Shown here piece after piece: positions 1 through 64,000 of a DNA stretch of 64,000 nt. This DNA comes from a virus: the IMG/VR virus record IMGVR_UViG_3300046812_000216, positions 1 to 64,000 of that record; one strand, written 5' to 3'. The notes under the pieces were generated by a model, which had not been told where the DNA came from, made no database searches, and saw only the letters and a list, made by a program, of their open reading frames with translations. The position numbers and the translations under genes were made by a program. The first letter of the stretch is position 1. The number at the start of each line of letters is the position of its first letter.

Positions 1-611
1 CCAGCACTGTTACGGCTAATGCTTTCAAAGCAAGCGGTCCTTACGCGTTACAGGTTACTGGTCTGGAAGTTGGCTCCGGGCCAACGTCCTACACTCAGTA
101 CCCCGCTATATGTAATCCATCTTATGGATCTATGAACTTCTATTGTCAGCATATACCCGGTACTTCAGTTAAGTGGATTATGTCTATTGCGAGTGCTGGC
201 TCCTTTGCATTTGATGGCAGCGGCAATGGCTATGCGCCCGCGTCGTGGATCAGCCTCTCCGACCTTCGCGTCAAGACCGACATCAAGGAAATCAAGTCGG
301 CCCTCGAAAAAATCGGCAAGCTCACCGGCTGCACCTACGAGCGCACCGATCTGCACAATTTGGACGGCACTCGGTCCATGCATGCCGGTCTGATCGCGCA
401 GGACATTCAGGCGGTGCTGCCCGAAGCCGTGTTCGAAGACAAGACGCCGGATGGAAAGATATTTGGCGAGGACGAGCCGGGCAGGCTGTCCTACGCAACA
501 AACGGCGTCGTGGCGCTGCTGGTCAACGCCGTCAAGGAACTGACGGCGCGCGTCGAGGCGCTGGAAGCGGCTGCTGCCCCGGCGCCAGCCAAGACAAGGA
601 GAAGCAGATGA
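1..611 (+). CDS. Tail fibre/spike C-terminus with S74-type chaperone domain (5' partial)
   Basis: The reading frame (codons from base 3) is open to the left edge, so the start lies outside the window; the in-frame ATG at 132 has no obvious ribosome site. The last ~110 codons are a typical S74/intramolecular chaperone domain: an SDLRVKTDI-type start carrying the conserved Ser and Asp, then AGLIAQDIQAVLPEAV, then a terminal coiled coil (VKELTARVEALE). In this family the domain trimerises the fibre and usually cuts itself off at the Ser. The stop overlaps the endolysin start (ATGA). The gene begun at the right edge of the window is also a fibre, so this may be the end of the same fibre module. 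Confidence 0.85.
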   Translation, partial: STVTANAFKASGPYALQVTGLEVGSGPTSYTQYPAICNPSYGSMNFYCQHIPGTSVKWIMSIASAGSFAFDGSGNGYAPASWISLSDLRVKTDIKEIKSALEKIGKLTGCTYERTDLHNLDGTRSMHAGLIAQDIQAVLPEAVFEDKTPDGKIFGEDEPGRLSYATNGVVALLVNAVKELTARVEALEAAAAPAPAKTRRSR

Positions 612-1210
612 TCGACCGCGAGTTCTTCTTCGACACCGTCCGCGATGAGCTTTTCCCTAACGGGATGGCGCAGTCTCAGGTGGACGGCATGAACAATCTG
701 CTCAACATCTGGGAGACTAATTACGCCGCCGCCAACCCGCGCGACGGCAAGATGTGGCTGTCCTATGGGCTGGCGACCGTCTACCACGAGAGCGCGCAGA
801 CCATGCAGCCCATCGAGGAATACGGCAAGGGCGAGGGCCACAGCTATGGCGAGCCGGATGGCCCCTACGGCCAGTGCTATTACGGGCGCGGCCACGTTCA
901 ATTGACGTGGCTCGAAAACTACGAAAAGGGCGAGGCGGTCTTCAAGGAGAAGTTCGACCGCAACGTGCCGATGGTCAAATATCCGCATCGCATGCTGGAG
1001 GAGGAAACTTCGGCGGTGATCCTGTTCGAAGGCATGATCGACGGCTGGTTTACCGGCGTCGGCCTGCCCGATTTCTTCAGCGCCGAAGAGGGCGAGGAAG
1101 ACCCCTACAACGCCCGCAAGATCATCAACGGCCTCGACAAGGCCTCGACCATCGAGGGCTATTACTGGCAGTTCAAAGGCGCAATTCGAGATGCGGAAAG
1201 CAGTGTTTAA
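608..1210 (+). CDS. Endolysin, GH19 (chitinase/lysozyme-like) family
   Basis: 200 aa. It should hydrolyse peptidoglycan at the end of infection. Visible GH19 features are TVYHES around residues 57-62, with the candidate catalytic Glu at 61, and the motif YYGRGHVQLTW at 91-101, the YxGRGxxQLTW signature of the family. No signal peptide or separate cell-wall-binding domain is seen, so export would need a holin. The start ATG overlaps the stop of the fibre gene (ATGA), with an aaggag site in the fibre 3' end. A small membrane gene overlaps its 3' end, forming a lysis cassette. Confidence 0.88.
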   Translation: MIDREFFFDTVRDELFPNGMAQSQVDGMNNLLNIWETNYAAANPRDGKMWLSYGLATVYHESAQTMQPIEEYGKGEGHSYGEPDGPYGQCYYGRGHVQLTWLENYEKGEAVFKEKFDRNVPMVKYPHRMLEEETSAVILFEGMIDGWFTGVGLPDFFSAEEGEEDPYNARKIINGLDKASTIEGYYWQFKGAIRDAESSV

Positions 1211-1412
1211 TGGATCGGTCGTCGTCGCCGTCCTGACTGCCGCAGCCAACGGATCAATCGAGTGGCCGGGGGTTCTTGTCACGCCTGAACACATCGAGCA
1301 GATCCAGAAGGTGCTGTTCGCCGCCTTGAGCGTCTGGGCGGTTGCATTGCCCTTTATCCTGAAGGCGAGCAATAATATCGACGACCGGGCGAAGACCCGC
1401 AAGGAGCCGTGA
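1191..1412 (+). CDS. Small membrane protein, holin candidate
   Basis: 73 aa. Two hydrophobic stretches are visible, a short one near residues 8-20 and a stronger one near 40-57 (VLFAALSVWAVALPFIL), followed by a charged C-terminus (DDRAKTRKEP). The size, topology and 20-base overlap with the endolysin 3' end fit a class II holin; a spanin or a virion membrane protein is possible. The gene is followed within 2 bases by the next virion gene. The function is inferred from position and hydrophobicity, not from recognised homology. Confidence 0.6.
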   Translation: MRKAVFNGSVVVAVLTAAANGSIEWPGVLVTPEHIEQIQKVLFAALSVWAVALPFILKASNNIDDRAKTRKEP

Positions 1413-1413
1413 T

Positions 1414-2199
1414 ATGGCGACAACCTCCGGCGTGACGCCGCTCACCTATGACAGCTATCTCAAGAACCTGTCCGTCCTCGCCGTGATCAACGTCGATACG
1501 TCGCCCGGCCTTGGAACATTCGCGGTCGATCCAAATTTCAACGCCATCATCCCGCAGATGCTCAATTATGCCGAATTGAGGATTCAGCGCGACCTCGACC
1601 TGATGCCGCTCCAGACCGTCAATAACACCTACATCCTGTCGAACGGAGGCAACCTCATCCAGATATCGGTGAATGATTTTGTGACCGTCCAGAACATCAT
1701 GCTGGTCAATGGAACGGTCAAAAAGCACCTCGTGCCGATCTCCAAGGAATTCATCCAAGAGGTCTACGCCGACAGCGGAGTAACCGGACTCCCCCGGTAT
1801 TTCGCGCCCTATGGCGGCGACGCCGCGACCAGCGGCAACACATGGATGACGTTTATCGTCGGCCCATATCCCGATAAAAACTATCCGCTCGAAATCGTGG
1901 GCTCGACCCGCATGATCAGTCTGGCTTGGTATGCGAATTCCTCGCTGTCCTCGACCGGGACAACCTTTATTTCGACCTTCCTGCCCGATCTGCTGCTGAT
2001 GGCGAGCATGGTCTACATTTCCGGCTATCAGCGCAATTTCAGCGCCGCCAGCGACGATCCCAACATGGCGGTCAATTACGAGAAGCAATATCAGGCGCTG
2101 CTGAAGGGCGCGATGGTCGAGGAGGCGCGCAAGAGGTTCCGGGCGTCGGCATGGTCCTCAGAGGCTCCGGCGCCGGTCGCCGCGCCAGTGAGGGCATGA
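1414..2199 (+). CDS. Putative head-tail adaptor protein
   Basis: 261 aa. The N-terminal part (YAELRIQRDLDLMPLQTVN, then a VNDFVTVQNIMLVNG strand-rich section) resembles the adaptor proteins of SU10/phiEco32-like and related podophages, which sit under the portal. Such proteins have an all-alpha bundle with a beta insertion; the C-terminal third here is helical (EKQYQALLKGAMVEEARKRF). It lies directly before a P22 gp10-like gene, as expected for the short tail. Another adaptor-like protein is encoded at 60605, so this may be a second adaptor layer. Confidence 0.5.
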   Translation: MATTSGVTPLTYDSYLKNLSVLAVINVDTSPGLGTFAVDPNFNAIIPQMLNYAELRIQRDLDLMPLQTVNNTYILSNGGNLIQISVNDFVTVQNIMLVNGTVKKHLVPISKEFIQEVYADSGVTGLPRYFAPYGGDAATSGNTWMTFIVGPYPDKNYPLEIVGSTRMISLAWYANSSLSSTGTTFISTFLPDLLLMASMVYISGYQRNFSAASDDPNMAVNYEKQYQALLKGAMVEEARKRFRASAWSSEAPAPVAAPVRA

Positions 2200-2200
2200 C

Positions 2201-4327
2201 ATGGCTCATCAGACCTTCAAGATCCGCCCCGGCGTCGAGGTCAACGAGACGCCCGTTCTCAATCAGACGGCCATTTCCGACTGCCAGTTAATCCGGTTCA
2301 AGTACGACTCTCAGGGCGGCGGACTCGTCGAGAAGCTCGGCGGGTGGACGAACTTTGCTCCGGCGGTCAACGTCACGGCTCCGCCGCGCGCCTTGTGGGC
2401 GTGGGAAGATCTCGACGCCGATTCTTGGTTCGCCGTGGGCATGGAGTCGAACCCGATGCCGCTCGGCGAGGCCAAGCTCGTCGCTTATTCCGAAGATGAG
2501 CAGCCCGGCCAGACCGGCCCCTATGACATCACGCCACTCTATCTGGCCGACGATTCCGGCGTCAATTTTCAGACCGTGGCTGGGAGCCCGGTCGTCACGA
2601 TCATCGACACCAACATTCCAGCCTTGTCCATTTACGACACGATCTACATCACGGAACAGGTGGCGATTGGCGGCCTCGTCCTATTCGGCCAATATCCGAT
2701 CTACGCCTTTGTCACCGCCGGTAAGATCCAGATCGTCGCCAAGGATCTCCTCGGCCATGTCATTCCGGCTGTCGCGAGCGCCGGGCCGGGCGCTGGCGTA
2801 GTTCCCACCATCTCCACGACAGCGGGGCTCGCTACCGCGACCGTGCATCTTCCGGCCCACGGCTATGCGGCCGGAGGCGTCTTCACGGTCCTCGTCGCGT
2901 CCACGCACGGCGGCGTGACCTTGCTTGGTGATTACGACATCATTTCAGTGCAGGGCGTTGACGACTTTACCATCGCCATCCCCACGACAGCGCCAACCAC
3001 GCAGACGAACCAGCCGATAAACAGCGGCAACGTCCGGCTGCTCTACAACATCGGCGGCGTCCCAGCCACCAGCGCCACCGGCTACGGCGTCGGCGGCTAT
3101 GGCGTCGGCGGCTACGGCACCGGCCAGACCGTGGCGGTCAACCCCGGATCTAAAATTCCAGCAATGGACTGGGCGCTCGACAACTGGGGAAAGACGCTGC
3201 TGGTCTGCCCTGAAAAAGCCGTCATCGCTGGCGTTGCAGTGTCCGGCATTTATGAATGGACGCCGGACGGAGGTCAGGTGCTGGCGCAACTGATTCCAGA
3301 AGCGCCGCCGGTCAACGATGGCTTCTTTCTCGCCATGCCGCAGCGCCAGATCGTGGCGTGGGGCTCCAGCTTCACCGGCATCCAAGACCCGCTGCTGATC
3401 CGCTGGTGCGACATAAACGATTATCATACTTGGGTGGCGACGATCACCAATCAGGCGGGCTCCTATCGGCTCCCCAAGGGCTCAAGGATTGTCGGCGCGC
3501 TGCAAAGCTCGCAGCAGGCGGTCATCTGGACCGATATCGCCGTGTGGTCGATGCAGTACATTTCGCAGCCCTACATCTACGGGTTCAACGAGATCTCTAC
3601 CGGCTGCGGCCTGATTGCCCAGAAGGCCTGCGGCACGCTGTTTGGCGTCACCTACTGGATGAGCCAATCGCAATTCTTCAAGCTGGGAGGCGGAGGCGTC
3701 GAGCCGATGCCATGCCCGATCTGGGACATAATCTTCCAGAACCTGAACAAGAACCAACTCGACAAGATCCGCTTTGCGCCCAACTCACAATTCAACGAGG
3801 TCGCTTGGTATTATCCATCGGCAGGCAGCGTCGAAAACGATTCTTACGTCAAGTTCAACGTGACCCTTGGCGTGTGGGATTTCGGCAGGCTGGCGCGGTC
3901 GGCTTGGATCAATCAGAGCGTCCTCGGCCCGCCGATTGGCGCTGACCCGGTGGCCCTGAAGATTTATCAGCACGAGACATCGACCGACGCGGCCGGACAG
4001 CCGATGGTGTCATGGTTCAAAACCGGATTTTTCGCCCTCTCCGACGCCGATGTGAAGACCTTCATCGATGAAGTCTGGCCCGACATGAAGTGGGGCTATT
4101 ATGGCGGGCAAGCGAGCGCCACCGTCAATCTGACCTTCGGCGTCAAGGATTTTCCAAGTCAAAACGCCTTCCTCGTCGGCCCGTTCAGATTGACGCAGAG
4201 CGTCGATTTCATCTCGCCGCGCGTGCGCGGGCGGCTGGTTCAGATTTCGCTCGAGAGTCACGACCTCGGCACCTTCTGGCGGACAGGAGGCATGCGCTAC
4301 CGGGGGAGCCCCGATGGCCGGTATTAG
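2201..4327 (+). CDS. Putative tail hub / packaged-DNA stabilisation protein (P22 gp10-like)
   Basis: 708 aa. The opening pattern, with LNQTAISDCQLIRFKYD followed by GGLVEKLGGW, is typical of the large beta-propeller-like short-tail proteins related to P22 gp10. The sequence is beta-rich with many Gly, Trp and Tyr and no membrane segment. A Gly-Tyr repeat (YGVGGYGVGGYGTG) lies near residue 290. It starts 1 base after the preceding stop. The assignment rests on N-terminal pattern and position. An alternative is a generic tail tubular protein. Confidence 0.5.
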   Translation: MAHQTFKIRPGVEVNETPVLNQTAISDCQLIRFKYDSQGGGLVEKLGGWTNFAPAVNVTAPPRALWAWEDLDADSWFAVGMESNPMPLGEAKLVAYSEDEQPGQTGPYDITPLYLADDSGVNFQTVAGSPVVTIIDTNIPALSIYDTIYITEQVAIGGLVLFGQYPIYAFVTAGKIQIVAKDLLGHVIPAVASAGPGAGVVPTISTTAGLATATVHLPAHGYAAGGVFTVLVASTHGGVTLLGDYDIISVQGVDDFTIAIPTTAPTTQTNQPINSGNVRLLYNIGGVPATSATGYGVGGYGVGGYGTGQTVAVNPGSKIPAMDWALDNWGKTLLVCPEKAVIAGVAVSGIYEWTPDGGQVLAQLIPEAPPVNDGFFLAMPQRQIVAWGSSFTGIQDPLLIRWCDINDYHTWVATITNQAGSYRLPKGSRIVGALQSSQQAVIWTDIAVWSMQYISQPYIYGFNEISTGCGLIAQKACGTLFGVTYWMSQSQFFKLGGGGVEPMPCPIWDIIFQNLNKNQLDKIRFAPNSQFNEVAWYYPSAGSVENDSYVKFNVTLGVWDFGRLARSAWINQSVLGPPIGADPVALKIYQHETSTDAAGQPMVSWFKTGFFALSDADVKTFIDEVWPDMKWGYYGGQASATVNLTFGVKDFPSQNAFLVGPFRLTQSVDFISPRVRGRLVQISLESHDLGTFWRTGGMRYRGSPDGRY

Positions 4328-4409
4328 TCATCACCTCCTGCTCGACGCCTCCTTGGTGTGCATCGCTATCGTCCTGCTCATGTTCTTGTTCACGCAAAAA
4401 AGGGACTGA
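4314..4409 (+). CDS. Tiny membrane protein (31 aa)
   Basis: Short ORF overlapping the end of the gp10-like gene by 14 bases in another frame. It encodes one hydrophobic helix (LLLDASLVCIAIVLLMFLF) and ends TQKRD, so an N-out/C-in single-pass topology is likely. A purine-rich gggggag site lies about 5 bases before the ATG, and the next gene begins 3 bases after the stop. It matches the many other mini membrane ORFs in this genome. A lysis-related role is possible but not shown. Confidence 0.5.
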   Translation: MAGISHHLLLDASLVCIAIVLLMFLFTQKRD

Positions 4410-4412
4410 TCG

Positions 4413-4796
4413 ATGGACGCATCGATGAATGACATGCTCACGGCCATCAAGAACATCGTCACGGCGATCAATGATCAGTCGCGCCAGACGCTGTTGATTG
4501 CCGGTTCACAGGTCGCGGAAGGGCTGGCGTCCACCACGGGCGGCATGGTTCTCACCGGGTCCGGGCGGCTGGTCAACATCAGCGTCGTCACGGCAGGCTC
4601 CGGCGCGGGCGAAGTTCACGACACCAACGTCGCCACAAACATGACCGGGTCAAACTTTCTTTGCGTCATCCCTGCGGCTGTCGGCATCTATGCCATCAAC
4701 ATGCCGTTCAATCTCGGCATTGCCGTGAAGACCGGAACCGGACAGGTGATCGCCATCAGCTATTCCATCGGCAACGTCGCCAGAGGAGGGCAGTGA
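4413..4796 (+). CDS. Small virion-associated protein of unknown function
   Basis: 127 aa, rich in Gly, Ala, Val and Thr, with a short N-terminal helix (MNDMLTAIKNIVTAIND) followed by beta-type sequence (GRLVNISVVTAGSGAGEVHD, then VKTGTGQVIAISYSIG). Such compact beta proteins next to hub genes are often head or tail decoration proteins. Its stop overlaps the next start (TGATG). No specific family is recognised. Confidence 0.7.
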   Translation: MDASMNDMLTAIKNIVTAINDQSRQTLLIAGSQVAEGLASTTGGMVLTGSGRLVNISVVTAGSGAGEVHDTNVATNMTGSNFLCVIPAAVGIYAINMPFNLGIAVKTGTGQVIAISYSIGNVARGGQ

Positions 4797-5488
4797 TGCC
4801 CCTGATCAAATCGGGCAGCAAGGCTGCGATCTCGAACAATATCTCCGAGATGATCCACGCCGGTCATCCGCGCGATCAGGCGATTGCCGCCGCCATGGAC
4901 ACCGCGCGCCGCGCCACGCGCGATTTCGGCGGTTCAATGCCGCTCGGCAAGCCGCGCGAGCTACAAGGCCTCCAGCAGCTTCAGAAACTGCCCGGCGCGC
5001 CCTCGGCGAAGGTTCACACCGGCCCAATCCATTCCACCGTTTCTGGGCGCACTGACCACCTTCCTGTTCACGTTCCAAGCGGCTCCTACGTCATTCCGGC
5101 TGATGTAATTTCCGGCATGGGCGAAGGAAACACCATGGCCGGTTTCAAAATCCTGAAGCGGGTGTTTTCCGGCCTGCCCTATGGCGGCGGCAAGCAGCCC
5201 TACGGCGCCAAAGGAGGCCCATATGGGCGAGGAAGCAATCCTTACGACAGCGACTTGGGAAAGCTGTATGGCTCATCAATCTCTGGTCACGCCAAGGGCG
5301 GAAAAACCGGGTCGGATGTCAAAGTCGTGGTTGCGGGCGGCGAATTCACGCTCACGCCTCAAGAGGTGCTGAAGGCTGGCGACGGCGACATGGATCGCGG
5401 TCATCGCGTCCTCGACGACTTCGTCAAGCAGATGCGAGGTCATATTGTTCGAACAATGAGCAAACTACCGGGGCCAAAACATGATTGA
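4796..5488 (+). CDS. Conserved phage structural-region protein
   Basis: 230 aa. The ATG overlaps the preceding stop (TGATG), after a strong gaggagggc site. The N-terminus (KSGSKAAISNNISEMIHAGH, then PRDQAIAAAMDTARR) and the central VPSGSYVIPADVISGMGEG motif are seen in many podophage genomes beside ejection genes. A Tyr-Gly-rich stretch (PYGGGKQPYGAKGGPYGRG) follows, and the C-terminus is GGEFTLTPQEVLKAGDGDM. The function is unknown; the position suggests a minor virion or assembly protein. A terminator hairpin follows directly. Confidence 0.7.
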   Translation: MPLIKSGSKAAISNNISEMIHAGHPRDQAIAAAMDTARRATRDFGGSMPLGKPRELQGLQQLQKLPGAPSAKVHTGPIHSTVSGRTDHLPVHVPSGSYVIPADVISGMGEGNTMAGFKILKRVFSGLPYGGGKQPYGAKGGPYGRGSNPYDSDLGKLYGSSISGHAKGGKTGSDVKVVVAGGEFTLTPQEVLKAGDGDMDRGHRVLDDFVKQMRGHIVRTMSKLPGPKHD

Positions 5489-5518
5489 GGGGAGCCGCGT
5501 GAACGACTCCCCTGTTTG
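5488..5518 (+). terminator. Rho-independent-type hairpin
   Basis: Perfect 7-bp stem AGGGGAG (5488-5494) / CTCCCCT (5507-5513) followed by GTTTG, directly after the stop of the 230-aa gene. The U-run is short, so termination may be partial. Confidence 0.55.
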
Positions 5519-5573
5519 CCATGCCAAGCCCCGCCTTACCACGCCCAACCAAGCCGTGCCACGCCAAGCCATC
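5519..5573. repeat. Short (GCCNN)n pentamer array
   Basis: About eleven consecutive 5-base units with GCC (twice ACC) at each first-to-third position and varied dinucleotides between. It lies in the 127-base gap before the GNAT gene. It is the same unit type as the 1.3-kb array at 24462-25752, but without the GCCTGCC phase-jump marker. Confidence 0.75.
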
Positions 5574-5615
5574 CTCTCTTTGGATGCGGAATGAGACAAA
5601 AATGAGGATCAGATA

Positions 5616-6140
5616 GTGACTGAGATATATCAACCGCCAAAGAAGATTTTCCCTGTGCGGTACGGCGTCCCGGAAGATGTTCATAATTTCATGGACCTGT
5701 GCCTCTTATGCACACAAGAAAATGGTCTGGCTGAAATGAACGTCACCAAGGTTCTCAGCGAAGTCTGGGCGTCGTTGCATCATGATCGCGGAATCATTGG
5801 CGTGATTGGAGATCCGGGCAAGATCGAGGGCGGCGTCATGCTGCGCATCGATTCGCTTCCTTACTCGGATTCTCCTGTTCTGGCGGAAAGAGCAATTTTT
5901 GTTCATCCAGATTACCGCTGGTCAAAGGGTAGCGGCGTCGGCGGCGGCCGGGCGATGCGTCTTTGTGAGTTTGCCAAGAATTGTGCTAATTCTCTTGATC
6001 TACCGCTGTTGATTGGGGTTCTGAGCAACCACCGGACAGCGGCCAAAATAAAATTTTATGAGCGGGTTTTTGGTCAGCCAAGCGGCGCATATTGGCTCGT
6101 TAATTCGAAGACGGGCCTTAAACATGAAGCGGCGGAGTAG
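5616..6140 (+). CDS. GNAT-family N-acetyltransferase
   Basis: 174 aa, GTG start with an agga site. The central section (AERAIFVHPDYRW, then GSGVGGGRAMRLCEFAKNCA) matches the GNAT beta4 strand plus the acetyl-CoA pyrophosphate-binding loop, and IGVLSNHRTAAKIKFYERVF matches the beta5/alpha4 part, including the Asn-containing motif. GNAT enzymes are common next to ejection genes in podophages, where their targets are unknown. It is flanked by the pentamer repeat upstream and the giant ejection gene 5 bases downstream. Confidence 0.8.
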   Translation: MTEIYQPPKKIFPVRYGVPEDVHNFMDLCLLCTQENGLAEMNVTKVLSEVWASLHHDRGIIGVIGDPGKIEGGVMLRIDSLPYSDSPVLAERAIFVHPDYRWSKGSGVGGGRAMRLCEFAKNCANSLDLPLLIGVLSNHRTAAKIKFYERVFGQPSGAYWLVNSKTGLKHEAAE

Positions 6141-6145
6141 GTAAA

Positions 6146-9100
6146 ATGGGTGGCAAGACTCAGCAATCATCTTCGCAAGTCTCGATACCTCCTGAAGTGC
6201 TCGCTCGCTATAATAGCGTCAACGCTCAAGCTCAAAATGTCGCTGCGACGCCGTTCCAGCAATATTCGTCAGATCCGAATGCTTTTGTCGCGCCGCTCAC
6301 CACCGCGCAGCAGGCTGGCATCCAGCAGACGGGCCAGTACGCCAACGCCGCGCAGCCATGGCTCCAGCAGGCCGGAAACATGACGATGGCGGGGTCCGGG
6401 GCCGCGACGCCGGGCGCGCTCGGCGCTGACCAGATCAACCAGTATATGTCGCCATACACAGCAGGCGTCACCAACCAGATGACGCAATTGATGAACCAGC
6501 AGGCCCAGACCGCGCAATCGGGTCAGATGGGCAACGCCATCAAGAGCGGAGCTTTCGGCGGCGACCGCGCTGGCGTGGCGGCGGCCAACCTTCAGGGCCA
6601 GAATGCGCTCGCCTACGGCAACGCTATGGCTCCGGTTTTGCAACAAGGTTATAACACCGCGCTCCAAACCGCAGGCCAGCAGCAGCAACTCGATTATGCG
6701 TCTCAGCAGGCCAACCTACAGCGCCAGATGGCGGGCGGCCAGCAGATGGCTGGCCTAGGCATGAACGCCCAGCAGGCGGGCCTCGCAGGCGCGCAGGCGA
6801 TGATGGGCGCGGGTCAGATGCAGCAGCAGACCCAGCAGGCGGGCCAGAGCGCGCTCTACAACCAATATCAGCAGCAGCAGAGCTATCCCTTCCAAGTGAT
6901 GTCGTTCCTAGCGAACATCGCGGAGGGGACCGGCGCGCTGTCGGGACAAACAACGAACACAACCCAGCCCGCGCCGTTCTTCTCCGACCGGCGCCTGAAG
7001 GAGAACGTCAAGAAGATCGGCACCGCCAAGAACGGCCTGCCGATTCATTCCTTCAACTACAAGGACGATCCGGACAAGCTCACCCGGCTCGGCTTCATGG
7101 CCGACGAGGTCGAGAAGAAGCACCCGGAGGCGGTGGGCCTCGCTGGCGGCTACAAGACGGTCGATTACAAGCGCGCGGCCAGATCTTACGGCGGCGGCCT
7201 TGTCCCCATCGAATCTTCCGGCGGCAGCGTCACCGACTTCGATCAGGGCGCGGCCTATGATCGCGGCGGATATGGCGACGGCGGAGGTCCGAATATTCAG
7301 GATTTGCTCAAGCAGCAGTCCCAGTCATATGCCCCGATTACCGGAGGCGAAGAGCGTGACGTGACCGCAGGCCTGCCCGGCAAAGCCAAGAAGGGGCTCG
7401 CCGCCGCGTCACAAGGCCAACCGCGTCAGCCGCTGAAGCCAGCACAGGCGCCGGGTCAGCAGCCAAGCGCCCTGTCACAGGTTTCTCAACTCGGCCAGCA
7501 GGCCAAGAGCCTAGTCGATACCGGCCAGAAGGGTTGGGCTGGCGCGCAGGCTCTCAACAAGAACTTGTCGCAAGACACGGCGCCACAGAAAGATGCTCCT
7601 GTCACCCCAGCCGCTCCGCCTTCGCAGGATGTTCCCACTGCTGCGCCGCCCGCGCCCATTGTGAATCCAGACACGCCAGCGCCAGAGCTTGACAACGCGC
7701 GCGGCGGTCTGATCCCGCGCCACGGCTACGCCACCGATGGCGAAGTCCAGCCGTCCGGCGTCCCGGCAATGGTGCAGACTTCCGTCCCGTCGAACCTGTT
7801 GGCTGAGACGAAGGAATATCAGCAGGGCCGCGACGAGGCCCAGCAGGCGCAAGTCCGCGCCAACAATGTGCAGGACCAGCAGCGCGCCAACCTCGCCTCG
7901 GCAGGCATCAGCGCCACGCCGGACATGACGCCCTTCGGCCAGATGATGGCGGCGCGCGGCTTGCAGAATTCAGCAAAGGTCTACGGCGCGCCCGGCGGCT
8001 ATTACGACCCGACCAATGGCGGCTCGATGTTTGGCAGTCGCGGCGGCCTGATGGGCCGCAGCCATTTCGAAAGCGGCGGCGACGCTCCCTACGAGGGCGA
8101 CACCGGCCCCGGCGGGCTCGACATCCCGGTCGATCAAAGCTGGCGCGAAGACAAAAAAGAAGAAGACGCCATGGCGCCCAAGCCTCCGCCCAGCAGCGGC
8201 GGCAGCGGAGCCAGCGATGCGCTTGGCGCGATCAAGGGAATCGCCGGACTCGCGACGATGTTTCTCGGCACTGGCGGCCTCGCTGGCCGCCGCAGGCGCG
8301 AGGACGGAGGCGAACTTAAATCCGATCTTCCCGGCCTGCCGCCAGATGAAGGCGGCCCTCCCGATTCTGTGGCGGCTCCGGCGGCTCCGCAGAATTCCGG
8401 AACGCCAGAGCGTAGCTGGTGGGATAATCTGTGGGGCGGCGGCGATCTTAAATACATTCCCCCAGCAGAGCAGCATGCTCCCAACGATGATCTTGACCCG
8501 CGCGGACCCGGTGGCGCATGGGCGCCATATGGCGCAAAAGAAACCCCTGCGCCATTGCCTCCGCCGCGTCCGGCCGGGCTGGTCGCCGCCCAGCCCCATG
8601 AACGCGCTGTCGCCACGGATATGCCTGAGCGCCAGCACAAGGCGACTGGTGTGGCTCCGCGCGAGGCGCAGGCCAGAGCAGAACAACCGAGAGGACGCCA
8701 GCCCATCATGATGATGGCGGCGCCGGAAGGTGGAGAAAAACTCCAGCCCGGTTATCACGGCGACTTTTTTGAAAACTGGGGCCGCGCCGATGGCGGCCGG
8801 ATCTATCGCGATGACGGCGGCGCCCTTCAGTCGGATCTTCCCGGCCTCCCGGAGGACGAGGGAGGCCCGCCAGCGCCCAAGGAGCCAGTCTCTGAGCCTG
8901 AGCGCCCCAACCTTAGAGATGCGCCTCTGCCGCCCGTTAAACCCGCTGGTCTGGTTCATACAGGCATGGGCAATGGCCCCTTCCAAGATGTCGATTCCGA
9001 AGGGAATGTGATCGACAACAAAAATCTTCCTGAAAGCCCGCGCGCGCCGCCGGTTCGCCCGAAGACGCTTGCCCAAGCCGCTTCCGCGCATCCGAATCCG

Positions 9101-11932
9101 CGCGAATTCACGGCCGAGACTTCCTCTGCTGGCGAGGGCGAACCTATCGCCTTGGAGAGCTTCAGCGGCATTGAAAATCAGCCTCGGCTGAAGCCTGCCG
9201 ACATTCCGGCAAAAGTTCCGGAAGCGACCGGCGTCGTTCCTCCTGCCAAGGTAGAGCCTGTTGAGCCGGTAAAGGTCGAGCCTGTCAAGACTGCGCCCGT
9301 TGCTCCGACCGGCGTGGTCGCGCCTGTCAAGGCGGCTGCGCCTGTCGAGCCAGTCAAAACCGCGCCTGTCGCTCCGACCGGTGTGGTCGCTCCGGTTGCA
9401 AAAACTCCTCTCGATGTCAGCGTCCCCCTTGGCGCTGGCGTTCTGCCTCCGGGGCTGCACAAGGACGCCAGCGGCCACTTCGTCAATGACGCTGGCGGGG
9501 TCTATGACGAAAATTATTATAAGGATGGCGTCCAGTACACGAACAAAAACGGCGTCTGGACGCGAGGCCCGGAAGCGAGGAAAGAGGAAGGAAAAAGCGC
9601 GCAGGAATATGCGGACGAGTCTGCCGCCAAGGCGCAAAAGCCCGAAGTCGCAGCGCCGGTCGCGCCTGCTGGCGGCGTTGTCCCTCCTGAATCCAAGCCG
9701 GTTGCACCCGAAGCCAAGACCGCTCCGGCCGTTGCTCCGCAGTCGGCGGCTCCGGCCAGCGACGAGGCTGAATCGTGGCGTCGCGGCATCAAGCACGTCG
9801 AGAGCAATGGCGGCAACTATACGATCTTGGGTCCGGTGATCACCAAAGGCATGTATAGGGGCGACCGCGCCTATGGCGCCTATCAGATGATGGGCCGGAA
9901 TATTCCGTCATGGTCGAAGGAGGCTCTTGGCTATTCGCTCACGCCGCAGCAGCTTCTCGCTCGCCCGGATTTGCAGGACAAGATCTTCGACTTCCGCTTC
10001 GCGCGCGACGTGAAGAAATATGGAAGTCCGCAAGACGCGGCGTCGGTTTGGTTTACCGGACACCCCTTGAGCACCGCCGGAAACAGAAGCGACCAACTTG
10101 GGACGACTGCGCGCGGATATGCCGCCAAGTTTACCCAAGGCATGAACGGATCTTTCGTCGATCAGGCTGGCCGCGTGGTCAGGCGCGCCGGACGCGACCT
10201 CGCCACCAGCGCTGAAAATGTCGGCAGCACGGTCAAGAGCGGCGCCGAAAGCCTCGGCAGCGCCGTCAGGGGCGGTTTTGATGCGGTCGGCAACATTTTC
10301 GGTGGCGGTGGCGGTGGCGGAAAAGGCCAGCGTAATTTTCAAGCCAACGCGGCCGATCAGGGTCAAAGCGGGAAGGGCGGCGATCAGAACTGGGGCCAAC
10401 AGGCCGGAAACTGGTTTGGGCAGAACCAAAACTGGATGATTCCTCTCCTGACCGGCCTAGGCACGATGGCGTCGAGCAATTCGCGTTACCTCGGCTCCGC
10501 AGTCCTGCAAGGCCTCGGCGGCGGCGCGCAGGCTTATGGCAAGCAGCAGGCCGATCAGGCTAACATCCAGAACGTGGCCGCCCACACCGCTTACACGAAT
10601 GCGCAGCAGGGCAACCTCGATCAGGACACCGCCAACCGGATGATCGACAACCAGCGCAAGGCGATGACATCGACCTTTGGAACCATGGGTCAGGTTTATT
10701 GGACGCGCGACGAAAAGACGGGAGCCATGCAGCCAATCCCGGTCGGGCAATACGAGGAAATGCAGCGGAAAGGCACCGCGCCTCAATTTGTCTCTCCGCC
10801 GCAAGTCGGCACCGCGAACACCGGGGCGTCGCCCGGCGTCCCAGCCGTCAACCCGCCTGTTATGGGACCGAATGGTCAACAGGTCTTTAGCGGCCACCCA
10901 GTCGCACCGGGCGCCGTAGCGCCCGGCGGAGCCGGGGCTCCCGCTCCTGTTCCTGCCGTGGCTGGCGCTGGGACTCCCGCCCCCGCTCCCGCTGCTGGGG
11001 CCGAAGAAAAACCTGTTGGCGCCGGGGCTCAAATCGAAACAGCCAAAGAGGCTCGCGAGACGGGTGCTGGCGGGGCTGGTGTTGGCGCCGCAGCCATTAC
11101 AGGCAGGACAAGTGGGGTTGAGGCTCCTCCCCCGCCTCCGGCTGTGGAGATTGATCGTCAGGGGGTGAATTACTCTGGCGACACCAGCACCGCGTCGCAT
11201 CGCTATAATCGGTTCGACCCGACTCAGAAGGTGTATACCGATCAGGGAGACGCTGATTTTAAGAAGGTCGATCAGGCCGCCAATGACGCGCAAACTCGCG
11301 CCGGATTGCAGCAGAAGATGATGAAGGTGTCGTCTGATGTCCTTCAGAATAGGGGCTGGATGAGGACTGGACTCGGAGAAAGCACGCGCCGGGATATTTT
11401 TGAACTGATCAATAGCGCTCCGACGCTTTGGGGAGGCGGCATCAGTGAAAAGGCCCAAAAGACCATCTCTGATCACCAGCTAATGGAAAAGCTCTCGACC
11501 ATACAGGCGCAGCAGCAAACAGCGGGTCATCCCACCAACGATATGTTCAACGCGATGAGACAGGTCGCTAACCCAAATCCCTCTCAACAGGGAAAGACCG
11601 TTGCCGATTTGGTTGCTAGTTCTATCGTGGAAGATACAAAGAACAGAGACAAAAAGGCGTTCTATACCAAGTATGGGTCTGAGAACAGAGGAAGTTTCTA
11701 TGGAGCTTCCGACCGATTTGCTAAAGACAATCCAGAAGGAAATTACAGCTTAATGAAAGAACATCTCTCAAAGTTGCTTGAAAAGCATCCTGAGAAGGTG
11801 GCTGAATATATCCTTCATGCTCCAAAAACTCCAAAAGAGAGCAAGGCATGGAGCGATAGCGTTTTCGGTAACCACGAAGGCCGGAAGACTAAATATGTTC
11901 CGGGATTTGGCCGCGTGTTCACGGGAGAATAA
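6146..11932 (+). CDS. Giant ejection-type virion protein with internal S74-like and lytic transglycosylase-like domains
   Basis: 1928 aa. Residues 1-270 are rich in Gln, Ala and Gly. Around 279-345 lies an S74/intramolecular-chaperone-like domain (SDRRLKENV, then LGFMADEVEKKHPEAV, then VDYKRA). Long Pro/Ala/Gly-rich linkers follow, with repeated APVAPTGVVAPV blocks near 1050-1090. A lysozyme/transglycosylase-like domain sits near 1208-1322: WRRGIKHVESNGGNY with a candidate catalytic Glu, then RAYGAYQMMG. Gly-rich and coiled sections and a C-terminal helical region complete it. The size, muralytic domain and position resemble T7 gp16-type internal proteins that cross the envelope during DNA ejection. 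A strong ggagtagg site precedes the ATG. Confidence 0.8.
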   Translation: MGGKTQQSSSQVSIPPEVLARYNSVNAQAQNVAATPFQQYSSDPNAFVAPLTTAQQAGIQQTGQYANAAQPWLQQAGNMTMAGSGAATPGALGADQINQYMSPYTAGVTNQMTQLMNQQAQTAQSGQMGNAIKSGAFGGDRAGVAAANLQGQNALAYGNAMAPVLQQGYNTALQTAGQQQQLDYASQQANLQRQMAGGQQMAGLGMNAQQAGLAGAQAMMGAGQMQQQTQQAGQSALYNQYQQQQSYPFQVMSFLANIAEGTGALSGQTTNTTQPAPFFSDRRLKENVKKIGTAKNGLPIHSFNYKDDPDKLTRLGFMADEVEKKHPEAVGLAGGYKTVDYKRAARSYGGGLVPIESSGGSVTDFDQGAAYDRGGYGDGGGPNIQDLLKQQSQSYAPITGGEERDVTAGLPGKAKKGLAAASQGQPRQPLKPAQAPGQQPSALSQVSQLGQQAKSLVDTGQKGWAGAQALNKNLSQDTAPQKDAPVTPAAPPSQDVPTAAPPAPIVNPDTPAPELDNARGGLIPRHGYATDGEVQPSGVPAMVQTSVPSNLLAETKEYQQGRDEAQQAQVRANNVQDQQRANLASAGISATPDMTPFGQMMAARGLQNSAKVYGAPGGYYDPTNGGSMFGSRGGLMGRSHFESGGDAPYEGDTGPGGLDIPVDQSWREDKKEEDAMAPKPPPSSGGSGASDALGAIKGIAGLATMFLGTGGLAGRRRREDGGELKSDLPGLPPDEGGPPDSVAAPAAPQNSGTPERSWWDNLWGGGDLKYIPPAEQHAPNDDLDPRGPGGAWAPYGAKETPAPLPPPRPAGLVAAQPHERAVATDMPERQHKATGVAPREAQARAEQPRGRQPIMMMAAPEGGEKLQPGYHGDFFENWGRADGGRIYRDDGGALQSDLPGLPEDEGGPPAPKEPVSEPERPNLRDAPLPPVKPAGLVHTGMGNGPFQDVDSEGNVIDNKNLPESPRAPPVRPKTLAQAASAHPNPREFTAETSSAGEGEPIALESFSGIENQPRLKPADIPAKVPEATGVVPPAKVEPVEPVKVEPVKTAPVAPTGVVAPVKAAAPVEPVKTAPVAPTGVVAPVAKTPLDVSVPLGAGVLPPGLHKDASGHFVNDAGGVYDENYYKDGVQYTNKNGVWTRGPEARKEEGKSAQEYADESAAKAQKPEVAAPVAPAGGVVPPESKPVAPEAKTAPAVAPQSAAPASDEAESWRRGIKHVESNGGNYTILGPVITKGMYRGDRAYGAYQMMGRNIPSWSKEALGYSLTPQQLLARPDLQDKIFDFRFARDVKKYGSPQDAASVWFTGHPLSTAGNRSDQLGTTARGYAAKFTQGMNGSFVDQAGRVVRRAGRDLATSAENVGSTVKSGAESLGSAVRGGFDAVGNIFGGGGGGGKGQRNFQANAADQGQSGKGGDQNWGQQAGNWFGQNQNWMIPLLTGLGTMASSNSRYLGSAVLQGLGGGAQAYGKQQADQANIQNVAAHTAYTNAQQGNLDQDTANRMIDNQRKAMTSTFGTMGQVYWTRDEKTGAMQPIPVGQYEEMQRKGTAPQFVSPPQVGTANTGASPGVPAVNPPVMGPNGQQVFSGHPVAPGAVAPGGAGAPAPVPAVAGAGTPAPAPAAGAEEKPVGAGAQIETAKEARETGAGGAGVGAAAITGRTSGVEAPPPPPAVEIDRQGVNYSGDTSTASHRYNRFDPTQKVYTDQGDADFKKVDQAANDAQTRAGLQQKMMKVSSDVLQNRGWMRTGLGESTRRDIFELINSAPTLWGGGISEKAQKTISDHQLMEKLSTIQAQQQTAGHPTNDMFNAMRQVANPNPSQQGKTVADLVASSIVEDTKNRDKKAFYTKYGSENRGSFYGASDRFAKDNPEGNYSLMKEHLSKLLEKHPEKVAEYILHAPKTPKESKAWSDSVFGNHEGRKTKYVPGFGRVFTGE

Positions 11933-11934
11933 AG

Positions 11935-14337
11935 ATGGGTGTCAACGATCCGGCCCCAGACCTCGATAGCGAGACGCCTGCGGTTGCGGCTCCTCCGAGA
12001 AAAGGCGCTCGCCCTGCCGCCCCGGTCGTCTCGAACGTCAACGCGCCCGCTCCGGATCTCGACAGCGAGGACGAGACTCCCGCAGCCAAGACAGCCCAAT
12101 CGGGCGCGGAGCCGCAACACGGCTATGCGATGGATATCGCGAAATCCGCAGGCAGCGGCGTGCTGAAGGGCGGAGCGGACATCGCTGGCCTGCCCGGCGC
12201 CGCATTGCAGGCGGAAGGATGGCTGGAGAAAAAGCTCGGCGGCGAGGGCCACGAGTACAGCCCGGATGAAAACTGGATCAAGGTCGGCGGCGTATGGGTG
12301 CCGACTATGAAAGGCGCGGAGGCCGGGCTCCAGAAATATGATCCGACCGGATTGTCTTCCTACGAATCGCAGACATTGCCCGGAACTCTCGCTGGTGGAG
12401 CCACACGCTTCGCGACCGGCGCAGCCCTGACCGGCGGCCTTGGCGAGGCTGCTGGAGCCGCCAGCGCGGGCGTGCGCGGCGCGCAGGCGCTCACCGCCGC
12501 GCAGAGGGCTGCAAAGGTAGGGCAGGCGATAAAGACCGGCGCTGTCTCTGGCGTCGGGTCTGAGGGGCTCGGCTATATCCCTGAGCACCTCGAAGGAACT
12601 CCGGAGTGGATGAAGACCGCAGCGCATGTCGCTGGCGCCGTGGCTGCGCCCATGGGGCTCAAGGCGGTAACTGGGAGAGGCGCAGCGGCAGCGTCCGGAG
12701 CCAATACATTCGGCAAAAATGTAGGCTCTGAAGTTCGTGGGAGCGCCAGCAATTTGAGCCAAGCTGAAATCGACATGGCTCACAGCGTCGGCCTAGAGCC
12801 GACGATGTACGACATCGCCGGGCCAAAAGGGCGGAAGGCTTTCGATCAGGCTGCGGCTAATTCGCCAGACGCGCGCGTCGTGGCTGACAAGATGGCGTCG
12901 GATATGGCTGATCGAGCGGCAAACGCCAAGCAGATCGTCGGCGACCATATCGAGGGGCTGAACGGCCGACCGCTGGATTCAGCATCGAGGCAGGCAGCTA
13001 TCGAAGCTCAGGGCGACATCCAGAACAGCGCCAACTACGGCGCCGCGCGCGCCCACCCGAATGCCGCTGATATGTCGCATCAGGGGCTGCACGATCTCGC
13101 GGATAACAGCCCGGCGCTGAGAGACGCAATCACCAAGGCGGAGGAGGCCGCGAAAGAGGTTCTCCCCATCGACAAGGCCACCGGCCTGCCCGATCAATCG
13201 AGGAAGATCATTCCGAGAAGCGCGGCGACGCCAGACACACAAGTTCCGTCATCCATCATAGGTCCGGACGGAAAGCCGGTGATGAAGACGATTCCGGGAA
13301 CACCGGCAGTCGGCGGAAATCTGAATTTCTGGCACAACGTGAAGATGAATCTAGACAACCAGATCCAGAACGCCGTCAGGAGCGCGGACAAGCCTGTCAT
13401 CAGCCAATTGATGGGCGTGAAAGAGCGCCTGCTCAACCAGATGGACGCCGCCATCCCTGAATATCAAACAGCACGCAATGCTGCGGCTGAAACATTCGGA
13501 GCCTCAAACGCCATCGAGGCCGGTCATAATTCCATGGGGCTGGCGAAAAAGGCGTTCAACGTCCCCGACATGAATATCAATTATTCTTCCATGACTCCGG
13601 AGCAGAAATCGCTGTTTCGTGAGGGCATGCTTGGGCATATGCACGATATCGCCACCAAAGACGGCCCGGCTGGCGTGGCGAAATTGCTGAACGATCCGAA
13701 TGTCGCAAAGCATGTGAAGAATGTTCTCGGAGAGCCTGTTTTCAATCACATCAAGAACCATTCCGACATTTTGCAAAAGCTGATCAAAACCAAAGCGCCA
13801 GCATCTGAAGGCGTCCTTTCTCCTACAGTCAAGCACGAGGCTGGGAAGTGGGGCATTGGGGCCGGAGGAATTGGCGAGGCTATCGCGCTTATGCACGGCC
13901 TGCCTTTAACCGGACTCGCCGCTGGCGCGGCTGGCGCGATGGGAAGAAAAGGTTTTGAGCTTCTAAAGGACGCCAAGATCAGGCGAGAGGCAAAACGCAT
14001 CGCTCCGGAAGCCGCCATGTCTCATCCAGCCACCGTGAGGCAGTATGTTCATGACGCCGCCACCAAGGCTCCAAGAGGTCTGGCGAGTCGAGCCGCCGGT
14101 CTGCCCGGAAAAGCCGCGCCATATGTCACACCAGCATATCAGGCAGGCAAAACGGAAGAAGTGAATCCTGAATATCAGCGCGGCGGTGCGGTGAGCGGGC
14201 ATCAGCATCTGGTGGACAGGCTGTTCAGCGAGGTGGAAAAGGCCCGCAAGGCCGAGAAGGGCCGCACGTCGGTCTTGCTGCGCCAGCCGGACGAGCATAT
14301 CGCCAAGGCGCTCAACATGGCGCAGGCGGCAATTTAA
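11935..14337 (+). CDS. Second large internal/ejection-type virion protein
   Basis: 800 aa, starting 2 bases after the 1928-aa gene with a ggag site. The N-terminus repeats the motif APDLDS twice. Ala/Gly-rich amphipathic stretches follow (IAGLPGAALQAEGWLEKK, TLAGGATRFATGAALTGGLG), then a long helical body (RNAAAETFGASNAIEAGHN) and a further hydrophobic Gly/Ala segment near 650 (MHGLPLTGLAAGAAGAMG). Such proteins paired with a muralytic partner are usually ejected with the DNA and form part of the trans-envelope channel. No enzymatic motif is seen. Confidence 0.65.
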   Translation: MGVNDPAPDLDSETPAVAAPPRKGARPAAPVVSNVNAPAPDLDSEDETPAAKTAQSGAEPQHGYAMDIAKSAGSGVLKGGADIAGLPGAALQAEGWLEKKLGGEGHEYSPDENWIKVGGVWVPTMKGAEAGLQKYDPTGLSSYESQTLPGTLAGGATRFATGAALTGGLGEAAGAASAGVRGAQALTAAQRAAKVGQAIKTGAVSGVGSEGLGYIPEHLEGTPEWMKTAAHVAGAVAAPMGLKAVTGRGAAAASGANTFGKNVGSEVRGSASNLSQAEIDMAHSVGLEPTMYDIAGPKGRKAFDQAAANSPDARVVADKMASDMADRAANAKQIVGDHIEGLNGRPLDSASRQAAIEAQGDIQNSANYGAARAHPNAADMSHQGLHDLADNSPALRDAITKAEEAAKEVLPIDKATGLPDQSRKIIPRSAATPDTQVPSSIIGPDGKPVMKTIPGTPAVGGNLNFWHNVKMNLDNQIQNAVRSADKPVISQLMGVKERLLNQMDAAIPEYQTARNAAAETFGASNAIEAGHNSMGLAKKAFNVPDMNINYSSMTPEQKSLFREGMLGHMHDIATKDGPAGVAKLLNDPNVAKHVKNVLGEPVFNHIKNHSDILQKLIKTKAPASEGVLSPTVKHEAGKWGIGAGGIGEAIALMHGLPLTGLAAGAAGAMGRKGFELLKDAKIRREAKRIAPEAAMSHPATVRQYVHDAATKAPRGLASRAAGLPGKAAPYVTPAYQAGKTEEVNPEYQRGGAVSGHQHLVDRLFSEVEKARKAEKGRTSVLLRQPDEHIAKALNMAQAAI

Positions 14338-14348
14338 GGAGCCCGGCG

Positions 14349-15344
14349 ATGGTCAACAGCTTCACCTATACCACGAACAAAAGCATCGCCAAGCCTGCGT
14401 TCAACAACACTGGCTGGGATGTGCCGCTCAATCAAGACTTCGACATGATCGACATGGCGATGGGCGGAACGCAGCCGATGAACCTGACAGGTTTTGCTGG
14501 CGGCGGAATTATGCTGACGCCGACATGGCCGATTGTCGGTAGTCCCCTCGGCAGCGCCAGCTACATCCCAAAGCGCCTAGGCGTCTCCGGAACAATGACC
14601 AACTACGCGGTCATTGTTGTCCCGACAGGCGTTGCTGGAGTGTGGATAGTAGGGAATTACACGAGCGGTAATTTCGCCCTCCTCATGCAAGGACAAGGTG
14701 GCGGAGCCTATGTTACTTGCCCGAAAAATCAAGAAACACTCGTCTATTGCGACGGAACTAATGCTATAATGGTAGGAACTAACACCGCGTCACTATTCGC
14801 TGTCGGAGATTATAAATATACAGCGTCGCCAAACGGGCAGGCTGGTTGGCTTATCTGCAACGGCCAGTCTCTTCCTATTTCATCATATACGGCGTTGTGG
14901 AACGCCATCGGCGGCTATTACGGTCAGGTTGATGGGTCGCATTTCAATGTGCCGAATTTGATCGGCCGCGTGCTCGCCCACGCCGACCAGAACCAAGGCG
15001 TCGTTCCGGGGCTCAATTTCGCGCAGTATGCTGGGGCGTGGTACAATGTTCTCGACATCAGCCAGATTCCGTCGCACAACCATGGCGGCGGCAACCACGG
15101 CCATGGCGCTTATGACAGAGGGCATCTGCATGGCATGGCCGGTCAGGTTCTAGTGCCTGTCGCCGGTCCCAATGCCGCTTTTGGCAATGGCTGGAAGTTC
15201 GACTACCCCACCACTGCCGTTGGGTACGCCGACATCGTGGTTAACGCCAGTGGCGATACTATCGGCTATCAGGGCGGCAATGCGGCCCACAACAACGTCC
15301 AGCCAAGCATGGGCTGCTACATCTTCATTTATGCCGGTGTCTGA
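14349..15344 (+). CDS. Tail fibre with phage tail collar domain
   Basis: 331 aa, preceded by a clear aaggag site. Residues ~165-235 carry the collar signature: GWLICNGQSLPISSYTALW, then IGGYYG, then HFNVPNLIGRVLAH. The C-terminal part contains an HNHGGGNHGHG His/Gly loop typical of metal-binding fibre tips, and ends PSMGCYIFIYAGV. The N-terminus (NTGWDVPLNQDFDMIDMAMG) is the usual virion-attachment part of short fibres. Its 3' end overlaps the minus-strand GcrA-like gene by 16 bases. Confidence 0.85.
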   Translation: MVNSFTYTTNKSIAKPAFNNTGWDVPLNQDFDMIDMAMGGTQPMNLTGFAGGGIMLTPTWPIVGSPLGSASYIPKRLGVSGTMTNYAVIVVPTGVAGVWIVGNYTSGNFALLMQGQGGGAYVTCPKNQETLVYCDGTNAIMVGTNTASLFAVGDYKYTASPNGQAGWLICNGQSLPISSYTALWNAIGGYYGQVDGSHFNVPNLIGRVLAHADQNQGVVPGLNFAQYAGAWYNVLDISQIPSHNHGGGNHGHGAYDRGHLHGMAGQVLVPVAGPNAAFGNGWKFDYPTTAVGYADIVVNASGDTIGYQGGNAAHNNVQPSMGCYIFIYAGV

Positions 15345-15769
15345 AGGCTTCGCGGAACATAGGGCGAAATCGCCTTGAGGCGGTGCGCCTCGCAATAGAC
15401 GCACCCCTTCGTGACCTTGGAGCCGCAGTAGGTCAGGCCTCCGGCTTGGCGCGGATCTCCGTAAGGCCACCGGCACGTCGTCCTCTTCAGGTCCATGATC
15501 GTGATCCTGCCCACCTCCGGCGGCGGAGGCGGAGGAGGCGTTATGAGCGCCTCCTCTCTCGCCGCTCTTGCCTCCTTTGATTTAACGCATTTTCTTTCGT
15601 CTTTCTCCCGACCCACATCGACGCCTTTGGCGCGCAGGCGGGCAAGAATGCCGCTGATGGTGCTCTTGGTCACGCCGAGATCAGCGCCAATCTGGGAGGT
15701 GGTTTTCCCATCCTTCCATTTGGCGATGATTTTCTTCTCGGTTTCGCGCAGACGGATTTCTTCGGTCAA
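15329..15769 (-). CDS. GcrA-like cell-cycle regulator
   Basis: 146 aa from a TTG start that overlaps the upstream stop (TTGA), with ggag 10 bases before it. The N-terminal HTH (IIAKWKDGKTTSQIGADLG, then TKSTISGILARLRAKGV) has the GcrA layout: one Trp helix, then a recognition helix. After a Pro run comes the family C-terminus CRWPYGDP ... YCGSK ... CVYCEAHRLKA, which keeps the Cys/His pattern. In Caulobacter, GcrA binds GANTC-methylated promoters with sigma70 and drives cell-cycle genes. A phage copy could redirect host transcription. It is last in a minus-strand operon. Confidence 0.8.
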   Translation of the reverse strand: MTEEIRLRETEKKIIAKWKDGKTTSQIGADLGVTKSTISGILARLRAKGVDVGREKDERKCVKSKEARAAREEALITPPPPPPPEVGRITIMDLKRTTCRWPYGDPRQAGGLTYCGSKVTKGCVYCEAHRLKAISPYVPRSLQTPA

Positions 15770-16317
15770 TAGCTCAAGGCTCCAGCCCACGGCACAATGG
15801 GCGACAGGTGCGGGCGCCGGGCGACGGAAAGCTTGCCAAACAGCAGCGAGTCGTCGGTGACGCCCAGCGCCATCGCCGTCACCTTGGTCAGGGCGTAGAG
15901 CGCCGGGCCGGACGCCTTGGGCGCCGCCGGGGCATAAGCCATCACCTTGGGAGTGGCGACATCCTGCCTTGCATAATGATGGCTGGGCCACGGCGACCAA
16001 GCATGGCGGCGGCGGTGGCGCGGCGCGACATCTTCACGGGCGGCCATCCAGCGGTGAGCCCGAATCCGGTGATGCGCGTAGAGGGCCACAGGAGGCCGCT
16101 GGCGGGCATACGGCCTTGGCGGGTGCTGGGGTGGCCGGGTTGCCTTCCGAAGCTCCTGTTTGGCCTCGCTGTCGTAGCCAAACACGCGGGCAAAAGGGGG
16201 AGGGATAACCGCCGCCGCCTGCACGGCCGGGCGGGCCTGCCGATGCTGGTGATGAAGGCGCGCCTCGGCGGCGTTCGAAGCGAGCAGCAGGGCGAGGGCG
16301 ATGATGATCTTTTTCAT
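15766..16317 (-). CDS. Secreted/periplasmic protein of unknown function
   Basis: 183 aa. There is a clear signal peptide (MKKIIIALALLLASNAAEA, cleavage probably after AEA), then a His/Arg/Pro/Ala-rich basic body (RLHHQHRQARPAVQAAA, RHRRRHAWSPWPSHHYAR). No domain is recognised. The start follows the gaaggaacg-type leader common in this genome, and the stop is fused to the GcrA-like start. A role at the host envelope is inferred only from the signal peptide. Confidence 0.7.
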   Translation of the reverse strand: MKKIIIALALLLASNAAEARLHHQHRQARPAVQAAAVIPPPFARVFGYDSEAKQELRKATRPPQHPPRPYARQRPPVALYAHHRIRAHRWMAAREDVAPRHRRRHAWSPWPSHHYARQDVATPKVMAYAPAAPKASGPALYALTKVTAMALGVTDDSLLFGKLSVARRPHLSPIVPWAGALSY

Positions 16318-16329
16318 GCGTTCGTTCCT

Positions 16330-16722
16330 TCAGATGGGGCCACAGGTGTCGAATTTGGTGAGATCGGGCTCGACCTCGACGGTATGATCCCCCATCGCGC
16401 GGCAGAAAGCGGCGAGGAGGGCGCGGGCGCGTTCGCTGTTGTTATGGCCGACGCCGATCACGTAGGGGACGCCGTCAGGGTCGATCTCGACCAAGGCTGC
16501 GCTCCAATAGCGATTATTGGGGTGCTGGGCAAGGTGAGGAGCCGCCTTGGGCAAGGCGTGCTTGATCAGCGCGAAGACCGCGTCGGTGGATTCGGTGTAA
16601 TGCTCGTCGAGCATGGTCGAGTTGTAGACCGCCAAGGCGATCCGGTCGTCGAGAACCTTGTCGGGGTTGACCGCGATCTCGCACAGCGCGGCCATCTGCC
16701 GCCATTCAGCCTTTGTGGTCAT
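16330..16722 (-). CDS. Hypothetical phage protein
   Basis: 130 aa, soluble and acidic, with a central YWSAALVEIDPDGVPYVIGV strand pair and the conserved-looking GHNNSERARALLAAFCRAMG helix. No family is recognised. It overlaps the start of its downstream neighbour on the same strand and lies in a chain of overlapping minus-strand genes. Confidence 0.65.
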   Translation of the reverse strand: MTTKAEWRQMAALCEIAVNPDKVLDDRIALAVYNSTMLDEHYTESTDAVFALIKHALPKAAPHLAQHPNNRYWSAALVEIDPDGVPYVIGVGHNNSERARALLAAFCRAMGDHTVEVEPDLTKFDTCGPI

Positions 16723-16930
16723 TGGTTTCCTCCTTGAGCAGGGCGTCGCGGTGGGCGGCGATCAGGCGTTCGCGGTAGTCGATCAAGGCCTTGAACACAA
16801 GGCTGTCGAGCGCAACCACATTGTTGGAGTGATGATTGACGGCCAGCCAGACATGCTCGCCGTCGAAGCTGGCGTAGACGCCGTCTCCGAGATAGTCCTG
16901 ATAATCAGGCGGAGTAAATCTCTCTGTCAT
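16706..16930 (-). CDS. Small conserved phage protein
   Basis: 74 aa from the internal ATG; an upstream in-frame start at 16963 would add 11 residues. The body (DYQDYLGDGVYASFDGEHVW, then VALDSLVFKALIDYRERLI) belongs to a short family found widely in proteobacterial phages: a beta hairpin with the DGVYASFDG motif plus a terminal helix. The function is unknown. It overlaps both neighbours. Confidence 0.7.
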   Translation of the reverse strand: MTERFTPPDYQDYLGDGVYASFDGEHVWLAVNHHSNNVVALDSLVFKALIDYRERLIAAHRDALLKEETNDHKG

Positions 16931-17294
16931 TTTCTGTGCTTTCGAGAAGAAGAGTGTCGTCAATATTGCGGTCGATATGCGCGAGGATCTCAGCGAATTC
17001 CTGCTGGACCTCCATGCGCAAGGCCTTGAGGGCGTCTGACTTGATGGCGAACCACGGGCCGCTGGATTCCTGCGTGTCGGTCTTGGTGGTGCTGCGGTTG
17101 CTGTGGCCGGTGCTGGTGAAGCAGCCCTGATAGACGTGGCGATTGTAGGTGTTGAAGGACCAGCCGACCTGAAGCTCGCCCAAGCGCGGGACCATCTTGG
17201 CCGGGAAGAACCGCTGGAAGCACAGGGCGCGGGCCTCGCGCACCATCTTCTCCAGCCTCGCCATTTTTGCCTGCTCGATCTTGGTCATCGCCAT
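16905..17294 (-). CDS. Hypothetical protein
   Basis: 129 aa. It has an N-terminal basic helix (KIEQAKMARLEKMVREARAL), a Ser/Thr-rich middle (TSTGHSNRSTTKTD) and an acidic C-terminal helix. There is no recognised domain. It overlaps the downstream gene by 26 bases, consistent with translational coupling. Confidence 0.6.
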   Translation of the reverse strand: MAMTKIEQAKMARLEKMVREARALCFQRFFPAKMVPRLGELQVGWSFNTYNRHVYQGCFTSTGHSNRSTTKTDTQESSGPWFAIKSDALKALRMEVQQEFAEILAHIDRNIDDTLLLESTENDREIYSA

Positions 17295-17298
17295 GGCG

Positions 17299-17508
17299 TC
17301 AGTCCTTCTGGATGGAAAACGAGGGCAGCGTCACCTTGCGCGCCCGGCGGGTGGTTGATGCCTTGCCTGCGCTGAACGCGCGCTCCTGCTTTGACGGCTG
17401 GAGCGTCCACTGATGCGCCTTCCTGAATTCGGCCGCCTCCTGATGGACCTCGTGAAAGCGCTTATTGCGGTCTTCCTTGTATGGGTCGAATCCGTGGTGG
17501 ATCATCAT
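17299..17508 (-). CDS. Small basic hypothetical protein
   Basis: 69 aa, rich in His, Lys and Arg (HHGFDPYKEDRNKRFHEVHQ, then KASTTRRARKVTLPSF). It could bind nucleic acid, but no motif supports this. It sits 4 bases before the next gene of the operon. Confidence 0.5.
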   Translation of the reverse strand: MMIHHGFDPYKEDRNKRFHEVHQEAAEFRKAHQWTLQPSKQERAFSAGKASTTRRARKVTLPSFSIQKD

Positions 17509-17515
17509 TTTCTCC

Positions 17516-17638
17516 CTAGTGAGCGAAGGGGATGCCGTGTTTGTGGATGTACCAGAACGCCATGATCAGCAGCAGGAAAGCGATCACGAGCGGGGCGGAA
17601 AGGAAACCGACAAGGAATCCCATCCAGAATTCGTTCAT
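17516..17638 (-). CDS. Mini membrane protein (40 aa)
   Basis: MNEFWMGFLVGFLSAPLVIA followed by FLLLIMAFWYIHKHGIPFAH: one long or two short hydrophobic helices and a His-rich tail. The ATG overlaps the stop of the preceding 55-aa membrane ORF (ATGA), so the two are probably made together. No homologue is recognised. Confidence 0.6.
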   Translation of the reverse strand: MNEFWMGFLVGFLSAPLVIAFLLLIMAFWYIHKHGIPFAH

Positions 17639-17802
17639 TTCGAAAGCTCCAGCAGCCAACCGGCGAAATGCCAGCCAAGATATCCAAAGATGGTCCCGAC
17701 CAGCGCGAAGCTCAGGAAAACGCAAGCCCATGCAAAACCCCTTCCGATTTTCCGCATGAGTTTCGCGCGCCGGACCTCGCGCTCGTCGGGGACCGGGATC
17801 AT
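17635..17802 (-). CDS. Mini membrane protein (55 aa)
   Basis: It begins MIPVPDEREVRRAKLMRKIG (charged, cytoplasmic) and continues with a hydrophobic segment (FAWACVFLSFALVGTIFGYL) and a Trp-rich end. The ATG overlaps the MazG stop (ATGA) and its own stop overlaps the next ATG (ATGA), so three genes are chained. An internal in-frame ATG gives a 40-aa form. Confidence 0.6.
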   Translation of the reverse strand: MIPVPDEREVRRAKLMRKIGRGFAWACVFLSFALVGTIFGYLGWHFAGWLLELSK

Positions 17803-18254
17803 CTCAGCCTCGTCTTGAAGCCAAGCTTCTCGCTGGTGGCGTTGAACTTTTCGAAGATTGCCAGATCCAACTCGATTCCGGACTTGATGGCGATCAGTGA
17901 GGTGTAGATCACCACATCGGCCAGTTCAGCGGCCAGATCCGACTTGCTGGCCCGCGATCCTTTAAGGCTAAGGCGCTCGCGCTCCAGCTTCTTGATGATG
18001 TTGCAGGCCTCGCCGACTTCACCGGCCAGCGCGTTGCCGAAGTAGCAAAGGTCGAGCGTGTCGCCCCCATCCCATTCGCGCTGGCGGGCGGTGTTGGCCT
18101 GCTCCAGCGTGTCGTAATAGACGAGGGGCTGGGGCTCGACCTCGTGCATCTTCGCAAAGAGCACGTTCCTGATCTTGGCGGCGGCGTTGCTGGGGTCCAT
18201 TCCGGCCTCGCGCGCCAGAAGGTTGGCGAGGGCGTTAACCTGTTCTTCGGTCAT
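17799..18254 (-). CDS. MazG-like nucleotide pyrophosphohydrolase
   Basis: 151 aa. The all-alpha NTP pyrophosphatase signature is clear: AGEVGEACNIIKKLERE (ExxE) near residue 78 and LAAELADVVIYTSLIA (ExxD) near 110, the four acidic residues that hold Mg2+. Such enzymes hydrolyse dNTPs or (p)ppGpp-type nucleotides; phage copies may clean the nucleotide pool or blunt starvation signalling. An N-terminal extension (EEQVNALANLLAREAGMDPS) is not part of the core. It is ATGA-coupled to the downstream membrane ORF. Confidence 0.82.
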   Translation of the reverse strand: MTEEQVNALANLLAREAGMDPSNAAAKIRNVLFAKMHEVEPQPLVYYDTLEQANTARQREWDGGDTLDLCYFGNALAGEVGEACNIIKKLERERLSLKGSRASKSDLAAELADVVIYTSLIAIKSGIELDLAIFEKFNATSEKLGFKTRLR

Positions 18255-18256
18255 GG

Positions 18257-18478
18257 TCAGTTCTTCCTTACTCTCGTGCGATAGATTTTCTGGCGCAGCA
18301 CCGCGTGATCGTCGAATTCATCGATCAGCTTGGAGTTGCGATATTCCACCGGCAGATGCCTGCTGTAGGCCAGCATGCGGTGGAACCTGTTGTTGAGGCT
18401 CTGGTCGCTCAGGCGGACCAGAGCGTTGCTCAGGACGATAATGACGGTTTCTTTTTCGAGGTAAGGGCTCATCGACAT
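18257..18478 (-). CDS. Hypothetical protein
   Basis: 73 aa from an ATG with ggag 7 bases upstream. It is helical and mildly basic (ETVIIVLSNALVRLSDQSLN, then RMLAYSRHLPVEYRNSKL). It starts 4 bases after the upstream stop. There is no recognised family. Confidence 0.6.
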   Translation of the reverse strand: MSMSPYLEKETVIIVLSNALVRLSDQSLNNRFHRMLAYSRHLPVEYRNSKLIDEFDDHAVLRQKIYRTRVRKN

Positions 18479-18482
18479 CGGA

Positions 18483-18896
18483 TCACTCCGCGACGAAGAT
18501 TGGCTTGGCCGACAGGAGATTGGCGGTGACGAGGGCGTCGTCGAACAGTCCCTCGACCTCAACCATGCTAAAGCTGGATTTCCTGAAATCTTCTTTGGTG
18601 ACGAAGCCGGAGCCGTCAGCCTTGTCGATCATGGCGAGGGCCAGACGGCGGATGCTGTCGTCGCGGTGGGTGCTGACGAATTTCTCGGCCGCGTTCTCGA
18701 TCTTTTCGAGAGCCTCTTCGAAGGTGGCGGCATATTCGCACATCACCGACTTGCCGGTGACGCCTTGAGGATAGAGCGAGCAGAGGATCGGATTGTTGTC
18801 GGGGCGGCCGGTGGCGAAGCCGTAGCCGACATAGCACTTGGGGCCAAACTTGGCGGCGATCTTGTTGATGCGGGTGTTGATCTCTGCGGGCGTCAT
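18483..18896 (-). CDS. Hypothetical protein
   Basis: 137 aa from the ATG with aagga upstream; an earlier in-frame ATG at 18917 lacks one. The protein has a GYGFATGRPDNNPILCSLYP segment and an amphipathic helix (TFEEALEKIENAAEKFVSTH). A sigma70-like promoter lies directly upstream, so this gene probably heads the transcript running down to the GcrA-like gene. The function is unknown. Confidence 0.65.
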   Translation of the reverse strand: MTPAEINTRINKIAAKFGPKCYVGYGFATGRPDNNPILCSLYPQGVTGKSVMCEYAATFEEALEKIENAAEKFVSTHRDDSIRRLALAMIDKADGSGFVTKEDFRKSSFSMVEVEGLFDDALVTANLLSAKPIFVAE

Positions 18897-18925
18897 GTGG
18901 TGTTTCCTTTCGTTCATACAGGCGG

Positions 18926-18955
18926 ATCTTACCGTGGTTTATTTTGCACCGTCAA
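18926..18955 (-). promoter_or_regulatory. Sigma70-like promoter
   Basis: On the minus strand: TTGACG (18950-18955), 18-base spacer, TAAGAT (18926-18931). It lies 30 bases upstream of the 137-aa gene and overlaps the 3' end of the gene before it. The spacer holds a GGTGCAAAATAAACC block resembling the other phage promoters. Confidence 0.5.
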
Positions 18956-19190
18956 CCGCTTTTTTGACCTCGTCGGCAAAGCGGCTGTTGATTTTCGCCA
19001 GTTCGATCATGGCGTGCTTGCGGTCGTAGCAGAAGCAGTCATTGGCGTGGTGATCGACATCGAGGTCGGCCAGACACATGCAGCGCGGGCTGGAGCAAGC
19101 GCCGATCTTCGCCAGAGCCTTCTTCCGCACCTCCAGCGCATAGATGATCCAGTCGATAGGGTCAGGCGTATTTGATTCGTCCACAGACAT
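18939..19190 (-). CDS. Cys/His-containing small protein
   Basis: About 83 aa. Cys-rich centre (GACSSPRCMCLADLDVDHHA, then NDCFCYDRKHA), suggesting a zinc-binding fold. The start is uncertain: an aggagg lies immediately before the ATG and 6 bases before a GTG two codons later, so the GTG may be used. It overlaps the next upstream gene by 29 bases. Confidence 0.6.
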   Translation of the reverse strand: MSVDESNTPDPIDWIIYALEVRKKALAKIGACSSPRCMCLADLDVDHHANDCFCYDRKHAMIELAKINSRFADEVKKAVDGAK

Positions 19191-19380
19191 CCTCCTCATG
19201 GGTGCGCGGGAAAACCGTGCCGAAGGGCGTGGCATAGAGGCTTGGCGGCCGAATCAAGCAGTCGCCATAGAGCCCCTCGCTATCGACAATCTTGTCGCTG
19301 TCCACGATGTCGCGCGCGCCACGGCGCCAGTAAAAGCAGAATTTGCAGCAGCAATCCGGATCTTCGAAGATCTTCGACAT
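19162..19380 (-). CDS. Cys-rich zinc-ribbon-like small protein
   Basis: 72 aa. The DPDCCCKFCFYW motif near the N-terminus and YGDCLIRPPSLY plus a late Cys form the pattern of a small family, common in phages, that probably holds one zinc ion. The role is unknown. Confidence 0.65.
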   Translation of the reverse strand: MSKIFEDPDCCCKFCFYWRRGARDIVDSDKIVDSEGLYGDCLIRPPSLYATPFGTVFPRTHEEDVCGRIKYA

Positions 19381-19623
19381 CTACCTCTCCAAAACCTTGA
19401 TGGCGCGGGTTACCCTCATGACCGGCTGAATTCTCTTGTCGTTGAGGTGCTCAAGCGCCAGCGCCACGCGCCGCGAGTTTTCGCTCTGGGCGGCCTGCGA
19501 TTTCACCAGATCGTCCTGAAGCTCGTGGATCTTGTCGGTGAGGCGCTGGACGATGTCCAAGTGAAGCTTCTCCCTCGGCCCCACTACGGTGTCGCCTTCG
19601 GCTGGTCCTTGATCAAATTGCAT
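19381..19623 (-). CDS. Hypothetical coiled-coil protein
   Basis: 80 aa, mostly one predicted helix with heptad-like hydrophobics (LHLDIVQRLTDKIHELQDDL, then SENSRRVALALEHLNDKR). Its start lies 39 bases inside the 3' end of the preceding gene. Confidence 0.55.
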   Translation of the reverse strand: MQFDQGPAEGDTVVGPREKLHLDIVQRLTDKIHELQDDLVKSQAAQSENSRRVALALEHLNDKRIQPVMRVTRAIKVLER

Positions 19624-19850
19624 TTGGCGATGTCCGCAGTGTTGAGGATGATTTGCTTGTTGAAAACGACGACGGGCGTGACGTGTCCAGACGGGCGCTC
19701 ATTGTAATATTCGTCCACGACGATGAATTTCGCCCGGCAAAGAGTGCCGCAGAGACTGTCGAGATCTTCCGCCGGGTGGTGGAAGATGACTGTGTGAACC
19801 AGATTGTTGTCTTTGGTCGCCACCTTCAGCGTAGCAAGAAACATCGCCAT
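19584..19850 (-). CDS. Hypothetical protein
   Basis: 88 aa, alternating beta strands (ATLKVATKDNNLVHTVIFHH, KFIVVDEYYNE, HVTPVVVFNKQIILNT). Two Cys flank residues 34-38 (LCGTLC). No family is recognised. Confidence 0.55.
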   Translation of the reverse strand: MAMFLATLKVATKDNNLVHTVIFHHPAEDLDSLCGTLCRAKFIVVDEYYNERPSGHVTPVVVFNKQIILNTADIAKCNLIKDQPKATP

Positions 19851-19901
19851 CTTGTGAACCTTCAGAGGAGACGGGGCGAACCCGCCTCCCCGCCTTGTCG
19901 A

Positions 19902-20552
19902 TCAGCCGAAATCGTCGGCGTCCGCTGTTTCATGCGTGACCTTTTTCGCCCCTGTTTCCGGAGGCGTCTTGCCCTGCTGCTGAGTCTGCTGCGGCTCAGG
20001 CTTTTTCTCCGGCGCCCAGTTGGAGACAAGATCTTCCGGCCGGTTGACCCACGCCGTGATCTTGAACTTGGGCCGGTAATTGGTGGACTTCTTCTCGCCG
20101 TTGCCGGACGTGACCGGCGTCGTGCTCTCGATGATCACCACCGGAACCTTGCCCGGATTTGCCTTGACCTGAGCGTCATAGTCGTCGGTCAGTTCGTCGA
20201 ACCCGCCAAGAATCGCATTGGAGTTGCCCGCGATTTCGCGAACAGATCCGCCGTGCTCCTTGTTGAGCTTGATCATGCAGCGCACGCCCTTCTTGAAGGC
20301 GGGCGACGGCCGATCCGGGAAAGGCGCAAAGCGCGGAGCCATGCGGAATTCCGGAGCCGATCCGGCCGAGAAATTGATCCAGCCGACCTCCATGTGGGCG
20401 ATGTCGAACACCGCCTTGAAGTTGTGGATTTCGACCGATTCGCTCACGCCGTCAGCGCGATCCACGCGGAAGATCCGCCCGGCGCGCGCGTCATATTTCA
20501 CGATGTCGTTAAAGTCGCCGCCTTCGCTGCCATAGTCAAAACCAAGAGCCAT
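19902..20552 (-). CDS. Putative single-stranded DNA-binding protein
   Basis: 216 aa from the ATG with an aaggaaaaggg site. The N-terminal two thirds is beta-rich (GRIFRVDRADGVSESVEIHN, then RPKFKITAWVNRP). The C-terminus becomes Pro/Gln-rich and ends with an acidic tail, TADADDFG, as in SSB-type proteins that recruit partners. It lies immediately upstream of a PD-(D/E)XK nuclease reading order partner, a combination common in phage recombination modules. The SSB call is inferred from the tail and context, not from a clear OB-fold motif. Confidence 0.5.
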   Translation of the reverse strand: MALGFDYGSEGGDFNDIVKYDARAGRIFRVDRADGVSESVEIHNFKAVFDIAHMEVGWINFSAGSAPEFRMAPRFAPFPDRPSPAFKKGVRCMIKLNKEHGGSVREIAGNSNAILGGFDELTDDYDAQVKANPGKVPVVIIESTTPVTSGNGEKKSTNYRPKFKITAWVNRPEDLVSNWAPEKKPEPQQTQQQGKTPPETGAKKVTHETADADDFG

Positions 20553-20619
20553 GACCCTTTTCCTTCTCATGTTCCGGCAGTATGGCCCGCCGGTCGCCTT
20601 TTCCCGCTATCGGGAAACC

Positions 20620-21381
20620 TCAGATGCCCCACACCTCGAACGCCATCTGGCGGGTGACGGGGTCATTAAAATAGAAGCTGTCGATGTCCGGGACAACGAG
20701 CCCGGCAAGCTCCATCGGATCTTTCGACAGCGCGACGAAACGCTGGATGGTCGCCGCGATCTTGTTCAGCGCCAAGATGTGGCCCTTGACGTTCTCTAGC
20801 CGGTAGGTGGCGACCTTCTTGGGCGTGACGTAGGTCACCCGCCCGTCGATATTGGTGTCGGCCTTGCCGCTCTTGGCGGCGCAATAGAAGGCGATCTGGC
20901 GGGCGTGGTTGATCTTGATCTCTGACGGCAGCGCCCACGTCGTCTTCAGGTCGATGATCAGGCCGCGCTTTTCCCACTCGAAATCATAATAGCCGATCAT
21001 CGGCACTGCGATGTCGTCGAACCTGTATTCCAGCAGGCCTTGCACGCTGCTGGGCGCGCCATAGGGGAGAAGCTCGCCCATGCCCATCATCACCATTTCC
21101 GGAACGCCTCCGGCTTCTTTGTCGGCGCGCGGGTCGGTGGTCATGGCGGTCAGGGTTTTGAATTGATCCATCGCCTTGGACTGGCAGTCGCGCAGCGCGG
21201 CCTTGCTGGTCAGACCATGGGCGACGCCGGTTTCTACGGACGTGCCGCGATGGGCTGCGGCGCCAACGCTGGTTTTTTTCTTGAGGATTCGCTGAAGCAC
21301 GAAAAGGGCTGGCGACCCAATAAACTGGGTGCAGGCCGATGGGGACAGGTGATCGATGTCGTGCGCTTCAAACGGGTTCAT
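20620..21381 (-). CDS. PD-(D/E)XK superfamily nuclease (RecB/Cas4-like exonuclease)
   Basis: 253 aa. DHLSPSACTQFIGSPALFVL is the typical N-terminal motif of the family. The active-site section is IGYYDFEWEKRGLIIDLKTT (Asp, then D-x-K), followed by HARQIAFYCAAKSG (QxxxY-like). It probably resects DNA ends for recombination or degrades host DNA. With the SSB-like gene next to it, it could form a recombination pair. No Fe-S Cys cluster is apparent. Confidence 0.8.
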   Translation of the reverse strand: MNPFEAHDIDHLSPSACTQFIGSPALFVLQRILKKKTSVGAAAHRGTSVETGVAHGLTSKAALRDCQSKAMDQFKTLTAMTTDPRADKEAGGVPEMVMMGMGELLPYGAPSSVQGLLEYRFDDIAVPMIGYYDFEWEKRGLIIDLKTTWALPSEIKINHARQIAFYCAAKSGKADTNIDGRVTYVTPKKVATYRLENVKGHILALNKIAATIQRFVALSKDPMELAGLVVPDIDSFYFNDPVTRQMAFEVWGI

Positions 21382-21398
21382 GCGATCACTCCAAGAGG

Positions 21399-21426
21399 AA
21401 AACGCCGGGGACCGAAATCCCCGGCG
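21399..21426 (-). terminator. Rho-independent terminator
   Basis: Perfect 9-bp stem CGCCGGGGA/TCCCCGGCG with a 6-base loop, followed on the minus strand by TTTTCC. It ends the transcript of the secreted Gly-rich protein just before the nuclease gene. Confidence 0.75.
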
Positions 21427-21432
21427 AGTAGA

Positions 21433-21801
21433 TTAGTGACCGGCAGCGCCGCCGCCGACCGCGATCACGCTGGCTCCGCCCGACGTGGTCGAACCGGCGA
21501 GGCCGTTGCCCGAAGACGCGGCAAGCGTGCTGGAGGTGGACGAAGCCGTTCCGGCGCCGCCGCCGCCCGCGATGGAGCCGCCGAAGAAGCCGCCAGTGGC
21601 CGCCCCGCCGCCGCCCGCAACGCCGGTCGCGCTGGCGGTCGTGCCGCCGATGGCCGCAGCGTGGCCGAGCGAGCCCGTCAGCGTGCTGGAGTGGGTGTTG
21701 GTGATGACGACGCCGCCGCCGACGCCGAAGGCGTTGACCTGAGCGAAAGCCGGAGCCGCAACCAGAGCCAGCGCGCTGGCGAGAACAAGGATCTTCTTCA
21801 T
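21433..21801 (-). CDS. Secreted Gly/Ala/Ser-rich protein
   Basis: 122 aa from the ATG of the signal peptide (MKKILVLASALALVAAPAFA). The mature part is almost entirely Gly, Ala, Ser and Thr (GVGGGVVITNTHSSTLTG, AGGGGAATGGFFGGS), low in charge, and ends AAGH. This looks like a small surface or matrix protein rather than an enzyme. It has its own 293-base structured leader and its own terminator, so it is expressed as a separate unit or under leader control. Confidence 0.65.
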   Translation of the reverse strand: MKKILVLASALALVAAPAFAQVNAFGVGGGVVITNTHSSTLTGSLGHAAAIGGTTASATGVAGGGGAATGGFFGGSIAGGGGAGTASSTSSTLAASSGNGLAGSTTSGGASVIAVGGGAAGH

Positions 21802-21821
21802 GCTATTTTCCCTATAGGTTT

Positions 21822-21840
21822 GCCAAGGAACCGCCTTGGC
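21822..21840 (-). promoter_or_regulatory. Leader hairpin before the secreted-protein start
   Basis: Perfect stem GCCAAGG/CCTTGGC with a 5-base loop, ending 20 bases before the ATG of the Gly-rich protein. It is not followed by a U-run, so a translation-control or RNA-stability role is more likely than termination. Confidence 0.5.
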
Positions 21841-21857
21841 GCGGATATCTTGAGCCA

Positions 21858-21900
21858 CCGCCCACGCCCCCGAAACTGCGAAGGTCCAAAGCGTGGGCGG
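21858..21900 (-). promoter_or_regulatory. 9-bp inverted repeat in leader
   Basis: CCGCCCACG (21858-21866) pairs perfectly with CGTGGGCGG (21892-21900), with a 25-base loop. It lies between the two conserved RNA elements and the start hairpin. Confidence 0.5.
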
Positions 21901-21907
21901 CGTTCAA

Positions 21908-21970
21908 CTTGCTTTCGTGCCGCTCTGTCTGGGAGGCTTGGCACGCCCCGCTCTCCACGAGGGACGCAAG
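21908..21970 (-). ncRNA. Candidate structured RNA element, copy 2
   Basis: In transcript sense it starts CTTGCGTCCC and ends CACGAAAGCAAG; the ends pair (CTTGC/GCAAG). A middle GGGCGTG box can pair with the 3' CACG. The same three boxes occur in copy 1 with different spacer sequences and lengths, which points to a conserved RNA fold rather than a simple duplication. I do not recognise it as a known riboswitch class. Confidence 0.5.
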
Positions 21971-22023
21971 AACTTAATTCATGGTCGTCAGCAGCCGCCT
22001 GAACGGTAAAAGCCGACGACCAG

Positions 22024-22093
22024 CTTGCTTTCGTGACTAGCTGATGAGCGCGTTTTGTCACGCCCGCGCCGTTGAGTTGCGCGGGGACGCAAG
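22024..22093 (-). ncRNA. Candidate structured RNA element, copy 1
   Basis: It begins 1 base after the stop codon of the upstream secreted-protein gene. The boxes are CTTGCGTCCC, GGGCGTGAC and CACGAAAGCAAG, with the outer CTTGC/GCAAG pairing as in copy 2. The connecting sequences are unrelated to those of copy 2. Confidence 0.5.
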
Positions 22094-22094
22094 G

Positions 22095-22877
22095 TCAGTT
22101 GGAGGCCATCTTCACGCAGACGCCCGCATCGGCGGACCTCTGCGCGCCCTTCGAACCGCAGGCGGCGACGACGAAGTGACGCCCCTTGCTATCTGAATAG
22201 TCGGCGGCCTTCAATTCACGCGATTTTTCGCCGGGAATCTTGCCGTGGTACTCGCCCTTGAACACCGGGTGAGAACCATATTCCTCGCGATAGGCGACCG
22301 TCTGCACGGCATAGCGGCCGACGCGGCAGCGGATGCCGCCAGCCGTCATCGAGACGGCCAGTTCATCGTCCATGCAGAGAGTCTGCAATGCGGCGTCGCG
22401 CTGCCCAAAGTTCCACAGCGTGCGCGCATTCAACCGCTTGTTGCAGGGGCCGTCCTGCCACGGAAAACCCAGCGCTCCCCCTCCTCCCACAGCGGCGCCG
22501 CCCAGCGAGACAGAGCCGTTGCAGCTTTCGATGCCCGCAGCCGCCATGCCGGGCGCAAACACCGCCGGAGCCTGCCCGGTGGTCGTGCTGTTGAAGGTGT
22601 TGGTGTTGGCCGCGCCGGACTGGTTGGCGTTGACGGAGCGGACGCCGACCGTCTGCGCGCTGTTGATGCGCGAATTGACGTTCGAGTTGGAGTTGGACCG
22701 GGACTGCGAGGCCGAAGCGGCGTTCGCGGTGTTGCGGTTGTTCTGGACGGGAGCGGCCACGGCGGTCGAGCGCGAGCCCGAAGTGGCGATGCCGGTGCCG
22801 ACGCCGATGGCGTTCTGTGCGAAGGCGGTGGTGGAAAGAAGGCCCAAACCAAGGGCGGCGACAATGATCTTCTGCAT
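22095..22877 (-). CDS. Secreted protein with Ser/Asn-rich linker and Cys-containing C-terminal domain
   Basis: 260 aa from the ATG preceded by ggag; an ATG 5 codons earlier is also in frame. It has a signal peptide (MQKIIVAALGLGLLSTTAFA), a Ser/Asn/Ala linker (NAASASQSRSNSNSNVNS) and a folded domain with about five Cys (GFPWQDGPCNKRLNARTLWN, ALQTLCMDDELAV, GGIRCRVGRYAV, VVAACGSKG, GVCVKMASN). It is probably periplasmic or outer-surface. No family is assigned. It is followed directly by the tandem RNA elements. Confidence 0.7.
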   Translation of the reverse strand: MQKIIVAALGLGLLSTTAFAQNAIGVGTGIATSGSRSTAVAAPVQNNRNTANAASASQSRSNSNSNVNSRINSAQTVGVRSVNANQSGAANTNTFNSTTTGQAPAVFAPGMAAAGIESCNGSVSLGGAAVGGGGALGFPWQDGPCNKRLNARTLWNFGQRDAALQTLCMDDELAVSMTAGGIRCRVGRYAVQTVAYREEYGSHPVFKGEYHGKIPGEKSRELKAADYSDSKGRHFVVAACGSKGAQRSADAGVCVKMASN

Positions 22878-22892
22878 GCTACTGTTCTCCAA

Positions 22893-23111
22893 TTACCAGT
22901 TTTGCCATTTGACTTTGTTGCCGATGACCCAGCGGCCCTCGACCATTGCGGCGTCGAAGAAAGCCTTGACGACATCTTTCATGGCGATCTTGACGTGTTC
23001 AGGCATGCTTTCCGCAGGATACTGGCAGGCATCGAGCTTTTTCTTGCTGTAGACGAGCCAGAGTTCCTGATCGCCGTTGGTGCTCAACGGCTTCTGCACC
23101 TTGACGATCAT
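22893..23111 (-). CDS. Conserved small phage protein
   Basis: 72 aa: MIVKVQKPLSTNGDQELWLV opens a short family seen in many phages, followed by SKKKLDACQYPAESMPEHVK and a Trp-rich end. Function unknown. Its ATG overlaps the upstream stop by 4 bases. Confidence 0.65.
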   Translation of the reverse strand: MIVKVQKPLSTNGDQELWLVYSKKKLDACQYPAESMPEHVKIAMKDVVKAFFDAAMVEGRWVIGNKVKWQNW

Positions 23112-23314
23112 GGCGACACCGCCTCCCTGATCGTCTTTCTGGTCAGGGAGAGGAAGTTTTCCGCCGCCCGCCAGTCCGATGTCGTCTTTCCATAATAGAG
23201 CGGAGGCAGGCCGGGAGCCTTGATGCGAATATGCTTGCCCATGCTCACTTCAGCTTCATATCCGTTCGTTTTGAGAATTTCGATGGATTGTTTGACGGCG
23301 AGGGGAAGTCTCAT
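23108..23314 (-). CDS. Small protein, possible HicA-like fold
   Basis: 68 aa from the ATG with aagga 8 bases upstream. LAVKQSIEILKTNGYEAEVS, then MGKHIRIKAPGLPPLYYGKT, resembles the double-stranded-RNA-binding-like fold of HicA/YcfA toxins (helix, then Gly-rich strand). The usual GSH catalytic His motif appears only as GKH, and no HicB partner is evident. The assignment is weak. Confidence 0.5.
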   Translation of the reverse strand: MRLPLAVKQSIEILKTNGYEAEVSMGKHIRIKAPGLPPLYYGKTTSDWRAAENFLSLTRKTIREAVSP

Positions 23315-23331
23315 CTTGATCGTCCTTACAT

Positions 23332-23856
23332 TCATTCGACAGTGACGGTGACGGCCTCCTTGCCTTTCAATTCTGCGATGTGGGGGAAACCCTTGACGGC
23401 GGCGTCGTAGACGCTCTTGAGGTGATCGTGGCCGGACTCGAACCAATTGACGCGGTCTTCCGGGAACTTGATTTCTCTTTTCTTGAAATCCTCGAAAGCG
23501 TCGAGGACGATCTTGTAAGAGTCGGCGGCCAGACCAAAAATCGCGCCGACATCGGACATCATCGGCAGGGCGCCGTCATGTTCTTCCTTGATGCTTTCCA
23601 GCGTCTCGATGTAGGAGTTTTTGGCGGCGATGTTGTCGAGCACCGCCTTGCCATATTCGACAAAGATCATGAGATCGCCATCGAGCTTGTCGCTGTTCTT
23701 GCTTGTGAGGTAAGTCTCGATCTTGACCTCAAGGGCGGCGATCTTCTCCATGCAGGCGATTTCTTTCTCGCAGCAGGAAATAAGCTCCGAGACACAGAGC
23801 CCCAGCAGCAGGCAATCGGAAATCACGTTTTTATGGAGGGCCATGGTTTTTTGCAT
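23332..23856 (-). CDS. Hypothetical protein
   Basis: 174 aa, mostly helical and acidic, with an N-terminal Cys cluster (ISDCLLLGLCVSELISCCEK) and a central KAVLDNIAAKNSYIETLESI coiled section. It starts after the gaacggacgaacgaa leader shared with other genes here. Nothing is recognised. Confidence 0.6.
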   Translation of the reverse strand: MQKTMALHKNVISDCLLLGLCVSELISCCEKEIACMEKIAALEVKIETYLTSKNSDKLDGDLMIFVEYGKAVLDNIAAKNSYIETLESIKEEHDGALPMMSDVGAIFGLAADSYKIVLDAFEDFKKREIKFPEDRVNWFESGHDHLKSVYDAAVKGFPHIAELKGKEAVTVTVE

Positions 23857-23934
23857 TTCGTTCGTCCGTTCTTGGTGGTGAGGCCCGCATCTTCGGGCTG
23901 ATTCGGGCCTCGTGTCAACAATGAAAAGCGAAAA

Positions 23935-24441
23935 TTATTCGCCTTCCGAGATTTCGCGAATGTTCTGGATGGCGTCGCGAATTTTGGTCATTTTCGCCGT
24001 GTTTCTGGTTTTCTCCGATACCGGCGCGATGCGAAGCAAAAGAGCCACCGAATGCTCCAGATCGGCGATTTTCGAGAAAAACTCGCGAAGCGCAAGGTCA
24101 AACTGGTCCGGCTGGCCGATAAGCCTGACGGTGGGCGTGTAGACCGGATCTGAGGTTTCCGTGCGCGGAACGTGCGTCCACGCCTGAATTTCAACCGGAT
24201 CTCCCTTGGCGTCATTGCAGACGACCGTGACCTGTCTGATCAGGCTCCGCGCCTGATGGACGCGGTGGGCCTCGCCCGCGACCGCATCGTCCCACTCGAA
24301 AGCCGGGTGGAGGACGGCGCCTTCCGGCCGGGATTCATTCACGACATCTTTTGCGTGAAGGCCGCCTTTCTCTTCGTCGATGCGCTCAAGCTCCGTCTGG
24401 ATCTTTTCGACCTCGACGCCTGCGATTGTCCGTTTAGTCAT
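23935..24441 (-). CDS. Conserved phage protein of unknown function
   Basis: 168 aa. The section VLHPAFEWDDAVAGEAHRVH, then QARSLIRQVTVVCND, is a motif I associate with a conserved but unassigned phage/prophage family. The C-terminal half is helical (FDLALREFFSKIADLEHSVA). It is the first gene downstream (minus strand) of the 1.3-kb pentamer array, so any transcript from 26.4 kb would carry the array as leader. Confidence 0.65.
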   Translation of the reverse strand: MTKRTIAGVEVEKIQTELERIDEEKGGLHAKDVVNESRPEGAVLHPAFEWDDAVAGEAHRVHQARSLIRQVTVVCNDAKGDPVEIQAWTHVPRTETSDPVYTPTVRLIGQPDQFDLALREFFSKIADLEHSVALLLRIAPVSEKTRNTAKMTKIRDAIQNIREISEGE

Positions 24442-24461
24442 TTACTTTCTCCATGTTAATT

Positions 24462-25752
24462 GCCTGCCTTGCCAGACCGGGCGGAACCCCGCCTAGCCTT
24501 GCCGCGCCTTGCCTGCCGCGCCTTACCCCACCGCGCCTTGCCCCTCCAAACACTGCCGCGCCCTGCCTGCCTCGCCGAGCCCCGCCGCACCTGACCGGGC
24601 CTCGCCTGCCTTGCCCGGCCGAGCCGCGCGGCGCCGCGCCACGTATCGCCATGCCTGCCTTGCCTTGCCGCACCCAACCGTGCGCCGCCAAGCCTAGCGC
24701 TGCCTGCCTTGCCTATCCGCGCCAAGCCTTGCCTTGCCCGACCCAGCCTTGCCGAGCCTCGCCTGCCTGCCTTGCCGGGCCGTGCCATTCCTAGCCGGAC
24801 CCCGCCTTGCCTGCCGCGCCCGGCCTGACCATGCCTTGCCATGCCGGGCCACACCACGCCTGCCGCGCCCCGCCTAGCCCCGCCTTGCCTAGACGTGCCT
24901 TGCCTCGCCGTGCCTGCCTTGCCTTGCCTTGCCGGGCCAGTCCTCGCCCCGCCTCGCCTTGCCACGCCTGCCTCGCCCCGCCAGACCGAGCCGCGCCCAG
25001 ATCTGCCGCGCCGCGCCTGCCACGCCATGCCTAACCGTGCCGCGCCGAAACAAGCCATGCCATGCCTGCCGCGCCTCTCCATGCCAAGCCGCTCCCGGCC
25101 CGACCTTGCCTCGCCTGCCTCGCCGCGCCTCGCCACGCCTTGCCTCGCCACGCCTTGCCTGCCTTGCCTCGCCAGACCCCGCCCAGCCCTGCGTCGCCGC
25201 GCCAGCCGTTGCCTCGCCCCGCCTGCCTCGCCGAGCCGATCCGAGCCGAGCCCTGCCTTGCCAGACCGAGCCTGCCGAGCCAAGCCTGACCCTGCCCAGC
25301 CGTGCCTAGTCATGCCTGCCGTGCCGCGCCCCGCCTCGCCTCGCCGCTCCTTGCCTGCGTTGCCTGACCATACCCGGCCTTGCCACGCCGTGCCGTGCCT
25401 GCCGAGCCTTGCCGTGCCGCGCCGTACCCCGCCGCGCCAGTCCAGACCGGGACGGACCCAGCCTTGCCTTGCCTTGCCGCGCCTGCCGTGCCTGACCGTG
25501 ACCAGCCTTGCCTTGCCTCGCCGCGCCTGCCGTGCCGTGCTATGCCGGGCCTCGCCATACCGAGCCGAGCCGCGCCACGCGCTGCCTGCCTTGCCCTGCC
25601 TGACCTGACCTAGCCACGCCTGACCGGACCAAGCCTTGCCCCGCCTGCCCTGCCCTGCCCCGCCGCGCCTTGCCTAGCCTAGCCGTGCCGGGCCTTGCCT
25701 GCCGTGCCACACCTTGCCGAGTCGCGCCGAGCCCAGCGTTGCCACGCCTGCG
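24462..25752. repeat. Hierarchical (GCCNN)n array with GCCT phase-jump markers
   Basis: About 1.29 kb of plus-strand pentamers in which GCC is strongly kept at three positions and the other two bases vary freely. The regular phase is broken by single 4-base units (GCCT), seen as GCCTGCC. I count 27 such markers (two as GCCTGCG), from 24462 to 25746. Every marker-to-marker distance I measured equals 4 modulo 5, and 49 is the commonest (9 pentamers plus one tetramer); others are 39, 44, 54, 59, 64 and 84. Long ORFs cross it in several frames only because stops are rare in this composition. No function is known to me. Confidence 0.9.
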
Positions 25753-25793
25753 GCGTTATTGGCGCAGAGAGAACCCTACGCCAATCTCTTGAT

Positions 25794-26423
25794 TTAGTTG
25801 ACGATTTCGAAGGTTCCCCAGCCAAGACCGGCTGATTCTCGGCTGTCAGGACGACCTTCGCCAACGCCAACCTGTAACCCTGCTCTCAACAACAGATTGG
25901 TCACATCTGTCGCTGAAAACTGATCTGCATCAAACTTGACCTTGAGCGTCAGTCCCCACTCGCGCCACATCGGCCGGACGCGAACATCGGTCACGCCGGA
26001 GCTATTGCGGGCGTGCATTTTCAGCATTTCAGGCGCGCCGACATTGAGGCGCACCAGCGGAATTCCATCAACCCGATCCAGCCCATCGGCCAGAACAAAA
26101 ACAGACATTTTTGCGACAGTCATCCGGAACCCAACCAGACGGCAGGCGCTGATCATCGCATTTCTAAATGCTGCGCAAGGAATTCCGATCCAGCCTTCGG
26201 TGCTGTAGTGGATGGCGCCGTCCATATCGGCGCTGAAGTTTCGCGGCTCGCGGATCTTCTTGGAGCGGGCGGTGGTGCCTTCCAGCATTTTGCCTTCCAT
26301 CGCCTGCCGGGCCTTTTCGCTGAAGCGGGCCTGAACCAGAGGAGCAGTGCCGGAGAGCAGGAATTCGAGCGTCTGCACATTCGGCGCGGTGATGGCGACA
26401 ACGGTCTTGATAGGAGCTTTCAT
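25794..26423 (-). CDS. Conserved phage protein, beta-rich, unknown function
   Basis: 209 aa from the ATG behind a gaacgaacgaa leader; an upstream in-frame start exists at 26504. It begins APIKTVVAITAPNVQTLEFL, then SGTAPLVQARF. The middle is EGWIGIPCAAFRNAMISACR, and the end VGVGEGRPDSRESAGLGWGT. The Gly-rich GxGExRP...GLGWG end is reminiscent of RAMP-type RNA-binding folds, but this is only a visual resemblance. It belongs to a phage family that I cannot name. The pentamer array begins 42 bases after its stop. Confidence 0.55.
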   Translation of the reverse strand: MKAPIKTVVAITAPNVQTLEFLLSGTAPLVQARFSEKARQAMEGKMLEGTTARSKKIREPRNFSADMDGAIHYSTEGWIGIPCAAFRNAMISACRLVGFRMTVAKMSVFVLADGLDRVDGIPLVRLNVGAPEMLKMHARNSSGVTDVRVRPMWREWGLTLKVKFDADQFSATDVTNLLLRAGLQVGVGEGRPDSRESAGLGWGTFEIVN

Positions 26424-26522
26424 TTCGTTCGTTCTTTCTTTCGTTTGCGGGGGACGTTTTCCCCTCGACAATTTGCACCATATCGTGTTTGATGGGTTCG
26501 TCAAGCACTAAAGGAGTTGATG

Positions 26523-26699
26523 ATGGCTAAAAATAAATCCCCAAAGACTGAAGTGGTGAAGATGATCGCTTTTTCCATCCGGCTGCGGCCGGAGGTCGCC
26601 GTCAGGCTGCATCGACTGGCGGATAATGAAGAGCGATCTGTCGCGTATATGGTCGGCAAGGCGGTCGATATGCTGCTGGCGGAGCGCGCCCGTGGATAA
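26523..26699 (+). CDS. Ribbon-helix-helix (CopG-like) DNA-binding protein
   Basis: 58 aa. The start is set by aaggag (26511-26516) 6 bases before this ATG; another ATG lies one codon earlier. MIAFSIRLRPEVAVRLHRLA is the RHH beta strand plus helix A, and NEERSVAYMVGKAVDMLLAE helix B. It is first in the plus-strand replication operon and divergent from the array-side genes, so it may regulate this intergenic region (26424-26519). It overlaps the methylase start. Confidence 0.7.
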   Translation: MAKNKSPKTEVVKMIAFSIRLRPEVAVRLHRLADNEERSVAYMVGKAVDMLLAERARG

Positions 26700-27285
26700 G
26701 GCCAGCAAGAAGGAAAGGCGCGCCCAGCGAGAGGTCGAGCTTTCGGGCAAGATCCTCGCCCTGCCCGACAAACGCTATGGCGTGATCTATGCCGATCCTC
26801 CATGGCGGTTCGAGACATGGTCGGAAAACGGCATGGATCGGTCGGCCGAGAACCATTATCCATGCATGAGCCTCGACGCCATCGCCAATATGCCGGTGCC
26901 GAAGATCATGGCTAGGGACTGCGCCCTGTTCATGTGGGCGACTGTCCCGATGCTGGTGAGCGCGCTCAACGTCATGCATTTATGGGGATTCACCTATAAG
27001 AGCCATGCGATCTGGGTGAAGCCAAACGCCATCACCGGCTATTGGTTCAGGAATCGGCACGAATTGCTGCTGGTCGGCACGCGCGGCCAGATCCCGGCGC
27101 CAGCGCTGGGGACGCAATTCGAATCGGTGTTTCTGGCGCCGACCAGCGTCCACAGCGCCAAGCCGGAAAAGGCGGCGCAGATGATCGAGCATTATTATCC
27201 CAACATTCCAAAAGTTGAATTGTTTTGCCGTGGTGCGCCGCGTCCCGGCTGGTCTGGCTGGGGTCAGGAGTGCGAAGGTGAATAA
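26692..27285 (+). CDS. MT-A70 family adenine methyltransferase
   Basis: 197 aa from a GTG start (ggag upstream) that overlaps the RHH stop. The catalytic DPPW is at residues 35-38 (GVIYADPPWRFETW). LWGFTYKSHAIWVKPNAI, then WFRNRHELLLVGTRG, are the family SAM-pocket and core motifs. It should transfer a methyl group to adenine N6 in DNA, perhaps protecting phage DNA from restriction or marking it. No cognate endonuclease is adjacent, so it is an orphan methylase. GANTC specificity of the CcrM type would need a different family. Confidence 0.88.
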   Translation: MDKASKKERRAQREVELSGKILALPDKRYGVIYADPPWRFETWSENGMDRSAENHYPCMSLDAIANMPVPKIMARDCALFMWATVPMLVSALNVMHLWGFTYKSHAIWVKPNAITGYWFRNRHELLLVGTRGQIPAPALGTQFESVFLAPTSVHSAKPEKAAQMIEHYYPNIPKVELFCRGAPRPGWSGWGQECEGE

Positions 27286-27288
27286 TAA

Positions 27289-27349
27289 GGCAGGCTTGGC
27301 AAGGCGTGGCACGGTGTAGCAAGGCCCGGCAGGGTTTGGCATGGCAGGC
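27289..27349. repeat. Miniature (GGCNN)n array, inverted orientation
   Basis: About twelve GGCNN pentamers between two GGCAGGC markers, the reverse complement of GCCTGCC. The markers begin at 27289 and 27343, 54 bases apart (4 modulo 5), so one full super-unit obeys the same rule as the large array. It lies between the methylase stop and the next start. Confidence 0.8.
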
Positions 27350-27365
27350 ATGGAAGGGAATCAAG

Positions 27366-27593
27366 ATGGATAGGAGATTTGAAATGCCGGGCGACGACGA
27401 AGAAGACCTCAAAATGATGCCGATCAGTGTAAATTTTGTGCTGCCGGTCGGCATGATTCGCGCCATCGAGGGCGCGGCGCGCGCCGAAAACCTCGCCCCT
27501 GCCGACTGGATCGTTCAGGTCATGTCGGAGAAACTCGGCTTCACAGTATTTTTCAACCCGCCGGAAGCGCCACCCCGCAACGAGCTTAACTGA
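27366..27593 (+). CDS. Small RHH-like protein
   Basis: 75 aa. The section MPISVNFVLPVGMIRAIEGA, then AENLAPADWIVQVMSEKLG, has the strand-helix-helix layout of ribbon-helix-helix proteins, with an acidic N-terminus (PGDDEEDL). The ATG has aaggg upstream. A DNA-binding role is inferred. Confidence 0.55.
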   Translation: MDRRFEMPGDDEEDLKMMPISVNFVLPVGMIRAIEGAARAENLAPADWIVQVMSEKLGFTVFFNPPEAPPRNELN

Positions 27594-27605
27594 AGGAACG
27601 CACGC

Positions 27606-28121
27606 ATGGCTTATTACATCGGCATCGATCCCGGCATCCACGGGGCCATCGCCATCCTCGATTCGCAGGGCAGGCTCATGCACGTCGAGGACATCCCCAT
27701 CCTGTCGGACGGCGCCAAGAGCCGCTCGACCATCAACGCGCCGCTGCTGGTCGATCTGATTCGCAAGACATACGCCGTCGAGGCTTACGTCGAACTGGTG
27801 GGCGTCCGGCCGGGCGAGGGCGCAGTCGGCGCTTTCGCCTTCGGCCGGTGCCGGGGCGTGATCGAGGGCGCGCTGGCGGGCTGCGGCATCCCGATGACGC
27901 TGATCGCGCCGCCGACGTGGAAAAAGATCTGCGGCATCCCGGCGGGCAAGCTTGGCGCGAAGGATGCGGCGCGCAGCAAGGCCATCGGCCGCTGGCCGGA
28001 CAAGGCGCCGGACTTCAAGCGGGTCAAAGACGCCGACCGGGCCGAAGCGGCGCTGATCGCCTACGCCGGTCTGGTGCGCTTCGGCAAGCTGGAGAAGGTG
28101 AGCGCCGACGACGACTTCTGA
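27606..28121 (+). CDS. RuvC-like Holliday junction resolvase
   Basis: 171 aa. YIGIDPGIHGAIAILD gives the first Asp (D8), AYVELVGVRPG the Glu (E63), and RVKDADRAEAALIAYAG the C-terminal acidic pair (D142/D144). Spacing matches bacterial RuvC (D7, E66, D138, D141). It probably resolves branched DNA before packaging. The start follows the tgaaggaacgcacgc leader. The acidic end (SADDDF) may contact an SSB or replication partner. Confidence 0.85.
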   Translation: MAYYIGIDPGIHGAIAILDSQGRLMHVEDIPILSDGAKSRSTINAPLLVDLIRKTYAVEAYVELVGVRPGEGAVGAFAFGRCRGVIEGALAGCGIPMTLIAPPTWKKICGIPAGKLGAKDAARSKAIGRWPDKAPDFKRVKDADRAEAALIAYAGLVRFGKLEKVSADDDF

Positions 28122-28185
28122 GTCTTAAAAAGTCGATTGAGTTTTTTAGACTCAATTAAAATCAAGTAAGAACGGACGAACGGAC
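28122..28185 (+). promoter_or_regulatory. AT-rich hairpin spacer
   Basis: A TTGAGT/ACTCAA stem with a 7-base T-rich loop lies in this gap, followed by ttaaaat. It could be a weak terminator or regulatory hairpin between the resolvase and the next gene, which begins behind a gaacggacgaacggac leader. Confidence 0.35.
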
Positions 28186-28749
28186 ATGACGATGGCGCTC
28201 AATATCGAAAAAGTGAAAAAAATCCTCCGCCTGCTGGAAAGCCAGCATGACGGCGAGCGCGCCAACGCCGCCGCCATGCTCCACCGCATCGCGGAGGCCG
28301 AGCGGATGAACCTCGATGAGTTGATGAGGATCGTCTACAGCGGCGGCCCGCAGGCGAAAGAGGCTCCCAAGCCTAAGTCCAGCGGGTTCTGGGGCGGAGA
28401 TCCGCCGCCGTGGGAGCGCGACGCGCGCGAAGAAACCCATCGCCGCAGGCAAAGAGAGCAGGAAAGGGAAGAGCGCGAGCGCCGCGAGCGCGAGGCCCAG
28501 CCAATGTGGCAAGACGCCAAAACCAAGTCGGGGATCGCCTTCGCCGCGATGGGCGACGACGAGCTTCTGAAGACGATGAAGCGCTTTCATGAAGAGATTG
28601 GCGAGTCGATGCTGACGCCGTGGGAGCGCGAATTCACCACCGACATCACCAACCGGAAATTCGCTTTCCTTAACCTGAGCGACAAGCAGCGCGCGGTGAT
28701 TTTGCGCATCCTCAAAAAGTATGAGGCTTACGGAAACGCGACGTTCTGA
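28186..28749 (+). CDS. DUF2786-like phage protein
   Basis: 187 aa. The N-terminus (IEKVKKILRLLESQHDGERA, then NAAAMLHRIAEAERMNLDEL) resembles the short helical DUF2786-type domain found in phage and prophage proteins. A very charged Arg/Glu helix follows (RRRQREQEREERERREREA), then a C-terminal helical unit (EFTTDITNRKFAFLNLSDKQ). The function is unknown. It precedes the primase-helicase gene. Confidence 0.6.
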   Translation: MTMALNIEKVKKILRLLESQHDGERANAAAMLHRIAEAERMNLDELMRIVYSGGPQAKEAPKPKSSGFWGGDPPPWERDAREETHRRRQREQEREERERREREAQPMWQDAKTKSGIAFAAMGDDELLKTMKRFHEEIGESMLTPWEREFTTDITNRKFAFLNLSDKQRAVILRILKKYEAYGNATF

Positions 28750-29057
28750 GATTCGCTTTGGGGGTCGGTTTGGGATTATGCTGCAAAAAAGAAGGGGCGC
28801 CCGAAAGCGCCCCCTCGATCCACCCCCGGTAACCAGCCGGAGATGTGTCACCACCACCCAAGACCAAAAGGCTAGAAAGGAGAACCTGTTCAATCCACCA
28901 CAGATCGTTTGGCTCTATCCCATCAGGCGTTTGGCTGTTCCAGATATAGCGGTTTCCTCTCCTGTCCGCAATGTCTGCCTAGCCTGCGCCTCGCAAAATT
29001 GAGGCATGATATGTCGAATGTAGGAACAATTTTCCCTTTCCAGAAAGCGATTCGGCC
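28750..29057. other. 308-base gap before the primase-helicase
   Basis: It holds a minus-strand terminator (28785-28813) and a plus-strand aaaggag near 28876 without a convincing start codon after it. A 31-codon minus-strand ORF with an ATG near 29008 is present. No tRNA-like fold is seen. A plus-strand promoter for the primase-helicase must lie here or upstream, but I cannot place it. Confidence 0.4.
28785..28813 (-). terminator. Rho-independent terminator on the minus strand
   Basis: Stem GGGGCGC/GCGCCCC with a 6-base loop followed on the minus strand by TTCTTTTTT. No recognised minus-strand gene ends here, so it either stops antisense transcription or ends a small RNA. Confidence 0.65.
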
Positions 29058-31313
29058 ATGAGCTATCCCTTCGGGAAGGTCGATCTGGAATTCGCAGCCG
29101 TGTCCAATTACGCGGCCTATTACAAAGAGAAGGGGCTGGCCCCGATCCCGTCCTTCACCCCGGACGAAGTGGGGTGGATCAAGAACATCGCCGGTCACTG
29201 GCAAGCTCCGCCCAACCCGACAAAAACCCAGCTTTCATGGAAGCGTCCGGTGCCGAAGTGGCGCGATCTGCCGCCGGTCCTGACGGAAGAAATTTTCCAC
29301 AAGTGGTTTGGCAAGGGCGGGCTCTATGTCTCGCGCAAGCACCAGCTTGGACATCTGACATTTCGTTCCGCCGACCGCGTTTTCGTGATCGACCTCGACA
29401 CCCACAAGACGCCGGAGGCGGCGATCTGGTGGCAGTTGATGGAGGAGATGCAGCAGAAGGGCGGTGAGCTTGAGGCGCCGGAAATCATTACCGGCGGCGG
29501 CGGGCGCCAGCTTCTGTTTCGCGCTCCGCCCGGCTGGACGCCGCCGACCAACAAGACGAACTACGGCGTCGATATCAGGGGTAAGGGCGGGTTTGCCGTC
29601 CTGCCGCCATCCGTCCACGAATCCGGCCGCCTGTACGAATGGAAAGACGGACTGGCCCTCGATGACTTCAAGGTCATCCCGGAGGCTCCGGCTTGGCTCT
29701 GCGAGCAGATCGACCAGCTTGTCGCCGAATCCGGCGGAGGTCCGGCGCCGCGCGATCATGTCCACACGGCTACGCCGCACGACGGCGCGGAAAACATCTT
29801 CGGCCGCAAGATCGACGGGCGCGAGTGGGAGGCGACCAAGATCGCCTTCCGCACCGTGGTCAACGCCTATCGCGAATGCCCGATCAGCCCGTCGTTGTCC
29901 GAGATCGAGAAGATGGTCAATTCCGGCTTCACGGTCTACCTCGACCGCTGCAAGAGCCGCCTGCCGATAGGCGATCCGGGCTCCAACGCCGAGAGGCTGG
30001 AGCGCGAGGGTCGCGGCTACACCATGTTCCAGCGCAAGATCCTCGACCTGATGCCGCGATGGGCCACATTCGTCGCGACAGAGGCCGCGAAGCCCAACCC
30101 TTTCGAAGAGGCCTCCCCGAATAAAGATCCGTTCGAGGAGGCGCGCAAGGAGCAGCAGCAAGAGCAGGAGCCGCCCCAGCAGGCCGCTGGAGGCGATTCG
30201 TCGCCACCGCCGCCCCCACCCCCGCCGCCACCGGACGAGGAGGCGGAATTCTCCGGCGCAGCCCAGCCGAAGCAGGAGGCCAAGAGCAAGATCATGCTCT
30301 ACGACCTCGACCAGATCGAGGCCATGCGCGACCCGGTCTATCTGGTCGATGGCGTGATCGCGGAGGACGCCCTTGGATTTGTCTTTGGCGCGCCGGGCTG
30401 CGGAAAATCCTTCCTAGCGTTAAGCCTCGCGCTCGCCATCGCCTTTGGCATGAAAGAGTGGTTTGGCAAGGGAATCGCCAAGAACGGGCCGGTGGTCTAC
30501 ATTTCGTCAGAAGGCCAGTCCGACATGAAAAACCGCATTCGGGCGTGGAAGAAAAAGTTCAAGTTCGACCACAACGACGCCCCCTTCCGCCTCATCATCG
30601 CCCCGCTCAATTTCATGCAGCCGGAAGACGTGATCGCCCTCCAGAAGGCGGTGTCGGCCGCCGTGGCGGGCATGGGCGGCAAGCCGGTGATGTTCGTGGT
30701 CGATACCGTGTCGCGCGTCCTGCCGGGCGCCGACGAGAACCTCCAGAAAGACATGACGCTGTTCGTCCGGGCCTGCGACTTCCTGCGCACCAGCTTCGGC
30801 GCGGCGGTGATGGGCGTCCACCACACCTCGCGCAATGGCAACATGCGCGGCTCCAGCGTGTTCGACGGCGCGGCCGACTTCATGCTCCAGATCGAGCGCG
30901 AGAAGCAGGCGCAGATCGGCCTGATGACTGCCGCCAAGATCAAGACGGCGATGGACGGCTGGGAGCTTGAGTTCGAGCTTGAGCAGATCGAGGTCCGGCC
31001 ATTGACCGGCGCCACCTCGCTCGTCGCCATCCCGGTCAGCAAAGATGCGCCTAAAAAGCTGACGCCGGATCTGGCGCGAAAAATCCGGCAGGCGATCCAT
31101 GACGCATGGCAGATGAAGAACCCGTGGTCGAGCGCGATCCAGACCCGCGCCACCGGCCGCTATGCCATCGACCACATGGTCCGCGACTTTGGCCTGCCGG
31201 TGGTCGAGGCGGAACAGTTGCTCAAGGACTGGCTCTTCAACGGCGTTCTCAAGGTCGAAATGGTCAGCATCGACACCAAGCAAAAGGGGCTCAAGGTCAT
31301 GCTTTGGGACTGA
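29058..31313 (+). CDS. Primase-polymerase / RepA-like helicase replication protein
   Basis: 751 aa. The N-terminal third is a prim-pol domain: RVFVIDLDTHK with the D-x-D pair at 112/114, IITGGGGRQLLFRAP near 144-157, and VDIRGKGGFAVLPPSVHESG near 171-190. A Pro/Gln-rich linker follows. The C-terminal third is a RecA/RepA-type ATPase: Walker A FGAPGCGKS near 442-452, SSEGQ, Walker B MFVVDTVSR near 544, and a GVHHTSRNGNMRGSS section near 590-605. It should make primers and unwind DNA. An iteron-like cluster lies just downstream. Confidence 0.88.
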   Translation: MSYPFGKVDLEFAAVSNYAAYYKEKGLAPIPSFTPDEVGWIKNIAGHWQAPPNPTKTQLSWKRPVPKWRDLPPVLTEEIFHKWFGKGGLYVSRKHQLGHLTFRSADRVFVIDLDTHKTPEAAIWWQLMEEMQQKGGELEAPEIITGGGGRQLLFRAPPGWTPPTNKTNYGVDIRGKGGFAVLPPSVHESGRLYEWKDGLALDDFKVIPEAPAWLCEQIDQLVAESGGGPAPRDHVHTATPHDGAENIFGRKIDGREWEATKIAFRTVVNAYRECPISPSLSEIEKMVNSGFTVYLDRCKSRLPIGDPGSNAERLEREGRGYTMFQRKILDLMPRWATFVATEAAKPNPFEEASPNKDPFEEARKEQQQEQEPPQQAAGGDSSPPPPPPPPPPDEEAEFSGAAQPKQEAKSKIMLYDLDQIEAMRDPVYLVDGVIAEDALGFVFGAPGCGKSFLALSLALAIAFGMKEWFGKGIAKNGPVVYISSEGQSDMKNRIRAWKKKFKFDHNDAPFRLIIAPLNFMQPEDVIALQKAVSAAVAGMGGKPVMFVVDTVSRVLPGADENLQKDMTLFVRACDFLRTSFGAAVMGVHHTSRNGNMRGSSVFDGAADFMLQIEREKQAQIGLMTAAKIKTAMDGWELEFELEQIEVRPLTGATSLVAIPVSKDAPKKLTPDLARKIRQAIHDAWQMKNPWSSAIQTRATGRYAIDHMVRDFGLPVVEAEQLLKDWLFNGVLKVEMVSIDTKQKGLKVMLWD

Positions 31314-31322
31314 GCAATTCCC

Positions 31323-31629
31323 GGAAGTCGATTTTGGAGACTTCCGGTCAATGAAATCAACAGGTTACGGGCTAAAAACCCGGATTTTCCGGAAGTCTCC
31401 GGAAGTCCAGCCCTCAGACCTCCGGAGACTTCCGGAGAACAGTAAACCCAGCAAAAACAAGGAGTTAACATGAAAGCACGGAAGTTTCACGGAAGTCGGC
31501 CGGAAGTCGCACGGAAGTCCCACAAAAAACCCAATGAAATCAACGGTTTAGACTTCCGGCGGACTTCCGTCGCGCGTACATACACGCGAGCGCGCGCGTG
31601 CGCCCCCCTTCGGGGGGAGGGGGACTTCC
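31323..31629. repeat. Iteron-like GGAAGTC cluster, candidate replication origin
   Basis: Six exact GGAAGTC copies (31323, 31391, 31401, 31491, 31502, 31513), one GGAAGTT (31480) and five inverted GACTTCC copies (31339, 31427, 31551, 31562, 31623) in 307 bases, most extended as CCGGAAGTC or GACTTCCG. The cluster starts 9 bases after the primase-helicase stop. Inside it are an alternating purine-pyrimidine GC stretch (31570-31602) and a very stable C5-CTTCG-G5 hairpin near 31603-31617. Iteron clusters next to replication genes commonly bind the initiator. Confidence 0.7.
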
Positions 31630-31694
31630 GTACCCCCATCCAACCATCCCCCTTGGACGCGGAGGCTCGCTCCTATGGTCGCGACCTCCGCTGA
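31470..31694 (+). CDS. Possible basic protein encoded across the iteron cluster
   Basis: 74 aa, preceded by a very good aaggag site 7 bases before the ATG. The product is Arg/Lys-rich and unstructured-looking (KARKFHGSRPEVARKSHKKP). The coding content is dominated by the DNA repeats, so the frame may be open by chance. The ribosome site is the only positive evidence. Confidence 0.35.
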   Translation: MKARKFHGSRPEVARKSHKKPNEINGLDFRRTSVARTYTRARACAPLRGEGDFRTPIQPSPLDAEARSYGRDLR

Positions 31695-31736
31695 AGAGGA
31701 TGGGACGATGAAACGGCAGAACGAAAGGATGAAACA

Positions 31737-32012
31737 GTGAGGTTCAAGGTTGGTGGAGATATTGTCGAGGCGACGGTGATCGCGGAGGAGGGCGGCAAGA
31801 TCCTGATCGAGCTTCCCATCGACAAGGCGGTGCGACGCTTCAGGGTCAGGCGCGGGGCAGGCAAGTGGCGTCCGCTGTCGATCAACAAGGCTGGCGCGAT
31901 CTACGAGACGAAAAGCGCCAAGGCGCTGCTCGATGAAGACAGGCCGCTGTTCGACTGGGCGCAGGGCCGGATATGGATGAACGAAGGGAAGGTTGAAAAT
32001 GGCAAGGGTTAA
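31737..32012 (+). CDS. Small hypothetical protein
   Basis: 91 aa from a GTG start with aagga upstream. It is beta-rich: FKVGGDIVEATVIAEEGGKI, then LIELPIDKAVRRFRVRRGAG, and contains WRPLSINKAGAIYETKSAKA. It overlaps the next gene by 14 bases. No family is recognised. Confidence 0.6.
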   Translation: MRFKVGGDIVEATVIAEEGGKILIELPIDKAVRRFRVRRGAGKWRPLSINKAGAIYETKSAKALLDEDRPLFDWAQGRIWMNEGKVENGKG

Positions 32013-32631
32013 GATCGGACAGAAGTTGGCGTGGGCTCCGGGGCGACCGGCGCCGTGGACATCGACGGCGGGAAGCTATGTCAGCGGGCGGGCGCAGTTG
32101 GACGAGATGGACCTCGTTGCAATCGAGATGGAGCGCAAGTGGGGCGCGGATCGTCTCCGGCTGCTGGTAGATCCGGAATGGCGCGAGAAGTTCGACCGCC
32201 AGCGCTTCAATGTGAACAAGGCGGTGACGAGCGGAGAGCTTGGCGAGGTGATCGAGCAGGCGAAACGGATGATCGCGGCGTGGCGCAAGCTCGACGCGCT
32301 GGCGGAAGGATCGAGCAGGGCGAAGCTGCCTCCGACCGTGTGGGAGATCGCGCTCAATGACGGAACCGTGGTGCAGATCGTGCGCGAGGCGGAGATGGCG
32401 GACAAGCTGGCGAGGGAGGATTCGGCCGGGCGGAAAAAGATCGTGTTCACACTCGACGAGATCGCGAAGCTGCTGGGCGGGGCCAAGGCGATCAGGGAGG
32501 CGAAAATGAACTGGCCCGGCGCGGAGGTCACGGCGGTCAGGGAGAAGATCCATGACCCCCTGATGAACGTCCACGACACTTATCAGGGGCTCGACGATCC
32601 GATCCCGGAATTCGACGGAGGCGCGATATGA
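31999..32631 (+). CDS. Hypothetical replication-region protein
   Basis: 210 aa from the ATG inside the previous gene's end. It contains WGADRLRLLVDPEWREKFDR, helical segments (GELGEVIEQAKRMIAAWRKL) and the strand TVWEIALNDGTVVQIVREAE. An acidic C-terminus ends with EFDGGAI. No domain is assigned. Its stop overlaps the next ATG (ATGA). Confidence 0.6.
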   Translation: MARVKIGQKLAWAPGRPAPWTSTAGSYVSGRAQLDEMDLVAIEMERKWGADRLRLLVDPEWREKFDRQRFNVNKAVTSGELGEVIEQAKRMIAAWRKLDALAEGSSRAKLPPTVWEIALNDGTVVQIVREAEMADKLAREDSAGRKKIVFTLDEIAKLLGGAKAIREAKMNWPGAEVTAVREKIHDPLMNVHDTYQGLDDPIPEFDGGAI

Positions 32632-32870
32632 GAAAGCGACTAGTCGGCAAGTGGGTCGCGTACCGGGCCGCAGGCATGACGATAAACGGCTGCACGGTGT
32701 GCGGACGCAATTCTTTCGACAAGGAAGGCTATCTGCTGCGCCGGATCGGATATGGCTGGCTCCTGTGCCGGGGAGGGCGGCACAGGGATCGACAGAAACC
32801 GGGGCAGGAGGCGCAAGGAGCCCTCTGCCCGCTACCTACCCACCTGAAACGGAGAGAACCATGTTCCTGA
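32628..32870 (+). CDS. Small Cys-containing protein
   Basis: 80 aa, ATGA-coupled. The part GCTVCGRNSFDKEGYLLRRI, then GWLLCRGG, has a CxxC and one further Cys, a possible partial zinc knuckle. The last 10 bases overlap the following HTH gene. Confidence 0.55.
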   Translation: MRKRLVGKWVAYRAAGMTINGCTVCGRNSFDKEGYLLRRIGYGWLLCRGGRHRDRQKPGQEAQGALCPLPTHLKRREPCS

Positions 32871-33148
32871 AGCCTTCTGTGATCGCCTTCCGCCGACTGC
32901 GCGAGCGCATCGGCCTGTCGCTGATCGACATCGCCATGATCACCGGGCATAGCCCGCGAGCCGTCAGCTATTGGCTGGAGGGAAAGCGCCCTGTGCCTTT
33001 CCACGTCGTCATGATCCTGCGGGCCTATGAGGAAGGCTTCCTCGAACGACAATGGATCGAGGCGGAGGCGGAGGAATTCGAAACAAAAAAAACCCCGCGC
33101 AAGGCGGGGTCAGTCAAGGGGAGCGAAGAGGCTATCCCCCGGTGTTGA
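32861..33148 (+). CDS. XRE-type HTH protein
   Basis: 95 aa with ggag upstream. IGLSLIDIAMITGHSPRAVS, then YWLEGKRPVPFHVVMILRAY, is a helix-turn-helix of the XRE/Cro type; an acidic tail follows. It shares the pattern AV..W..G....P...V.LRA..EG.L...WI with the convergent gene at 33132, so the two are paralogues. A strong minus-strand terminator lies inside its 3' end. Confidence 0.75.
   Translation: MFLKPSVIAFRRLRERIGLSLIDIAMITGHSPRAVSYWLEGKRPVPFHVVMILRAYEEGFLERQWIEAEAEEFETKKTPRKAGSVKGSEEAIPRC
33085..33110 (-). terminator. Strong rho-independent terminator
   Basis: Stem CCCCGC/GCGGGG with a 5-base loop, followed on the minus strand by eight T. It ends the minus-strand block (41.3 to 33.1 kb) and lies within the 3' coding end of the plus-strand HTH gene. 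Confidence 0.85.
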
Positions 33149-33344
33149 TCTTATCCAAGATCCACGACGGCTTCAACAGGCCTTCCTGAACCGCGCGCAG
33201 CAGGATGACGATGGGCAGGGGCGGCTTGGTCACCCCTTGCTCCCAGTTGCGCACGGCCTTGGTGGTGCAGGAGCCGATCACGGCGAGGTCGCGCTGGGTC
33301 ACGCCGACCTCGATCATCAGTTGCTTAAACTCGTCGCCGCGCAT
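33132..33344 (-). CDS. XRE-type HTH protein, paralogue of the convergent gene
   Basis: 70 aa. VGVTQRDLAVIGSCTTKAVR, then NWEQGVTKPPLPIVILLRAV, QEGLLKPSWI. The HTH and the following helix align with the plus-strand gene at 32861. The two genes overlap tail to tail by 17 bases. They could compete for one operator or mark the border between transcription blocks. Confidence 0.75.
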   Translation of the reverse strand: MRGDEFKQLMIEVGVTQRDLAVIGSCTTKAVRNWEQGVTKPPLPIVILLRAVQEGLLKPSWILDKINTGG

Positions 33345-33574
33345 GGCTCTGTCCTTTCGACGTAATTCAGTATTTTGTAGGCGAAAATGCTCAATGCGTT
33401 TTCAACGTCGATGATCACGTCGTCTCTTTCCGAAACGACTTTAGCTCCGAAGTGAGAGAATGCCGTCTCTTTGAATTCTTCCCGCTCTTCATTTGTGGCG
33501 AAAGAGGCGGTGTGCTCGCTTTTGATCAAGGGCGAAGAGATGGAGACGGTGACGGAAAACACTCTCTGCATCAT
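33317..33574 (-). CDS. Hypothetical protein, paralogue of the gene at 34679
   Basis: 85 aa. VFSVTVSISSPLIKSEHTAS, then FATNEEREEFKETAFSHFGA, aligns along its length with the protein at 34679 (ITVEIQTDLFRTQRTFWFAN, EERMRFEQDAADRLGAKRV). This suggests an old local duplication. It is a beta hairpin plus helix fold of unknown function. Confidence 0.6.
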   Translation of the reverse strand: MMQRVFSVTVSISSPLIKSEHTASFATNEEREEFKETAFSHFGAKVVSERDDVIIDVENALSIFAYKILNYVERTEPCAATSLSN

Positions 33575-33577
33575 GGC

Positions 33578-33844
33578 TTATCCCTTCTCGTTTTCTTTGA
33601 TCCACGCCTCGGAGGCGGCGTAGGAGCGCACGACGCAGTCGCCGACATCAGCGACGAGCAAGTCCGGCGTGTTGCTTTTCATGCCGTTGAGGGCGGCGAC
33701 GAGCAGCAGGATGGCGATGTTGACCAGCATGTCGGGCTCGCGGTTGTCATGTTCAGCGACGACGTGGATGGCGGTCATGGTGGCCTTGATCTTGTCGAGG
33801 GCGGTCATGTTTCCGTAGAGGGTCGGCTGGAGGAGCTTGTTCAT
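33578..33844 (-). CDS. Hypothetical protein
   Basis: 88 aa, helical, with a hydrophobic centre (MLVNIAILLLVAALNGM) that might be a buried helix or a membrane segment. The ATG overlaps the upstream mini-ORF stop (ATGA). Confidence 0.6.
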   Translation of the reverse strand: MNKLLQPTLYGNMTALDKIKATMTAIHVVAEHDNREPDMLVNIAILLLVAALNGMKSNTPDLLVADVGDCVVRSYAASEAWIKENEKG

Positions 33845-33957
33845 TGCTTGCTTCCTTTCAGGATGAAGGCGGTGATGGTCGCGGTGGCGGCCAGCGCGGC
33901 AAGGGAAGCCTTGGGAGCGCTGACGACGAGGAGGATGGCGAAAAAGGCGAGGGTCAA
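33841..33957 (-). CDS. Mini membrane protein (38 aa)
   Basis: TTG start overlapping the upstream stop (TTGA). LTLAFFAILLVVSAPKASLA, then ALAATATITAFILKGSKQ: two hydrophobic stretches and a basic end. It is coupled on both sides, so it belongs to a three-gene chain of small membrane or helical proteins. Confidence 0.5.
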   Translation of the reverse strand: MTLAFFAILLVVSAPKASLAALAATATITAFILKGSKQ

Positions 33958-34082
33958 TGGTGTTGTCCGTTGCTGATCGCCACGACGATGGCGATGAAGG
34001 CGAGAAGGAAGATCCAGCCCATGACGCGGGGGAACACGCCCCACAAGATCACGAAAATGGCGAAGCCGATCATGAAGTGCAT
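33954..34082 (-). CDS. Mini membrane protein (42 aa)
   Basis: MHFMIGFAIFVILWGVFPRV, then MGWIFLLAFIAIVVAISNGQ: two transmembrane helices joined by a short FPR loop. A gggggac site precedes the ATG. The stop is shared with the next start. Confidence 0.6.
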   Translation of the reverse strand: MHFMIGFAIFVILWGVFPRVMGWIFLLAFIAIVVAISNGQHH

Positions 34083-34103
34083 GGCGAAGTCCCCCGCGAC
34101 AAA

Positions 34104-34253
34104 TCAATAGCAGTTGGTGTAGCAAGTGCGCTGGTTGCCGTACTGCTGGCACGTCGTGGTGCATGTCCCGGCGTGGGCCTTGGCGACGTAGGCGCCGACG
34201 CTGCCGATGACGATGGCGGCGAGCATGGCGGCGATTATGGCGGTCTTTTTCAT
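34104..34253 (-). CDS. Mini secreted Cys-rich protein (49 aa)
   Basis: Signal peptide (MKKTAIIAAMLAAIVIGSVG, then AYVAKAHA) followed by a short mature part with CTTTC and CYTNC, four Cys likely to form two disulfides in the periplasm. aaggaa precedes the ATG. The mature peptide, near 22 residues, is toxin- or inhibitor-like in size; its role is unknown. Confidence 0.6.
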   Translation of the reverse strand: MKKTAIIAAMLAAIVIGSVGAYVAKAHAGTCTTTCQQYGNQRTCYTNCY

Positions 34254-34345
34254 GCGTGTTGTTTCCTTGAAGAGATGCTGATGGTCATCATCAGGCCGGG
34301 CCTCACCCGACTATGCCGATTACGAAGGACCGGCATTTCGACCTG

Positions 34346-34666
34346 TTACTGGCCTTCCTTCTCGATCAGCCCGCGTTCGAACGCGCACCACTTCTTGAGG
34401 CCGCGCTTGGCGGAGGCTTCGCGGGCGATGCGCTGCCCGATGCTGATGTCGAAGCCTCCCTCCTCCTTGATCATTTTCTTGGTGACGCCGACCTTGGCGG
34501 CGAGGGTTCCGACCAGTTTCTCCGGGAAGGGAATCGCGCAGGCGTCGGCGGCATAATCGATCACGCCGAGAAAGGCGTAGAATTTCTTGGGCGAGTCGAT
34601 GCCGTCCGCATGAGCCGGGGCGGCGATGGCCGCGAGCATGGCGAGGGCGATGAGCGTCTTTTTCAT
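34346..34666 (-). CDS. Secreted protein of unknown function
   Basis: 106 aa. The signal peptide (MKKTLIALAMLAAIAAPAHA) resembles that of the 49-aa neighbour. The mature part is helical with two Cys (ADACAIPFPEKLVGTLAAKV, RGLKKWCAFERGLIEKEG). It may be periplasmic and could modify the host envelope. No family is recognised. Confidence 0.68.
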   Translation of the reverse strand: MKKTLIALAMLAAIAAPAHADGIDSPKKFYAFLGVIDYAADACAIPFPEKLVGTLAAKVGVTKKMIKEEGGFDISIGQRIAREASAKRGLKKWCAFERGLIEKEGQ

Positions 34667-34678
34667 GGACTTCTCCTG

Positions 34679-34930
34679 TTAGCTGGCGCTGGGGCTGTAG
34701 CGCCCGGCGGCGATTTCGTTGCAGCGGATCTGCTCGTTCTCAAGCTCACGCATGCCCTCGGCCGCCGTCATGACGTGATCGAGGTTGGAGGCGACGCGCT
34801 TGGCGCCGAGCCTGTCGGCCGCGTCCTGCTCGAACCGCATGCGCTCCTCCATGTTGGCGAACCAGAAGGTGCGCTGGGTGCGGAAGAGGTCGGTCTGGAT
34901 CTCGACGGTGATCGTGTAGATGGTTTTCAT
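34679..34930 (-). CDS. Hypothetical protein, paralogue of the gene at 33317
   Basis: 83 aa: IYTITVEIQTDLFRTQRTFW, then FANMEERMRFEQDAADRLGA. It is clearly related to the 85-aa protein at 33317. It overlaps the upstream gene's stop by 4 bases. Confidence 0.6.
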   Translation of the reverse strand: MKTIYTITVEIQTDLFRTQRTFWFANMEERMRFEQDAADRLGAKRVASNLDHVMTAAEGMRELENEQIRCNEIAAGRYSPSAS

Positions 34931-35121
34931 TTCAGCAGATCCTTGTGGTTGATGAGGAATTCAGCGACGGCGCACTGGATGATCTCGGAGACGCTGCCGA
35001 ATTCGGGGCGGCGCTTCCAGATCTGGTTGACCGCCTTTTTCTGGGCGTCGTCGATGCGGAAGGTCGCGACGCGCTTGGCGCCGGTCGAGGGGATGAAGGG
35101 CGGAATGTAACGCTGGTCCAT
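34927..35121 (-). CDS. Small protein, possible RHH-like DNA binder
   Basis: 64 aa: KRVATFRIDDAQKKAVNQIW, then VSEIIQCAVAEFLINHKDLL. A strand followed by two helices fits a ribbon-helix-helix fold, but this is not certain. Confidence 0.5.
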   Translation of the reverse strand: MDQRYIPPFIPSTGAKRVATFRIDDAQKKAVNQIWKRRPEFGSVSEIIQCAVAEFLINHKDLLK

Positions 35122-35133
35122 GGCTGCGGTCCT

Positions 35134-35286
35134 TTAGCTGAAGACGACGCCGGTATCGACGGCGTGTGAATAGCAATCGACGAGGTCGATGCCGAGATAG
35201 ACTTGGTCGAGCCCGGCCGCGAGGCGGGCGGATTCGCGGGCGGCGTAGTTGGCGAGGGAGATGTTGAGCTTGAGGCTGGTGAACAT
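35134..35286 (-). CDS. Small hypothetical protein (50 aa)
   Basis: MFTSLKLNISLANYAARESA, then RLAAGLDQVYLGIDLVDCYS. The ribosome site is weak. Codon use and composition match its neighbours. It fills the gap between the two adjacent genes. Confidence 0.45.
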   Translation of the reverse strand: MFTSLKLNISLANYAARESARLAAGLDQVYLGIDLVDCYSHAVDTGVVFS

Positions 35287-35318
35287 TTTTGCGAATCCCG
35301 TTTGGGGCTGGGTGAAAC

Positions 35319-35338
35319 GGGAGGCCCGGAGGCCTCCC
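35319..35338 (-). terminator. Hairpin terminator
   Basis: Perfect 8-bp stem GGGAGGCC/GGCCTCCC with a 4-base loop, just after the stop of the 100-aa gene. On the minus strand GTTTC follows; the U-run is weak. Confidence 0.55.
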
Positions 35339-35345
35339 TTGTGAA

Positions 35346-35648
35346 TTACTCGGCGGCGGCGGCGAGGAGCGCCGGGACTTTGGCCTTGACGGTCAGAGTG
35401 TTGGAGAACGTGGTTTCGGTGCAGGCCTTGATCTGGGCCGGGGTCAGGAGCTTCTTGGCCTTGTCGGCCTTGAAGATATCCTTGCCGACAGTCTTGACGG
35501 TGACGACGCAGAATTCGCCTTCGATCTCGGAGAGGCCGAGATCCTTGAGTTGGGCCTTCAGGTCGTCGGCGATCTTCTGCGCGGCCTTAGCGGCGGCGTC
35601 GGCGGCGAAGAACTGGTCGGCGAGGGAGAGGTTGGAGAGGGTGGTCAT
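35346..35648 (-). CDS. Conserved small phage protein
   Basis: 100 aa: SLADQFFAADAAAKAAQKIA, then DDLKAQLKDLGLSEIEGEFC, VVTVKTVGKDIFKADKAKKL. A helical N-terminus, then a compact alpha/beta unit. It stands between its own promoter (35686-35714) and a terminator as a single-gene unit. Confidence 0.65.
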   Translation of the reverse strand: MTTLSNLSLADQFFAADAAAKAAQKIADDLKAQLKDLGLSEIEGEFCVVTVKTVGKDIFKADKAKKLLTPAQIKACTETTFSNTLTVKAKVPALLAAAAE

Positions 35649-35685
35649 GTGCGCAGTTCCTCGTGGTGCGTGGTCAACGAAGATA

Positions 35686-35714
35686 GGTTTAAACGGTTCG
35701 CTTTAAACCGTCAA
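35686..35714 (-). promoter_or_regulatory. Phage-type promoter copy 1
   Basis: On the minus strand TTGACG, 17 bases, TAAACC. The spacer adds a GTTTAAA block, so GTTTAAA appears twice. It overlaps the stop of the upstream gene. Confidence 0.5.
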
Positions 35715-36089
35715 CCCACTTTCTGAAAAAACTTTCTTCACGGCAAAAAAACCCTTGCCGGTGCGGACGATGTCGCCGTCGCGGACGAGGCGCGAGCAGG
35801 CCGGGTGGGTGCTCTTGGCCTTGAGGTTGTTCTTCTGAAGCTCGACGCCGATCTCGAATGCGCTCACCGGCCGGTCCAAGGCCTTCAGCAGGCCGATGAT
35901 GAGCTTCCCGACCACCTGATCGCGGGCGGCGCGAGGATTGGACGGGCGCGGCCCTACAGGCTTGTCCGGAGCCGCCGGGATGGGTGAGCCCGCGTCAGTG
36001 ACCAGAAACAGGCTGTGCGGGCCTGCGGCGGCCCTGATGGCGTCGGCGTGCTTGAGGTTGGGGACGACGATGGTGATGCGATACGGCAT
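35703..36089 (-). CDS. Hypothetical protein with possible C-terminal winged helix
   Basis: 128 aa. The N-terminal part (YRITIVVPNLKHADAIRAAA) is alpha/beta. The C-terminal part (ALDRPVSAFEIGVELQKNNL, then HPACSRLVRDGDIVRTGKGF) reads like a winged-helix DNA-binding unit. No family is named. Confidence 0.6.
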   Translation of the reverse strand: MPYRITIVVPNLKHADAIRAAAGPHSLFLVTDAGSPIPAAPDKPVGPRPSNPRAARDQVVGKLIIGLLKALDRPVSAFEIGVELQKNNLKAKSTHPACSRLVRDGDIVRTGKGFFAVKKVFSESGLTV

Positions 36090-36130
36090 TGGAATGCTCC
36101 ATGGAGGGTTGAGTCGAAGGGGCTGGATGG

Positions 36131-36196
36131 TCAGTCGCCGATGGAAAGGAAGGCCATTACGCCGATGAACAGGAAGAAAAGGGCGAGGCAGTGCAT
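36131..36196 (-). CDS. Mini membrane peptide D (21 aa)
   Basis: MHCLALFFLFIGVMAFLSIG then D. A single hydrophobic helix, last of four tandem mini-ORFs; its ATG is 3 bases after the stop of C. Confidence 0.55.
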   Translation of the reverse strand: MHCLALFFLFIGVMAFLSIGD

Positions 36197-36199
36197 GGT

Positions 36200-36274
36200 T
36201 TAAAGCTCCGAGATCATGGCGATGAAGATGGCGTAGGCGAGGAAGCAGGAAGTGAATTCAAGAACCGTGTGCAT
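36200..36274 (-). CDS. Mini membrane peptide C (24 aa)
   Basis: MHTVLEFTSCFLAYAIFIAM then ISEL. One hydrophobic helix with one Cys and an acidic end. It starts 3 bases after the stop of B. Confidence 0.55.
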   Translation of the reverse strand: MHTVLEFTSCFLAYAIFIAMISEL

Positions 36275-36277
36275 GGG

Positions 36278-36364
36278 TCAGAAGTCCCGGTCGAAGGTCA
36301 TGGCGATGGCGATGGCGATGATGACGATGATGGCGAAGGTTCCTGCGACGGCGTGGAGATGCAT
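36278..36364 (-). CDS. Mini membrane peptide B (28 aa)
   Basis: MHLHAVAGTFAIIVIIAIAI then AMTFDRDF. A strongly hydrophobic Ile/Ala helix with a charged C-terminus. It starts 2 bases after the stop of A. Confidence 0.6.
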   Translation of the reverse strand: MHLHAVAGTFAIIVIIAIAIAMTFDRDF

Positions 36365-36366
36365 GG

Positions 36367-36459
36367 CTATTCCCCGATCAGGTTGAGGATGAGGATGATG
36401 GCGCCCACGGCGCAGGCGAACCAGAAGGCGTCGATGGCGAAGGGGCCGGGCTGGGACAT
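36367..36459 (-). CDS. Mini membrane peptide A (30 aa)
   Basis: MSQPGPFAIDAFWFACAVGA then IILILNLIGE. One hydrophobic helix; first of four. A clear aaaaaggaaaaacc ribosome site precedes the ATG, and the other three could be translated by coupling. Confidence 0.6.
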   Translation of the reverse strand: MSQPGPFAIDAFWFACAVGAIILILNLIGE

Positions 36460-36472
36460 GGTTTTTCCTTTT

Positions 36473-36661
36473 TCAGATCATGACGATGCCGAGCGATTCG
36501 CCGGTCTTGGGGTCGATCACCTCGATGCGCCAACTGGCGTTGGAGCGGGAGGATGACCTGACCGGGCGGTGGAGCCGTCCGGGGTGTTTTTCGTCGAGGT
36601 TTCGGGAAATCCGGAGGGCGTCGGCCCTCCGGGGGATTTTGTATTCCACCGGGCCGGGCAT
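36473..36661 (-). CDS. Small basic protein (62 aa)
   Basis: The ATG overlaps the stop of the 305-aa gene (TGATG). VEYKIPRRADALRISRNLDE, then SSSRSNASWRIEVIDPKTGE. The end forms a beta hairpin (WRIEVIDPKTGESLGIVMI). No family is known. It lies between the 305-aa gene and the mini-peptide cluster. Confidence 0.55.
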   Translation of the reverse strand: MPGPVEYKIPRRADALRISRNLDEKHPGRLHRPVRSSSRSNASWRIEVIDPKTGESLGIVMI

Positions 36662-37578
36662 CAGAGGATGGCCGGGCGGGTCACGACGGTCTGCTTGGTG
36701 TCGTTGTAGACGCTGTGGTCGCTGACGGTGGCCTTGAAGGTCACCTTGTCGCCCTTGGCGATGCCGGTGAAGATGCCGGAGCCCTTGTGGACGAGGACGT
36801 TGCCGTCCGCGTCCTTCATGCCGGTGACATGCTTGGTTCCGAAGGCGGTGTCGAACGAGGTGCGGTAGATCACCGTGGCGGTGAAGTCGCGACGCTGCTT
36901 GATGGCCCCCACGAAGCCGCTGGCGGCGTTCTCGGCCTTGCGGGCGGCTGCGATGGCCGCGCGGTTGGAAATGCGCTCCAGCAGGCTCCGCACGAAGCTG
37001 GTCTGCTTCTCGGAGATTTCGCCGTACTGCACGACGCGGCCGACGATGTCGTAGATGCGGTCTTCCTCGTAGCCCGTGAACGGGCTGGCGGCCTGATCGT
37101 CGGGCTCGACGCCGTTCTTGAGATCCTGTTCGCGGCTCTTGTAGAAGGCCAAGATGGCGACGCGCAGATCCCAAGCGGCCGACAGGCCTGCCTCGGCGAG
37201 GATCTTCTGGGCTTTGGCCTTGCCCGCGATGGCGGCGAGGCCGCCCTTGACCTCTTTCTTGAAGGCGTTGACCAAGCCGTTGTCGATGGCAAGCTCCATC
37301 TTTTCGGCGCAGTCGAGGCCGGTGCGGATGTAGACGTTGCTGGGGACGTGGTGGAAGATGGCGGTGTACATGCAGCCCGCGCCGCAGATGTGGCAGGAGC
37401 CGCCGTGCTCGTGGCGCGACCACTGGCCGCCTGTACAGGCGAAGTGGCGGGCAAGCTGCTCGCGGCGGGCGATGGCGCCCTGCCAGTCTTGGTCGCCAAG
37501 ATAGCCGAAGGTCACGAAGTCATAGTCGGCGGGGACGAGGGCGGAGGGGCGATGGGCGTCGGTGCGGAGGAGAGCCAT
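36661..37578 (-). CDS. Conserved phage protein with zinc-binding N-terminus
   Basis: 305 aa from the ATG of MALLRTDAHRPSALVPADYD, after a gaacgaacgaac leader. Near residue 60 is a Cys/His motif (GGSCHICGAGCMYTAIFHH). The middle is helical with a FTGYEEDRIYDIVGRVVQYG segment. The C-terminus looks like a beta barrel (VLVHKGSGIFTGIAKGDKVT, then FKATVSDHSVYNDTKQTVVT), perhaps an OB-type fold. A nucleic-acid role is plausible. It has its own sigma70-like promoter. Confidence 0.65.
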   Translation of the reverse strand: MALLRTDAHRPSALVPADYDFVTFGYLGDQDWQGAIARREQLARHFACTGGQWSRHEHGGSCHICGAGCMYTAIFHHVPSNVYIRTGLDCAEKMELAIDNGLVNAFKKEVKGGLAAIAGKAKAQKILAEAGLSAAWDLRVAILAFYKSREQDLKNGVEPDDQAASPFTGYEEDRIYDIVGRVVQYGEISEKQTSFVRSLLERISNRAAIAAARKAENAASGFVGAIKQRRDFTATVIYRTSFDTAFGTKHVTGMKDADGNVLVHKGSGIFTGIAKGDKVTFKATVSDHSVYNDTKQTVVTRPAIL

Positions 37579-37618
37579 GTGGGTAGATCCGTTCGTTCGT
37601 TCGTTGCTTACAAGGGAG

Positions 37619-37647
37619 AACTTATTTCCCCCTTGCCGCAATGTCAA
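37619..37647 (-). promoter_or_regulatory. Sigma70-like promoter with overlapping inverted repeat
   Basis: Minus-strand TTGACA, 17 bases, TAAGTT, 41 bases before the 305-aa gene. The spacer carries AAGGGGGAAATAAG, forming an imperfect AAGGG...CCCTT dyad with the following GTTCTCCCTTG, which could be an operator. Confidence 0.6.
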
Positions 37648-37648
37648 C

Positions 37649-37690
37649 ACACAAAGGGAAGTTTTTTCCCTGTTTCGGGAAACTTTGTGT
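37649..37690 (-). terminator. Nested hairpin, terminator or operator
   Basis: Outer stem ACACAAAG/CTTTGTGT and inner stem TTTCCC/GGGAAA with a 6-base loop. It lies immediately after the stop of the 70-aa gene and just upstream of the next promoter. Confidence 0.5.
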
Positions 37691-37903
37691 TCAAGGCGAT
37701 CCGATCTCAAGGCCATCGGCCTGCATGCCCTCGATCAATTCCCAGACGAACCGGGGTTCGACCGCGAGAGATCCGGCGAACCAGTCCATGTGGCCGGTGA
37801 TGTTGTCGTCGAGCCACGTCTTGGCGGCCGGGGTGATCGGGTCGATCAGCCAGATCGAGCCGTGGTCTTCGAAGGTGGCGTCGAGAAGGGATTTGTTTTT
37901 CAT
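37691..37903 (-). CDS. Conserved small phage protein
   Basis: 70 aa from the ATG with gagga upstream. FEDHGSIWLIDPITPAAKTW, then HMDWFAGSLAVEPRFVWELI, is a short family seen in many phages and prophages; function unknown. Confidence 0.7.
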   Translation of the reverse strand: MKNKSLLDATFEDHGSIWLIDPITPAAKTWLDDNITGHMDWFAGSLAVEPRFVWELIEGMQADGLEIGSP

Positions 37904-37913
37904 GGTTTTGTCC

Positions 37914-38180
37914 TCAGAGGTAAGCTTGAGGCCCGAAGGCTTCGCGGAGTAGGCAACCAAGGCGGCGGTAGCCTTCGGGGCTGGCGGCGGCGAATTCCGA
38001 CTGCGCGTGCATTTCCTTGACCACGGCGTGGTAAACGTCGCTCTCGGACATCCCGGCGTTGACCGCCTTGAGAAAGGCGGCGTTGAGCGACAGGGCGGCG
38101 CGGACGCGCCCCATCTTGGCGGAAAGACCCCAGTTGTCGGCGGTGGGATCTTTGATTTCCTTGGTGACGTGGATTTTCAT
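37914..38180 (-). CDS. Hypothetical protein
   Basis: 88 aa: KMGRVRAALSLNAAFLKAVN, then GMSESDVYHAVVKEMHAQSE. Mainly helical with a beta N-terminus. It starts 10 bases after the upstream stop. Confidence 0.6.
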   Translation of the reverse strand: MKIHVTKEIKDPTADNWGLSAKMGRVRAALSLNAAFLKAVNAGMSESDVYHAVVKEMHAQSEFAAASPEGYRRLGCLLREAFGPQAYL

Positions 38181-38190
38181 GCCTTCCTCC

Positions 38191-38496
38191 TTACAGGGGC
38201 AGCATCTTGAGGGCGTGGAACCAGTTTTCGAGGTGCTCCGGGCAGCGGTCCTCCGCGTCGCATTGGTCGCGGATCTCTTCGGCGATCTGGATGGTCACGT
38301 CCTTGCTGGTCCCGGCGGCGAGGTCGATCTCGACGATCTGGCAGATGTCGTCGTCGTACTGGCCGTCCTTGATGTCCTTGACCAGCGTGGCGCGGACCAT
38401 GTCGTTGGAGGTCACTTCGCGGGTCCAGTCGCCCGCGTCCTTGGCGCTGTAGGGGCCGCGCATGATGGGGAGGTAGATCTTGGTCGAGATGGTCAT
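38191..38496 (-). CDS. Hypothetical protein
   Basis: 101 aa from the ATG of MTISTKIYLPIMRGPYSAKD. The middle is acidic (DIKDGQYDDDICQIVEIDLA), with a Cys pair near the end (RDQCDAEDRC). Nothing is recognised. Confidence 0.58.
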   Translation of the reverse strand: MTISTKIYLPIMRGPYSAKDAGDWTREVTSNDMVRATLVKDIKDGQYDDDICQIVEIDLAAGTSKDVTIQIAEEIRDQCDAEDRCPEHLENWFHALKMLPL

Positions 38497-38507
38497 GGTG
38501 GCTATCC

Positions 38508-38675
38508 TCAGAAGTTGTGGGGCTGGGCGCCGCGCGCCTTGCAGATCGCGCGGGCCTCGCGCTTGCCGGAGACGACGATCATCTCGGCGTTGGCGAATTC
38601 CGGGCCGTTGCAGGGGCGCGCGCACAGGCGAAGCTCCCAAGTCTGGTTCCGGCCTTTGTGGAGATATGCGGTCAT
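38508..38675 (-). CDS. Small hypothetical protein (55 aa)
   Basis: MTAYLHKGRNQTWELRLCAR, then PCNGPEFANAEMIVVSGKRE. Promoter copy 2 lies directly upstream, so it heads its own transcript. Confidence 0.55.
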   Translation of the reverse strand: MTAYLHKGRNQTWELRLCARPCNGPEFANAEMIVVSGKREARAICKARGAQPHNF

Positions 38676-38701
38676 TGGGGCGCTCCGTTTCAACTGATTT
38701 G

Positions 38702-38730
38702 GTTTTAAACGGTGCGCCCCGGTGTGTCAA
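38702..38730 (-). promoter_or_regulatory. Phage-type promoter copy 2
   Basis: Minus strand: TTGACA, 17-base spacer ending GCGCACCGTT, then TAAAAC. Same layout as the copies at 39810, 40406 and 41326. Confidence 0.6.
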
Positions 38731-39068
38731 TTGGGCATGGGCGAGATTCTTTCCACATTGCGCACAATGTGGTTTTTCATCAGGAAACCCCGGTTGATCA
38801 GGAAGCGCAGGGCGTCCTTGTCGCTCTTGGCGCGCACGTCGAAGGTGGCGTCGGTGCCGGTGATCTTGCTGTGGAGGGTCACCGCGTAGAGCGGGACTTC
38901 CGGCGATTCGAAGATGCGCGACTGCTGGGCGATCAGCCCCTCGATTAGGCCGCGAAGGTAGTTGGCGTTGTCGTCGAACATTGCGCGGTTCTTGTTGACG
39001 GCGCTCGCCTTGAGGTGGCGGACGCTCTGGGCGAGTTCAGAGAGGCTGATGTCGGTTTTGCTGGTCAT
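38727..39068 (-). CDS. Hypothetical protein
   Basis: 113 aa: LSELAQSVRHLKASAVNKNR (helix), ESPEVPLYAVTLHSKITGTD (strands), then FDVRAKSDKDALRFLINRGF. An alpha/beta protein of no known family. Its stop overlaps promoter copy 2. Confidence 0.6.
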   Translation of the reverse strand: MTSKTDISLSELAQSVRHLKASAVNKNRAMFDDNANYLRGLIEGLIAQQSRIFESPEVPLYAVTLHSKITGTDATFDVRAKSDKDALRFLINRGFLMKNHIVRNVERISPMPN

Positions 39069-39071
39069 GGT

Positions 39072-39269
39072 TCAGGCTTTCTTGGAGAGGGTTGCAGAGA
39101 GCGTCCGACCGGCGCGCAGGGCGCTGGCTTTGGTCTTGTAGGCCCGGACCTCGCGGGCCGGGGCGCAGTAGGCGTGGGCCACGACCCACGTCCAGTAGGT
39201 CTGGCCCTCCCAATGCTCCACGGTGACGCCGTGGGGCAGGGCGAGGAGGATCTTGCGGTTGTGGTACAT
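39072..39269 (-). CDS. Small hypothetical protein
   Basis: 65 aa: MYHNRKILLALPHGVTVEHW, then YWTWVVAHAYCAPAREVRAY. Aromatic-rich N-terminal half and a basic helical end. Three bases separate it from the next gene. Confidence 0.58.
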   Translation of the reverse strand: MYHNRKILLALPHGVTVEHWEGQTYWTWVVAHAYCAPAREVRAYKTKASALRAGRTLSATLSKKA

Positions 39270-39277
39270 GGCGGGCC

Positions 39278-39775
39278 TCAGAGGTCGATCTTGGCGCGGT
39301 AGGCGTCGCGGATCATGTTGTAGAGGTTGGGCGACAGGGCGGCCTTGGCGGCGTTCAGGGCCGAATTGACCTTGTTGTAGCCCAGCGTGATGCGGTTCGA
39401 ATCGCCGGAGGCCTTGGCCTCGGCAAGCTCGTCGGCCAGCGCGCGGATGGTTTCGATGCCCGCGTCGATGGTCTGGCGGTTGCGCTGATATTCCTGATGG
39501 GATTCGCGGGCGACGGCGAGCATGGTGCGCTCGTCGTGCTTGGAGTAGCAGCCGCCTTGGAGGTTTTCGAGCAGGAAGTCGCAGCCGTCCGGGGTCAGGG
39601 TCATGCCGCCGCCGTTCACCTCGATCAGGATCGGGCCGTAATAATTGGCCTCGTTTTCGAAGCGATTGTGGCAGTAGCGGACGTTGCCGCGCTTGTCGAA
39701 TTCGAGGTCGCCAACGGCGCCGCAGATCAGGATGGAGGAGAGGCGGGCGTGCTGGGCGGGGGAGAGAGCGGTCAT
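39278..39775 (-). CDS. Hypothetical protein
   Basis: 165 aa from the ATG after a cacgaaggaacgcaccg leader. It has VGDLEFDKRGNVRYCHNRFE, VNGGGMTLTPDGCDFLLENL, then a long helix. Promoter copy 3 precedes it. The function is unknown. Confidence 0.62.
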   Translation of the reverse strand: MTALSPAQHARLSSILICGAVGDLEFDKRGNVRYCHNRFENEANYYGPILIEVNGGGMTLTPDGCDFLLENLQGGCYSKHDERTMLAVARESHQEYQRNRQTIDAGIETIRALADELAEAKASGDSNRITLGYNKVNSALNAAKAALSPNLYNMIRDAYRAKIDL

Positions 39776-39809
39776 CGGTGCGTTCCTTCGTGCGGGATCA
39801 ACTAAAGCG

Positions 39810-39838
39810 GTTTTAAACGGTGCGCTCAGGTGTGTCAA
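39810..39838 (-). promoter_or_regulatory. Phage-type promoter copy 3
   Basis: Minus strand TTGACA, 17 bases ending GCGCACCGTT, TAAAAC. The following untranslated leader (CGCTTTAGTTGATCCCGCAC, then GAAGGAACG) is nearly identical to that of copy 4. Confidence 0.65.
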
Positions 39839-39851
39839 TCGCGTCTGGCGA

Positions 39852-40073
39852 TTATTTTGAAAAATAATTATTGACCATCGCGACCGCTCCGGCCGCGTCA
39901 TTGTGCAGCGCGTGGCCTTCGAAGTCGTCGGTATCGACGCTGAAGCCTTGGGCGCGAAGCTCGATGGCGGCGTCCTGAGCGGCGCTGAAGCGCGAGAAGC
40001 GCAGAACCAGCGGCAGGACGCCGTGGACGCCCTTGGGGGCGACGAGGAGCGTGTAGAGGGCGTTCTTTTTCAT
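39852..40073 (-). CDS. Small hypothetical protein
   Basis: 73 aa: MKKNALYTLLVAPKGVHGVL, then RFSRFSAAQDAAIELRAQGF. An alpha/beta layout with a short hydrophobic strand; not a clear signal peptide. It is 3 bases downstream of the next gene's stop. Confidence 0.58.
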   Translation of the reverse strand: MKKNALYTLLVAPKGVHGVLPLVLRFSRFSAAQDAAIELRAQGFSVDTDDFEGHALHNDAAGAVAMVNNYFSK

Positions 40074-40076
40074 GGT

Positions 40077-40370
40077 TCAGGCTTTCGGCTTGAGGGAGAT
40101 GGCGAGAGCTTTTCCGGCTTCGGTGATCTGCCAGACGGTTTCGGTGCAGTGCATGGCTCCCATGCGGTGGCAAAGCTGATCGATGCTGTGATGGCTGCGC
40201 AGGAAGACGAACAGGCCGGAGTCGCGCAGGGTTTGGGCCGCGTCGCTGCCGCGACCGCCGAAGCATCCGGCCTTGCGGCTGGTGACGTGGCCGAAATAGG
40301 TGGCGACGACGCCCATGCAGTGACGATTGGCCTCAAGCAGCAGAGCGGTCTGGGTCTTGGTCAGCTTCAT
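40077..40370 (-). CDS. Hypothetical protein, possible winged helix
   Basis: 97 aa from the ATG after cacgaaggaacgcacctg. MKLTKTQTALLLEANRHCMG, then SDAAQTLRDSGLFVFLRSHH, WQITEAGKALAISLKPKA. The ITEAGKALA end is the wing-like pattern common in winged-helix regulators. Promoter copy 4 precedes it. Confidence 0.58.
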   Translation of the reverse strand: MKLTKTQTALLLEANRHCMGVVATYFGHVTSRKAGCFGGRGSDAAQTLRDSGLFVFLRSHHSIDQLCHRMGAMHCTETVWQITEAGKALAISLKPKA

Positions 40371-40405
40371 CAGGTGCGTTCCTTCGTGCGGGATCAACTA
40401 AAGCG

Positions 40406-40434
40406 GTTTTAAACGGTGCGCTCAGGTGGGTCAA
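40406..40434 (-). promoter_or_regulatory. Phage-type promoter copy 4
   Basis: Minus strand TTGACC, 17 bases ending GCGCACCGTT, TAAAAC, with the leader shared with copy 3. Confidence 0.6.
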
Positions 40435-40458
40435 TCCCTCCTGAGCGATTTTTCGAAA

Positions 40459-40671
40459 TTATTTTACGAGCTTGTCCCACATGCGCGAGGCTGCGCAGAA
40501 GTTGACCGCCTCGCGGTAGCAGCGCGCCCAGATCTCGGCATGTTTTTTGGTGTGGAAATGCTGGGTGATCGCGTCTTCGCCGGTCACGGTCCAGCGCAGC
40601 GGCTTGTCGTGCCAGTCGCCGGAGCGAATCGGCGGATCGAGCGGGGCGACGGTGAGGATGCGGCGGTTCAT
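40459..40671 (-). CDS. Small hypothetical protein
   Basis: 70 aa: MNRRILTVAPLDPPIRSGDW, then FHTKKHAEIWARCYREAVNF. It starts behind catgaaggaacgaatca. No family is assigned. Confidence 0.58.
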   Translation of the reverse strand: MNRRILTVAPLDPPIRSGDWHDKPLRWTVTGEDAITQHFHTKKHAEIWARCYREAVNFCAASRMWDKLVK

Positions 40672-40698
40672 TGATTCGTTCCTTCATGTGGGAGGGGT

Positions 40699-40716
40699 GA
40701 GGGGCCGGAGCCCCTC
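40699..40716 (-). terminator. Hairpin terminator
   Basis: Perfect 7-bp stem GAGGGGC/GCCCCTC with a CGGA-type loop, just after the stop of the 188-aa gene. No long U-run follows. Confidence 0.5.
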
Positions 40717-40724
40717 GTTGGTGG

Positions 40725-41291
40725 TCAGAGATCGACGATCTCGATCTTGCAGGCGGCGCGCCACGCCGCCCGGCGGATCTCGGCGTCGGCGTTGTAGGCC
40801 TTGCGGTCGGCGAATCCGTGGTCCTTGGCGATCTTGGCAAAATAAGCCGCCGCCGCCGGGGTGACGATGTCGCGGCCACGGGTGCCGCTCATCTTGAGGA
40901 GGTGAGGCGCGCCGGTCATGGCGTTGCCCTCGGCGGTCTTCTGCGCCGTGTCGCGGTCATAGCTGTGGCCGGAGATGATCTTGCCGTTAGGCAGCGTGAC
41001 CATCCAAGCGGCCTTCACGTCGCGCTTGCCTTTGTAGACATCGACGAGGCCATTGGAGAAGGTGGCGACTTTCTTGGCCTTCTTGGCTTTCTTGGCGGCG
41101 GGAGCCGGGGCGACGTAGGTGAAACCGGCGTAGAATTGCGCGACGGCGGCGTCGCGGGTGGAGCGCAGGCCGTAGTGGCATCCGAAGTGGGCGATGGGGT
41201 CGCCGTTGGCCTTGGAAAGCTGACCGGCTTCGAAATACTTGCCATCGGCCTTGAGGGTTTCGACGTTGTGGCGGAGGGAGAGAGTGGTCAT
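40725..41291 (-). CDS. Hypothetical protein, first gene of the minus block
   Basis: 188 aa from the ATG of MTTLSLRHNVETLKADGKYF. A Lys/Ala-rich linker (APAPAAKKAKKAKKV) separates an N-terminal unit from a C-terminal unit (WMVTLPNGKIISGHSYDRDT, then HLLKMSGTRGRDIVTPAAAA). It is transcribed divergently from the GapR-like gene. Confidence 0.62.
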   Translation of the reverse strand: MTTLSLRHNVETLKADGKYFEAGQLSKANGDPIAHFGCHYGLRSTRDAAVAQFYAGFTYVAPAPAAKKAKKAKKVATFSNGLVDVYKGKRDVKAAWMVTLPNGKIISGHSYDRDTAQKTAEGNAMTGAPHLLKMSGTRGRDIVTPAAAAYFAKIAKDHGFADRKAYNADAEIRRAAWRAACKIEIVDL

Positions 41292-41325
41292 TGCGGTGGT
41301 CCTCGGTGCGGGTTCAACTAAGTTG

Positions 41326-41354
41326 GTTTTAAATGAACCTTTCATGCCGGTCAA
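41326..41354 (-). promoter_or_regulatory. Phage-type promoter copy 5
   Basis: Minus strand TTGACC, 17 bases, TAAAAC, with the GTTGAACCCGCACC leader type. It drives the leftward block from the divergent region. A possible rightward promoter (TTGACG near 41363) faces the GapR-like gene. Confidence 0.55.
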
Positions 41355-41416
41355 TGGGCAAATTGACGTTTTATCGTCGAAGTGCGAAATTATTTCGCCG
41401 TCAACGGAGATCCCTC

Positions 41417-41704
41417 ATGCCAAATAACCACAAGCTTCGCGCCTACATGGAGCGCCTCGAACACCTCGATGACGAGAAGGTCGCCATCGGCAAGGACATC
41501 AGCGAGTTGCTCAAGGAGGCCAAGGGCGAAGGATATGTCCCGGCTATCCTGAAAAAGCTGTTGAAGATCAAAAAGGTGGGCTCCGTCGCCTATGACGAGG
41601 AGATCGCGATGATCGAGGCCTATCGCGCCGAATGCGGCATGTTTGAGAGCACGCCGATGGGCGCCTACATGAAGGAACAGGACAAGGGCAAGGCTCCAAG
41701 CTGA
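41417..41704 (+). CDS. GapR-like (DUF2312) chromosome-structuring protein
   Basis: 95 aa with ggag upstream. LRAYMERLEHLDDEKVAIGK, then DISELLKEAKGEGYVPAILK, KLLKIKK, YDEEIAMIEAYRAECGM, follows the alphaproteobacterial GapR/DUF2312 family along nearly its whole length (usual length ~90 aa). GapR binds AT-rich and overtwisted DNA ahead of forks and transcription. A phage copy might shape phage DNA or displace the host protein. It begins the late rightward block and its stop overlaps the small terminase start. Confidence 0.82.
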   Translation: MPNNHKLRAYMERLEHLDDEKVAIGKDISELLKEAKGEGYVPAILKKLLKIKKVGSVAYDEEIAMIEAYRAECGMFESTPMGAYMKEQDKGKAPS

Positions 41705-42171
41705 TGGGCAAGAAGATCGGTCGGCCGATCAAGGCCGAGATGACTGAAGCCAGCGAGGAGATCATCCTTGAGGCGCTGGCCGAAGGCCTGACGTGGGATG
41801 AAATCTGCGCGCTGCCCGACATGCCGTCGTGGCGGATGGTATGTAAATATCGTCGCGACAACGAGGCGTTTGGTATCAATTGCAAGCGCGCGCGCGCGGA
41901 TTATGCTGAAAAGGAGTTCGACCGCATCAAAGTATTGGCCGACAAATGTAATTCAGGCAACGTAGATTCGACGCGAGTTAAGCTATCGGCATTACAGTGG
42001 CGCATCCCCAGAATGAACCGCGATTACGCTGATAAAACTCTAACAGAGAATTCGACTACAGTGAGCGTCACCATGACCAAGCAGATCGACGTGTCGTCGC
42101 TCGATGTCGATGAGATGCTGGCGCTGGAGAAGGCCTTGGTCAAAACCATCGAGCACGATCCGGAGGAGTGA
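41704..42171 (+). CDS. terS: Putative terminase small subunit
   Basis: 155 aa. The N-terminal HTH (SEEIILEALAEGLTWDEICA, then LPDMPSWRMVCKYRRDNEAF) and the helical middle (RARADYAEKEFDRIKVLADK, then VKLSALQWRIPRMNRDYADK) are typical of small terminase subunits that recognise the packaging site. It lies two short genes before the large subunit. ATG overlaps the previous stop. Confidence 0.8.
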   Translation: MGKKIGRPIKAEMTEASEEIILEALAEGLTWDEICALPDMPSWRMVCKYRRDNEAFGINCKRARADYAEKEFDRIKVLADKCNSGNVDSTRVKLSALQWRIPRMNRDYADKTLTENSTTVSVTMTKQIDVSSLDVDEMLALEKALVKTIEHDPEE

Positions 42172-42344
42172 TGGACGACAGCGCGGCGGTCTACCTGATC
42201 TGCGACGCCTATAGGGGCGACGCGCTGCCCATTGGCATCGAGCGACTCGATGGCGTCTGGCAGATCCAATTTATTCCTGTCGGCGCGGATGAGCCGTCGT
42301 TCTATGTTCCTGTCCGGGAGATCCGCGCATGGATCGAGGTCTGA
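42171..42344 (+). CDS. Small hypothetical protein (57 aa)
   Basis: ATG overlaps the TerS stop, with aggag upstream. VYLICDAYRGDALPIGIERL, then DGVWQIQFIPVGADEPSFYV: a small beta-rich protein inserted between the terminase genes. No family is known. Confidence 0.6.
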   Translation: MDDSAAVYLICDAYRGDALPIGIERLDGVWQIQFIPVGADEPSFYVPVREIRAWIEV

Positions 42345-42345
42345 C

Positions 42346-42549
42346 ATGCGGCTGATTCGGCTTATCCTCGACTGGGCGGCGGCGCGCGGCCGGGCGCTCG
42401 ACATCCGCTTCCTGTGGCCCAGCCTCAAGGTGCAGGCCGAGACAGTGGAGATGGCGCGCCACGCCTTCCTGCTGCACGCCCTGCGCGACCCGGCGTGGCG
42501 GCGCATCGGCGAAGAGGAAGCGATTCGCATCATTGGAGATCTCGATTGA
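42346..42549 (+). CDS. Small hypothetical protein (67 aa)
   Basis: MRLIRLILDWAAARGRALDI, then LKVQAETVEMARHAFLLHAL. Helical and Arg-rich. It sits 3 bases before the large terminase start. Possibly a packaging accessory. Confidence 0.6.
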   Translation: MRLIRLILDWAAARGRALDIRFLWPSLKVQAETVEMARHAFLLHALRDPAWRRIGEEEAIRIIGDLD

Positions 42550-42552
42550 GCC

Positions 42553-44190
42553 ATGGGGCTGATTGACCTTCCCAAGAGCATTGACAAGGCGGGCTATCTG
42601 CGCGCGCTGGACAAGCGCCTGTGCGAGGAATCGCTGGCCGAGTTCGTCAAGCGCTCATGGCACGCGGTAGAGCCCCTCCAGCCCTACAAGCACGGCTGGC
42701 ACATAGATTTCATCTGCGAGCATCTGGAGGCCATCACCGCAGGCGAGATCGTCGATGGCGAGCCCTATAACCGCCTGCTGATCAACGTGCCGCCCGGCAC
42801 CATGAAGAGCCTGCTGGTCAACGTGTTCTGGCCCGCATGGGAGTGGGGGCCGAAGAACATGCCCGGCCTGCGCTACGTCTGCGCCAGCCACAGCCTCGCC
42901 CTCGCCATCCGCGACTCGATGCGGATGCGGCGCCTGATCGCGAGCGACTGGTATGTCCGGCACTGGGGCGACCGCGTCATCATCCGCGACGACCAGAACG
43001 CCAAGGGCAAGTTCGAAACCACACAAGCCGGATGGCGCGAGGCCATCGCCGCCGAGTCGATCACCGGCGCCCGTGGCGACCGGGTGATCATCGACGACGC
43101 CCTGTCGGTCGATGACGCCAACAGCGACACGGTGCGCGAGGGCGTCAACCAATGGTTCCGCGAGGCGGTGCCGACCCGGCTCAACAATCCCGACACCTCG
43201 GCGATCATCGTCATCATGCAGCGGCTGCACGAGTCGGACCTGTCTGGCCTGATCTTAGACCAAGGAATGCAATATGATCACGTCATGCTGCCCATGCGCT
43301 ATGACCCCGACCGGGCGGCGCCCACGCGCCTCGGCCTGATGGACATCAGGACCACGGCCGACGAGCTTCTATTTCCGGCGCGCTTCCCGCTGTCGGTCGT
43401 CGTGCGCGATGAAACCATCATGGGGCCGTTCGCCACCGCCGGGCAATTCCAGCAGAGCCCGACCCCGCGCGGCGGCGGCGTCATCAAGGACGCGTGGTGG
43501 CAGCTATGGACGGAACCGACCTTCCCGCCGGTAGACTTCATCGTCGCCAGCCTCGACACCGCCTACGGGCTCAAGGAAGAGAATGACTATTCGGCCCTGA
43601 CCGTCTGGGGCGTGTTTACCGGCGATCCGGGCGTGCGCGCCACCCGCATGGTGGATCGATACGGTCGGCCGAAAGAGGCCTATCAGGGCGCTGCCAGCAC
43701 CATGCTCGACGCGGTTCCTCACGTCATCCTGATGTCGGCGTGGATGGAGCGCCTGCCGGTCCACGAGCTAATCGTCAAGGTCGCGGCTTCATGTCGCGAA
43801 TTGAAGGTTGACCGGCTGCTGATCGAGAACAAGGCCAGCGGCATCAGCGTGGCGCAGGAGATGCGCCGCCTGTTTGGGTTTGAGCCGTGGGCCGTCCACC
43901 TGATTGATCCTAAGTCCATCGACAAGCTGTCGCGGCTCTATAGCGTCCAACACCTGTTCGCCGAAAGCATGATCTACGCGCCAGACCGCGACTGGGCCGA
44001 GATGGTGATTCGCCAGTGCTCGACCTTCCCCAAGGGCAAGCATGACGATCTGGTGGACACCGTCAGCCAAGCTCTCAAGCATATGCGCGAGTGCGGCCTG
44101 CTGACCCGGTCGATAGAACGGCTTGCCGAAATTGATCGCGCTGTTCAGTTTGATAACGTCCGCACGCCACCGCCGCTCTACGACGCATGA
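42553..44190 (+). CDS. terL: Terminase large subunit
   Basis: 545 aa. The ATPase domain has a Walker A variant NVPPGTMKS at 78-86, a RYVCASHS adenine-side motif near 107, and Walker B RVIIDDALS near 177-185. The nuclease domain has the first Asp in VASLDTAYG (D335) and the late acidic pair in KGKHDDLVDTVSQAL near 500. QQSPTPRGGG, before the nuclease, is common in this terminase group. It pumps DNA into the prohead and cuts it. The end type (headful or cos) cannot be told from this. Confidence 0.93.
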   Translation: MGLIDLPKSIDKAGYLRALDKRLCEESLAEFVKRSWHAVEPLQPYKHGWHIDFICEHLEAITAGEIVDGEPYNRLLINVPPGTMKSLLVNVFWPAWEWGPKNMPGLRYVCASHSLALAIRDSMRMRRLIASDWYVRHWGDRVIIRDDQNAKGKFETTQAGWREAIAAESITGARGDRVIIDDALSVDDANSDTVREGVNQWFREAVPTRLNNPDTSAIIVIMQRLHESDLSGLILDQGMQYDHVMLPMRYDPDRAAPTRLGLMDIRTTADELLFPARFPLSVVVRDETIMGPFATAGQFQQSPTPRGGGVIKDAWWQLWTEPTFPPVDFIVASLDTAYGLKEENDYSALTVWGVFTGDPGVRATRMVDRYGRPKEAYQGAASTMLDAVPHVILMSAWMERLPVHELIVKVAASCRELKVDRLLIENKASGISVAQEMRRLFGFEPWAVHLIDPKSIDKLSRLYSVQHLFAESMIYAPDRDWAEMVIRQCSTFPKGKHDDLVDTVSQALKHMRECGLLTRSIERLAEIDRAVQFDNVRTPPPLYDA

Positions 44191-44323
44191 TTGCTTGCAT
44201 GATCCGGGCTCGCGTCGTTAAGATGATCGCGCCGACGCAGGGCGCCGCGTGGTCAGGATTGGCGAGGCAAGGCGCCAGAGGGCGAGGCGTAAAAACTTCG
44301 CCCTCACTTCCACAGGAGATCTC

Positions 44324-45067
44324 ATGCCCCGCATCCCCATGAAACCATCCATCGCCAAGGCTCTCGACGAGACGCACCCGACAGGGCCAGACCTCAATCC
44401 CGGCGGCTATGGCGTCGGCCGATTCGGAGCGTCGCCGGGCGATGACGACATCGGCGCGGATATCGGCCATAGCGAGGCGAAGCTCGATCTGCCCAAGCAG
44501 GCGCCCTCCAAGTTTCCGCCGTTCGACTTCCCGCCGCCGCCGCTGCCGCAACAGCAGCAGGGCGAGCCGACCGCCTTCACCGGCCAGCAGCAGACGGTGA
44601 GCGACGCCATGCTCTACGGCGTGGGATTCACTCGCATCGCCAGCGGCAATGAAGGCGTCGAGGTGACCAATGTCCCGGCGGACGAGGTTCTCTCGCATGG
44701 CGAGGATCTCCTGCCCGGCGGCATGGGCAATGACATCCGTGAGACGCGCCTGCCGGTGCAGGATGTCCTCGTCAGCCACCTCGCCTTTGGCGACGCCATC
44801 CGCGCCATGGAAACCGGCCTCAAGGTCCAGCGCGAGGGATGGAACGGCAAAGGCATGTGGATCGCGCTGTCTGGCCTTGAGGGGGCGCGAGAGGTGCAGG
44901 CGGCCGACCTGTGGTCGGTTCACGCCCGCATCCACGCCCGCGAGCAGGGCGGATCGGCCAAGGTGCTGCCGTGCATCATCATGAAGACCGCGACCGGCGA
45001 GATCCTGATGGGCTGGCTGGCGAGCCAGAGCGACATGCTGGCGAAGGACTGGAGGATTGTGTCATGA
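44324..45067 (+). CDS. Protein with C-terminal Tad2 (DUF2829, Thoeris anti-defence) domain
   Basis: 247 aa with aggag upstream. The C-terminal ~90 residues carry the full DUF2829/Tad2 pattern: AFGDAIRAMETGLKVQREGW, then NGKGMWIALSG, LPCIIMKTATGEILMGWLAS, QSDMLAKDWRIVS. Tad2 proteins bind and sequester the cyclic-ADPR-type signal of Thoeris defence. Residues 1-160 are an extra Pro/Gln-rich and Gly-rich region of unknown role (PPPPLPQQQQGE, GVEVTNVPADEVLSHGEDLL). A hairpin (44279-44304) precedes the gene. It is placed with late genes. Confidence 0.82.
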   Translation: MPRIPMKPSIAKALDETHPTGPDLNPGGYGVGRFGASPGDDDIGADIGHSEAKLDLPKQAPSKFPPFDFPPPPLPQQQQGEPTAFTGQQQTVSDAMLYGVGFTRIASGNEGVEVTNVPADEVLSHGEDLLPGGMGNDIRETRLPVQDVLVSHLAFGDAIRAMETGLKVQREGWNGKGMWIALSGLEGAREVQAADLWSVHARIHAREQGGSAKVLPCIIMKTATGEILMGWLASQSDMLAKDWRIVS

Positions 45068-45285
45068 GCCGCGAAAAGGAAGAGAAACACTTTGTGCCGC
45101 AGCCTGAGCCCCGGCGCCGCGATCCGGAGCCCGATCCCCGGCATCGATATCCGGAGCCGCCGCCCAAGCGCGAGAGGGTAGAGCGCGAGCATGAGGTCGA
45201 GGCCAAGGCAGTCGAGCCGCCGCCGGTCGCGACCACCCGCGAGGTCAAGGACGGCTCGTGGATCAGCAACAGGTTCCGGCGATGA
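45064..45285 (+). CDS. Charged disordered protein (73 aa)
   Basis: Arg/Glu/Pro-rich (EPRRRDPEPDPRHRYPEPPP, then KRERVEREHEVEAKAVEPPP), ATGA-coupled to the Tad2 gene. Probably unstructured; function unknown. Confidence 0.55.
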   Translation: MSREKEEKHFVPQPEPRRRDPEPDPRHRYPEPPPKRERVEREHEVEAKAVEPPPVATTREVKDGSWISNRFRR

Positions 45286-45422
45286 GCGGCGGCGATGTCC
45301 CGCGCCTGAAGGTGGTCCCCAAGACCACCGTCAAGGACTGGCGCAAGAGGGAATTGAAATACAACATCCGGCTGCTGAAGTCGGCGCTGAAGGTGCTTGA
45401 GAAGGAACTGAAGGAACGATGA
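45282..45422 (+). CDS. Small basic helical protein (46 aa)
   Basis: PRLKVVPKTTVKDWRKRELK, then YNIRLLKSALKVLEKELKER: a Lys/Arg-rich amphipathic helix. ATGA-coupled on both sides. Confidence 0.58.
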   Translation: MSGGDVPRLKVVPKTTVKDWRKRELKYNIRLLKSALKVLEKELKER

Positions 45423-45727
45423 CCGACTCCCCCGCCCAACGCCCGGTAACCACACCCAAGGTCGCCCCCATCACCGGCCTGCCCATCGAGACGGCCAAGA
45501 CGCTGTGGTGTCCCTTCGTCAGTCTCGTTGCGGTGCCGCCGGTCGGCGGCGTCGAGCAGATCTCCAACAATCGCGGCATGCGCCTGCACTACGGCGCGAC
45601 CGACACGGACGTGCAGAAGAACATGAACTGCATCGCCACGCGCTGCATGTCATGGATTCCCGACTCCGTCGCGCCGACCACGCACGGCACTTGTCGATTG
45701 ATCACCGGGGCGGGAGTGAAGGTATGA
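45419..45727 (+). CDS. Hypothetical protein
   Basis: 102 aa: PKVAPITGLPIETAKTLWCP, then VSLVAVPPVGGVEQISNNRG. Four Cys, three of them in the second half (NCIATRCMSW, GTCRL), suggest a metal site. Coupled to its neighbours by 4-base overlaps. Confidence 0.58.
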   Translation: MTDSPAQRPVTTPKVAPITGLPIETAKTLWCPFVSLVAVPPVGGVEQISNNRGMRLHYGATDTDVQKNMNCIATRCMSWIPDSVAPTTHGTCRLITGAGVKV

Positions 45728-46209
45728 GCGACAACATCTTCAACGGCCGGTGCGTCGGCGGCCCGTACAACGGCAAGGGTCTGACCCACGACAGGCCGAC
45801 CAAGCTGCTGATCGCGATGAATCACGACAGCCAAGGCGGCGAATATCGCTACATCAACGACAATGAGTGGCTGTGGCATCCGGAACAGAAGGAAGAGCCC
45901 GTGAGCAGACTAGCCGAAGAACAGATCGAGATGCAGATCCGCGAGAACCACAAGACCGCGCCGCGCATCACGCCTGAGATTATCGACCAGCGCATCCGGC
46001 TGGTGAAATACCATCGATTCCCCGACAGCACGCTGATGGTCTGCGCCATCGAATTGATGAACGGCTATCACGTCGTCGGCGAGGCTGGCTGCTCGTCGCC
46101 GATGACCTTCGACGAAACCATCGCCAAGCGCATCGCCTTCGACGACGCCCGCCGCAAGATCTGGGCGCTGGAAGGATACGTTCTTCGCAATGTGCTGGCA
46201 GGGCTCTGA
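45724..46209 (+). CDS. Phage Gp49-like domain protein
   Basis: 161 aa. The N-terminal ~50 residues (NIFNGRCVGGPYNGKGLTHD) form a small separate unit. The C-terminal ~85 match the gp49/gp66 family of unknown function: RITPEIIDQRIRLVKYHRFP, AIELMNGYHVVGEAGCSSPM, KIWALEGYVLRNVLAGL. Start ATG overlaps the previous stop. Confidence 0.7.
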   Translation: MSDNIFNGRCVGGPYNGKGLTHDRPTKLLIAMNHDSQGGEYRYINDNEWLWHPEQKEEPVSRLAEEQIEMQIRENHKTAPRITPEIIDQRIRLVKYHRFPDSTLMVCAIELMNGYHVVGEAGCSSPMTFDETIAKRIAFDDARRKIWALEGYVLRNVLAGL

Positions 46210-46247
46210 CAAGCCCGTTCCCGTTCTGTTCACAGAGGACTGACGCC

Positions 46248-46511
46248 ATGCTGATCAAAGCTCCGATCCTCTGCTCCGCCACGGTCGATTGGGTTCGCCT
46301 CGGCGAATCCAGAGGCCTGCCGTTCAATCGCAACAAATGGCGCGTTACGGTGCTCGGCAGGCCGCCATATGCCAAGACGCGGATCTATGACATTATCGCG
46401 CGCAGCGACGACGAAGCCGCCCGCGAGGGCATGAGCATGTTCGTCGCCGACATGGAAGGCGAAGACGATGCCGCTTGTCCCCGGAGCCAACTCGAACATC
46501 CGACTGCATGA
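46248..46511 (+). CDS. Small hypothetical protein
   Basis: 87 aa: WRVTVLGRPPYAKTRIYDII, then ARSDDEAAREGMSMFVADME. It overlaps the portal start by 44 bases. No family is assigned. Confidence 0.58.
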   Translation: MLIKAPILCSATVDWVRLGESRGLPFNRNKWRVTVLGRPPYAKTRIYDIIARSDDEAAREGMSMFVADMEGEDDAACPRSQLEHPTA

Positions 46512-48981
46512 CGCGGAGCCGGGCGCCGTCAAGCCGCGCCTGTCCATCGTCCATTCCGAGTCCGACAACGAGCCCGACGACTCGCCCCAGTTCGACGACA
46601 AGGGCGCAATCCTCCGCATCGAGCACCCCGATGGCTCTATCACCGTCAGCCTCGACGGGCGGCCCATTGAGGAGCCGCGCAAGGCGAAGTCCGGCTGGTT
46701 CGCCAACCTCGTGGACGACATCGACCCGCTCGAACTGGCGCGCATCGCCGACGACCTGATCCGGGGCGTCGAGGACGATCTCCAGTCCCGGCAGGAGTGG
46801 ATCGAGGAGCGCGCCCAAGGCATCAAGCTCCTAGGCTTCAAGATCGAGATCCCCAACATCCAAGGCGCGGCCGATGGCGCGCCGGTCGAGGGCATGTCCA
46901 AGGTCCGCCACCCGATCCTGCAAGAGGCGGTGCTGCGCTTCCAAGCCAACGCCCGGTCGGAGTTCCTGCCCACCGATGGCCCGGTCAAGATCCGCGACGA
47001 CGCCAACGGCTCCGACCTCCAGCGCGACCAGCAGGCCAATGCGCTGGAGAAAGACCTCAATCACTATCTCACGACGACCGCGACCGAATTCGTGCCGGAC
47101 ACCGACAAGATGTTCCTGATGCTCGGCTTCGGCGGCACCAGCTTCAAGAAGGTCTACAACTGCCCGCTGCGCAACCGCCCGGTCAGCGAGACGGTGGACG
47201 CCAACGATCTGATCGTCAACGACTCGGCGACCGACCTAGCCAACGCCAAGCGCATCACCCACCGCAACATGATGAAGCCATCGACCGTCCGGCGCATGCA
47301 GATCCTCGGCGCCTACAAGGACATCGACCTCTCGACGCCCAAGCAGCAGACGCTCGACGCGGCGCAGGAGGCGGCGAAGGCGCAGCAGGGCGTGACGCCA
47401 TCGACCATGCGGCCGGAAGATCGTGATCGCCAGATCTACGAGTGCTATTGCGAACTGGACATCAAGGGATATGAGCACAAGTACAAAGGCAAGATTTCAG
47501 GGCTAGAAATCCCGTATAGAGTGACAATCGATGAGTCCAGCAGAGAAATTCTTTCCATCGTCAGGAATTACGACGAAGACACCAAAGAACTCCCTGTGGC
47601 CCGCGACAACTTTATAAAATACACATACATTCCCGGCTTTGGTTTCTACGATATCGGACTGCTCCATATCCTCGGCAACACGACCAACGCGATCACGGCA
47701 GCATGGCGAGAGCTTTTAGACGCTGGAATGTTCAACAATTTCCCCGGCTTCCTGATGGCGGACACGGGGGCGCGGCAGAACACGAACATCTTCCGAGTCC
47801 CGCCGGGCGGCGGCGCCTTGGTAAAGACCGGCGGCCTACCCATAAATCAGGCCATCATGCCCTTGCCCTACCAGCCGCCGAGTCAGGCGCTGATGGCGCT
47901 GGTGCAGGACATGGCGCAGACGGGCCAGCGGGTCGGCGGCACCAGCGAGCAGCCGGTCGGCGAGGGCAAGGCCGATTCCCCGGTCGGCACCACGCTGGCG
48001 CTGATCGAGCAGGCCACCAAGATCCTCAACAGCGTCCACAAGCGCATGCATGCCGCGCAGTCGCGCGAGCTTGAACTGATCGTCCGCTGCTTCAAGGAGA
48101 ACCCGACCGCCTTCTGGCAGAAGAACAAGACCCCGGCCTTGCCGTGGGACCAAGCGACCTTCCTCAAGGCGCTGGATGACGCCAACCTTGTCCCGGTGGC
48201 CGACCCCAACACCTCCAGCCACATCCAGCGGGTGATGAAGATCATGGCGCTGAAGCAGCTACAGGGCGCGAGCCCGGCGCTTTATGATCCAATAGCAATT
48301 GATATTGCAGCTTTGCAAGCATTAGGCTTCAACAACCCGCAACAATTCATGGCTCCTCCGCAAGCGCAGGCCGCGCCGCCGCCAGAACTACTTAAACAGC
48401 AGGCTGAAACTCAAGCTAAAACTATGACTGCTCAAGCAACGATGCTTAAAGCTCAAGCCGACGCCGAGAAATCAAAGGCGGAAGTCGGCGCGATCAACGC
48501 CGGGGCCGGGCAGACCGATGGTTCCGGCCAGCAGATCGACACGCCCGTCGATCACCACCTCGCCGAAACCAAGAGGCTGGAGGCGGAAACCAAGCAGACG
48601 ACGGCGCAGCACAACCTGACGCTGGCGCAGGCTAAAGTTCAGGCTGAACTGATGAATTCCCAAACGCGCGCCCAAGAGTTGCAACTCAAAGTTGCTGGGA
48701 CGCACATGGACGACGCCCACCATCAGGAGGAGCTACAGGCCAAGCAGCGCGAAAGCACCATGAACCTCGCCAAGGAGGTCATGCAGAGCAAGGCCGAAAA
48801 CCACCGCACGCTGGCGATTGAGGGCGCGGCGCACGAGCACGACCAAGCCATGCAGGCCCGCGATCACGCCCACGATCACAAGATCGAGACGGTGAAGCAG
48901 AACACCGCTGTCCGGGTCGCCAAGGCGCGGCCGAAACCCGTTGCCAAGGCTCCCGCCAAACCCAAGCCGAAGGCCAAGTGA
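46468..48981 (+). CDS. Portal protein
   Basis: 837 aa. The core resembles podovirus portals: VRHPILQEAVLRFQANARSE, then FLPTDGPVKI, LMLGFGGTSFKKVYNCPLRN, and FGFYDIGLLHILGNTTNAIT. The last ~170 residues are Gln/Ala/Lys-rich helices (QQAETQAKTMTAQATMLKAQ) ending in a Lys/Pro tail, probably the disordered or barrel-helix part. Twelve copies form the DNA gateway of the head. Position after the terminase and before large virion genes supports this. Confidence 0.85.
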   Translation: MPLVPGANSNIRLHDAEPGAVKPRLSIVHSESDNEPDDSPQFDDKGAILRIEHPDGSITVSLDGRPIEEPRKAKSGWFANLVDDIDPLELARIADDLIRGVEDDLQSRQEWIEERAQGIKLLGFKIEIPNIQGAADGAPVEGMSKVRHPILQEAVLRFQANARSEFLPTDGPVKIRDDANGSDLQRDQQANALEKDLNHYLTTTATEFVPDTDKMFLMLGFGGTSFKKVYNCPLRNRPVSETVDANDLIVNDSATDLANAKRITHRNMMKPSTVRRMQILGAYKDIDLSTPKQQTLDAAQEAAKAQQGVTPSTMRPEDRDRQIYECYCELDIKGYEHKYKGKISGLEIPYRVTIDESSREILSIVRNYDEDTKELPVARDNFIKYTYIPGFGFYDIGLLHILGNTTNAITAAWRELLDAGMFNNFPGFLMADTGARQNTNIFRVPPGGGALVKTGGLPINQAIMPLPYQPPSQALMALVQDMAQTGQRVGGTSEQPVGEGKADSPVGTTLALIEQATKILNSVHKRMHAAQSRELELIVRCFKENPTAFWQKNKTPALPWDQATFLKALDDANLVPVADPNTSSHIQRVMKIMALKQLQGASPALYDPIAIDIAALQALGFNNPQQFMAPPQAQAAPPPELLKQQAETQAKTMTAQATMLKAQADAEKSKAEVGAINAGAGQTDGSGQQIDTPVDHHLAETKRLEAETKQTTAQHNLTLAQAKVQAELMNSQTRAQELQLKVAGTHMDDAHHQEELQAKQRESTMNLAKEVMQSKAENHRTLAIEGAAHEHDQAMQARDHAHDHKIETVKQNTAVRVAKARPKPVAKAPAKPKPKAK

Positions 48982-48982
48982 G

Positions 48983-51900
48983 ATGGACAAAGCCGCTCGC
49001 GCCGCGCTGTTGACCGCCAAGGCGCTCTACAAGCACGTCCCGCACGTCGTCGGCGGCAACGCGCCGATGAAGAGCGGAGGCCGCGTCGGCCGCGACCTAG
49101 GCGGCGGCGCGCCGTCGATCATCCAGCCGCCCAAGCCGCAGATCATCAAGCCGCCGGTTCCGGACCTCACCGGCTACAAGGATGCGCCGACCAAGAAGAT
49201 CGAGGATATGCCGTGGCGCCCGCTGGCCGACGTTCACGCCGACCTCGGACACATCAGCGAGATCCCGTCGCACGTTCAGCACTTCGGCCGCTTCATGGAC
49301 GAAACCTCGGAGCGCGCCGCACGCACCGGCCTGACGCCGCGCGACCTCCTTAAAGCCTACAGCATCACCAGAGCGTCCATCGGACGCGGAGCCCTGCCGC
49401 GCACGACTCTCGAGAAATACGGCTGGGAATTGCCGGGCGGCGTTGATTCGCTGCGGCCGGAAGGCGCAATGGGCGAGTGGCTGCACACGTCCGCCGGGCA
49501 GGCCTATCTGCACCACGCGCTCAAGGGCAGCACCGATCACCCCGAATATCGCGCCGCCATCCAAGACGCCGTGCGCAAGTTCACGCCCTTCGGCAAGCAG
49601 AACGACACCGAAGGCAAGGCGCTGCATTGGGGCGCCCAGAACCTCCCCGGCATGGAGGGCCACGTCTCCAAGATGATCGCGATGGCGCGCAAGGTCGGCG
49701 CTGACCCGCGCGAGTGGCGCGAATTCATCAAGAAGATCCCCGGCGTCGATACCGCCAAGGCCGGGTTCCTCGGCTCGATGATGGGCATGGGCAACCAGCC
49801 CACGCTCGACGCCCGCCAGATCGTGCTCAACACCGGCCTGCCGGTGGACGCCACCACGAACCAGCGCAGGCGCGTGGGCGCTGGCGCGGAGGCCGTGGAC
49901 AGGCTGGCCGCCCGGCAGAGCGCCATGGACCTCAAAGGCCTGCCGGAGGAGCTTCAGCCCTATTACCAGCACCTCACCCACCACACCATCTGGGACAAGA
50001 CCGCCAATGAGCAGACCACTCATCAGGATCTGATAAACGCCATGCGCCATGCGGCGACCGGAGGGCTCATCGAGGCCAGCCCGCTGGTCGATCACCCGGT
50101 GGCGCGCGGCATGAGGATGGCGGGCCTGCCGGGCCTGCGAGAGGGCGCGCGCGACGGGTTCAAGAAGGGAGGCAAGGCGCAAGCCAAGGCGCATATCGAT
50201 CCGGAATACAGCGCATGGGACCAAGTCCCGACCCTCAACCCCGACCATCTGGTCGGCCACAGCGTGTTTCCGATCTTTGCTGACCTGACGCGCGCCGGAG
50301 GTCATTACCACGGCATCGATTCCAGCCGACTCGACGATCCGGAGAAGATGATGGGCGGACCCGGTTACCCCCTCCTGCCCGAAAGCCTGCTCCATCAACT
50401 GGCGTGGGCGGTGCAGGGCAAGGGGCGCGGCACCATGAAGCTCAACAAGGCGGCGAAATACATTCTCGTCTCGGCCATGGAGCACGACACCCACCGTTCG
50501 AACACCTCATTCGGCAACGCCCTGACCAAAACCATGCAGGCCTATGGCCGCGACAAGCGCCTGTCGCCGGAACAGTTCGCCGCGCTCGATGAAATGGTCC
50601 GGAGGCCCAGCGCGCAGAAAGAATTGAGCCAATTGCCCAATTTCCCCGGCTTCAGCCACCCGGATTCGCCAAAATTCATCGATAAATTGAGCTTTGAGGC
50701 GCGCAAACGCATCGCAGACATCCTTGGATCGGCCGAAGGGCAGGCCCACGGCGCGCCAAACCTCGAAAAAGTCACCCGCGAGACGCTCGATCCTCACTTT
50801 GCCGGGATTCCCAGCCGCCACGGCATGTTCCTGATGGAGCTTGCGCCGGGAAAGGCGGAAGACAACCTCGTCGATCTCAAGGAATCGGGCCTGCCGGTCC
50901 ATCCCAGCTACAAATACGGCGTCAAGGGCCGCGTCGTCGGCAAATTTCACTCGTCCGTCGCCCCGGAGATCATGTTCCCGGACTTTTTCAAGAAGGCCAA
51001 CGCCGCCGCCAAGGAGAAAATAGCGCGCGGAGAGACGCCCAACGTCCGGCGCGCCTTCGATATGTCCGCCCCAGTCCAGAAGATCACGCAGGACATCGCC
51101 GACAAGCTCCCACGGCGCCCGCAGGACATCCAATCGGCCAAGGCCGCCCAATTGGCGCTCAACGCCGCCAACGACCACTGGGAAACCAGCGACACGCCGG
51201 TCGGCAAGGGCGGCGTCGGCCCGGCGGAATTCGCGCAGGCCGCAGCCGCTTCCGACGCCTCGGCCGCCCACCCGCAATACACCAAGGAGGGGCTCGCCAA
51301 GACCCTGAAGGCTAAGAAGATGAAGCTCCATCGCATGCGCGACGGCAAGGTCTACTTCGCCTTGGAGCACGGCAAGGATTACAAGAAAGAGCACGGGTTC
51401 GAACATCCGGAACTTGGCCCCAACGAGACGGCTTTCCACAGCTATATCGACAACCAGCCCGGCGCTCATGGCATCGGAAGGTCGTCTGCCGTGTTGAAAG
51501 CGGTTCAAAGTGGTGCTACAGTGGCTGACGACTACGCGGTCCCAACCGAAGAGTATCCCCACGGACAAGCGCCCGACTTCCTGAGAACCCACGGGTTCGA
51601 GGAGCTAGGCCGCGTCCCGTTCGACGAGAAGAAAATAAGAGATCCAAAGCACGGCGGCAGCGAGGCCCGCTATCAGGACTTGCTGCACCATTGGAGAGAG
51701 AGCGGTTGGGACGAATCGCGCGGCATGCCGTCGCGCGTGATCATGAAGTGGAGAGGCAACGATGCAGATCGACCCAACGCAGTACAAAATTATCTCAGAA
51801 CGGGCAGTGAGGCTGCTGGGCCATCAACTGATCGACCAGATGTCAGATCCACAAGCGGGTCACTTCAATCTGGCGCTCAAGCGAGTAGTGGACCGGGCGG

Positions 51901-52198
51901 GCTCGGCGGACAAGGTGACGGACAAGGAGATCGAGGGAGCCTACAAGCTGATCGTCCACCACGCCCTGCCGACCGGCTCTCACGAACACTTGGCTCCGTC
52001 TTCGGGATGAACCCAAGCGAGGCCACGCATTACGGCGTGGACCCCGCCGACATCGCCTCCGCACGACAGAGAATTCAAGCGCCCGTGGCTCCGGCTCCGG
52101 GCGCTGTCAGTGCTGTGCCTAAAACGCCTGTGACACCAGCGCCACAGGATGATATCGTTAAAAAGGCGCTTCGCCTTACGGCTCCGGGAGCAGTCTAA
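48983..52198 (+). CDS. Large virion-associated protein, multi-domain
   Basis: 1071 aa from the ATG 1 base after the portal stop. Recognisable parts include QNDTEGKALHWGAQNLPGME near 205, GRGTMKLNKAAKYILVSAME near 490, and a C-terminal domain (FHSYIDNQPGAHGIGRSSAV, then HGQAPDFLRTHGFEELGRVP) near 820-880. It may be a capsid-internal or polyvalent protein carried into the cell. Codons for ~51760-52006 give low-complexity Gly/Ser/Gln sequence, where another ORF is open. A short end (MNPSEATHYGVDPADIASA) follows. The true C-terminus is uncertain. Confidence 0.65.
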   Translation: MDKAARAALLTAKALYKHVPHVVGGNAPMKSGGRVGRDLGGGAPSIIQPPKPQIIKPPVPDLTGYKDAPTKKIEDMPWRPLADVHADLGHISEIPSHVQHFGRFMDETSERAARTGLTPRDLLKAYSITRASIGRGALPRTTLEKYGWELPGGVDSLRPEGAMGEWLHTSAGQAYLHHALKGSTDHPEYRAAIQDAVRKFTPFGKQNDTEGKALHWGAQNLPGMEGHVSKMIAMARKVGADPREWREFIKKIPGVDTAKAGFLGSMMGMGNQPTLDARQIVLNTGLPVDATTNQRRRVGAGAEAVDRLAARQSAMDLKGLPEELQPYYQHLTHHTIWDKTANEQTTHQDLINAMRHAATGGLIEASPLVDHPVARGMRMAGLPGLREGARDGFKKGGKAQAKAHIDPEYSAWDQVPTLNPDHLVGHSVFPIFADLTRAGGHYHGIDSSRLDDPEKMMGGPGYPLLPESLLHQLAWAVQGKGRGTMKLNKAAKYILVSAMEHDTHRSNTSFGNALTKTMQAYGRDKRLSPEQFAALDEMVRRPSAQKELSQLPNFPGFSHPDSPKFIDKLSFEARKRIADILGSAEGQAHGAPNLEKVTRETLDPHFAGIPSRHGMFLMELAPGKAEDNLVDLKESGLPVHPSYKYGVKGRVVGKFHSSVAPEIMFPDFFKKANAAAKEKIARGETPNVRRAFDMSAPVQKITQDIADKLPRRPQDIQSAKAAQLALNAANDHWETSDTPVGKGGVGPAEFAQAAAASDASAAHPQYTKEGLAKTLKAKKMKLHRMRDGKVYFALEHGKDYKKEHGFEHPELGPNETAFHSYIDNQPGAHGIGRSSAVLKAVQSGATVADDYAVPTEEYPHGQAPDFLRTHGFEELGRVPFDEKKIRDPKHGGSEARYQDLLHHWRESGWDESRGMPSRVIMKWRGNDADRPNAVQNYLRTGSEAAGPSTDRPDVRSTSGSLQSGAQASSGPGGLGGQGDGQGDRGSLQADRPPRPADRLSRTLGSVFGMNPSEATHYGVDPADIASARQRIQAPVAPAPGAVSAVPKTPVTPAPQDDIVKKALRLTAPGAV
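51762..52010 (+). CDS. Overlapping ORF inside the large virion gene (82 aa)
   Basis: The +1 frame relative to the surrounding gene encodes a normal-looking soluble protein (MQIDPTQYKIISERAVRLLG, then HFNLALKRVVDRAGSADKVT), preceded by ggagaggcaacg. The frame of the large gene is low-complexity over the same bases. Its stop overlaps an ATG (52007) in the large-gene frame, which could restart a 63-aa protein. Confidence 0.55.
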   Translation: MQIDPTQYKIISERAVRLLGHQLIDQMSDPQAGHFNLALKRVVDRAGSADKVTDKEIEGAYKLIVHHALPTGSHEHLAPSSG

Positions 52199-52452
52199 TG
52201 TGCTTTTCACTCGCATGGCTTGAGAATTTGCTCATCTGGGTCGTCATTGTCGGCGCTCTAATCGCTATTCTCCAACTATTCGTGCCGTGGGTGCTGGCCC
52301 AAGTCGGCGATCTGGGCGGCGCTGTCGGCGTTGTGCTGCAAATCGTCAAGATTATCATCTGGGCGATTATTGTCATCTTTGTCATCTATATTGTATTCGA
52401 TCTTATTCAGTGCTTGATGTCGTCTGGCTCACTGAAGTTGCCCAGACCATAA
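52198..52452 (+). CDS. Membrane protein (84 aa)
   Basis: Two hydrophobic helices: LLIWVVIVGALIAILQLFVP and VLQIVKIIIWAIIVIFVIYI, with a short Gly-rich loop between. ATG overlaps the preceding stop (TAATG). It may be a holin-type or virion membrane protein; a second holin candidate besides 1191. Confidence 0.65.
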   Translation: MCFSLAWLENLLIWVVIVGALIAILQLFVPWVLAQVGDLGGAVGVVLQIVKIIIWAIIVIFVIYIVFDLIQCLMSSGSLKLPRP

Positions 52453-52495
52453 CCCCGCGCACCGTGTGCGCTAAACACGAGAAGGGACTACCCTG

Positions 52496-53740
52496 ATGTC
52501 TGAGGACAGCAAGCGATTCCGCGCCGCGATGAAGGCAAAAGCCAACGAACGCGGCAACCGGAAGCCTGAAGCGAAGGTTGACGCCTCCAGTTTTGGCTCG
52601 GCGGAGCAGAGCGATCCGCTCAACGCCGAATTCAAGACCGGGCTGCGGCCGGTCAGCAAGCGCGCCTTCAAGCGCGGAGGATTCGTCAGCGGCGGTCTGG
52701 CGCTCAAACACGGCGGGCGAGCGGCGCGCAAGGAAGGCGGCTCCGCCAAGAAGATCGCCGACGAAATCTCAATGAACAACATCAAGGACGCCAGCAAGAG
52801 CATCTACGGCTCCAAGCACATTGGCGGCGTCAAGGGCGGCGGCCGGATCAAGAAGGAAGTCGGCGGCTCCGGCGGCGGACCTCTGGGCGGCTTCACCACG
52901 GTGAGCAGCCCGCAGCAGGCGGCTGGCGAGGCCCAAGGAAAGTTCAATCCCGCCAACGTCGGCACCATCAGCCTGCCCGGCAAGCCGACCGGCGGCAGCA
53001 TGCTTCACGCCAAGAGGGGCGGCAAGGCTGGCGGCGGGCCGATGCCGATGCCTCCGCCCCAAAGCGGCGACGATGGCGGCGACGCCGTCAAGACGGCGCT
53101 GCTGGAGGCCTTGATGAAGGCCCACAAGAAACCCAAGAAGAACAAGCTGCCTCCTCCCCCGGACAGCGCTCTCGGCGCGGCGCCCGATCCGGACTCCATG
53201 CCTCCTCCGGGCCTCGGCGCAAAGCGCGGCGGCAAGAAGCGCGCCGATGGCGGCGAGCTTCACGGCTATGCCGAAGACAAGACCCCGACAAAGCGCGACA
53301 GCGAAGGCACGAGCGGCCCCGGCCGCCTGTATGGAACAGGCGAAAGTGGCGGCGATACGCCGAAGAAGTGCGGCGGTCGCGCCCACCGCGCCCTTGGCGG
53401 CAAGACCATGAAGACCGGCAAGGGCAAAACCAACATCAACATCATCATCGGGCCGCAGGGAGCGCCCGCTGGCGGCGATCAGCCCGGAGCGCCTCCGGGA
53501 GCCCCGCCGATGGCGAGGCCCATCCCTGTGCCTCCTCCGCCACCTCCGGGCGGCATGCCTCCGGGCGGTCCTCCTCCGGGCGCTGGCGGGCCTCCTCCGG
53601 GGCCGCCTATGCCTCCTCCGGGGATGCCTCCTCCGGGCATGGGCCGCGCGCGCGGCGGCCGGGCCTACCCGATTAAGCATGCGGCAGGCGGCGGCAAGGG
53701 CCGTCTGGAGAAAATCAAAGCCTATGGAGAGAAGCCGTGA
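52496..53740 (+). CDS. Gly/Pro/Lys-rich virion-region protein
   Basis: 414 aa with aaggg upstream. Basic and Gly-rich (GGGRIKKEVGGSGGGPLGGF), with repeated GGK/GGR blocks, then a long Pro/Gly/Met run (residues ~345-385, PPPPPPGGMPPGGPPPGAGG). Probably disordered. Similar Lys/Gly-rich proteins occur in this genome at 59418 (KHGGRAARA in both). The shared KHGGRAAR motif suggests a common binding partner. Confidence 0.65.
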   Translation: MSEDSKRFRAAMKAKANERGNRKPEAKVDASSFGSAEQSDPLNAEFKTGLRPVSKRAFKRGGFVSGGLALKHGGRAARKEGGSAKKIADEISMNNIKDASKSIYGSKHIGGVKGGGRIKKEVGGSGGGPLGGFTTVSSPQQAAGEAQGKFNPANVGTISLPGKPTGGSMLHAKRGGKAGGGPMPMPPPQSGDDGGDAVKTALLEALMKAHKKPKKNKLPPPPDSALGAAPDPDSMPPPGLGAKRGGKKRADGGELHGYAEDKTPTKRDSEGTSGPGRLYGTGESGGDTPKKCGGRAHRALGGKTMKTGKGKTNINIIIGPQGAPAGGDQPGAPPGAPPMARPIPVPPPPPPGGMPPGGPPPGAGGPPPGPPMPPPGMPPPGMGRARGGRAYPIKHAAGGGKGRLEKIKAYGEKP

Positions 53741-54015
53741 GTTTCGAGAAGTTCGTCGCCGATCATGCTGTCGCCATTTCATTGGCCTTTCTCGCGACGA
53801 TCTTTCTCGTCGCGGCATTTCTCCTCGTGGCGCCAGCCCGATCTCAGTCCATCGAGGTCGGGCCGGGCGGCATCGCGGTGAACCCATTGCCCAGTCATCA
53901 TCGCAACTGGGGCCGGACATGCGAGGAGCTTCGCCTCGCCTGTGAATACAAGTCTGAACGTGGTGAAGAGGGCATGGGAAACTGCCGTCGCTACCGCCAA
54001 ACATGCCAATATTGA
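53737..54015 (+). CDS. Membrane-anchored Cys protein (92 aa)
   Basis: GTG start overlapping the previous stop (GTGA). An N-terminal helix (ISLAFLATIFLVAAFLLVAP) and a small outside part with four Cys (RTCEELRLACEY, NCRRYRQTCQY). It could be a spanin-like or periplasmic protein; undecided. Confidence 0.6.
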   Translation: MSFEKFVADHAVAISLAFLATIFLVAAFLLVAPARSQSIEVGPGGIAVNPLPSHHRNWGRTCEELRLACEYKSERGEEGMGNCRRYRQTCQY

Positions 54016-54028
54016 TAGGAGATGAATG

Positions 54029-54754
54029 ATGGTTTTTCGTCGTGTTGTAATTCGCGGAGTGGCCGAAATCGGCGAAGTGGACGTGACTGGTCCCGTCGAT
54101 CCCGGCTTTGGCCGCCCCGGTGGCGGCGGTCGTCCGGATCAGGGTCTGCCCGGCTACGGTCACCCGGATCAGGATCTGCCGGGCTATGGTCACCCGGATC
54201 AGGGACTGCCCGGCTATGGTCACCCCGATCAGGGTCTGCCCGGCAGGCGCCCGCACCCCGATCAAGGCCTTCCCGGCTATGGTCATCCGGATCAGGGTCT
54301 TCCGGGCTATGGTCATCCCGACCACGGCTTGCCCGGCTATGGTCATCCGGATCAGGGTCTGCCCGGCCTGCCGGTCTACCCCAGTCAGGGACCGATCCTT
54401 CCCGCCGCCCCCGGCCATCCGATTCCAGTGCCGCGCATCCCGGTGGTCAGCGTCATCCCGCTGCCCGAAGGCGAAGTGCTCCCGACTGAACCGCCGCACC
54501 GGCCCGGTAGGATCGCCGTGGTCGTCGATGGCGAAACCAAGGCTGTCGGCTGGCTTCAGGGCTCCGACGACCTTCCGGTCGCCGCGCCCAAGGGCGAAGC
54601 GCCGGTCCCCGGCGGCCACTGGGTGGCGGTCGAAGTCAATCCGCAGGCAAGGCCCAAGAAATGCGGCGACGGCAGCGATGGCGTCGGCAAGACCGGCTTT
54701 GCGTGGGTGTTCGAGGTGAAGCCCGACTGGGGAACGGAGCCGACCCCGGTCTAA
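54029..54754 (+). CDS. Repeat protein with tandem PDQGLPGYGH units
   Basis: 241 aa. aggag lies 7 bases before this ATG; another ATG is one codon upstream. After residue 35 there are about nine copies of a 9-residue unit (PDQGLPGYGH-type), one variant (GRRPHPDQGLP) breaking the series. The C-terminal ~110 residues are a separate unit (RIAVVVDGETKAVGWLQGSD, then GKTGFAWVFEVKPDWG). The 27-base DNA repeat is nearly exact and could change copy number. Function unknown. Confidence 0.7.
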   Translation: MVFRRVVIRGVAEIGEVDVTGPVDPGFGRPGGGGRPDQGLPGYGHPDQDLPGYGHPDQGLPGYGHPDQGLPGRRPHPDQGLPGYGHPDQGLPGYGHPDHGLPGYGHPDQGLPGLPVYPSQGPILPAAPGHPIPVPRIPVVSVIPLPEGEVLPTEPPHRPGRIAVVVDGETKAVGWLQGSDDLPVAAPKGEAPVPGGHWVAVEVNPQARPKKCGDGSDGVGKTGFAWVFEVKPDWGTEPTPV

Positions 54755-54765
54755 AAACAACGAAA

Positions 54766-54801
54766 AAGGCCGCCCCGCGTACATCCGGCGTGGGCGGCCT
54801 T
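54766..54801 (+). terminator. Rho-independent-type terminator, possibly bidirectional
   Basis: 10-bp stem AAGGCCGCCC/GGGCGGCCTT after the repeat-protein gene. Plus side continues CCTCTC; the upstream A-run would give U5 on the minus strand. Confidence 0.65.
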
Positions 54802-54880
54802 CCTCTCGTCGGCCTCAGTCGTCACGGCCTCCTGAACAGTGACATACCTCACGCCCAAGCTATGATCAAGAGCATTCGCC

Positions 54881-55084
54881 ATGATTTCATGGGTGAAATA
54901 CGTCAAGCATGCCGAAAAAGAGCAGCACGAGGCGTTGGGATGGGTCGCAAATGGCGATATGGGGCCGATCTACGGCCATTTTCGCATCCTGATGGAATGG
55001 ACCGGCGACGGAGATCCACCCAATGTTGACGACCAAGAATGTGCTGGCTCAGGAAATGAGAAAACTGCTGATCGAGCGCATTGA
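54881..55084 (+). CDS. Small conserved-type phage protein (67 aa)
   Basis: MISWVKYVKHAEKEQHEALG, then WVANGDMGPIYGHFRILMEW. This Trp-rich pattern resembles a small family found in many phages. The last 62 bases overlap the next gene. Confidence 0.55.
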   Translation: MISWVKYVKHAEKEQHEALGWVANGDMGPIYGHFRILMEWTGDGDPPNVDDQECAGSGNEKTADRAH

Positions 55085-55235
55085 GGTTGAGAAAAACAAC
55101 CTCGCCTATGGCGCGTCGATCAAGAGTTTCGAGGCCTATCGCGAAATGGTCGGCATGATCAGAGGCCTGCATGAGGCGATAGACATGCTCGACGACGCCG
55201 AGACAAAGGCCAGCGAGCGCGAGCGCGGCGTATAA
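55023..55235 (+). CDS. Helical hypothetical protein (70 aa)
   Basis: MLTTKNVLAQEMRKLLIERI, then KSFEAYREMVGMIRGLHEAI. A two-helix protein, charged, of unknown function. Confidence 0.6.
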   Translation: MLTTKNVLAQEMRKLLIERIEVEKNNLAYGASIKSFEAYREMVGMIRGLHEAIDMLDDAETKASERERGV

Positions 55236-55306
55236 GGGCTCTGACAGTCCGCTTGCTATAAAAATCAATTAGTGAGAAGTTATTTCGCTCTTGACAGGAG
55301 AGCGAT

Positions 55307-55696
55307 ATGGCATTTGCCGAAATGGCGTTCGACATAAACCCCCGCGAAGAGATCGCAGCAGCCCTAGGAAACATCGAAGGCGTCGAGATTTTCGCCAATC
55401 AGGTGCTGGCGGCGATCTACATTCGGCCGGAGAAGACCAAGTCCGGCATCTTCCTCACCCAGCAGACGCTCGGCGAGGACAGATATCAGGGCAAGGTCGG
55501 CCTGATCGTCAAGCAAGGCCCGCAGGCCTTCGTCAATGACGCAAACTGGACCTTCGCAAACAACATCGGCGTCGGCGACTGGATCATCATGCGCCCGACC
55601 GATGGCTGGGCGATCACTGTCAACGGCGTCCTGTGCCGCGTCTTGTCCGACACGTCGGTCAGAGGCCGCATTTCCTCCCCCGATCAGGTGTGGTGA
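55307..55696 (+). CDS. GroES-like co-chaperonin domain protein
   Basis: 129 aa. NQVLAAIYIRPEKTKSGIFL, then RYQGKVGLIVKQGPQAF, IGVGDWIIMRPTDGWAITVN, follows the Cpn10 order: first strand, mobile-loop position, Gly-Asp-Trp near the roof. It may act with host GroEL on capsid proteins, like T4 gp31, or as a virion-assembly factor. It stands right before the scaffold and capsid genes, which fits. Pre-gene spacer 55236-55306 is AT-rich. Confidence 0.75.
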   Translation: MAFAEMAFDINPREEIAAALGNIEGVEIFANQVLAAIYIRPEKTKSGIFLTQQTLGEDRYQGKVGLIVKQGPQAFVNDANWTFANNIGVGDWIIMRPTDGWAITVNGVLCRVLSDTSVRGRISSPDQVW

Positions 55697-56562
55697 TGAC
55701 AAAACCGAAGGGCGAAGCGCCCAAAAACCCCGAAGAAGAGCTTGAGATCGACGACTCGGCCATCAAAAATCCGCCGAAGGTCGAGGAACCGCCGCACGAC
55801 GAGCCAGATCCGCTCGCCGAATTGCGCGCGCAACTCGATCAGGAGCGCGCCGCGCGCGTTTCGGCTGAACAGCGCGCCAATGAAGCCTCCCAGCAGGCCT
55901 ATCAGGCGCGAAGCGAGGCAGGCGACAGCCAGATGAACGTCGTCATCGGCGCCCTAGAGCGCGTCAAGGAGATGCAGGGCAACCTGAAGGAGGCTTTCAA
56001 GGCCGCCATCGCCGCCGACGACACCGATGCGCAGGCCGAGATCCAAATCGAGATCTCGAACAACGCCGCGCGGCTGCTTCAACTGGAAAACGGCCTCGAA
56101 TCGATGAAGCAGCAGCCGAAACCGGCTCCGCCTCGCATGATTCAGTCCGATCCGGTCGAATCTTTTGCCGCGCAACTGACGCCGCGCGCCGCCTCGTGGA
56201 TTCGGCGGCATCCGGAGTGCGTCACCGACCAAAAACTGTTCCAGAAGATGGTCGCGGCGCACAATATCGCGGTCGCCGACGACATCGAACTGGATTCCGA
56301 CGAATATTTCCGCACCGTCGAGGGCTTGCTGTTCAAAAAGCACAAAGCGCCGGTCCAAGACGACGAGGAATATGAAGATCCGACCGCTCAGGCCGCCCGG
56401 CGCGCTCCGCCTCCCGCCGCGCCTGTCGGCCGCACCTCCGGCAACGGGCGCACGGCCCAACTGTCGCCGGAAGAGCGCGAAATCGCTGAAAATTCCGGCC
56501 AGACCTACGAGGAATATGCCCGCAACAAGCAGGCGCTCAAGAAAGAGGGGAGGCTGCATTGA
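55696..56562 (+). CDS. Putative scaffold protein
   Basis: 288 aa, ATG overlapping the previous stop. Acidic, with a long coiled coil (LAELRAQLDQERAARVSAEQ, then RVKEMQGNLKEAFKAAIAAD) and a Pro/Ala-rich end (RRAPPPAAPVGRTSGNG, TYEEYARNKQALKKEGRLH). The composition and position before the major capsid gene are typical of scaffold proteins. No protease is evident nearby. Confidence 0.68.
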   Translation: MTKPKGEAPKNPEEELEIDDSAIKNPPKVEEPPHDEPDPLAELRAQLDQERAARVSAEQRANEASQQAYQARSEAGDSQMNVVIGALERVKEMQGNLKEAFKAAIAADDTDAQAEIQIEISNNAARLLQLENGLESMKQQPKPAPPRMIQSDPVESFAAQLTPRAASWIRRHPECVTDQKLFQKMVAAHNIAVADDIELDSDEYFRTVEGLLFKKHKAPVQDDEEYEDPTAQAARRAPPPAAPVGRTSGNGRTAQLSPEEREIAENSGQTYEEYARNKQALKKEGRLH

Positions 56563-57170
56563 CCAGCATGAAACGACCGCATCAGAGCATCTTCTCCAAG
56601 CCAGACCCGGAAGAGGAGCCCTTGCAGAACTACACCGACAGGAATCTCGAGGAAATCGCCGCGCGAGACAGCGCCGCGCCGCGTCCGCCGATGCGCGAGG
56701 CCAAGGCGTCCTCGGTCGAGAGAGCCAAGACCCGCGCCAAACAGGTGCGCGAGCACATCGTCTCGATGGACGAAGGCATCGACGAATTCTTCATCGATCC
56801 CGCCGTCATTCCGGAAGGCTGGGGCTACGAATGGAAGACCCAGTTCGTCATGGGCAAGGAGGAGCCCGCATATGCCGTGGCGCTGGCCCGCAAGGGCTGG
56901 GAGCCGGTTCCGGCCTCCAGACACCCGGAACTGATGCCGCGCGGCTCCAAGGACGTTTACGTGACCCGCAAGGGCATGATCCTGATGGAGCGCCCGCAGG
57001 AGCTTATCGACGAGGCTCGCGCCATCGAGGCGCGCCGCGCCAAACTTCAGGTGCGCAACAAGGAGGAGCAGCTTTCCGCCGCTCCGGCCGGTCAGTTCGA
57101 GCGGTCGAACAAGGATGAGCCGCTGACAAAACTCAGGAAGAGCTTCGAAGCGATGCCTATTCCGGAGTAA
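56559..57170 (+). CDS. Conserved capsid-region protein
   Basis: 203 aa, TTG start overlapping the previous stop (TTGA). VPASRHPELMPRGSKDVYVT, then RKGMILMERPQELIDEARAI, is a pattern recurring beside capsid genes in related phages. Probably an assembly or minor head protein. Confidence 0.65.
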   Translation: MTSMKRPHQSIFSKPDPEEEPLQNYTDRNLEEIAARDSAAPRPPMREAKASSVERAKTRAKQVREHIVSMDEGIDEFFIDPAVIPEGWGYEWKTQFVMGKEEPAYAVALARKGWEPVPASRHPELMPRGSKDVYVTRKGMILMERPQELIDEARAIEARRAKLQVRNKEEQLSAAPAGQFERSNKDEPLTKLRKSFEAMPIPE

Positions 57171-57189
57171 GTGGGAAATATCTTCCCAC
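57171..57189 (+). other. Hairpin after stop
   Basis: Stem GTGGGAA/TTCCCAC with a 5-base loop starts right after the 203-aa gene's stop. No U-run follows; it may protect the upstream RNA 3' end. Confidence 0.45.
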
Positions 57190-57195
57190 TGTTAT

Positions 57196-57224
57196 CAGGG
57201 GTCTGACTGGCCCCTGTTTACTTT
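57196..57224 (+). terminator. Terminator before the capsid promoter
   Basis: Stem CAGGGG/CCCCTG, 9-base loop, then TTTACTTT. It separates the scaffold transcript from the capsid transcript. Confidence 0.65.
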
Positions 57225-57244
57225 CGCAAAAACGAGACTATTAT
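57217..57244 (+). promoter_or_regulatory. Candidate promoter for capsid genes
   Basis: TTTACT (57217-57222), 16-base spacer, TATTAT (57239-57244). It directly follows the terminator and lies ~95 bases before the next start, so capsid genes may have independent, high expression. Confidence 0.5.
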
Positions 57245-57340
57245 CCGGCCAGAGCCTCCCCGGCGGAGGCGGATAAATTCCCCCGGTTTCTGAATCGCCC
57301 CGGCGCGCGATGATGGGCCTCCTGCAAAGGAGTTCGCATC

Positions 57341-57946
57341 ATGGCGAACATTAATGCTCCATTCGGATTCCGTCAGTCCGCCGGTCTTGGCTCCGCCCCG
57401 ACCTACGAGCAAATCACCGCTTTCATCACGGCTGGCGCAGGCGCGATCTATTACGGCGACCCTGTCACGCCGTTGGCCGATGGCTCGGTCGCTCAGGCGA
57501 TCACCTCCGGCGCGACGCCCAACCTCACCACCAATCTGGTCAGCGGCATCTTTCAGGGCTGCAAATACCTTTCCACCTCGCAGAAACGCACCGTCTGGTC
57601 GAACTACTATCCCGGCGGCGGCGACCCGGTCGCGGGCTCCATCGAAGCCTATGTCGTCAACGACCCCAACGCCCAGTTCATCGTCCAGACCGATTCGACC
57701 GGCGCGACCCTTGCCGACATCAACGCCACCTACGGCTTCAACATCGGCACCGGCAACGCGGCCAACGGCCTGTCTGGAGCTTATCTGGTCATCGCCAACG
57801 GCAATGTCGCCAATATGCAATTCCGCGTCACTGGCGTTGTTAATTTCCCGCCCAGCGCGCCGGGGACGCTGGCGAACGGCCAGCCCTATGACTGGGTCAC
57901 CGTCGCCTTCAGCGCCGTCCAGAGCAGAAATTTCACGGGCGTGTAA
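57341..57946 (+). CDS. Putative capsid decoration/stabilisation protein
   Basis: 201 aa with a very strong aaggag site. MANINAPFGFRQSAGLGSAP is a typical opening for head proteins near the major capsid gene. Beta-rich throughout (KRTVWSNYYPGGGDPVAGSI, then AYLVIANGNVANMQFRVTGV). Probably a head decoration or cement protein. Confidence 0.62.
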   Translation: MANINAPFGFRQSAGLGSAPTYEQITAFITAGAGAIYYGDPVTPLADGSVAQAITSGATPNLTTNLVSGIFQGCKYLSTSQKRTVWSNYYPGGGDPVAGSIEAYVVNDPNAQFIVQTDSTGATLADINATYGFNIGTGNAANGLSGAYLVIANGNVANMQFRVTGVVNFPPSAPGTLANGQPYDWVTVAFSAVQSRNFTGV

Positions 57947-58001
57947 TCACGGTCAAGGGCGCGCGAGCGCCTAAAGGAACCTTTTTCAGGAGTGAACCAA
58001 A

Positions 58002-58916
58002 ATGGCCGTCAATCTGTCCGCCATCAAAGACCTTCTCCTCCCCGGCCTGCGCGGGATTGAAGGCAAATACGAGATGATCCCGTCGCAATACGACAAGATC
58101 TTCACCAAGCACAATTCGAAGCTGGCGCTGGAGCGCACGGCCGAGATGCGCTACCTCGGCCTCGCCCAGTTGAAGACTGAGGGCGGCCAGACCTCGTTCG
58201 ACAACGGCGCTGGCGAGCGCTACGTCTACAATCAGGAGCACACCGAAATCGGCCTCGGCTATGCGATCACCCGCAAGGCCATCGACGACAACCTCTACAA
58301 GACCCAATTCCACCCGTCGAACCTCGGCCTGATCGAATCCTTCCAGCAGACCAAGGAAATCTACGGCGCCAACATCCTGAACACAGCGACGACCTACAAC
58401 GCCAACATCGGCGGCGACGGCAAGGCGCTCTGCGACCCGTCCCACCCCATCGACGGCAATACGGTCGGCAACATGCCCGCCGTTCAGGTCGATATCAACG
58501 AGGCGACATTGCTCAACAGCATGATCGCCGTCCGCACCAACTTCCGCGATCAGGCCGGATTGAAGGTGTTCGCGCGCGCCAAGAAGCTGATCGTGCCGCC
58601 CCAGTTGGAGCCGGTCGCAATCCGCCTCACCAAGACGGAGCTTCGGCCCGGCACAGCAGATAATGATGTCAACGCAATTTTGACCACGGCCGGAGGGCTC
58701 CCCGAAGGCTATTTGGTCAATGATTTCTTGACCTCGATGTTCGCTTGGTTCCTTCTCACCAATATTGACGGCCTGTCATTCATGGAGAGAATTAAGTTCG
58801 AAACGGATATGCAAGTCGATTTCGTTACAGACAACTTGCTGGTCAAGGGATATGAGCGTTATAGCTTCGGTTATTACAACTGGAGATCTATCTACGGCAA
58901 CTTCCCGACCTCGTAA
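58002..58916 (+). CDS. Major capsid protein
   Basis: 304 aa, aggag upstream. YEMIPSQYDKIFTKHNSKLA, then GAGERYVYNQEHTEIGLGYA, AITRKAIDDNLYKT, resembles the Mu gpT-like/HK97-fold major head proteins. MERIKFETDMQVDFVTDNLL, then YERYSFGYYNWRSIYG, gives the usual C-terminal strand pair. Strong ribosome site, own promoter upstream and head genes around it support the call. Confidence 0.82.
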   Translation: MAVNLSAIKDLLLPGLRGIEGKYEMIPSQYDKIFTKHNSKLALERTAEMRYLGLAQLKTEGGQTSFDNGAGERYVYNQEHTEIGLGYAITRKAIDDNLYKTQFHPSNLGLIESFQQTKEIYGANILNTATTYNANIGGDGKALCDPSHPIDGNTVGNMPAVQVDINEATLLNSMIAVRTNFRDQAGLKVFARAKKLIVPPQLEPVAIRLTKTELRPGTADNDVNAILTTAGGLPEGYLVNDFLTSMFAWFLLTNIDGLSFMERIKFETDMQVDFVTDNLLVKGYERYSFGYYNWRSIYGNFPTS

Positions 58917-58937
58917 TACTGGCTCAGGAGACAGCAC

Positions 58938-59405
58938 ATGGGTGCGACACACTTCACGGGGCCGGTTATCACGGGCGACCTTTCCCAAGGTCAGGTAGGC
59001 GGTCCAAATCAAGGCTTCATCGAGTCCTATCAGGATATCATCATCCTGAACCCCGGACCCGGCAATCAGGACTACGTGCTCAACATCCCGGCTGGCTCGG
59101 TGATCATGGGCTTCGAAGTTGCGACGTTCACGGCTTGGAACAACGCCACTTCCGCCACGATGCTTCTTGGAAAGACAGTCGGTGGCTCGGAATATGCCAC
59201 CGTCACCGACCTGAAAGCGGCGGCTCCGTTCCCGGCGATGGTTCAGAACGCTGCGCAGATTGCCGCCCAGCGCGGATACACAGCGCTTGGCGTGGCTGCG
59301 CCGGTCACTGGGCCGATCAATATTCGCGTCACTTCCGTTGGCGCTGGCACCGCTGGTTCAGCGCTGGTGTCCGTCCACTATGTCCAGACCACGTCATCGA
59401 GCTAA
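58938..59405 (+). CDS. Head-associated protein
   Basis: 155 aa with aggag upstream. Beta-rich: YVLNIPAGSVIMGFEVATFT, then GPINIRVTSVGAGTAGSALV. Probably a head fibre or decoration protein following the capsid gene. Confidence 0.6.
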   Translation: MGATHFTGPVITGDLSQGQVGGPNQGFIESYQDIIILNPGPGNQDYVLNIPAGSVIMGFEVATFTAWNNATSATMLLGKTVGGSEYATVTDLKAAAPFPAMVQNAAQIAAQRGYTALGVAAPVTGPINIRVTSVGAGTAGSALVSVHYVQTTSSS

Positions 59406-59417
59406 GGGGCGCCTGAC

Positions 59418-59723
59418 ATGAAAACAACTGCACGCAAATTCGGCGGCCCGACCAAGGGCGACGAGGTCGAGAAGAAAGACATGAAAAACAAGGAAATGTC
59501 TCACTCCGAGAAGGAGAGCGAGATCCACGGCGAAGCCGACGCCATGAGCGCCAAGAAGGGCAAGAAGAAACAGGTCGGAGGCCCGGTTGGCGCGACAGCG
59601 CGCAAGCATGGCGGCCGGGCGGCGAGAGCCAGCGGCGGCGGATGCGAGTCGAACCCGTTCACCTCGGCGCGAGCCGGGACTGCGGCGCCGGGCAGGAAGC
59701 TGCAAAAGACCACGATGGACTAA
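59418..59723 (+). CDS. Lys/Gly-rich small protein
   Basis: 101 aa. Basic and disordered (KFGGPTKGDEVEKKDMKNKE, then VGATARKHGGRAARASGGG). It shares the KHGGRAAR block with the protein at 52496. It could bind DNA or capsid surface; undecided. Confidence 0.6.
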   Translation: MKTTARKFGGPTKGDEVEKKDMKNKEMSHSEKESEIHGEADAMSAKKGKKKQVGGPVGATARKHGGRAARASGGGCESNPFTSARAGTAAPGRKLQKTTMD

Positions 59724-59740
59724 GCAGTCCGGTCTGAAAA

Positions 59741-59770
59741 CAGGGGCCGAAGTGGCCCCTGAACCTTATT
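59741..59770 (+). terminator. Terminator after the Lys/Gly-rich gene
   Basis: Perfect 8-bp stem CAGGGGCC/GGCCCCTG with a 5-base loop, then AACCTTATTT. Confidence 0.65.
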
Positions 59771-59782
59771 TGGGAGCACGCC

Positions 59783-60445
59783 ATGGGCCGTCCGATTGTC
59801 GTCACCGCCGCGCCGCTCGCCGCAGCCGTCGCCAATGGCATCGTCCTATCGACGGCTCCGCCGCTTGGTGTCGTGCCTCTGACAGGCTCCAAGGTGGTCA
59901 ATGGCGTCGCCGTGCTCGATCAGGCCCGCCAGATCGCCTTCGCCTCCACCGGCAACAATTCCAACACCACCTTCACGATCACCGGCACTGACGCCTTTGG
60001 CGCGCCGCAGAGCGAGGCCGTGGTCGGCGGCAACATCGCCACGGTCGTCACCACCAAGAATTACAAGACGGTCACTTCGATCACCAGTTCAGCCGCGAGC
60101 GTCGCGGGCCTGACGGTCGGCACCAACTCCAGCCCGGCGATCACATCGTCCGGCTGGGTGCGCTTCGACACTTGGAACATGGCTGGCGTCGCCCTTCAGG
60201 TGACCGCCAACGGCACCGTCAATTACACGGTGCAGCAGACCCTCGACGACCCCAACAGCCCGACTGATCCAGTCCTCCCGGCGAACGTGACGTGGGTGGC
60301 GCATCCCGACGCCACGCTGGTCGGCGCGACAACATCGCTACAAGGCAATTATGCCTACACGCCGACCTTCGCGCGCGTGCTGCTCAACAGCGGCACCGGC
60401 ACGGTCACCGCGACCTTCATCCAGCCAGACAGCGGAAACTACTGA
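59783..60445 (+). CDS. Virion protein, beta-rich
   Basis: 220 aa. PIVVTAAPLAAAVANGIVLS, then VNGVAVLDQARQIAFASTGN, NTTFTITGTDAFGAPQSEAV. Thr/Val/Gly-rich, all-beta composition; probably a head or tail surface protein between capsid and adaptor genes. Family unknown. Confidence 0.6.
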   Translation: MGRPIVVTAAPLAAAVANGIVLSTAPPLGVVPLTGSKVVNGVAVLDQARQIAFASTGNNSNTTFTITGTDAFGAPQSEAVVGGNIATVVTTKNYKTVTSITSSAASVAGLTVGTNSSPAITSSGWVRFDTWNMAGVALQVTANGTVNYTVQQTLDDPNSPTDPVLPANVTWVAHPDATLVGATTSLQGNYAYTPTFARVLLNSGTGTVTATFIQPDSGNY

Positions 60446-60636
60446 TGGCGAACCAAGGGCTCTCGAACGGTAAGCACAAGCTGGCCTCGTCGCCCGGCCT
60501 CGCGAGCTTCAAGGGATTGGGCAACAGCATAGGGTTTGGAAGCCTCGTTCTGGTTCCTGCGGAAAAATCCGTTACTATGAAAACGGAACCAAAAGGAGCG
60601 CACGATGCCCCTCGGCGGAAACAGTGGAACATATAG
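60445..60636 (+). CDS. Small hypothetical protein (63 aa)
   Basis: ATG overlaps the preceding stop (TGATG). MANQGLSNGKHKLASSPGLA, then FKGLGNSIGFGSLVLVPAEK. The last 32 bases overlap the adaptor gene. Coding status moderate. Confidence 0.48.
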   Translation: MANQGLSNGKHKLASSPGLASFKGLGNSIGFGSLVLVPAEKSVTMKTEPKGAHDAPRRKQWNI

Positions 60637-61300
60637 CTACGCGCCCGGCCTAGGCGACATCGTCCTCTATTCCTACGGCCTCTGCGGCGTCAGGCGCACC
60701 CAGATCCTCCAAGAGCACATGCAGGACGCCCACATGGCGTCGAACCTGTTGCTGGCCGACTGGAGCCTCAAGGGCATCAATCTCTGGCAAGTGGACAAGA
60801 TCGAGATCGACCTCGTCGAGGGCCAATCCACCTACAACCTCGATCCCGACATCGTCGTCATGCTGGACACCTACGTGACGACTGGCGCGCCCGAAGCTCT
60901 GATCGACCGCATCATCTTGCCGGTCGGCCGCACAGAATATGCCAGCTATCCCAACAAGGAGCAGCAGGGCTTCCCCACCGTCTTCTGGATGAACCGCCAG
61001 CTTGCGCCCACCGTGAGCCTGTGGCCGGTCCCCAACGGCGAGCAGCCGACCATGGTGTCCTATGTGCTGCGGCAGGCGCAGGACGCCGATTTTGACAACG
61101 CCCAGACCCCGGCGATCCCCAATGTCTGGCTCAACGCCTTTGCTGTCGGCCTTGCCGAGAAGCTGGCGATGTCGTGGGCGCCGGAGCGCCTCGCCTTCCT
61201 GTCCGGCGCAGCCAAGGCGGCCTATGACGCCGCAGCCGCCAACAACGTCGAAACCGCGCAGCAATACATCGCGCCGCAACTCGGCGGCTATTACAGGTGA
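60605..61300 (+). CDS. Head-tail adaptor protein (short-tail type)
   Basis: 231 aa with a strong aaaaggag site. DIVLYSYGLCGVRRTQILQE, then ADWSLKGINLWQVDKIEIDL, VEGQSTYNLDPDIVVMLDTY. This helix-then-beta pattern is typical of the adaptor that caps the portal in SU10/phiEco32-like and T7-like phages. It sits between head and fibre genes. Confidence 0.7.
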   Translation: MPLGGNSGTYSYAPGLGDIVLYSYGLCGVRRTQILQEHMQDAHMASNLLLADWSLKGINLWQVDKIEIDLVEGQSTYNLDPDIVVMLDTYVTTGAPEALIDRIILPVGRTEYASYPNKEQQGFPTVFWMNRQLAPTVSLWPVPNGEQPTMVSYVLRQAQDADFDNAQTPAIPNVWLNAFAVGLAEKLAMSWAPERLAFLSGAAKAAYDAAAANNVETAQQYIAPQLGGYYR

Positions 61301-61310
61301 GGATCGAGCC

Positions 61311-61814
61311 GTGGGCTATGCGTCAAAGCTCGGCAGAGCCAAGATCAGTTCCAAGAGCCCGCAGGCCGCAGCCGTATGCGACCGCTGCGGCGGCGTCTTC
61401 AACCACGTCGATCTCCAATGGCAGATGGACTGGGCAGGCGCGGCGCTGATCAACAAGCGCCTGCTGGTCTGCCACGCCTGCCTCGACGACCCCCAGCAGC
61501 AATTGCGCGCCATTGTCGTTCCGGCCGACCCGATGCCGATCATGAACCCGCGCGTGCAGGACTATCGACTGGCGGAAAGGAACGCCCGGCAGGCCAGCGG
61601 CTACAACACGGTCGATAAGCGCACCGGAATTCCGATCCCCGGCGGGCCGACCCGCACCACGCAAGTTGACGACACCCGCGTCACGCAGCAGACCGGCGAG
61701 CCGCCGGGCGGCCTGAATCAACGTCCCGGCACCGATCCAAATGCGCCGGGCAATAGCGATCCGGGCCTGCCCTACGACAATGTGGATGTTCCAAACACGG
61801 GGCCGCTCAAATAA
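61311..61814 (+). CDS. Zinc-ribbon phage structural-region protein
   Basis: 167 aa, GTG start with gagga upstream. [20 protein letters not shown] and [20 protein letters not shown] form a CxxC...CxxC ribbon, followed by [18 protein letters not shown]. The C-terminal third is Pro/Gly-rich and disordered. This family commonly follows adaptor genes; role probably in tail assembly. Confidence 0.68.
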
Positions 61815-63637
61815 TGGCAAACGTCCAAATCCCCAACCTCCCCGTCGCCTTGTCGCTTTCCGGCGACGAATCAATCGAGATTGTGCAGGGCGGCGCCTCG
61901 ATGCGCGCCACCACGCAGCAAATGGCCGACTTGTCCACGAAAGGTCCGGTAGGCCCGCCGGGGCCGACAGGACCAACGGGGCCGACAGGACCAACGGGGC
62001 CGACAGGACCGCAAGGCGCGCCGGGCGCCGCAGGCAATCCCGGCGGAACGGCTGGTCAGGTCCAATACAACAATGCTGGCACTTTCGCCGGATTTACGAT
62101 GAGCGGCGATGGCACGCTGGTCGCTTCGACCGGCGTCATCACGGTCACCAAGACCGGCGGCGTGAATTTCGGCCCCTACGCCACGGCGCTGACGCTCCCT
62201 GTGTTCACCAGCGGCGCGGCTGGCGTGGTCCCTGCGTCAGGCGGCGGCACCGCCAACTTCATGCGCGCGGATGGCGCGTGGGCTCCTCCTTCGGCCTCGA
62301 CGGCGGCTGGCGGCACCAATGGGCAGATTCAGGTTAACAGTTCCGGCTCGTTGGCTGGCGTGACGCAAAATGGAACGGGCCAGCCGGTCGGTTCTAACGG
62401 TGCTGCGAGCGTGGTTTTCGGGACGCCCGCCACCGTCAGCAGCGCCTCCGCCAACGCCGTGTTTTTTCTCGCCAAGTCCACGGGCGCGTTCAGCAATCTG
62501 GTGACAGGCCTTTCGAACAGCAATCCGCGCTGGAGCACGGTTCTTGGCGACTCCACGGCGGAATCCGGCTCCAACACCGGGTCTAATTTCGCCCTCACGC
62601 GCTATACCGATGCTGGCGGCGTCATCGACAACCCAATTTCAGTCAACCGCGCCACCGGGCAGGCGACATTCGCGCAGCCGATCAATGCGCCCGGTCTGGA
62701 CATGCGCAACCGGCTGATAAACGGTGATTTTCGTTTTGATCAGCGCAATAACTACGGAACAGTAACCCCCGTGGACGGAAATTTTGTAGCCGATAGGTGG
62801 AAGTTCAGCGCGTCACAGGCCAGCAAGCTTTCCTCGGCAGCAGTGAACAACAGCGGCCTTGCCTTGATTGGCGGCGAATTCCAGACTTATCTCGAAATGA
62901 CGGTGCTGTCTGCGGCCACGATTGTCACTGGCGATCACTTCGGCCTCTTCCAAATCATCGAAGGGGTTTACTGGTACGACCTTGGCTTTGGCTTGTCTGG
63001 CGCGAAGCCGGTAGCGTTCTCTTTCTGGGTCAACACCACCGTTACCGGCACGCATTCCGGGTCGATTCGGAATGATGACGCTTCCAGATCATACCCGTTC
63101 ACATTTTCGGTTCCGACAGCCAATGTATGGACAAAGATCGTCGTTCCCATAGCAGGGGATACCGGCTCGACATGGCAGGGGTTCACCAACGGGGCGGCGG
63201 CCATCTTTGCAATCAACCTCGGAGCCGGAGCGACATATCAAGCCCCAGCAGGCTTCTGGGGGAACGGCAACTACGTCGCGGCATCCGGCTCCGTCAACGT
63301 GGTGGCGAATGCGGCTGCGAAGTTCAGGATCACGGGTCTTCAAATTGAGCAGGGTTTGACAGCGACGGCGTTCGAAAGAAGGCCATATGCAGAAGAATTG
63401 CGGATGTGCCAAAGGTACTACCAACAAGTTGTGTTCCTTATTTTTAATGGAGCGTGGCCTACAGCACTTAACATACTATCTCTTAAAGTTACCATGCGCG
63501 TCCCACCTAATGTAACGGTATCTGCATTAGGTTCTGGCAGCGGGGCGGCGTTTGGTGTTAGTTCGGAATACATATACCAGAACGCAGCCAACTCCGTACC
63601 AACTACTGCAACACTGTTAATAAGCTCGGAGATGTGA
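61814..63637 (+). CDS. Tail fibre with collagen-like repeat
   Basis: 607 aa. Residues 1-40 ([20 protein letters not shown]) are an attachment motif shared with the next gene. Residues ~46-75 are Gly-X-Y repeats ([20 protein letters not shown]) encoded by an 18-base tandem repeat. A beta-rich shaft and a carbohydrate-binding-like C-terminal part follow ([20 protein letters not shown], then [20 protein letters not shown]). ATG overlaps the previous stop. Confidence 0.8.
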
Positions 63638-63638
63638 C

Positions 63639-64000
63639 ATGGATGCCGCAGACATCCTCAATCTCCCGGTCGCCACCTCCCTGTCCGGCGACGAATTCAT
63701 CGAGGTGGTTCAGGCCGGAACCCTTCACCGCGCCACGGTCAAGCATTTCAGCAAAAGGCTGCTTGAAGCCAACGGCCCTCTTCCGGGGGTTATTCTTCTG
63801 GACGGCCGGGAAGGCCCGCAGGGAGGCACAGGACCGGCAGGACCACCCGGCCCGCTAGGTCCACACGGGCCGCCCGGCGGCCCCGGCCCGCAGGGCGTCG
63901 CTGGCCCTCCGGGGCCAACTTTCATTCCGGCCTCCGGCGCCGTGATCCGCTCATGGTCGGTCTACGACAGCAATCGGCATTTGTTCAAGGAGCGCTATTT
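63639..64000 (+). CDS. Second tail fibre, collagen-like (3' partial)
   Basis: At least 120 aa, running off the right edge. ATG at 63639 follows the stop of the first fibre gene by 1 base. [20 protein letters not shown] matches the N-terminus of the preceding fibre, then Gly-Pro-rich collagen-like repeats near 72-102 ([20 protein letters not shown]). The C-terminus may be the S74 domain at the left edge of the window, but the join is not in this sequence. Confidence 0.75.

Follow-up and report, generated by a model that had tools for sequence, protein, structure and literature searches.

A three-way-junction RNA followed by a long hairpin recurs between genes of uncultured phages and may act as an intercistronic mRNA module

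An intergenic leader of an uncultured phage carries two tandem copies of a structured RNA that recurs in four phage lineages in total, beside different genes. The RNA consists of a three-way junction, which has a conserved core and covarying helices, and a long hairpin that follows. That it represents a real RNA family is, in our judgment, almost certain. The sequence analyzed, referred to here as the window, comprises 64,000 nucleotides (positions 1 to 64,000) of IMG/VR virus record IMGVR_UViG_3300046812_000216, a 67.7-kb record in which terminase, portal, head, and replication genes are present.

The tandem units and their flanking genes

The two elements lie on the minus strand, copy 1 at 22093..22024 (70 nt) and copy 2 at 21970..21908 (63 nt), and share the boxes CTTGCGTCCC, GGGCGTG, and CACGAAAGCAAG with the same letters in the same order, in agreement with a preliminary description of this DNA that had proposed two such elements of 63 and 70 nt. 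An exact 12-mer occurs twice in the 64-kb window, both times within the elements, and a two-box pattern occurs twice across the 67.7-kb record. The outer boxes, which had been said to pair, form helix P1 (CUUGC/GCAAG). The inner boxes, for which pairing had been considered possible, make two helices, P2 (CC.../...GG) and P3 (CGUG/CACG), so that the fold is a single three-way junction. The layout of each element is P1 (five pairs), GUC, P2, no spacer, P3, AAA, and the closing strand P1'. P2 has seven pairs and P3 six in copy 1 (22024..22093); copy 2 (21908..21970) has the same core with different arms and loops, and copies within one leader generally have their junction letters in common while their arms and loops are little alike. 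Model R1, in which both copies served as training sequences, scores copy 1 at 73.6 bits and copy 2 at 62.2 bits.

Behind each junction stands a long hairpin, which is an addition to the preliminary description. Hairpin 1 (21982..22022, minus strand; 41 nt with 11 contiguous pairs) lies 1 nt past copy 1, and hairpin 2 (21856..21902, minus strand; 47 nt with 15 contiguous pairs) lies 5 nt past copy 2. The folding energy of hairpin 2 is -30.2 kcal/mol for the sense and -23.1 kcal/mol for the antisense strand. No U run follows either hairpin, which indicates that they are not intrinsic terminators.

The upstream gene (22095..22892, minus strand) encodes a secreted Ser/Asn/Gly-rich protein with a signal peptide recognized by eye, and only 1 nt separates its stop codon from copy 1; the same 1-nt gap is found at related loci L003, L004, L008, L021, and L022. 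Relatives of this protein are 76-83% identical to it, and its only family match is a weak one to a PHROG of unknown function. The downstream gene (21433..21801, minus strand) encodes a 122-residue Gly-rich protein, likewise with a signal peptide by eye, for which no Pfam or PHROG family was found. Past its stop codon lies an intrinsic-terminator-like hairpin (21403..21426, minus strand). The terminator scan is not significant by itself, since one site was found against 1.3 expected in shuffles, and support comes from the position after the stop; T-run hairpins are readable past the downstream gene in L003 and L020 too. Within the window leader no U-tailed terminator was found, and a scan covering the sigma-70 type detected no sigma-70-like promoter in 21300-22300. 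A further hairpin near the ribosome-binding site (21822..21844, minus strand), in which CCGC precedes a stem with CGG in its loop (one found with this pattern, 0.39 expected), may form a small pseudoknot and is kept in all leaders seen, including that of L025, which has no junctions.

Elsewhere in the window, a low-complexity G-rich array of GGCARGCG-like units extends over approximately 24450-25600, and another phage has a C-rich stretch of similar style near its locus L027. An MT-A70-type methyltransferase gene (Pfam PF05063, E 1.4e-25) is located at 26626-27285 on the plus strand. The nearest match to the window terminase (63%) comes from a Caudoviricetes record from a spring, and the next (41%) from a Paracoccus phage; because of these relatives, an alphaproteobacterial host is plausible.

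Recurrence, covariation, and the accompanying hairpin

A motif scan of IMG/VR returned nine stretches, eight of them members and one (L011) a non-member, and searches with the downstream and upstream proteins returned 12 loci each from the same 11 contigs. The element is kept in 10 of 11 related IMG/VR contigs, or 11 of 12 if the window's record is included (whole-record search), and no copy was found elsewhere in these 12 records at E<=5. Among the 11 contigs, leaders have two copies in seven, one in three, and none in G011, whose locus L025 keeps both flanking genes yet lacks the element; one of the two-copy contigs carries two leaders with four copies in all. As L020, L021, and L022 were reached via protein, the conservation of GCGUCCC, GGCGU, and ACGAAAG in them is not an artefact of the motif search.

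Two observations concern the leaders of these relatives. Record IMGVR_UViG_3300046559_000446 (138254 bases; L007 and L008) contains two related, unequal leaders 68.9 kb apart, and with 138 kb, about twice the length of the window record, it perhaps consists of two phage genomes joined in assembly. L017 carries a tRNA-like insert (3849-3933, plus strand) in a leader of the L008/L009/L010 group; Rfam tRNA-Sec matches it with 19.3 bits, below the gathering score, and ARAGORN reports no tRNA.

A relaxed pattern scan (38 stretches, 27 new loci) led to the rejection of 22 loci and the retention of five, which constitute three further lineages: L153; L150; and the near-identical L145, L160, and L162. 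Relatives and further lineages therefore carry the element, the opposite of the absence of further hits that the preliminary description had named as a reason to abandon it. Model R1, from whose training the kept loci were absent, scores L153 at 36.4 bits and L150 at 22.8 bits. P1 extends over 11 positions with one mismatch in L150 and reads CAAGC/GCUUG inside nine pairs in L145. L145 was absent from the R1 matches at E<=10 and was likewise missed in the record search with model R2, which was built from alignment A7 with L153 and L150 and without L145; scored directly, L145 reaches 27.6 bits with R2. Rejects from the relaxed scan score nearly alike (up to 26.0 bits, L154), so that helices and hairpin carry as much weight as the score in assigning L145 to the family. 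Random pattern-bearing sequence has at least four of the five P1 pairs, at least four pairs in P2, and at least five in P3 in 0.7% of cases, a share that drops to 0.1% when all five P1 pairs are required; L153 and L150 reach the 0.7% standard, whereas L145 falls short by the pattern's P3 measure and is placed by P1, P2, and the hairpin.

Further searches delimit the family. The last relaxed scan (55 stretches, 27 new loci) gave no member. Among 14 more records (terminase, nuclease, and pattern relatives), 12 had no R1 match, the only matches being in the L153 and L164 records, and R2 in 33 records found, beyond known members, only weak matches in the L148, L161, and L160 records. Cultured phages searched with both secreted proteins returned nothing, as did genome contigs searched with a strict pattern fixing P1 or with the upstream protein alignment; BLAST of the loci of the three other lineages gave no match or gene matches only (e.g., MazG and recombinase). 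Several candidates were rejected: L164, which scores 26.7 bits with R1 and has no junction fold; L191, which has a 12-bp hairpin but no junction; and L011, L026, L027, L031, L032, and L033, chance matches to the pattern that have no junction fold.

The minimum-energy sense structure has the junction layout in all 11 elements folded. Single-sequence folding energies are weak (z of -2.8 and -0.5 for the window copies, and -0.66 to -3.2 across the 11 elements), and the proof of the predicted fold is comparative rather than energetic. After repeated sequences from near-identical contigs had been dropped, the joining strands between the three helices were GUC, none, and AAA in 15 of 15 distinct elements, and the core letters read GC-GUC-CC...GG-CGU...ACG-AAA-GC. 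The unpaired GUC and AAA and the near-invariant junction-side pairs are conserved while the outer helices drift; in the pattern-found lineages, however, the search pattern itself required these core letters. Alignment A6 (11 elements) has 96.3% of 162 cells paired, with both-sided changes in five of 15 pairs, and slid versions reach at most 44.4%. The corresponding values for alignment A7 (13 distinct elements) are 96.4% of 192 cells, both-sided changes in seven of 15 pairs (21 cells), and at most 41.9% for slid versions; none of 500 shuffles reaches any of these measures. Both alignments were fitted to the structure, which favors it, and a hand-made, alignment-free pair table agrees. The pairs that vary are P1 1-4, P2 3-4, and P3 4-6, those nearest the junction being invariant. 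A lack of compensatory changes, the other outcome that the preliminary description had said would count against it, was likewise reversed, with pairs changing on both sides.

The junction pairs of the 15 elements include 12 G.U against three A.C in 236 cells when read on the gene strand (p 0.035, a guide only because the elements are related), an excess that fits an RNA of that strand. The strand of the element is always that of the neighboring genes.

In 14 of 14 cases (12 different hairpin sequences), the element is followed at a distance of 0-5 nt by a hairpin 39-56 nt long with 11-18 contiguous pairs; as a control, 11 pairs were reached at 1.65% of 4000 random places in the same loci. This count leaves aside L160 and L162 as near-copies of L145, and the L160 hairpin was seen separately. 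Because every element checked is followed by such a hairpin, the unit consists of junction plus hairpin. The shape of the hairpin is conserved and its letters are free, the counterparts of hairpin 1 in L003, L004, and L008 differing in letters only. The sense RNA of the hairpin is more stable than the antisense in 13 of 14, the exception being L004 copy 1. Separately, in the window (21902..21856, minus strand), L003, L004, L008, and L021, the hairpin that follows the last junction has GCGGTTTC-like letters in its loop, although the stems differ.

A descriptor comprising GUC, AAA, and three abutting helices occurs at 10 distinct places in 1.27 Mb, a scan that gauges specificity rather than abundance because the loci were partly fetched by motif. 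Nine of these places are members, with contiguous helices of at least five (P1), four (P2), and four (P3) pairs, and all nine have a hairpin of at least 11 pairs; the tenth, L044, has a hairpin of six. The remaining members have a mismatch or a short helix. Nine altered junction descriptors matched at zero to four places each, and the junction descriptor matched at two places in resampled sequence, none of them with a hairpin reaching 11 pairs.

Genomic context and possible functions

The unit stands between genes, and these genes vary among the lineages. At L153, the upstream frame ends with a stop codon within P2, the hairpin comes immediately after the element, and ~70 nt separate the element from the start of the next gene; the neighbors are a MazG-like gene and a homologue, by eye, of the window protein encoded at 19235..18939. 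The L150 element is behind HNH and recombinase genes and ahead of a small frame, and that of L145 is behind the gene for the terminase large subunit and a small gene. The downstream gene differs among all lineages, with none in common, and the unit precedes the start of the next gene in all four, at a distance from element to start codon of ~70 to ~150 nt. The preliminary description had presented the tandem RNA as the leader of a secreted-protein gene. Its position before that gene stands, whereas a role as regulator of that gene in particular is unsupported, because the unit precedes different genes in the three other lineages and L025 keeps the gene pair without it. Open frames run through the element in L150 and L020, which shows that it is not strictly untranslated everywhere. 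These frames differ by eye and have no common peptide, and a coding origin of the conserved letters was rejected. In L020 (3530-3950, plus strand), an extra frame begins on the stop of the upstream gene (TGATG) and extends into the junction element.

Based on these features, the model we favor, tentatively and with a probability of roughly 0.4, is that junction and hairpin serve as an mRNA module between cistrons, insulating the downstream message or protecting it. The module would act in cis in a phage polycistronic mRNA, where it precedes the start of the next gene and is flanked by genes of the same orientation. Ribonucleases would be halted or diverted by the stable junction with its hairpin, a pair present twice in the window; these might be exonucleases arriving from the upstream cistron or an RNase III-type enzyme cutting in the hairpin, or both. 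The downstream segment, its 3' end closed by the terminator, would be kept as a separate message with its own lifetime, and the conserved core might rigidify the junction or be held by a protein. A general mRNA module is preferred over a single-gene sensor because of the fixed core, the free-letter hairpin, the intercistronic site, the varied neighbors, the presence of one or two copies, and the occasional loss. Free hairpin letters suit a nuclease substrate or barrier better than a signal read by sequence, and a copy number of zero, one, or two per leader suits a dose-like module. The absence of a promoter-like site and of a terminator in the leader, together with the terminator-like hairpin after the downstream gene, was counted in favor of insulation, as were the constant association of junction and hairpin and the bias of the G.U pairs and of hairpin stability toward the transcribed strand. 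Three points count against it: L025 has both genes and no element, frames cross the element in L150 and L020, and a conserved core is more than a generic barrier would require. If a segment barrier of this kind is confirmed, it would show how such phages give the genes of one transcript separate lifetimes.

The conserved core fits a protein site too. A phage or host protein bound there might repress or activate translation of the next gene, as at ribosomal-protein or phage-repressor operators, with two copies raising affinity or dose. The retention of unpaired GUC, AAA, and junction-side pairs amid drifting outer helices would be expected of such a site, as would the tandem arrangement and the placement ahead of a start in every lineage. 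We nevertheless consider it rather unlikely, given that the regulated gene would be a different one in each lineage, that the distance to the start codon varies about twofold, and that part of the core conservation was demanded by the search.

An antitermination element, in which the RNA binds RNA polymerase and causes read-through of terminators or pauses, is unlikely. It would suit a structured RNA of ~65 nt between co-transcribed phage genes, and the HK022 putL and putR RNAs are described as cis-acting phage RNAs of ~70 nt that are independent of any protein factor (PMC9378689). In contrast to the closed intergenic three-way junction plus hairpin, put RNA is described there as two stem-loops downstream of early promoters (PMC9378689). 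The element is in the middle of a gene run, with no promoter-like site near it and with the terminator-like hairpin past the next gene.

More specific still, the tandem junctions might be a bacterial counterpart of exoribonuclease-resistant RNAs (xrRNAs), a roadblock halting host RNase J as it proceeds 5'-3' from the upstream cistron. Drawn by analogy, this version of the insulating module is decidedly unlikely; if true, it would be a new class of phage RNA, with which the phage would cut its polycistronic mRNA and keep selected segments of it.

A self-cleaving ribozyme that would cut the mRNA between cistrons is very unlikely, although a compact junction of several helices, placed between phage genes and with conserved letters left unpaired, invites the comparison. 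The hammerhead ribozyme also has three helices, and GUC and GAAA occur at two of its joining strands, so that two of its three core strands have a likeness here. In contrast to the hammerhead, P2 and P3 abut where the CUGANGA strand would be, conserved unpaired nucleotides number only six, and no Rfam ribozyme family matches at E<=10 in any of the four lineages.

Tandem riboswitch aptamers, suggested by a leader with tandem folds and a three-way junction, are highly improbable, as none of the lineages has a gene for metabolism or transport downstream of the unit and as there is no terminator-type expression platform in the leader, no Rfam match, and no constancy of the downstream gene. Least probable is a DNA-level site for recombination, packaging, or replication, for which palindromic arms and tandem copies might be cited and against which stand the G.U excess, the greater stability of the sense hairpin, the constant strand, and the confinement to one intergenic place.

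Comparison with known RNA systems

Rfam 15 gives no match at the gathering score across the whole window, in line with the earlier impression that no known class fits, and at E<=10 the leader and the other lineages give only matches far below that score. A literature search confined to titles and abstract openings returned no description of the junction motif. The family and its architecture appear new, whereas cis-acting phage RNA as a sort is already known; to our knowledge, few such modules are understood outside coliphages. The finding matters because a structured RNA family, supported by real covariation and missing from Rfam 15, turns up in several lineages of uncultured phages. Because its diagnostic is simple (GUC, none, and AAA as joining strands plus a hairpin of 11 or more base pairs), anyone can search for and test it.

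Type III toxin–antitoxin loci have tandem structured RNA units (ToxI) and a hairpin ahead of a gene. Unlike in these, the downstream protein in the window carries a signal peptide and belongs to no known family, and the unit precedes other genes too. T7-type intercistronic RNase III hairpins and REP/BIME elements are long intercistronic hairpins that shape mRNA ends and stability, and we know of none among them with a conserved-core three-way junction.

A flaviviral three-way-junction xrRNA stops bacterial RNase J1 in vitro (PMC5760640). For the unit, a pseudoknot between junction loop and downstream sequence reached p<=0.05 in three of 66 comparisons, none common to the elements, a search that short or non-canonical contacts would escape. 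Kissing of the P2 and P3 loops, raised by GGAG/CUCC in three copy-2 elements, was rejected as not general, with only wA (p 0.04) standing out among 12. The element, in contrast to flaviviral xrRNAs, belongs to a DNA phage and lies between genes rather than in a 3' UTR. The flaviviral RNAs are, like the element, three-way junctions, often in tandem, with long-range structure downstream (PMC5760640).

Follow-up and report, generated by a model that had tools for sequence, protein, structure and literature searches.

The window analysed here, a stretch of 64,000 nucleotides from a virus record, contains a gene for a small CRISPR-like protein, a 1.29-kb array of five-base units and a second conserved gene, in this order along the minus strand, together with two solitary units of the same kind as the array. 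We name these features after the parts of Viral Interference Programmable Repeat (VIPR) systems, described in a preprint of April–June 2026 (PMC13142463).

5488–5513, minus: 11-bp hairpin directly 3' of the 5516 standalone vrRNA (z-score −2.95 on folding all 111 nt)
5516–5570, minus: standalone vrRNA of 11 pentamers and no tetramers, guide TT-GT-AC-TT-TG-GT-AA-GG-TT-AT-AA (two exact targets in IMG/VR)
23935–24441, minus: accessory gene encoding 168 aa (phrog_15946), candidate for the vap of the window's VIPR clade (conserved neighbour)
24460–25748, minus: main vrRNA array, 237 GGYNN pentamers and 26 tetramers (entropy and parse)
25704–25748, minus: guide 1, GT-AA-TG-TC-GC-TC-AA-GT-AC (antisense, with a one-base skip, to V-T-F-D-A-D-Q-F-T, a conserved Vipr motif)
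25749–25752, minus: 5'-most tetramer, CGCA, bounding guide 1 (27th marker at 25746)
25758–25785, minus: hairpin of 12 bp in the gap from the vipr stop codon to the array (folding z-score −4.5; none of 200 shuffles reached its stability)
25794–26423, minus: vipr, encoding a 209-aa Cas7-like RAMP of phrog_4652, a family of unknown function (profile, AlphaFold2, Foldseek)
26477–26504, minus: promoter-like site upstream of vipr, TTGACG-16-TATGGT (consensus scan, one found against 0.5 expected, weak)
27289–27351, plus: second standalone unit, GGCA, 10 pentamers, GGCA, GGCAT (sequence parse)

A profile of 64 Vipr sequences matched PDB entry 36pp_D, "SUSP1 Vipr protein", at E=2.1e-36, the next best match being Csm5 at E=0.065, and the AlphaFold2 model of the window protein (pLDDT 94.5) matches Csm3/Cas7-like CRISPR subunits (Foldseek, best E=7e-6 to Csm subunits). 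With its SUSP1 profile match, its fold and a conserved glycine-rich C-terminus, the protein has the character of a Vipr, an ancestral RAMP with an RRM core and a G-loop. A role in ssDNA annealing, considered on account of a nearby exonuclease gene, was dropped once the SUSP1 match was found. Neither Vipr nor the accessory protein belongs to a Pfam family, stray single-member matches apart; PADLOC called nothing, and a first scan of genome contigs with a single sequence gave no match. The AlphaFold2 model of the accessory protein has a pLDDT of 92, and the protein resembles DNA-binding regulators of the MarR type only weakly (E=0.08). Matches of its family profile to TALE proteins were rejected as an artefact of summed weak repeats, no single stretch passing alone. 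On the plus strand, divergent from vipr, lies a gene for an MT-A70 adenine methyltransferase (26626–27285), which the solitary unit at 27289 follows. The hairpin at 25758–25785 is a possible processing or attenuation site, and that at 5488–5513 may be a terminator or a tail. An Rfam scan of 23500–27800 had as its sole match a sub-threshold glutamine riboswitch at 27510, and a near-identity search with the window's first 25 kb found no match among phage records.

A VIPR system consists of Vipr, a small ancestral RAMP, and of vrRNAs of 9–16 YNNGG units whose GGY letters serve as scaffold while NN carries the guide; reading of the target follows NN x NN x NN, where x is a skipped base, usually at a codon wobble position (PMC13142463). 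Such systems repress competing phages, and sometimes other VIPR systems, fall into seven types that differ in architecture, and may predate CRISPR; a structured 3' tail on the vrRNA is described for the SUSP1 clade (PMC13142463). The window shares with SUSP1, an Escherichia phage with a type II system (PMC13142463, PDB 36pp), a homologous Vipr and GGY/NN pentamer guides on the coding strand by vipr, and the 1-nt-skip reading with skips at wobble positions and the targeting of rival phages and VIPR systems are further likenesses. The two differ in that the window has about 25 guides in one long, GGCA-separated and tail-less array plus two solitary guides, whereas SUSP1 has four guides with tails. 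With the backbone of Class 1 CRISPR complexes (Cas7/Csm3) the system shares the RAMP fold and the principle that a guide RNA is covered by subunits which break up its pairing. In contrast to those systems, VIPR has a single small protein where they have a multi-gene cas locus, and the window lacks a repeat–spacer structure: there are no identical repeats with unique spacers, and the variable guide letters are interspersed in each 5-nt unit.

A dynamic-programming parse of the minus strand from 25748 to 24460 resolves the whole array into 263 units with zero residue and no other indel over 1.29 kb. The tetramers of the final parse are GGCA, once CGCA, and they bound 25 guides of 7–16 pentamers and one empty unit. 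These guides, from 237 pentamers with fixed GGY and hypervariable NN, compare with the roughly 9–16 units of known VIPR guides. The original prediction, made from the plus strand, had described GCC pentamers reset by 27 GCCTGCC/G markers whose 26 distances all equal 4 mod 5 with a mode of 49; on recomputation these figures came out identical, and its super-units of 7–16 pentamers plus one tetramer agree with our parse, in which the tetramers mark real super-units and bound the guides. The extreme spacings, 4 and 84, occur once each and correspond to the empty unit and to 16 pentamers. The first is seen as two tetramers side by side at 24764–24771; the second is guide 6 (25404–25483), possibly two guides fused through loss of a tetramer. 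Between the guides of the main array there is no structured 3' tail. The predicted non-coding nature of the region stands. A comparison of NN composition with codon positions gave no clear signal. The two solitary units, at 5516–5570 (between two plus-strand genes) and 27289–27351, had gone unmentioned in the prediction.

The same grammar recurs far beyond the window. An exact search for GGCNN x8 in viral contigs matched at least 120 stretches, and the fetched loci that we parsed (92, the window included) hold 114 arrays above threshold. Across these roughly 90 sampled viral loci, which include many unrelated contigs, GGYNN runs are broken by a marker, usually GGCA and elsewhere a 7-mer, a 6-mer or none. 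Because the identical grammar recurs across many independent contigs, an assembly artefact is very unlikely to lie behind the array. The neighbouring genes usually have the G-rich strand as their coding strand, and arrays often begin a few bases past the upstream stop codon. A member of the Vipr family lies beside the array, within about 750 bp or less, in 75 of the 92 array-selected loci. Conversely, among 102 loci picked by Vipr protein alone (22 from bacterial genomes and 80 viral), in 97 a GGY array lies no more than 1.5 kb from vipr, and in several of the remaining five vipr lies near a contig end. The second conserved gene, phrog_15946 in the window, is present in 92–93 of the 102 (counted as 73 + 17 + 2 + 1). 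As a control we ran the same scripts on SUSP1, and they recovered its vipr, three GGY arrays and the vipr-adjacent gene, which occupies the vap1 position and matches at E=6e-14 the family-3 proteins that accompany other arrays. The guide set of the window is among the larger ones in the sample.

Our tree of 177 Vipr proteins was made by a quick method and has long branches, and we therefore use its main division alone. The window Vipr falls within a 134-row clade (support 98) that is marked by the second conserved gene and the tetramer, while SUSP1 Vipr lies outside it and goes with another accessory family, that of vap1. Markers of seven bases are almost confined to Vipr clades other than the window's. 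This variation of the delimiter with the Vipr clade suggests that some part of the Vipr machinery reads it. Other phase marks seen in other Vipr clades are the 7-mers GGTTCGN, GGAACGN and GGTACNN, or a 6-mer GGCTAC followed by CTCAG (loci L107:4932-5893, L121:871-1572, L122, L030 and L042, L095). The 325-unit array at L069:1956-3546 (minus) repeats an invariant block, some 35 nt long (GCACGGGAGCAGCAGCATCCGGCG.AAAGGGATGGAC), every few guides, possibly a processing element.

Within this grammar the tetramer-bounded guide behaves as a unit. In 39 loci, successive GGCA marks enclose most often 9 and mostly between 7 and 14 pentamers. The first N that follows GGCA is a purine 88% of the time, compared with 62% within guides, and related loci have gained or lost entire units with respect to each other (L231 and L234; L187 and L188). 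Four loci (L164, L166, L168 and L169) carry near-identical 929-bp arrays whose few changes fall at scaffold positions alone, with 0 of 338 NN letters altered, as expected if guide letters are kept while GGY drifts.

The clearest targets are those of the standalone unit at 5516. Its first ten NN, read with the one-base-skip rule, give a 20-letter gapped pattern that has exactly two matches in 2.9 million viral contigs of IMG/VR. Both are antisense to the motif [YF]MNPFTQNVTN, in proteins that match the DNA-ejection family phrog_4287 (E=5e-4 and 7e-6), and the two contigs have only trivial nucleotide similarity to each other. In both targets the skipped base is the codon wobble position, and the wobble bases differ between them. 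The eleventh NN, which lay outside the search pattern, matches fully in one target (22/22) and by half in the other (21/22). At the level of sequence, this unit thus displays the single-base skip and its wobble placement in two targets at one protein motif. The window itself contains neither the motif nor a match of at least 15/22 to the guide. When the 22-letter pattern was searched with up to three mismatches in 754 genomes of two proteobacterial classes, matches were about as frequent as for a reversed control, and the two bacterial matches that we inspected fell in unrelated host genes.

Taken together, we read the repeat as the guide-RNA array of a phage-encoded VIPR system, in which Vipr-coated guides would repress genes of rivals, with a probability of about 0.93. 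By analogy with the described systems, the phage would almost certainly use the guides and Vipr to find and silence rival phages. Our confidence is high in the anatomy, the partnership with Vipr and the two-letter code, and moderate in what most of the guides are aimed at. Patterns of 18–19 letters from guide 3, guide 4 and the 27289 unit had no exact match in IMG/VR, and when all 796 guides were compared with the 2.1 Mb of fetched sequence the matches did not exceed those of shuffles; most targets would therefore lie outside the searched sequence or be imperfect.

Guide 1 bears on the question of whose genes are repressed. It matches the vipr genes of four other loci (L150, L213, L216 and L218) at 17 of 18 letters and many more at 16 of 18, with the skip at the wobble position in the listed vipr matches. 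Guides of other loci also fall on conserved Vipr codons, one of L135 with 19/20 at DVVNLFSRVG and one of L217 with 18/20. Of 501 shuffles, 1 yielded as many as three guides with 29 bits or more against vipr genes, a gene set picked after the matches had been seen; in a further test with shuffles, a single guide recurring in 17–25 loci turned up in 2 of 14 sets. The exact guide 1 pattern has one match in viral contigs, in an unrelated phage RNA polymerase gene, which we attribute to chance. Relaxed by one letter, a step taken post hoc, the pattern finds nine IMG/VR contigs, four of them in vipr genes, and three of these four contigs were already known. These matches are suggestive, and do not settle, that guide 1 may be aimed at rival vipr genes. 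The window's own vipr also matches it at 16/18, and the array might on that account be mainly self-regulatory, guide 1 repressing its own vipr and not those of rivals. We consider this improbable, since other vipr genes match guide 1 better and the 5516 guide, which finds no comparable match in its own genome, pairs at every letter with another phage.

The reading as a guide array against rivals also fares better than one in which the array is a DNA element, such as an origin or a packaging or recombination site, under a DNA-binding protein that makes one contact per 5 bp. The five-base periodicity and the exonuclease and other DNA-metabolism genes nearby would suit such an element. Against it, vipr is encoded in the same sense as the GGY strand in 73 of the 75 loci where the two adjoin, the partner protein is a RAMP whose relative, an RNA-guided Vipr, has a solved structure, and a DNA coat would leave the guide-like NN matches and the tetramer-bounded turnover unexplained; we regard it as very improbable. 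The original prediction had proposed a wrapping or coating protein on one face of the helix. A coat is retained, with one subunit implied per 5 bases, and DNA wrapping gives way to an RNA-coating RAMP: the array stands on the coding strand of the vipr operon, often just past a stop codon, and has a RAMP as its partner, which places the five-base step on RNA.

Selection on the core, and freedom of the two other bases, had been the central argument of the prediction, and the tests that it had named uphold this. Per-position entropy on the plus strand is 0.83, 0.25 and 0.37 bits for the GCC letters against 1.92 and 1.91 bits for NN, and at lag 5 the autocorrelation reaches 0.60, whereas shuffles give 0.338 +/- 0.011 and the rest of the window at most 0.29. 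Its core of GCC or GGC needs one amendment: about 20% of main-array units carry a core substitution, and half of these changes on the minus strand (32 of 62) are C>T, which makes the core there GGY and not strictly GGC. The NN letters of adjacent super-units agree at 0.095 against 0.086 expected, that is at chance level, and the super-units are therefore not amplified copies of one 49-mer. A functionless, slippage-born microsatellite in decay, for which the simple unit and some length change among relatives might speak, is the least credible alternative of all, since its positions should drift alike and its neighbours be similar, whereas core and NN differ several-fold in entropy, off-phase indels are absent from 1.29 kb, neighbours agree only by chance and the association with one gene family holds in both directions. 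The entropy comparison named in the prediction already refutes such a microsatellite.

Under the guide-array reading, the operon of vipr, array and accessory gene would run along the minus strand and give a transcript that holds about 25 guides of 7–16 GGYNN units each, with GGCA between them. Vipr would coat each guide with one subunit per 5 nt, holding the GGY letters and displaying NN; consecutive NN would pair with DNA with one target base skipped between them, n units reading 3n bases and every third target base, usually the codon wobble, being ignored. The bound complex would then repress the rival's gene, and the guides would have as targets at least a gene for a DNA-ejection protein in other phages and, probably, the vipr genes of rivals. 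Of this scheme, the array anatomy, the Vipr partnership, the independence of the guides and one target pair come from the present data. RNA production, complex formation, the skip rule and repression would carry over from the preprint on other VIPR systems (PMC13142463), and we infer that GGCA marks the sites of processing in the window array and that the array works through repression.

VIPR itself is known; what is new is this locus, the decoded ejection-gene target, the cassette-like turnover of guides, the link between delimiter and Vipr clade and, probably, a guide against vipr. The locus lends independent support, from raw sequence, to the noncontiguous code of VIPR, with a decoded target at the same protein motif in two dissimilar phages. 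A broader reading of the window's clade, which taken as a whole we hold to be a little short of an even bet, is that its members make a long precursor RNA with dozens of tail-less guides, in which the phase mark would serve as a cut or register signal for Vipr or the accessory protein, that guides turn over as tetramer-bounded cassettes, and that some lie on codons of conserved motifs, those of rival Vipr included. The phase mark would be clade-specific, GGCA here and 7-mers such as GGAACGN or GGTTCGN elsewhere, and the targeted motifs would include FDADQF and DVxNLxxRVG of rival Vipr proteins; guides placed on the codons of conserved protein motifs would therefore be broad-spectrum anti-VIPR guides that survive synonymous escape.

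The size of its guide set, the decoded target, the probable guide against vipr and a delimiter that varies with the Vipr clade make guide processing and turnover directly testable, also in laboratory phages of Mycobacterium smegmatis whose vipr is annotated only as a hypothetical protein. We found a vipr relative in 33 phage records. Four phages that are named and culturable or sequenced, Cyanophage Cy-LDV1, Mycobacterium phage Donkeykong and Gordonia phages UmaThurman and ODay (L127-L130), have the same vipr, GGCA-delimited array and accessory gene, and both of these genes are annotated there as hypothetical proteins. Finally, the window contains two other tandem repeats, at 54134–54367 (a 30-bp unit x7.7) and 61959–62010 (a perfect 18-bp unit x2.9); both unit lengths are multiples of 3, and these repeats are therefore possibly coding.

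Follow-up and report, generated by a model that had tools for sequence, protein, structure and literature searches.

What does a Tad2 domain, carried at the end of a long N-terminal extension, do in a gene that lies between the terminase and portal genes of a phage? The question is raised by an open reading frame at 44324-45067 of the 64,000-nucleotide stretch of viral DNA analysed here (the window). This gene occupies a site bordered on the left by the terminase large subunit gene (terL, 42553-44190; phrog_38, E 7.4e-75) and on the right by a portal gene of the SU10 type (46468-48981; PF23899, E 3.2e-14 when searched from 46501), and it is separated from the latter by three to four small genes. 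A sequence-only reading had placed the gene in a late operon; the order of terL, Tad2 and portal holds, with all three on the plus strand, as are the other genes of the interval, and the label late derives from gene order only.

The frame is uninterrupted from its ATG through the stop codon and encodes 247 residues, and a Shine-Dalgarno sequence (AGGAG, 44314-44318) stands five bases ahead of the ATG. Scored against the structural genes of the phage, in-frame codon log-odds per codon are 0.35 and 0.32 for the two halves of the extension compared with 0.33 for the Tad2 part, and the five other frames of the interval score lower (at most 0.16). The extension is coding sequence, on the basis of this codon usage, the Shine-Dalgarno sequence and the selection against non-synonymous change described below, and the same evidence for translation from 44324 ruled out a mis-called start. 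An additional short form could still arise from an internal start, such as the ATG at 44723, upstream of which inspection by eye found no good Shine-Dalgarno sequence. Immediately 5' of the Shine-Dalgarno sequence of the gene lies a 10-pair RNA hairpin with one G-U pair (44278-44305). The 146-nt region containing it has a folding z of -2.64, equalled by 4 of 200 shuffles, and the hairpin is not conserved in the related locus L101, since the gap between terL and Tad2 is much shorter there.

The Tad2 (DUF2829) domain recognised in the initial reading was confirmed at residues 151-247 (44774-45064), with PF11195 matching residues 155-246 (E 5.5e-21; 75.3 bits against a cut-off of 25). Structure prediction of the full-length protein with AlphaFold2 gave a clear result for this part, a Tad2 fold with pLDDT block means of 85-98 (about 95), and low confidence for residues 1-150. 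Comparison of the domain with known structures returned ten Tad2 structures at Z 11.7-13.4, the next entry having Z 5.2, and a Foldseek search with the full-length model gave Tad2 entries only below E 0.001. The matches include SptTad2 in its cGG complex (Z 13.4, rmsd 2.2, 95 residues aligned), HgmTad2/AcrIIA7 (Z 13.2, rmsd 2.5, 92 aligned), ModTad2 (Z 12.4, rmsd 2.7, 86 aligned) and SPO1 Tad2 (Z 11.8, rmsd 2.3, 76 aligned). The window domain resembles SptTad2 and HgmTad2/AcrIIA7 (8wjd and 8kbi-8kbk, solved with cGG and cADPR according to the entry titles) in sequence, at 36-39% identity, and in a long insert after the second strand, which in the model spans about 31 residues (about 184-214) before the core sheet. 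The length of this insert is like that of SptTad2 and HgmTad2, with 95 and 92 residues aligning with 8wjd and 8kbi. SPO1 Tad2 (8sme-8smg) and ModTad2 (9eib, 8v3e) share the core fold (Z 11.7-12.4) but are single-domain proteins with a shorter insert and 73-88 residues aligned, the number being only 73-76 for 8v3e and 8sme-8smg. Unlike the window protein, the solved SptTad2 and HgmTad2 chains lack a 150-residue low-confidence tail; in the AcrIIA7 chain 9kzr the domain occupies residues 42-150 of 158, and part of the ~41 residues ahead of it is perhaps a tag. A Tad2 protein is likewise present in a podovirus of an alphaproteobacterium, the Sinorhizobium phage AP-20-A, where, in the available text (PMC13299392), it is 97 residues long and lacks the extension of the window protein; neither 'Acb4' nor 'PF13876' appears in the main text of that article.

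Loss of the ligand-site residues had been named as the observation that would speak against a Tad2 assignment, and no such loss was seen in a 68-row alignment, where all nine invariant positions (G165, R170, G172, W173, N174, G175, W179, W231 and D237) and 14 nearly invariant ones are kept. The b1-b2 loop (GWNGKGM) and the b4-a3 stretch (WLASQSD) hold several of the invariant residues. A review, in its accessible sections, names the equivalent loops as the gcADPR pocket and describes cyclic dinucleotides as binding Tad2 through an insert of the kind found here, separate from that pocket (PMC12043709). The accessible part of a study of SPO1 reports that its Tad2 does not bind 3'3'-cGAMP (PMC11722364).

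The small genes that follow include a member of a second known sponge family. The gene at 45724-46209 encodes 161 residues and combines an N-terminal module (about residues 9-60), here termed GGP after its GGPxxGKGL stretch, with an Acb4/Phage_gp49_66 domain (residues 82-156; PF13876, E 4.8e-21, 75.5 bits against a cut-off of 27). The best PDB match of its model is SPO1 Acb4 (9e4w; Z 10.8, rmsd 2.4 over 74 residues), followed by an entry at Z 8.6; the 13 top Foldseek rows are all Acb4 (E 0.001-0.006), and a profile search recovers Acb4 among PDB sequences (E 7.9e-9). The protein thus shares family and fold with SPO1 Acb4 and differs from it in carrying the GGP module. PF13876 is described as the Acb4 family in the available text of the SPO1 study, where eight of eight purified homologs bound 3'3'-cGAMP (PMC11722364). 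Of the contacts named for SPO1 Acb4, our reading of the alignment finds F62 and I66 retained and F48 replaced by Y; five others are changed (K36 to T, E49 to H, Y57 to S, T70 to I and K81 to A), so the ligand of the window protein may differ. Two Acb4-family genes in other phages, at 1462-1884 of the Klebsiella phage phi1_146050 locus (L110) and 1495-2244 of the phage FKP14 locus (L113), are annotated 'anti-CRISPR protein', a label perhaps carried over from a neighbouring family.

The remaining genes of the interval are a 73-residue low-complexity ORF (45064-45285), which starts across the Tad2 stop codon, is conserved in part in L102 and has no Pfam or PHROG match; a 102-residue gene (45419-45727), which is 53-77% identical in L101, L102 and L142, belongs to no Pfam or PHROG family and is a candidate for a further island function; and a small portal-adjacent gene (46248-46511), which is kept in most relatives, including those without sponges. 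The 102-residue product shows a WCPF...NCIATRCMSW pattern. At the position of the window Acb4 gene, L101 encodes two GGP modules followed by an Acb2_Tad1_hairpin domain (PF24729, E 7.6e-14), and PF13876 was not found in the L101 record; in L122 it is Tad2 that is preceded by a GGP module. The GGP module is therefore found joined to members of three sponge families in the same interval. L101 also carries a second Tad2 gene, with a tail of HPDQGLP repeats. Elsewhere in the window, an ORF at 54026-54754 contains many HPDQGLPGYG-type repeats like those of that tail, and relatives of the entire ORF occur in L142 and L143.

Across related phages, the gap between terL and portal is a variable cargo site. 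Caulobacter, Roseobacter and Paracoccus phages are among the closest named records by portal or terL. Both borders were in view in 18 loci (15 of the 22 loci of one set, together with L143, L145 and MW202675, designated L219). Tad2 is present in nine of these, several of them from identical or near-identical phages (the window, L001, L003, L101, L102, L122, L123, L143 and L145), and was not found in the other nine (L125-L129, L131, L132, L134 and L219). The interval shrinks to only about 270 bp in L128 and L129, and in Rhizobium phage RHph_X3_2 the portal gene follows terL directly. Other cargo includes a gene for a 336-residue calcineurin-like phosphoesterase (L127, 4092-5102; L131, 2566-3576), identified by PF00149 at E 1.8e-8 in a Pfam run on L127 only, and, in L219, a gene annotated as dCTP deaminase/dUTPase together with a dGTP_diPhyd_N domain. 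The site is thus not specific for sponges: nine of the 18 loci lack Tad2, and some of them hold other cargo. In 27 records of the portal group, many of them short fragments, Tad2 occurs in 12, Acb4 in 12 and Acb2 in one. An ORF at 4488-4913 of L122 encodes 141 residues rich in alanine and proline, has no Pfam match and ends in what appears to be a broken Tad2 remnant (LSFGQALKAL...DDWRVF).

The proximity of Tad2 and Acb4 recurs beyond this group. We examined 50 Tad2 records picked without regard to Acb4 from 61 loci, themselves a selection from 80; the eleven left out (L019, L032, L040, L050, L057, L067, L069, L073, L075, L076 and L079) include near-duplicates and others that are not. Acb4 was present in 11 of the 50 records, in every case within 0-334 bp of Tad2 and on the same strand, and in one of these, L012, the two are fused, PF13876 preceding PF11195. 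Random placement of Acb4 in records of such lengths gives a product of chances of about 1e-15, a figure that indicates scale only because Tad2 records are not independent. The Acb2 hairpin was found in five of the 50, four times at 24-677 bp from Tad2 and once at about 19 kb. In Klebsiella phage phi1_146050 and Escherichia phage E20, Acb4 adjoins an extended Tad2 or stands one small gene apart from it. Viewed from the other side, nine of 79 Acb4 loci (80 less L001, the phage of the window) have Tad2 in the fetched flanks, at gaps of 11-4,306 bp and always on the same strand; four of the nine belong to the clade of the window, and L182 is the contig already counted as L013. No Tad2 was found in the fetched flanks of the other 70, so the pairing recurs but most Acb4 genes stand without it. 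SPO1 is reported to have both genes, and the open-access literature on Tad2, Thoeris and Acb4, as far as its text was available, describes no linkage of the two beyond their joint presence in that phage.

The view that an extension is unusual for Tad2 was not borne out. PHROG 872, 1048 and 30130 are N-terminally extended, and a scripted rule, in which the choice of start is heuristic, found an upstream extension in 25 of the 50 viral Tad2 records: 18 of GTK type (L011 being classed by motif, since its chosen start gives no extension), two of PGD type, one Acb4 and four others of at least 40 residues, the remaining 25 records having fewer than 40. In PHROG 872 and 1048, as in the window protein, a C-terminal Tad2 domain follows an N-terminal part, there of 86-110 positions. 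In one Tad2 protein (L016, 5776-6504) the GTK domain is accompanied by an extension at the C-terminus, about 75 residues long.

The extension of the window protein, residues 1-150 (44324-44773), is rich in P and Q. Its fusion to a Tad2-family domain in the terL-portal setting, as first proposed, was upheld, and no known family accounts for it: it contains no Pfam family at E up to 10 and no PHROG beyond one chance-level match (E 0.45), and a search of 50,697 phage records gave no match up to E 1. Searched alone against IMG/VR, the tail matched only the identical contigs of the same phage (L001-L003) and L004. A match of Vibrio phage ValKK3 to residues 111-245 spans two annotated genes and was given no weight. 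Model confidence is low, with pLDDT block means of 37-74 and values below 50 at residues 5-46, 92-105 and 141-148, which may partly reflect an alignment in which only five rows cover the tail in full or in part. As to the earlier suggestion that the extension adds another activity, no evidence of a second enzymatic one was found, given this low confidence and the lack of a Pfam or PHROG family. As modelled, the extension looks like a mostly disordered tail composed of an N-terminal motif, a linker of variable length and a swapped segment.

The motif, MKPSIAKALDETHPTGP, lies at residues 6-22 (44339-44389). The form [IM]K[PS]SIxxAL with DE[TA]HP is common to the window, L005/L101, L102 (the L006 contig; L101 is the L077 contig) and the first Tad2 gene of L143, four lineages in all, terL of the relatives being only 61-66% identical to that of the window. 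L123, L004 and the second Tad2 gene of L143 lack it. The number of residues ahead of the Tad2 domain varies from about 57 in L004 to 73 in L102, 146 in L005 and 156 in L101.

The segment nearer to the Tad2 domain behaves as a unit of exchange. Over 4,211 bp ending within the tail, L005 and L101 share 98.96% identity. There follow 100 bp in one and 130 bp in the other that are unrelated but keep the reading frame, and beyond these the identity is 97.55% over 490 bp. Outside the swap, the two tails differ by seven synonymous changes and one non-synonymous change (dN/dS about 0.05, Fisher p 0.0003), and the Tad2 parts by eight synonymous changes and no non-synonymous one. This comparison, the one contig pair in which the swap was seen, indicates that 33 or 43 codons were exchanged en bloc and that the remainder is under strong selection. 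In the window, the comparison with relatives places the matching cassette at residues 93-126 (approximately 44600-44701), which contain DAMLYGVGFTRIASGNEGVEVTN; the stretch first singled out in the extension, VTNVPADEVLSHGEDLL, was located at residues 114-130. The L101 segment has a relative in the L102 tail (HPLQTPxQRQNMExL; E 9e-8 in the relative G016, which carries the L101-type cassette once), and the L005 segment has DAMLYGxGxxR in common with the window, a short match not reported by the record search. The segment of the window itself, GFTRIASGNEGVEVTN, occurs also in L004 (E 5e-9) and L143, and its GFTRI/NEGV motif is common to both.

In L143, a segment of the window type precedes a different, degenerate Tad2 domain, in which AWSGRW replaces GWNGKGM and which still matches PF11195 (E 3.4e-13). 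Two Tad2 genes stand in tandem in L143, L142 and L004, and the single Tad2 gene of the window unites the tail type of the first tandem gene with the domain type of the second. From these sequences, the natural inference is that the window gene would be a chimera formed by recombination between tandem copies. No silent store of cassettes was found, each cassette occurring once per its own record in the seven records searched.

Considered together, these observations make it probable that the locus encodes a flexible-tailed Tad2 sponge within a terL-portal sponge cluster that blunts Thoeris and CBASS, the tail serving as a tether. We infer ligand binding, a tetramer and the tether role for the window protein. 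Judged from its sequence, sequestration of ADP-ribose signals made by TIR proteins is the most likely function: the Tad2 part, predicted here as a single chain, would assemble into the usual tetramer and hold gcADPR or His-ADPR, and ADP-ribose signal binding is reported for SPO1 and Myroides Tad2 in the available text of PMC12043709 and PMC13299392. Since the insert is as long as in SptTad2 and HgmTad2, the tetramer might also hold cyclic dinucleotides. The downstream Acb4 protein would hold cGAMP-type CBASS signals, and the two proteins could jointly blunt both defences. The tail would most likely bind no signal and act as a tether, with its conserved motif at the start and its exchangeable segment near the sponge domain, and may fix or expose the sponge at a partner.

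A broader proposal, possible but tentative, is that the site is a sponge cassette system in which Tad2, Acb4 and Acb2 are swapped behind common modules; the tail would then combine a docking motif with a recombining segment diversified for a partner (the head, DNA or a defence complex) or for escape from a host sensor. If instead the tail were functionless, it would be relaxed sequence at a recombination site that does the sponge no harm. This agrees with the lack of a known domain, with a length of 57 to 156 residues and a composition that vary among relatives, and with short tails on other Tad2 genes of the group, such as the second one in L143. It is made unlikely by the strong purifying selection seen outside the swap (seven synonymous against one non-synonymous change) and by survival of the N-terminal motif at a terL identity of 61-66%.

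We regard as comparably doubtful the alternative that the tail holds a small folded domain for binding a signal or a protein, a shortened form of the PHROG 872 N-terminal domain. The model does contain a helix (residues 87-98) and a hairpin (102-117) beside a further helix (119-123), in an order that by eye is like that expected of a GTK-type domain, at a pLDDT of about 44-58. The N-terminal part of PHROG 872 is a conserved GTK-type domain, L013 matching positions 13-172 of that family, and a domain of this type also appears to precede Acb4 in PHROG 9467: the GTK-type domain at the N-terminus of the L013 Tad2 protein corresponds to the first half of PHROG 9467 and the Acb4 domain of the window to its second half, a sign that this family joins GTK to Acb4 as PHROG 872 joins it to Tad2. 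Against a folded domain stand the low model confidence and the confinement of the PHROG 872 match of the window protein to residues 151-246. Searches of PHROGs with residues 1-158 or 76-158 gave no match to the GTK domain of PHROG 872.

Less probable again is the idea, raised at the outset, that the tail is a virion-targeting signal, by which a sponge made late would be packaged with the head through its motif, delivered with the DNA and able to mop up early signals. The position between terL and portal, in structural gene order, is in its favour, as is a conserved N-terminal motif with a linker of variable length between it and the sponge. That position also suggests late expression, a poor fit for a sponge and a point against the preferred reading, and late synthesis would presumably otherwise come after most signalling; the cGAMP-binding activity of SPO1 is reported to appear early in the accessible text of PMC11722364. 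However, a pattern search of the other ORFs in the window and in the loci of six relatives did not find the motif, so no common virion signal is seen. It is very improbable that the Tad2 domain has lost signal binding and is a structural or assembly part of the virion, as a late gene position and the degenerate Tad2 copies in the same slot of L143, L142 and L004 might suggest, since the window copy keeps all family-invariant positions and two other sponge families occur in the island or its relatives.

The Tad2 and Acb4 families and extended Tad2 proteins are already known. The segment-swapped tail, the exchange of Acb4, Acb2 and Tad2 behind common modules and the Tad2-Acb4 neighbourhood are not described in the searched open-access literature, to the extent that its text was available. 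Tad2, Acb2 and Acb4 have mostly been studied singly, as single small proteins, and here the sponges are interchangeable domains on common N-terminal modules in one slot of the structural gene order. If this is true, the neighbours of Tad2 and the GGP and GTK modules would provide a short list of places to search for additional sponges, and the manner and timing of sponge delivery by a phage could be tested with a single gene and a version of it that lacks the tail.
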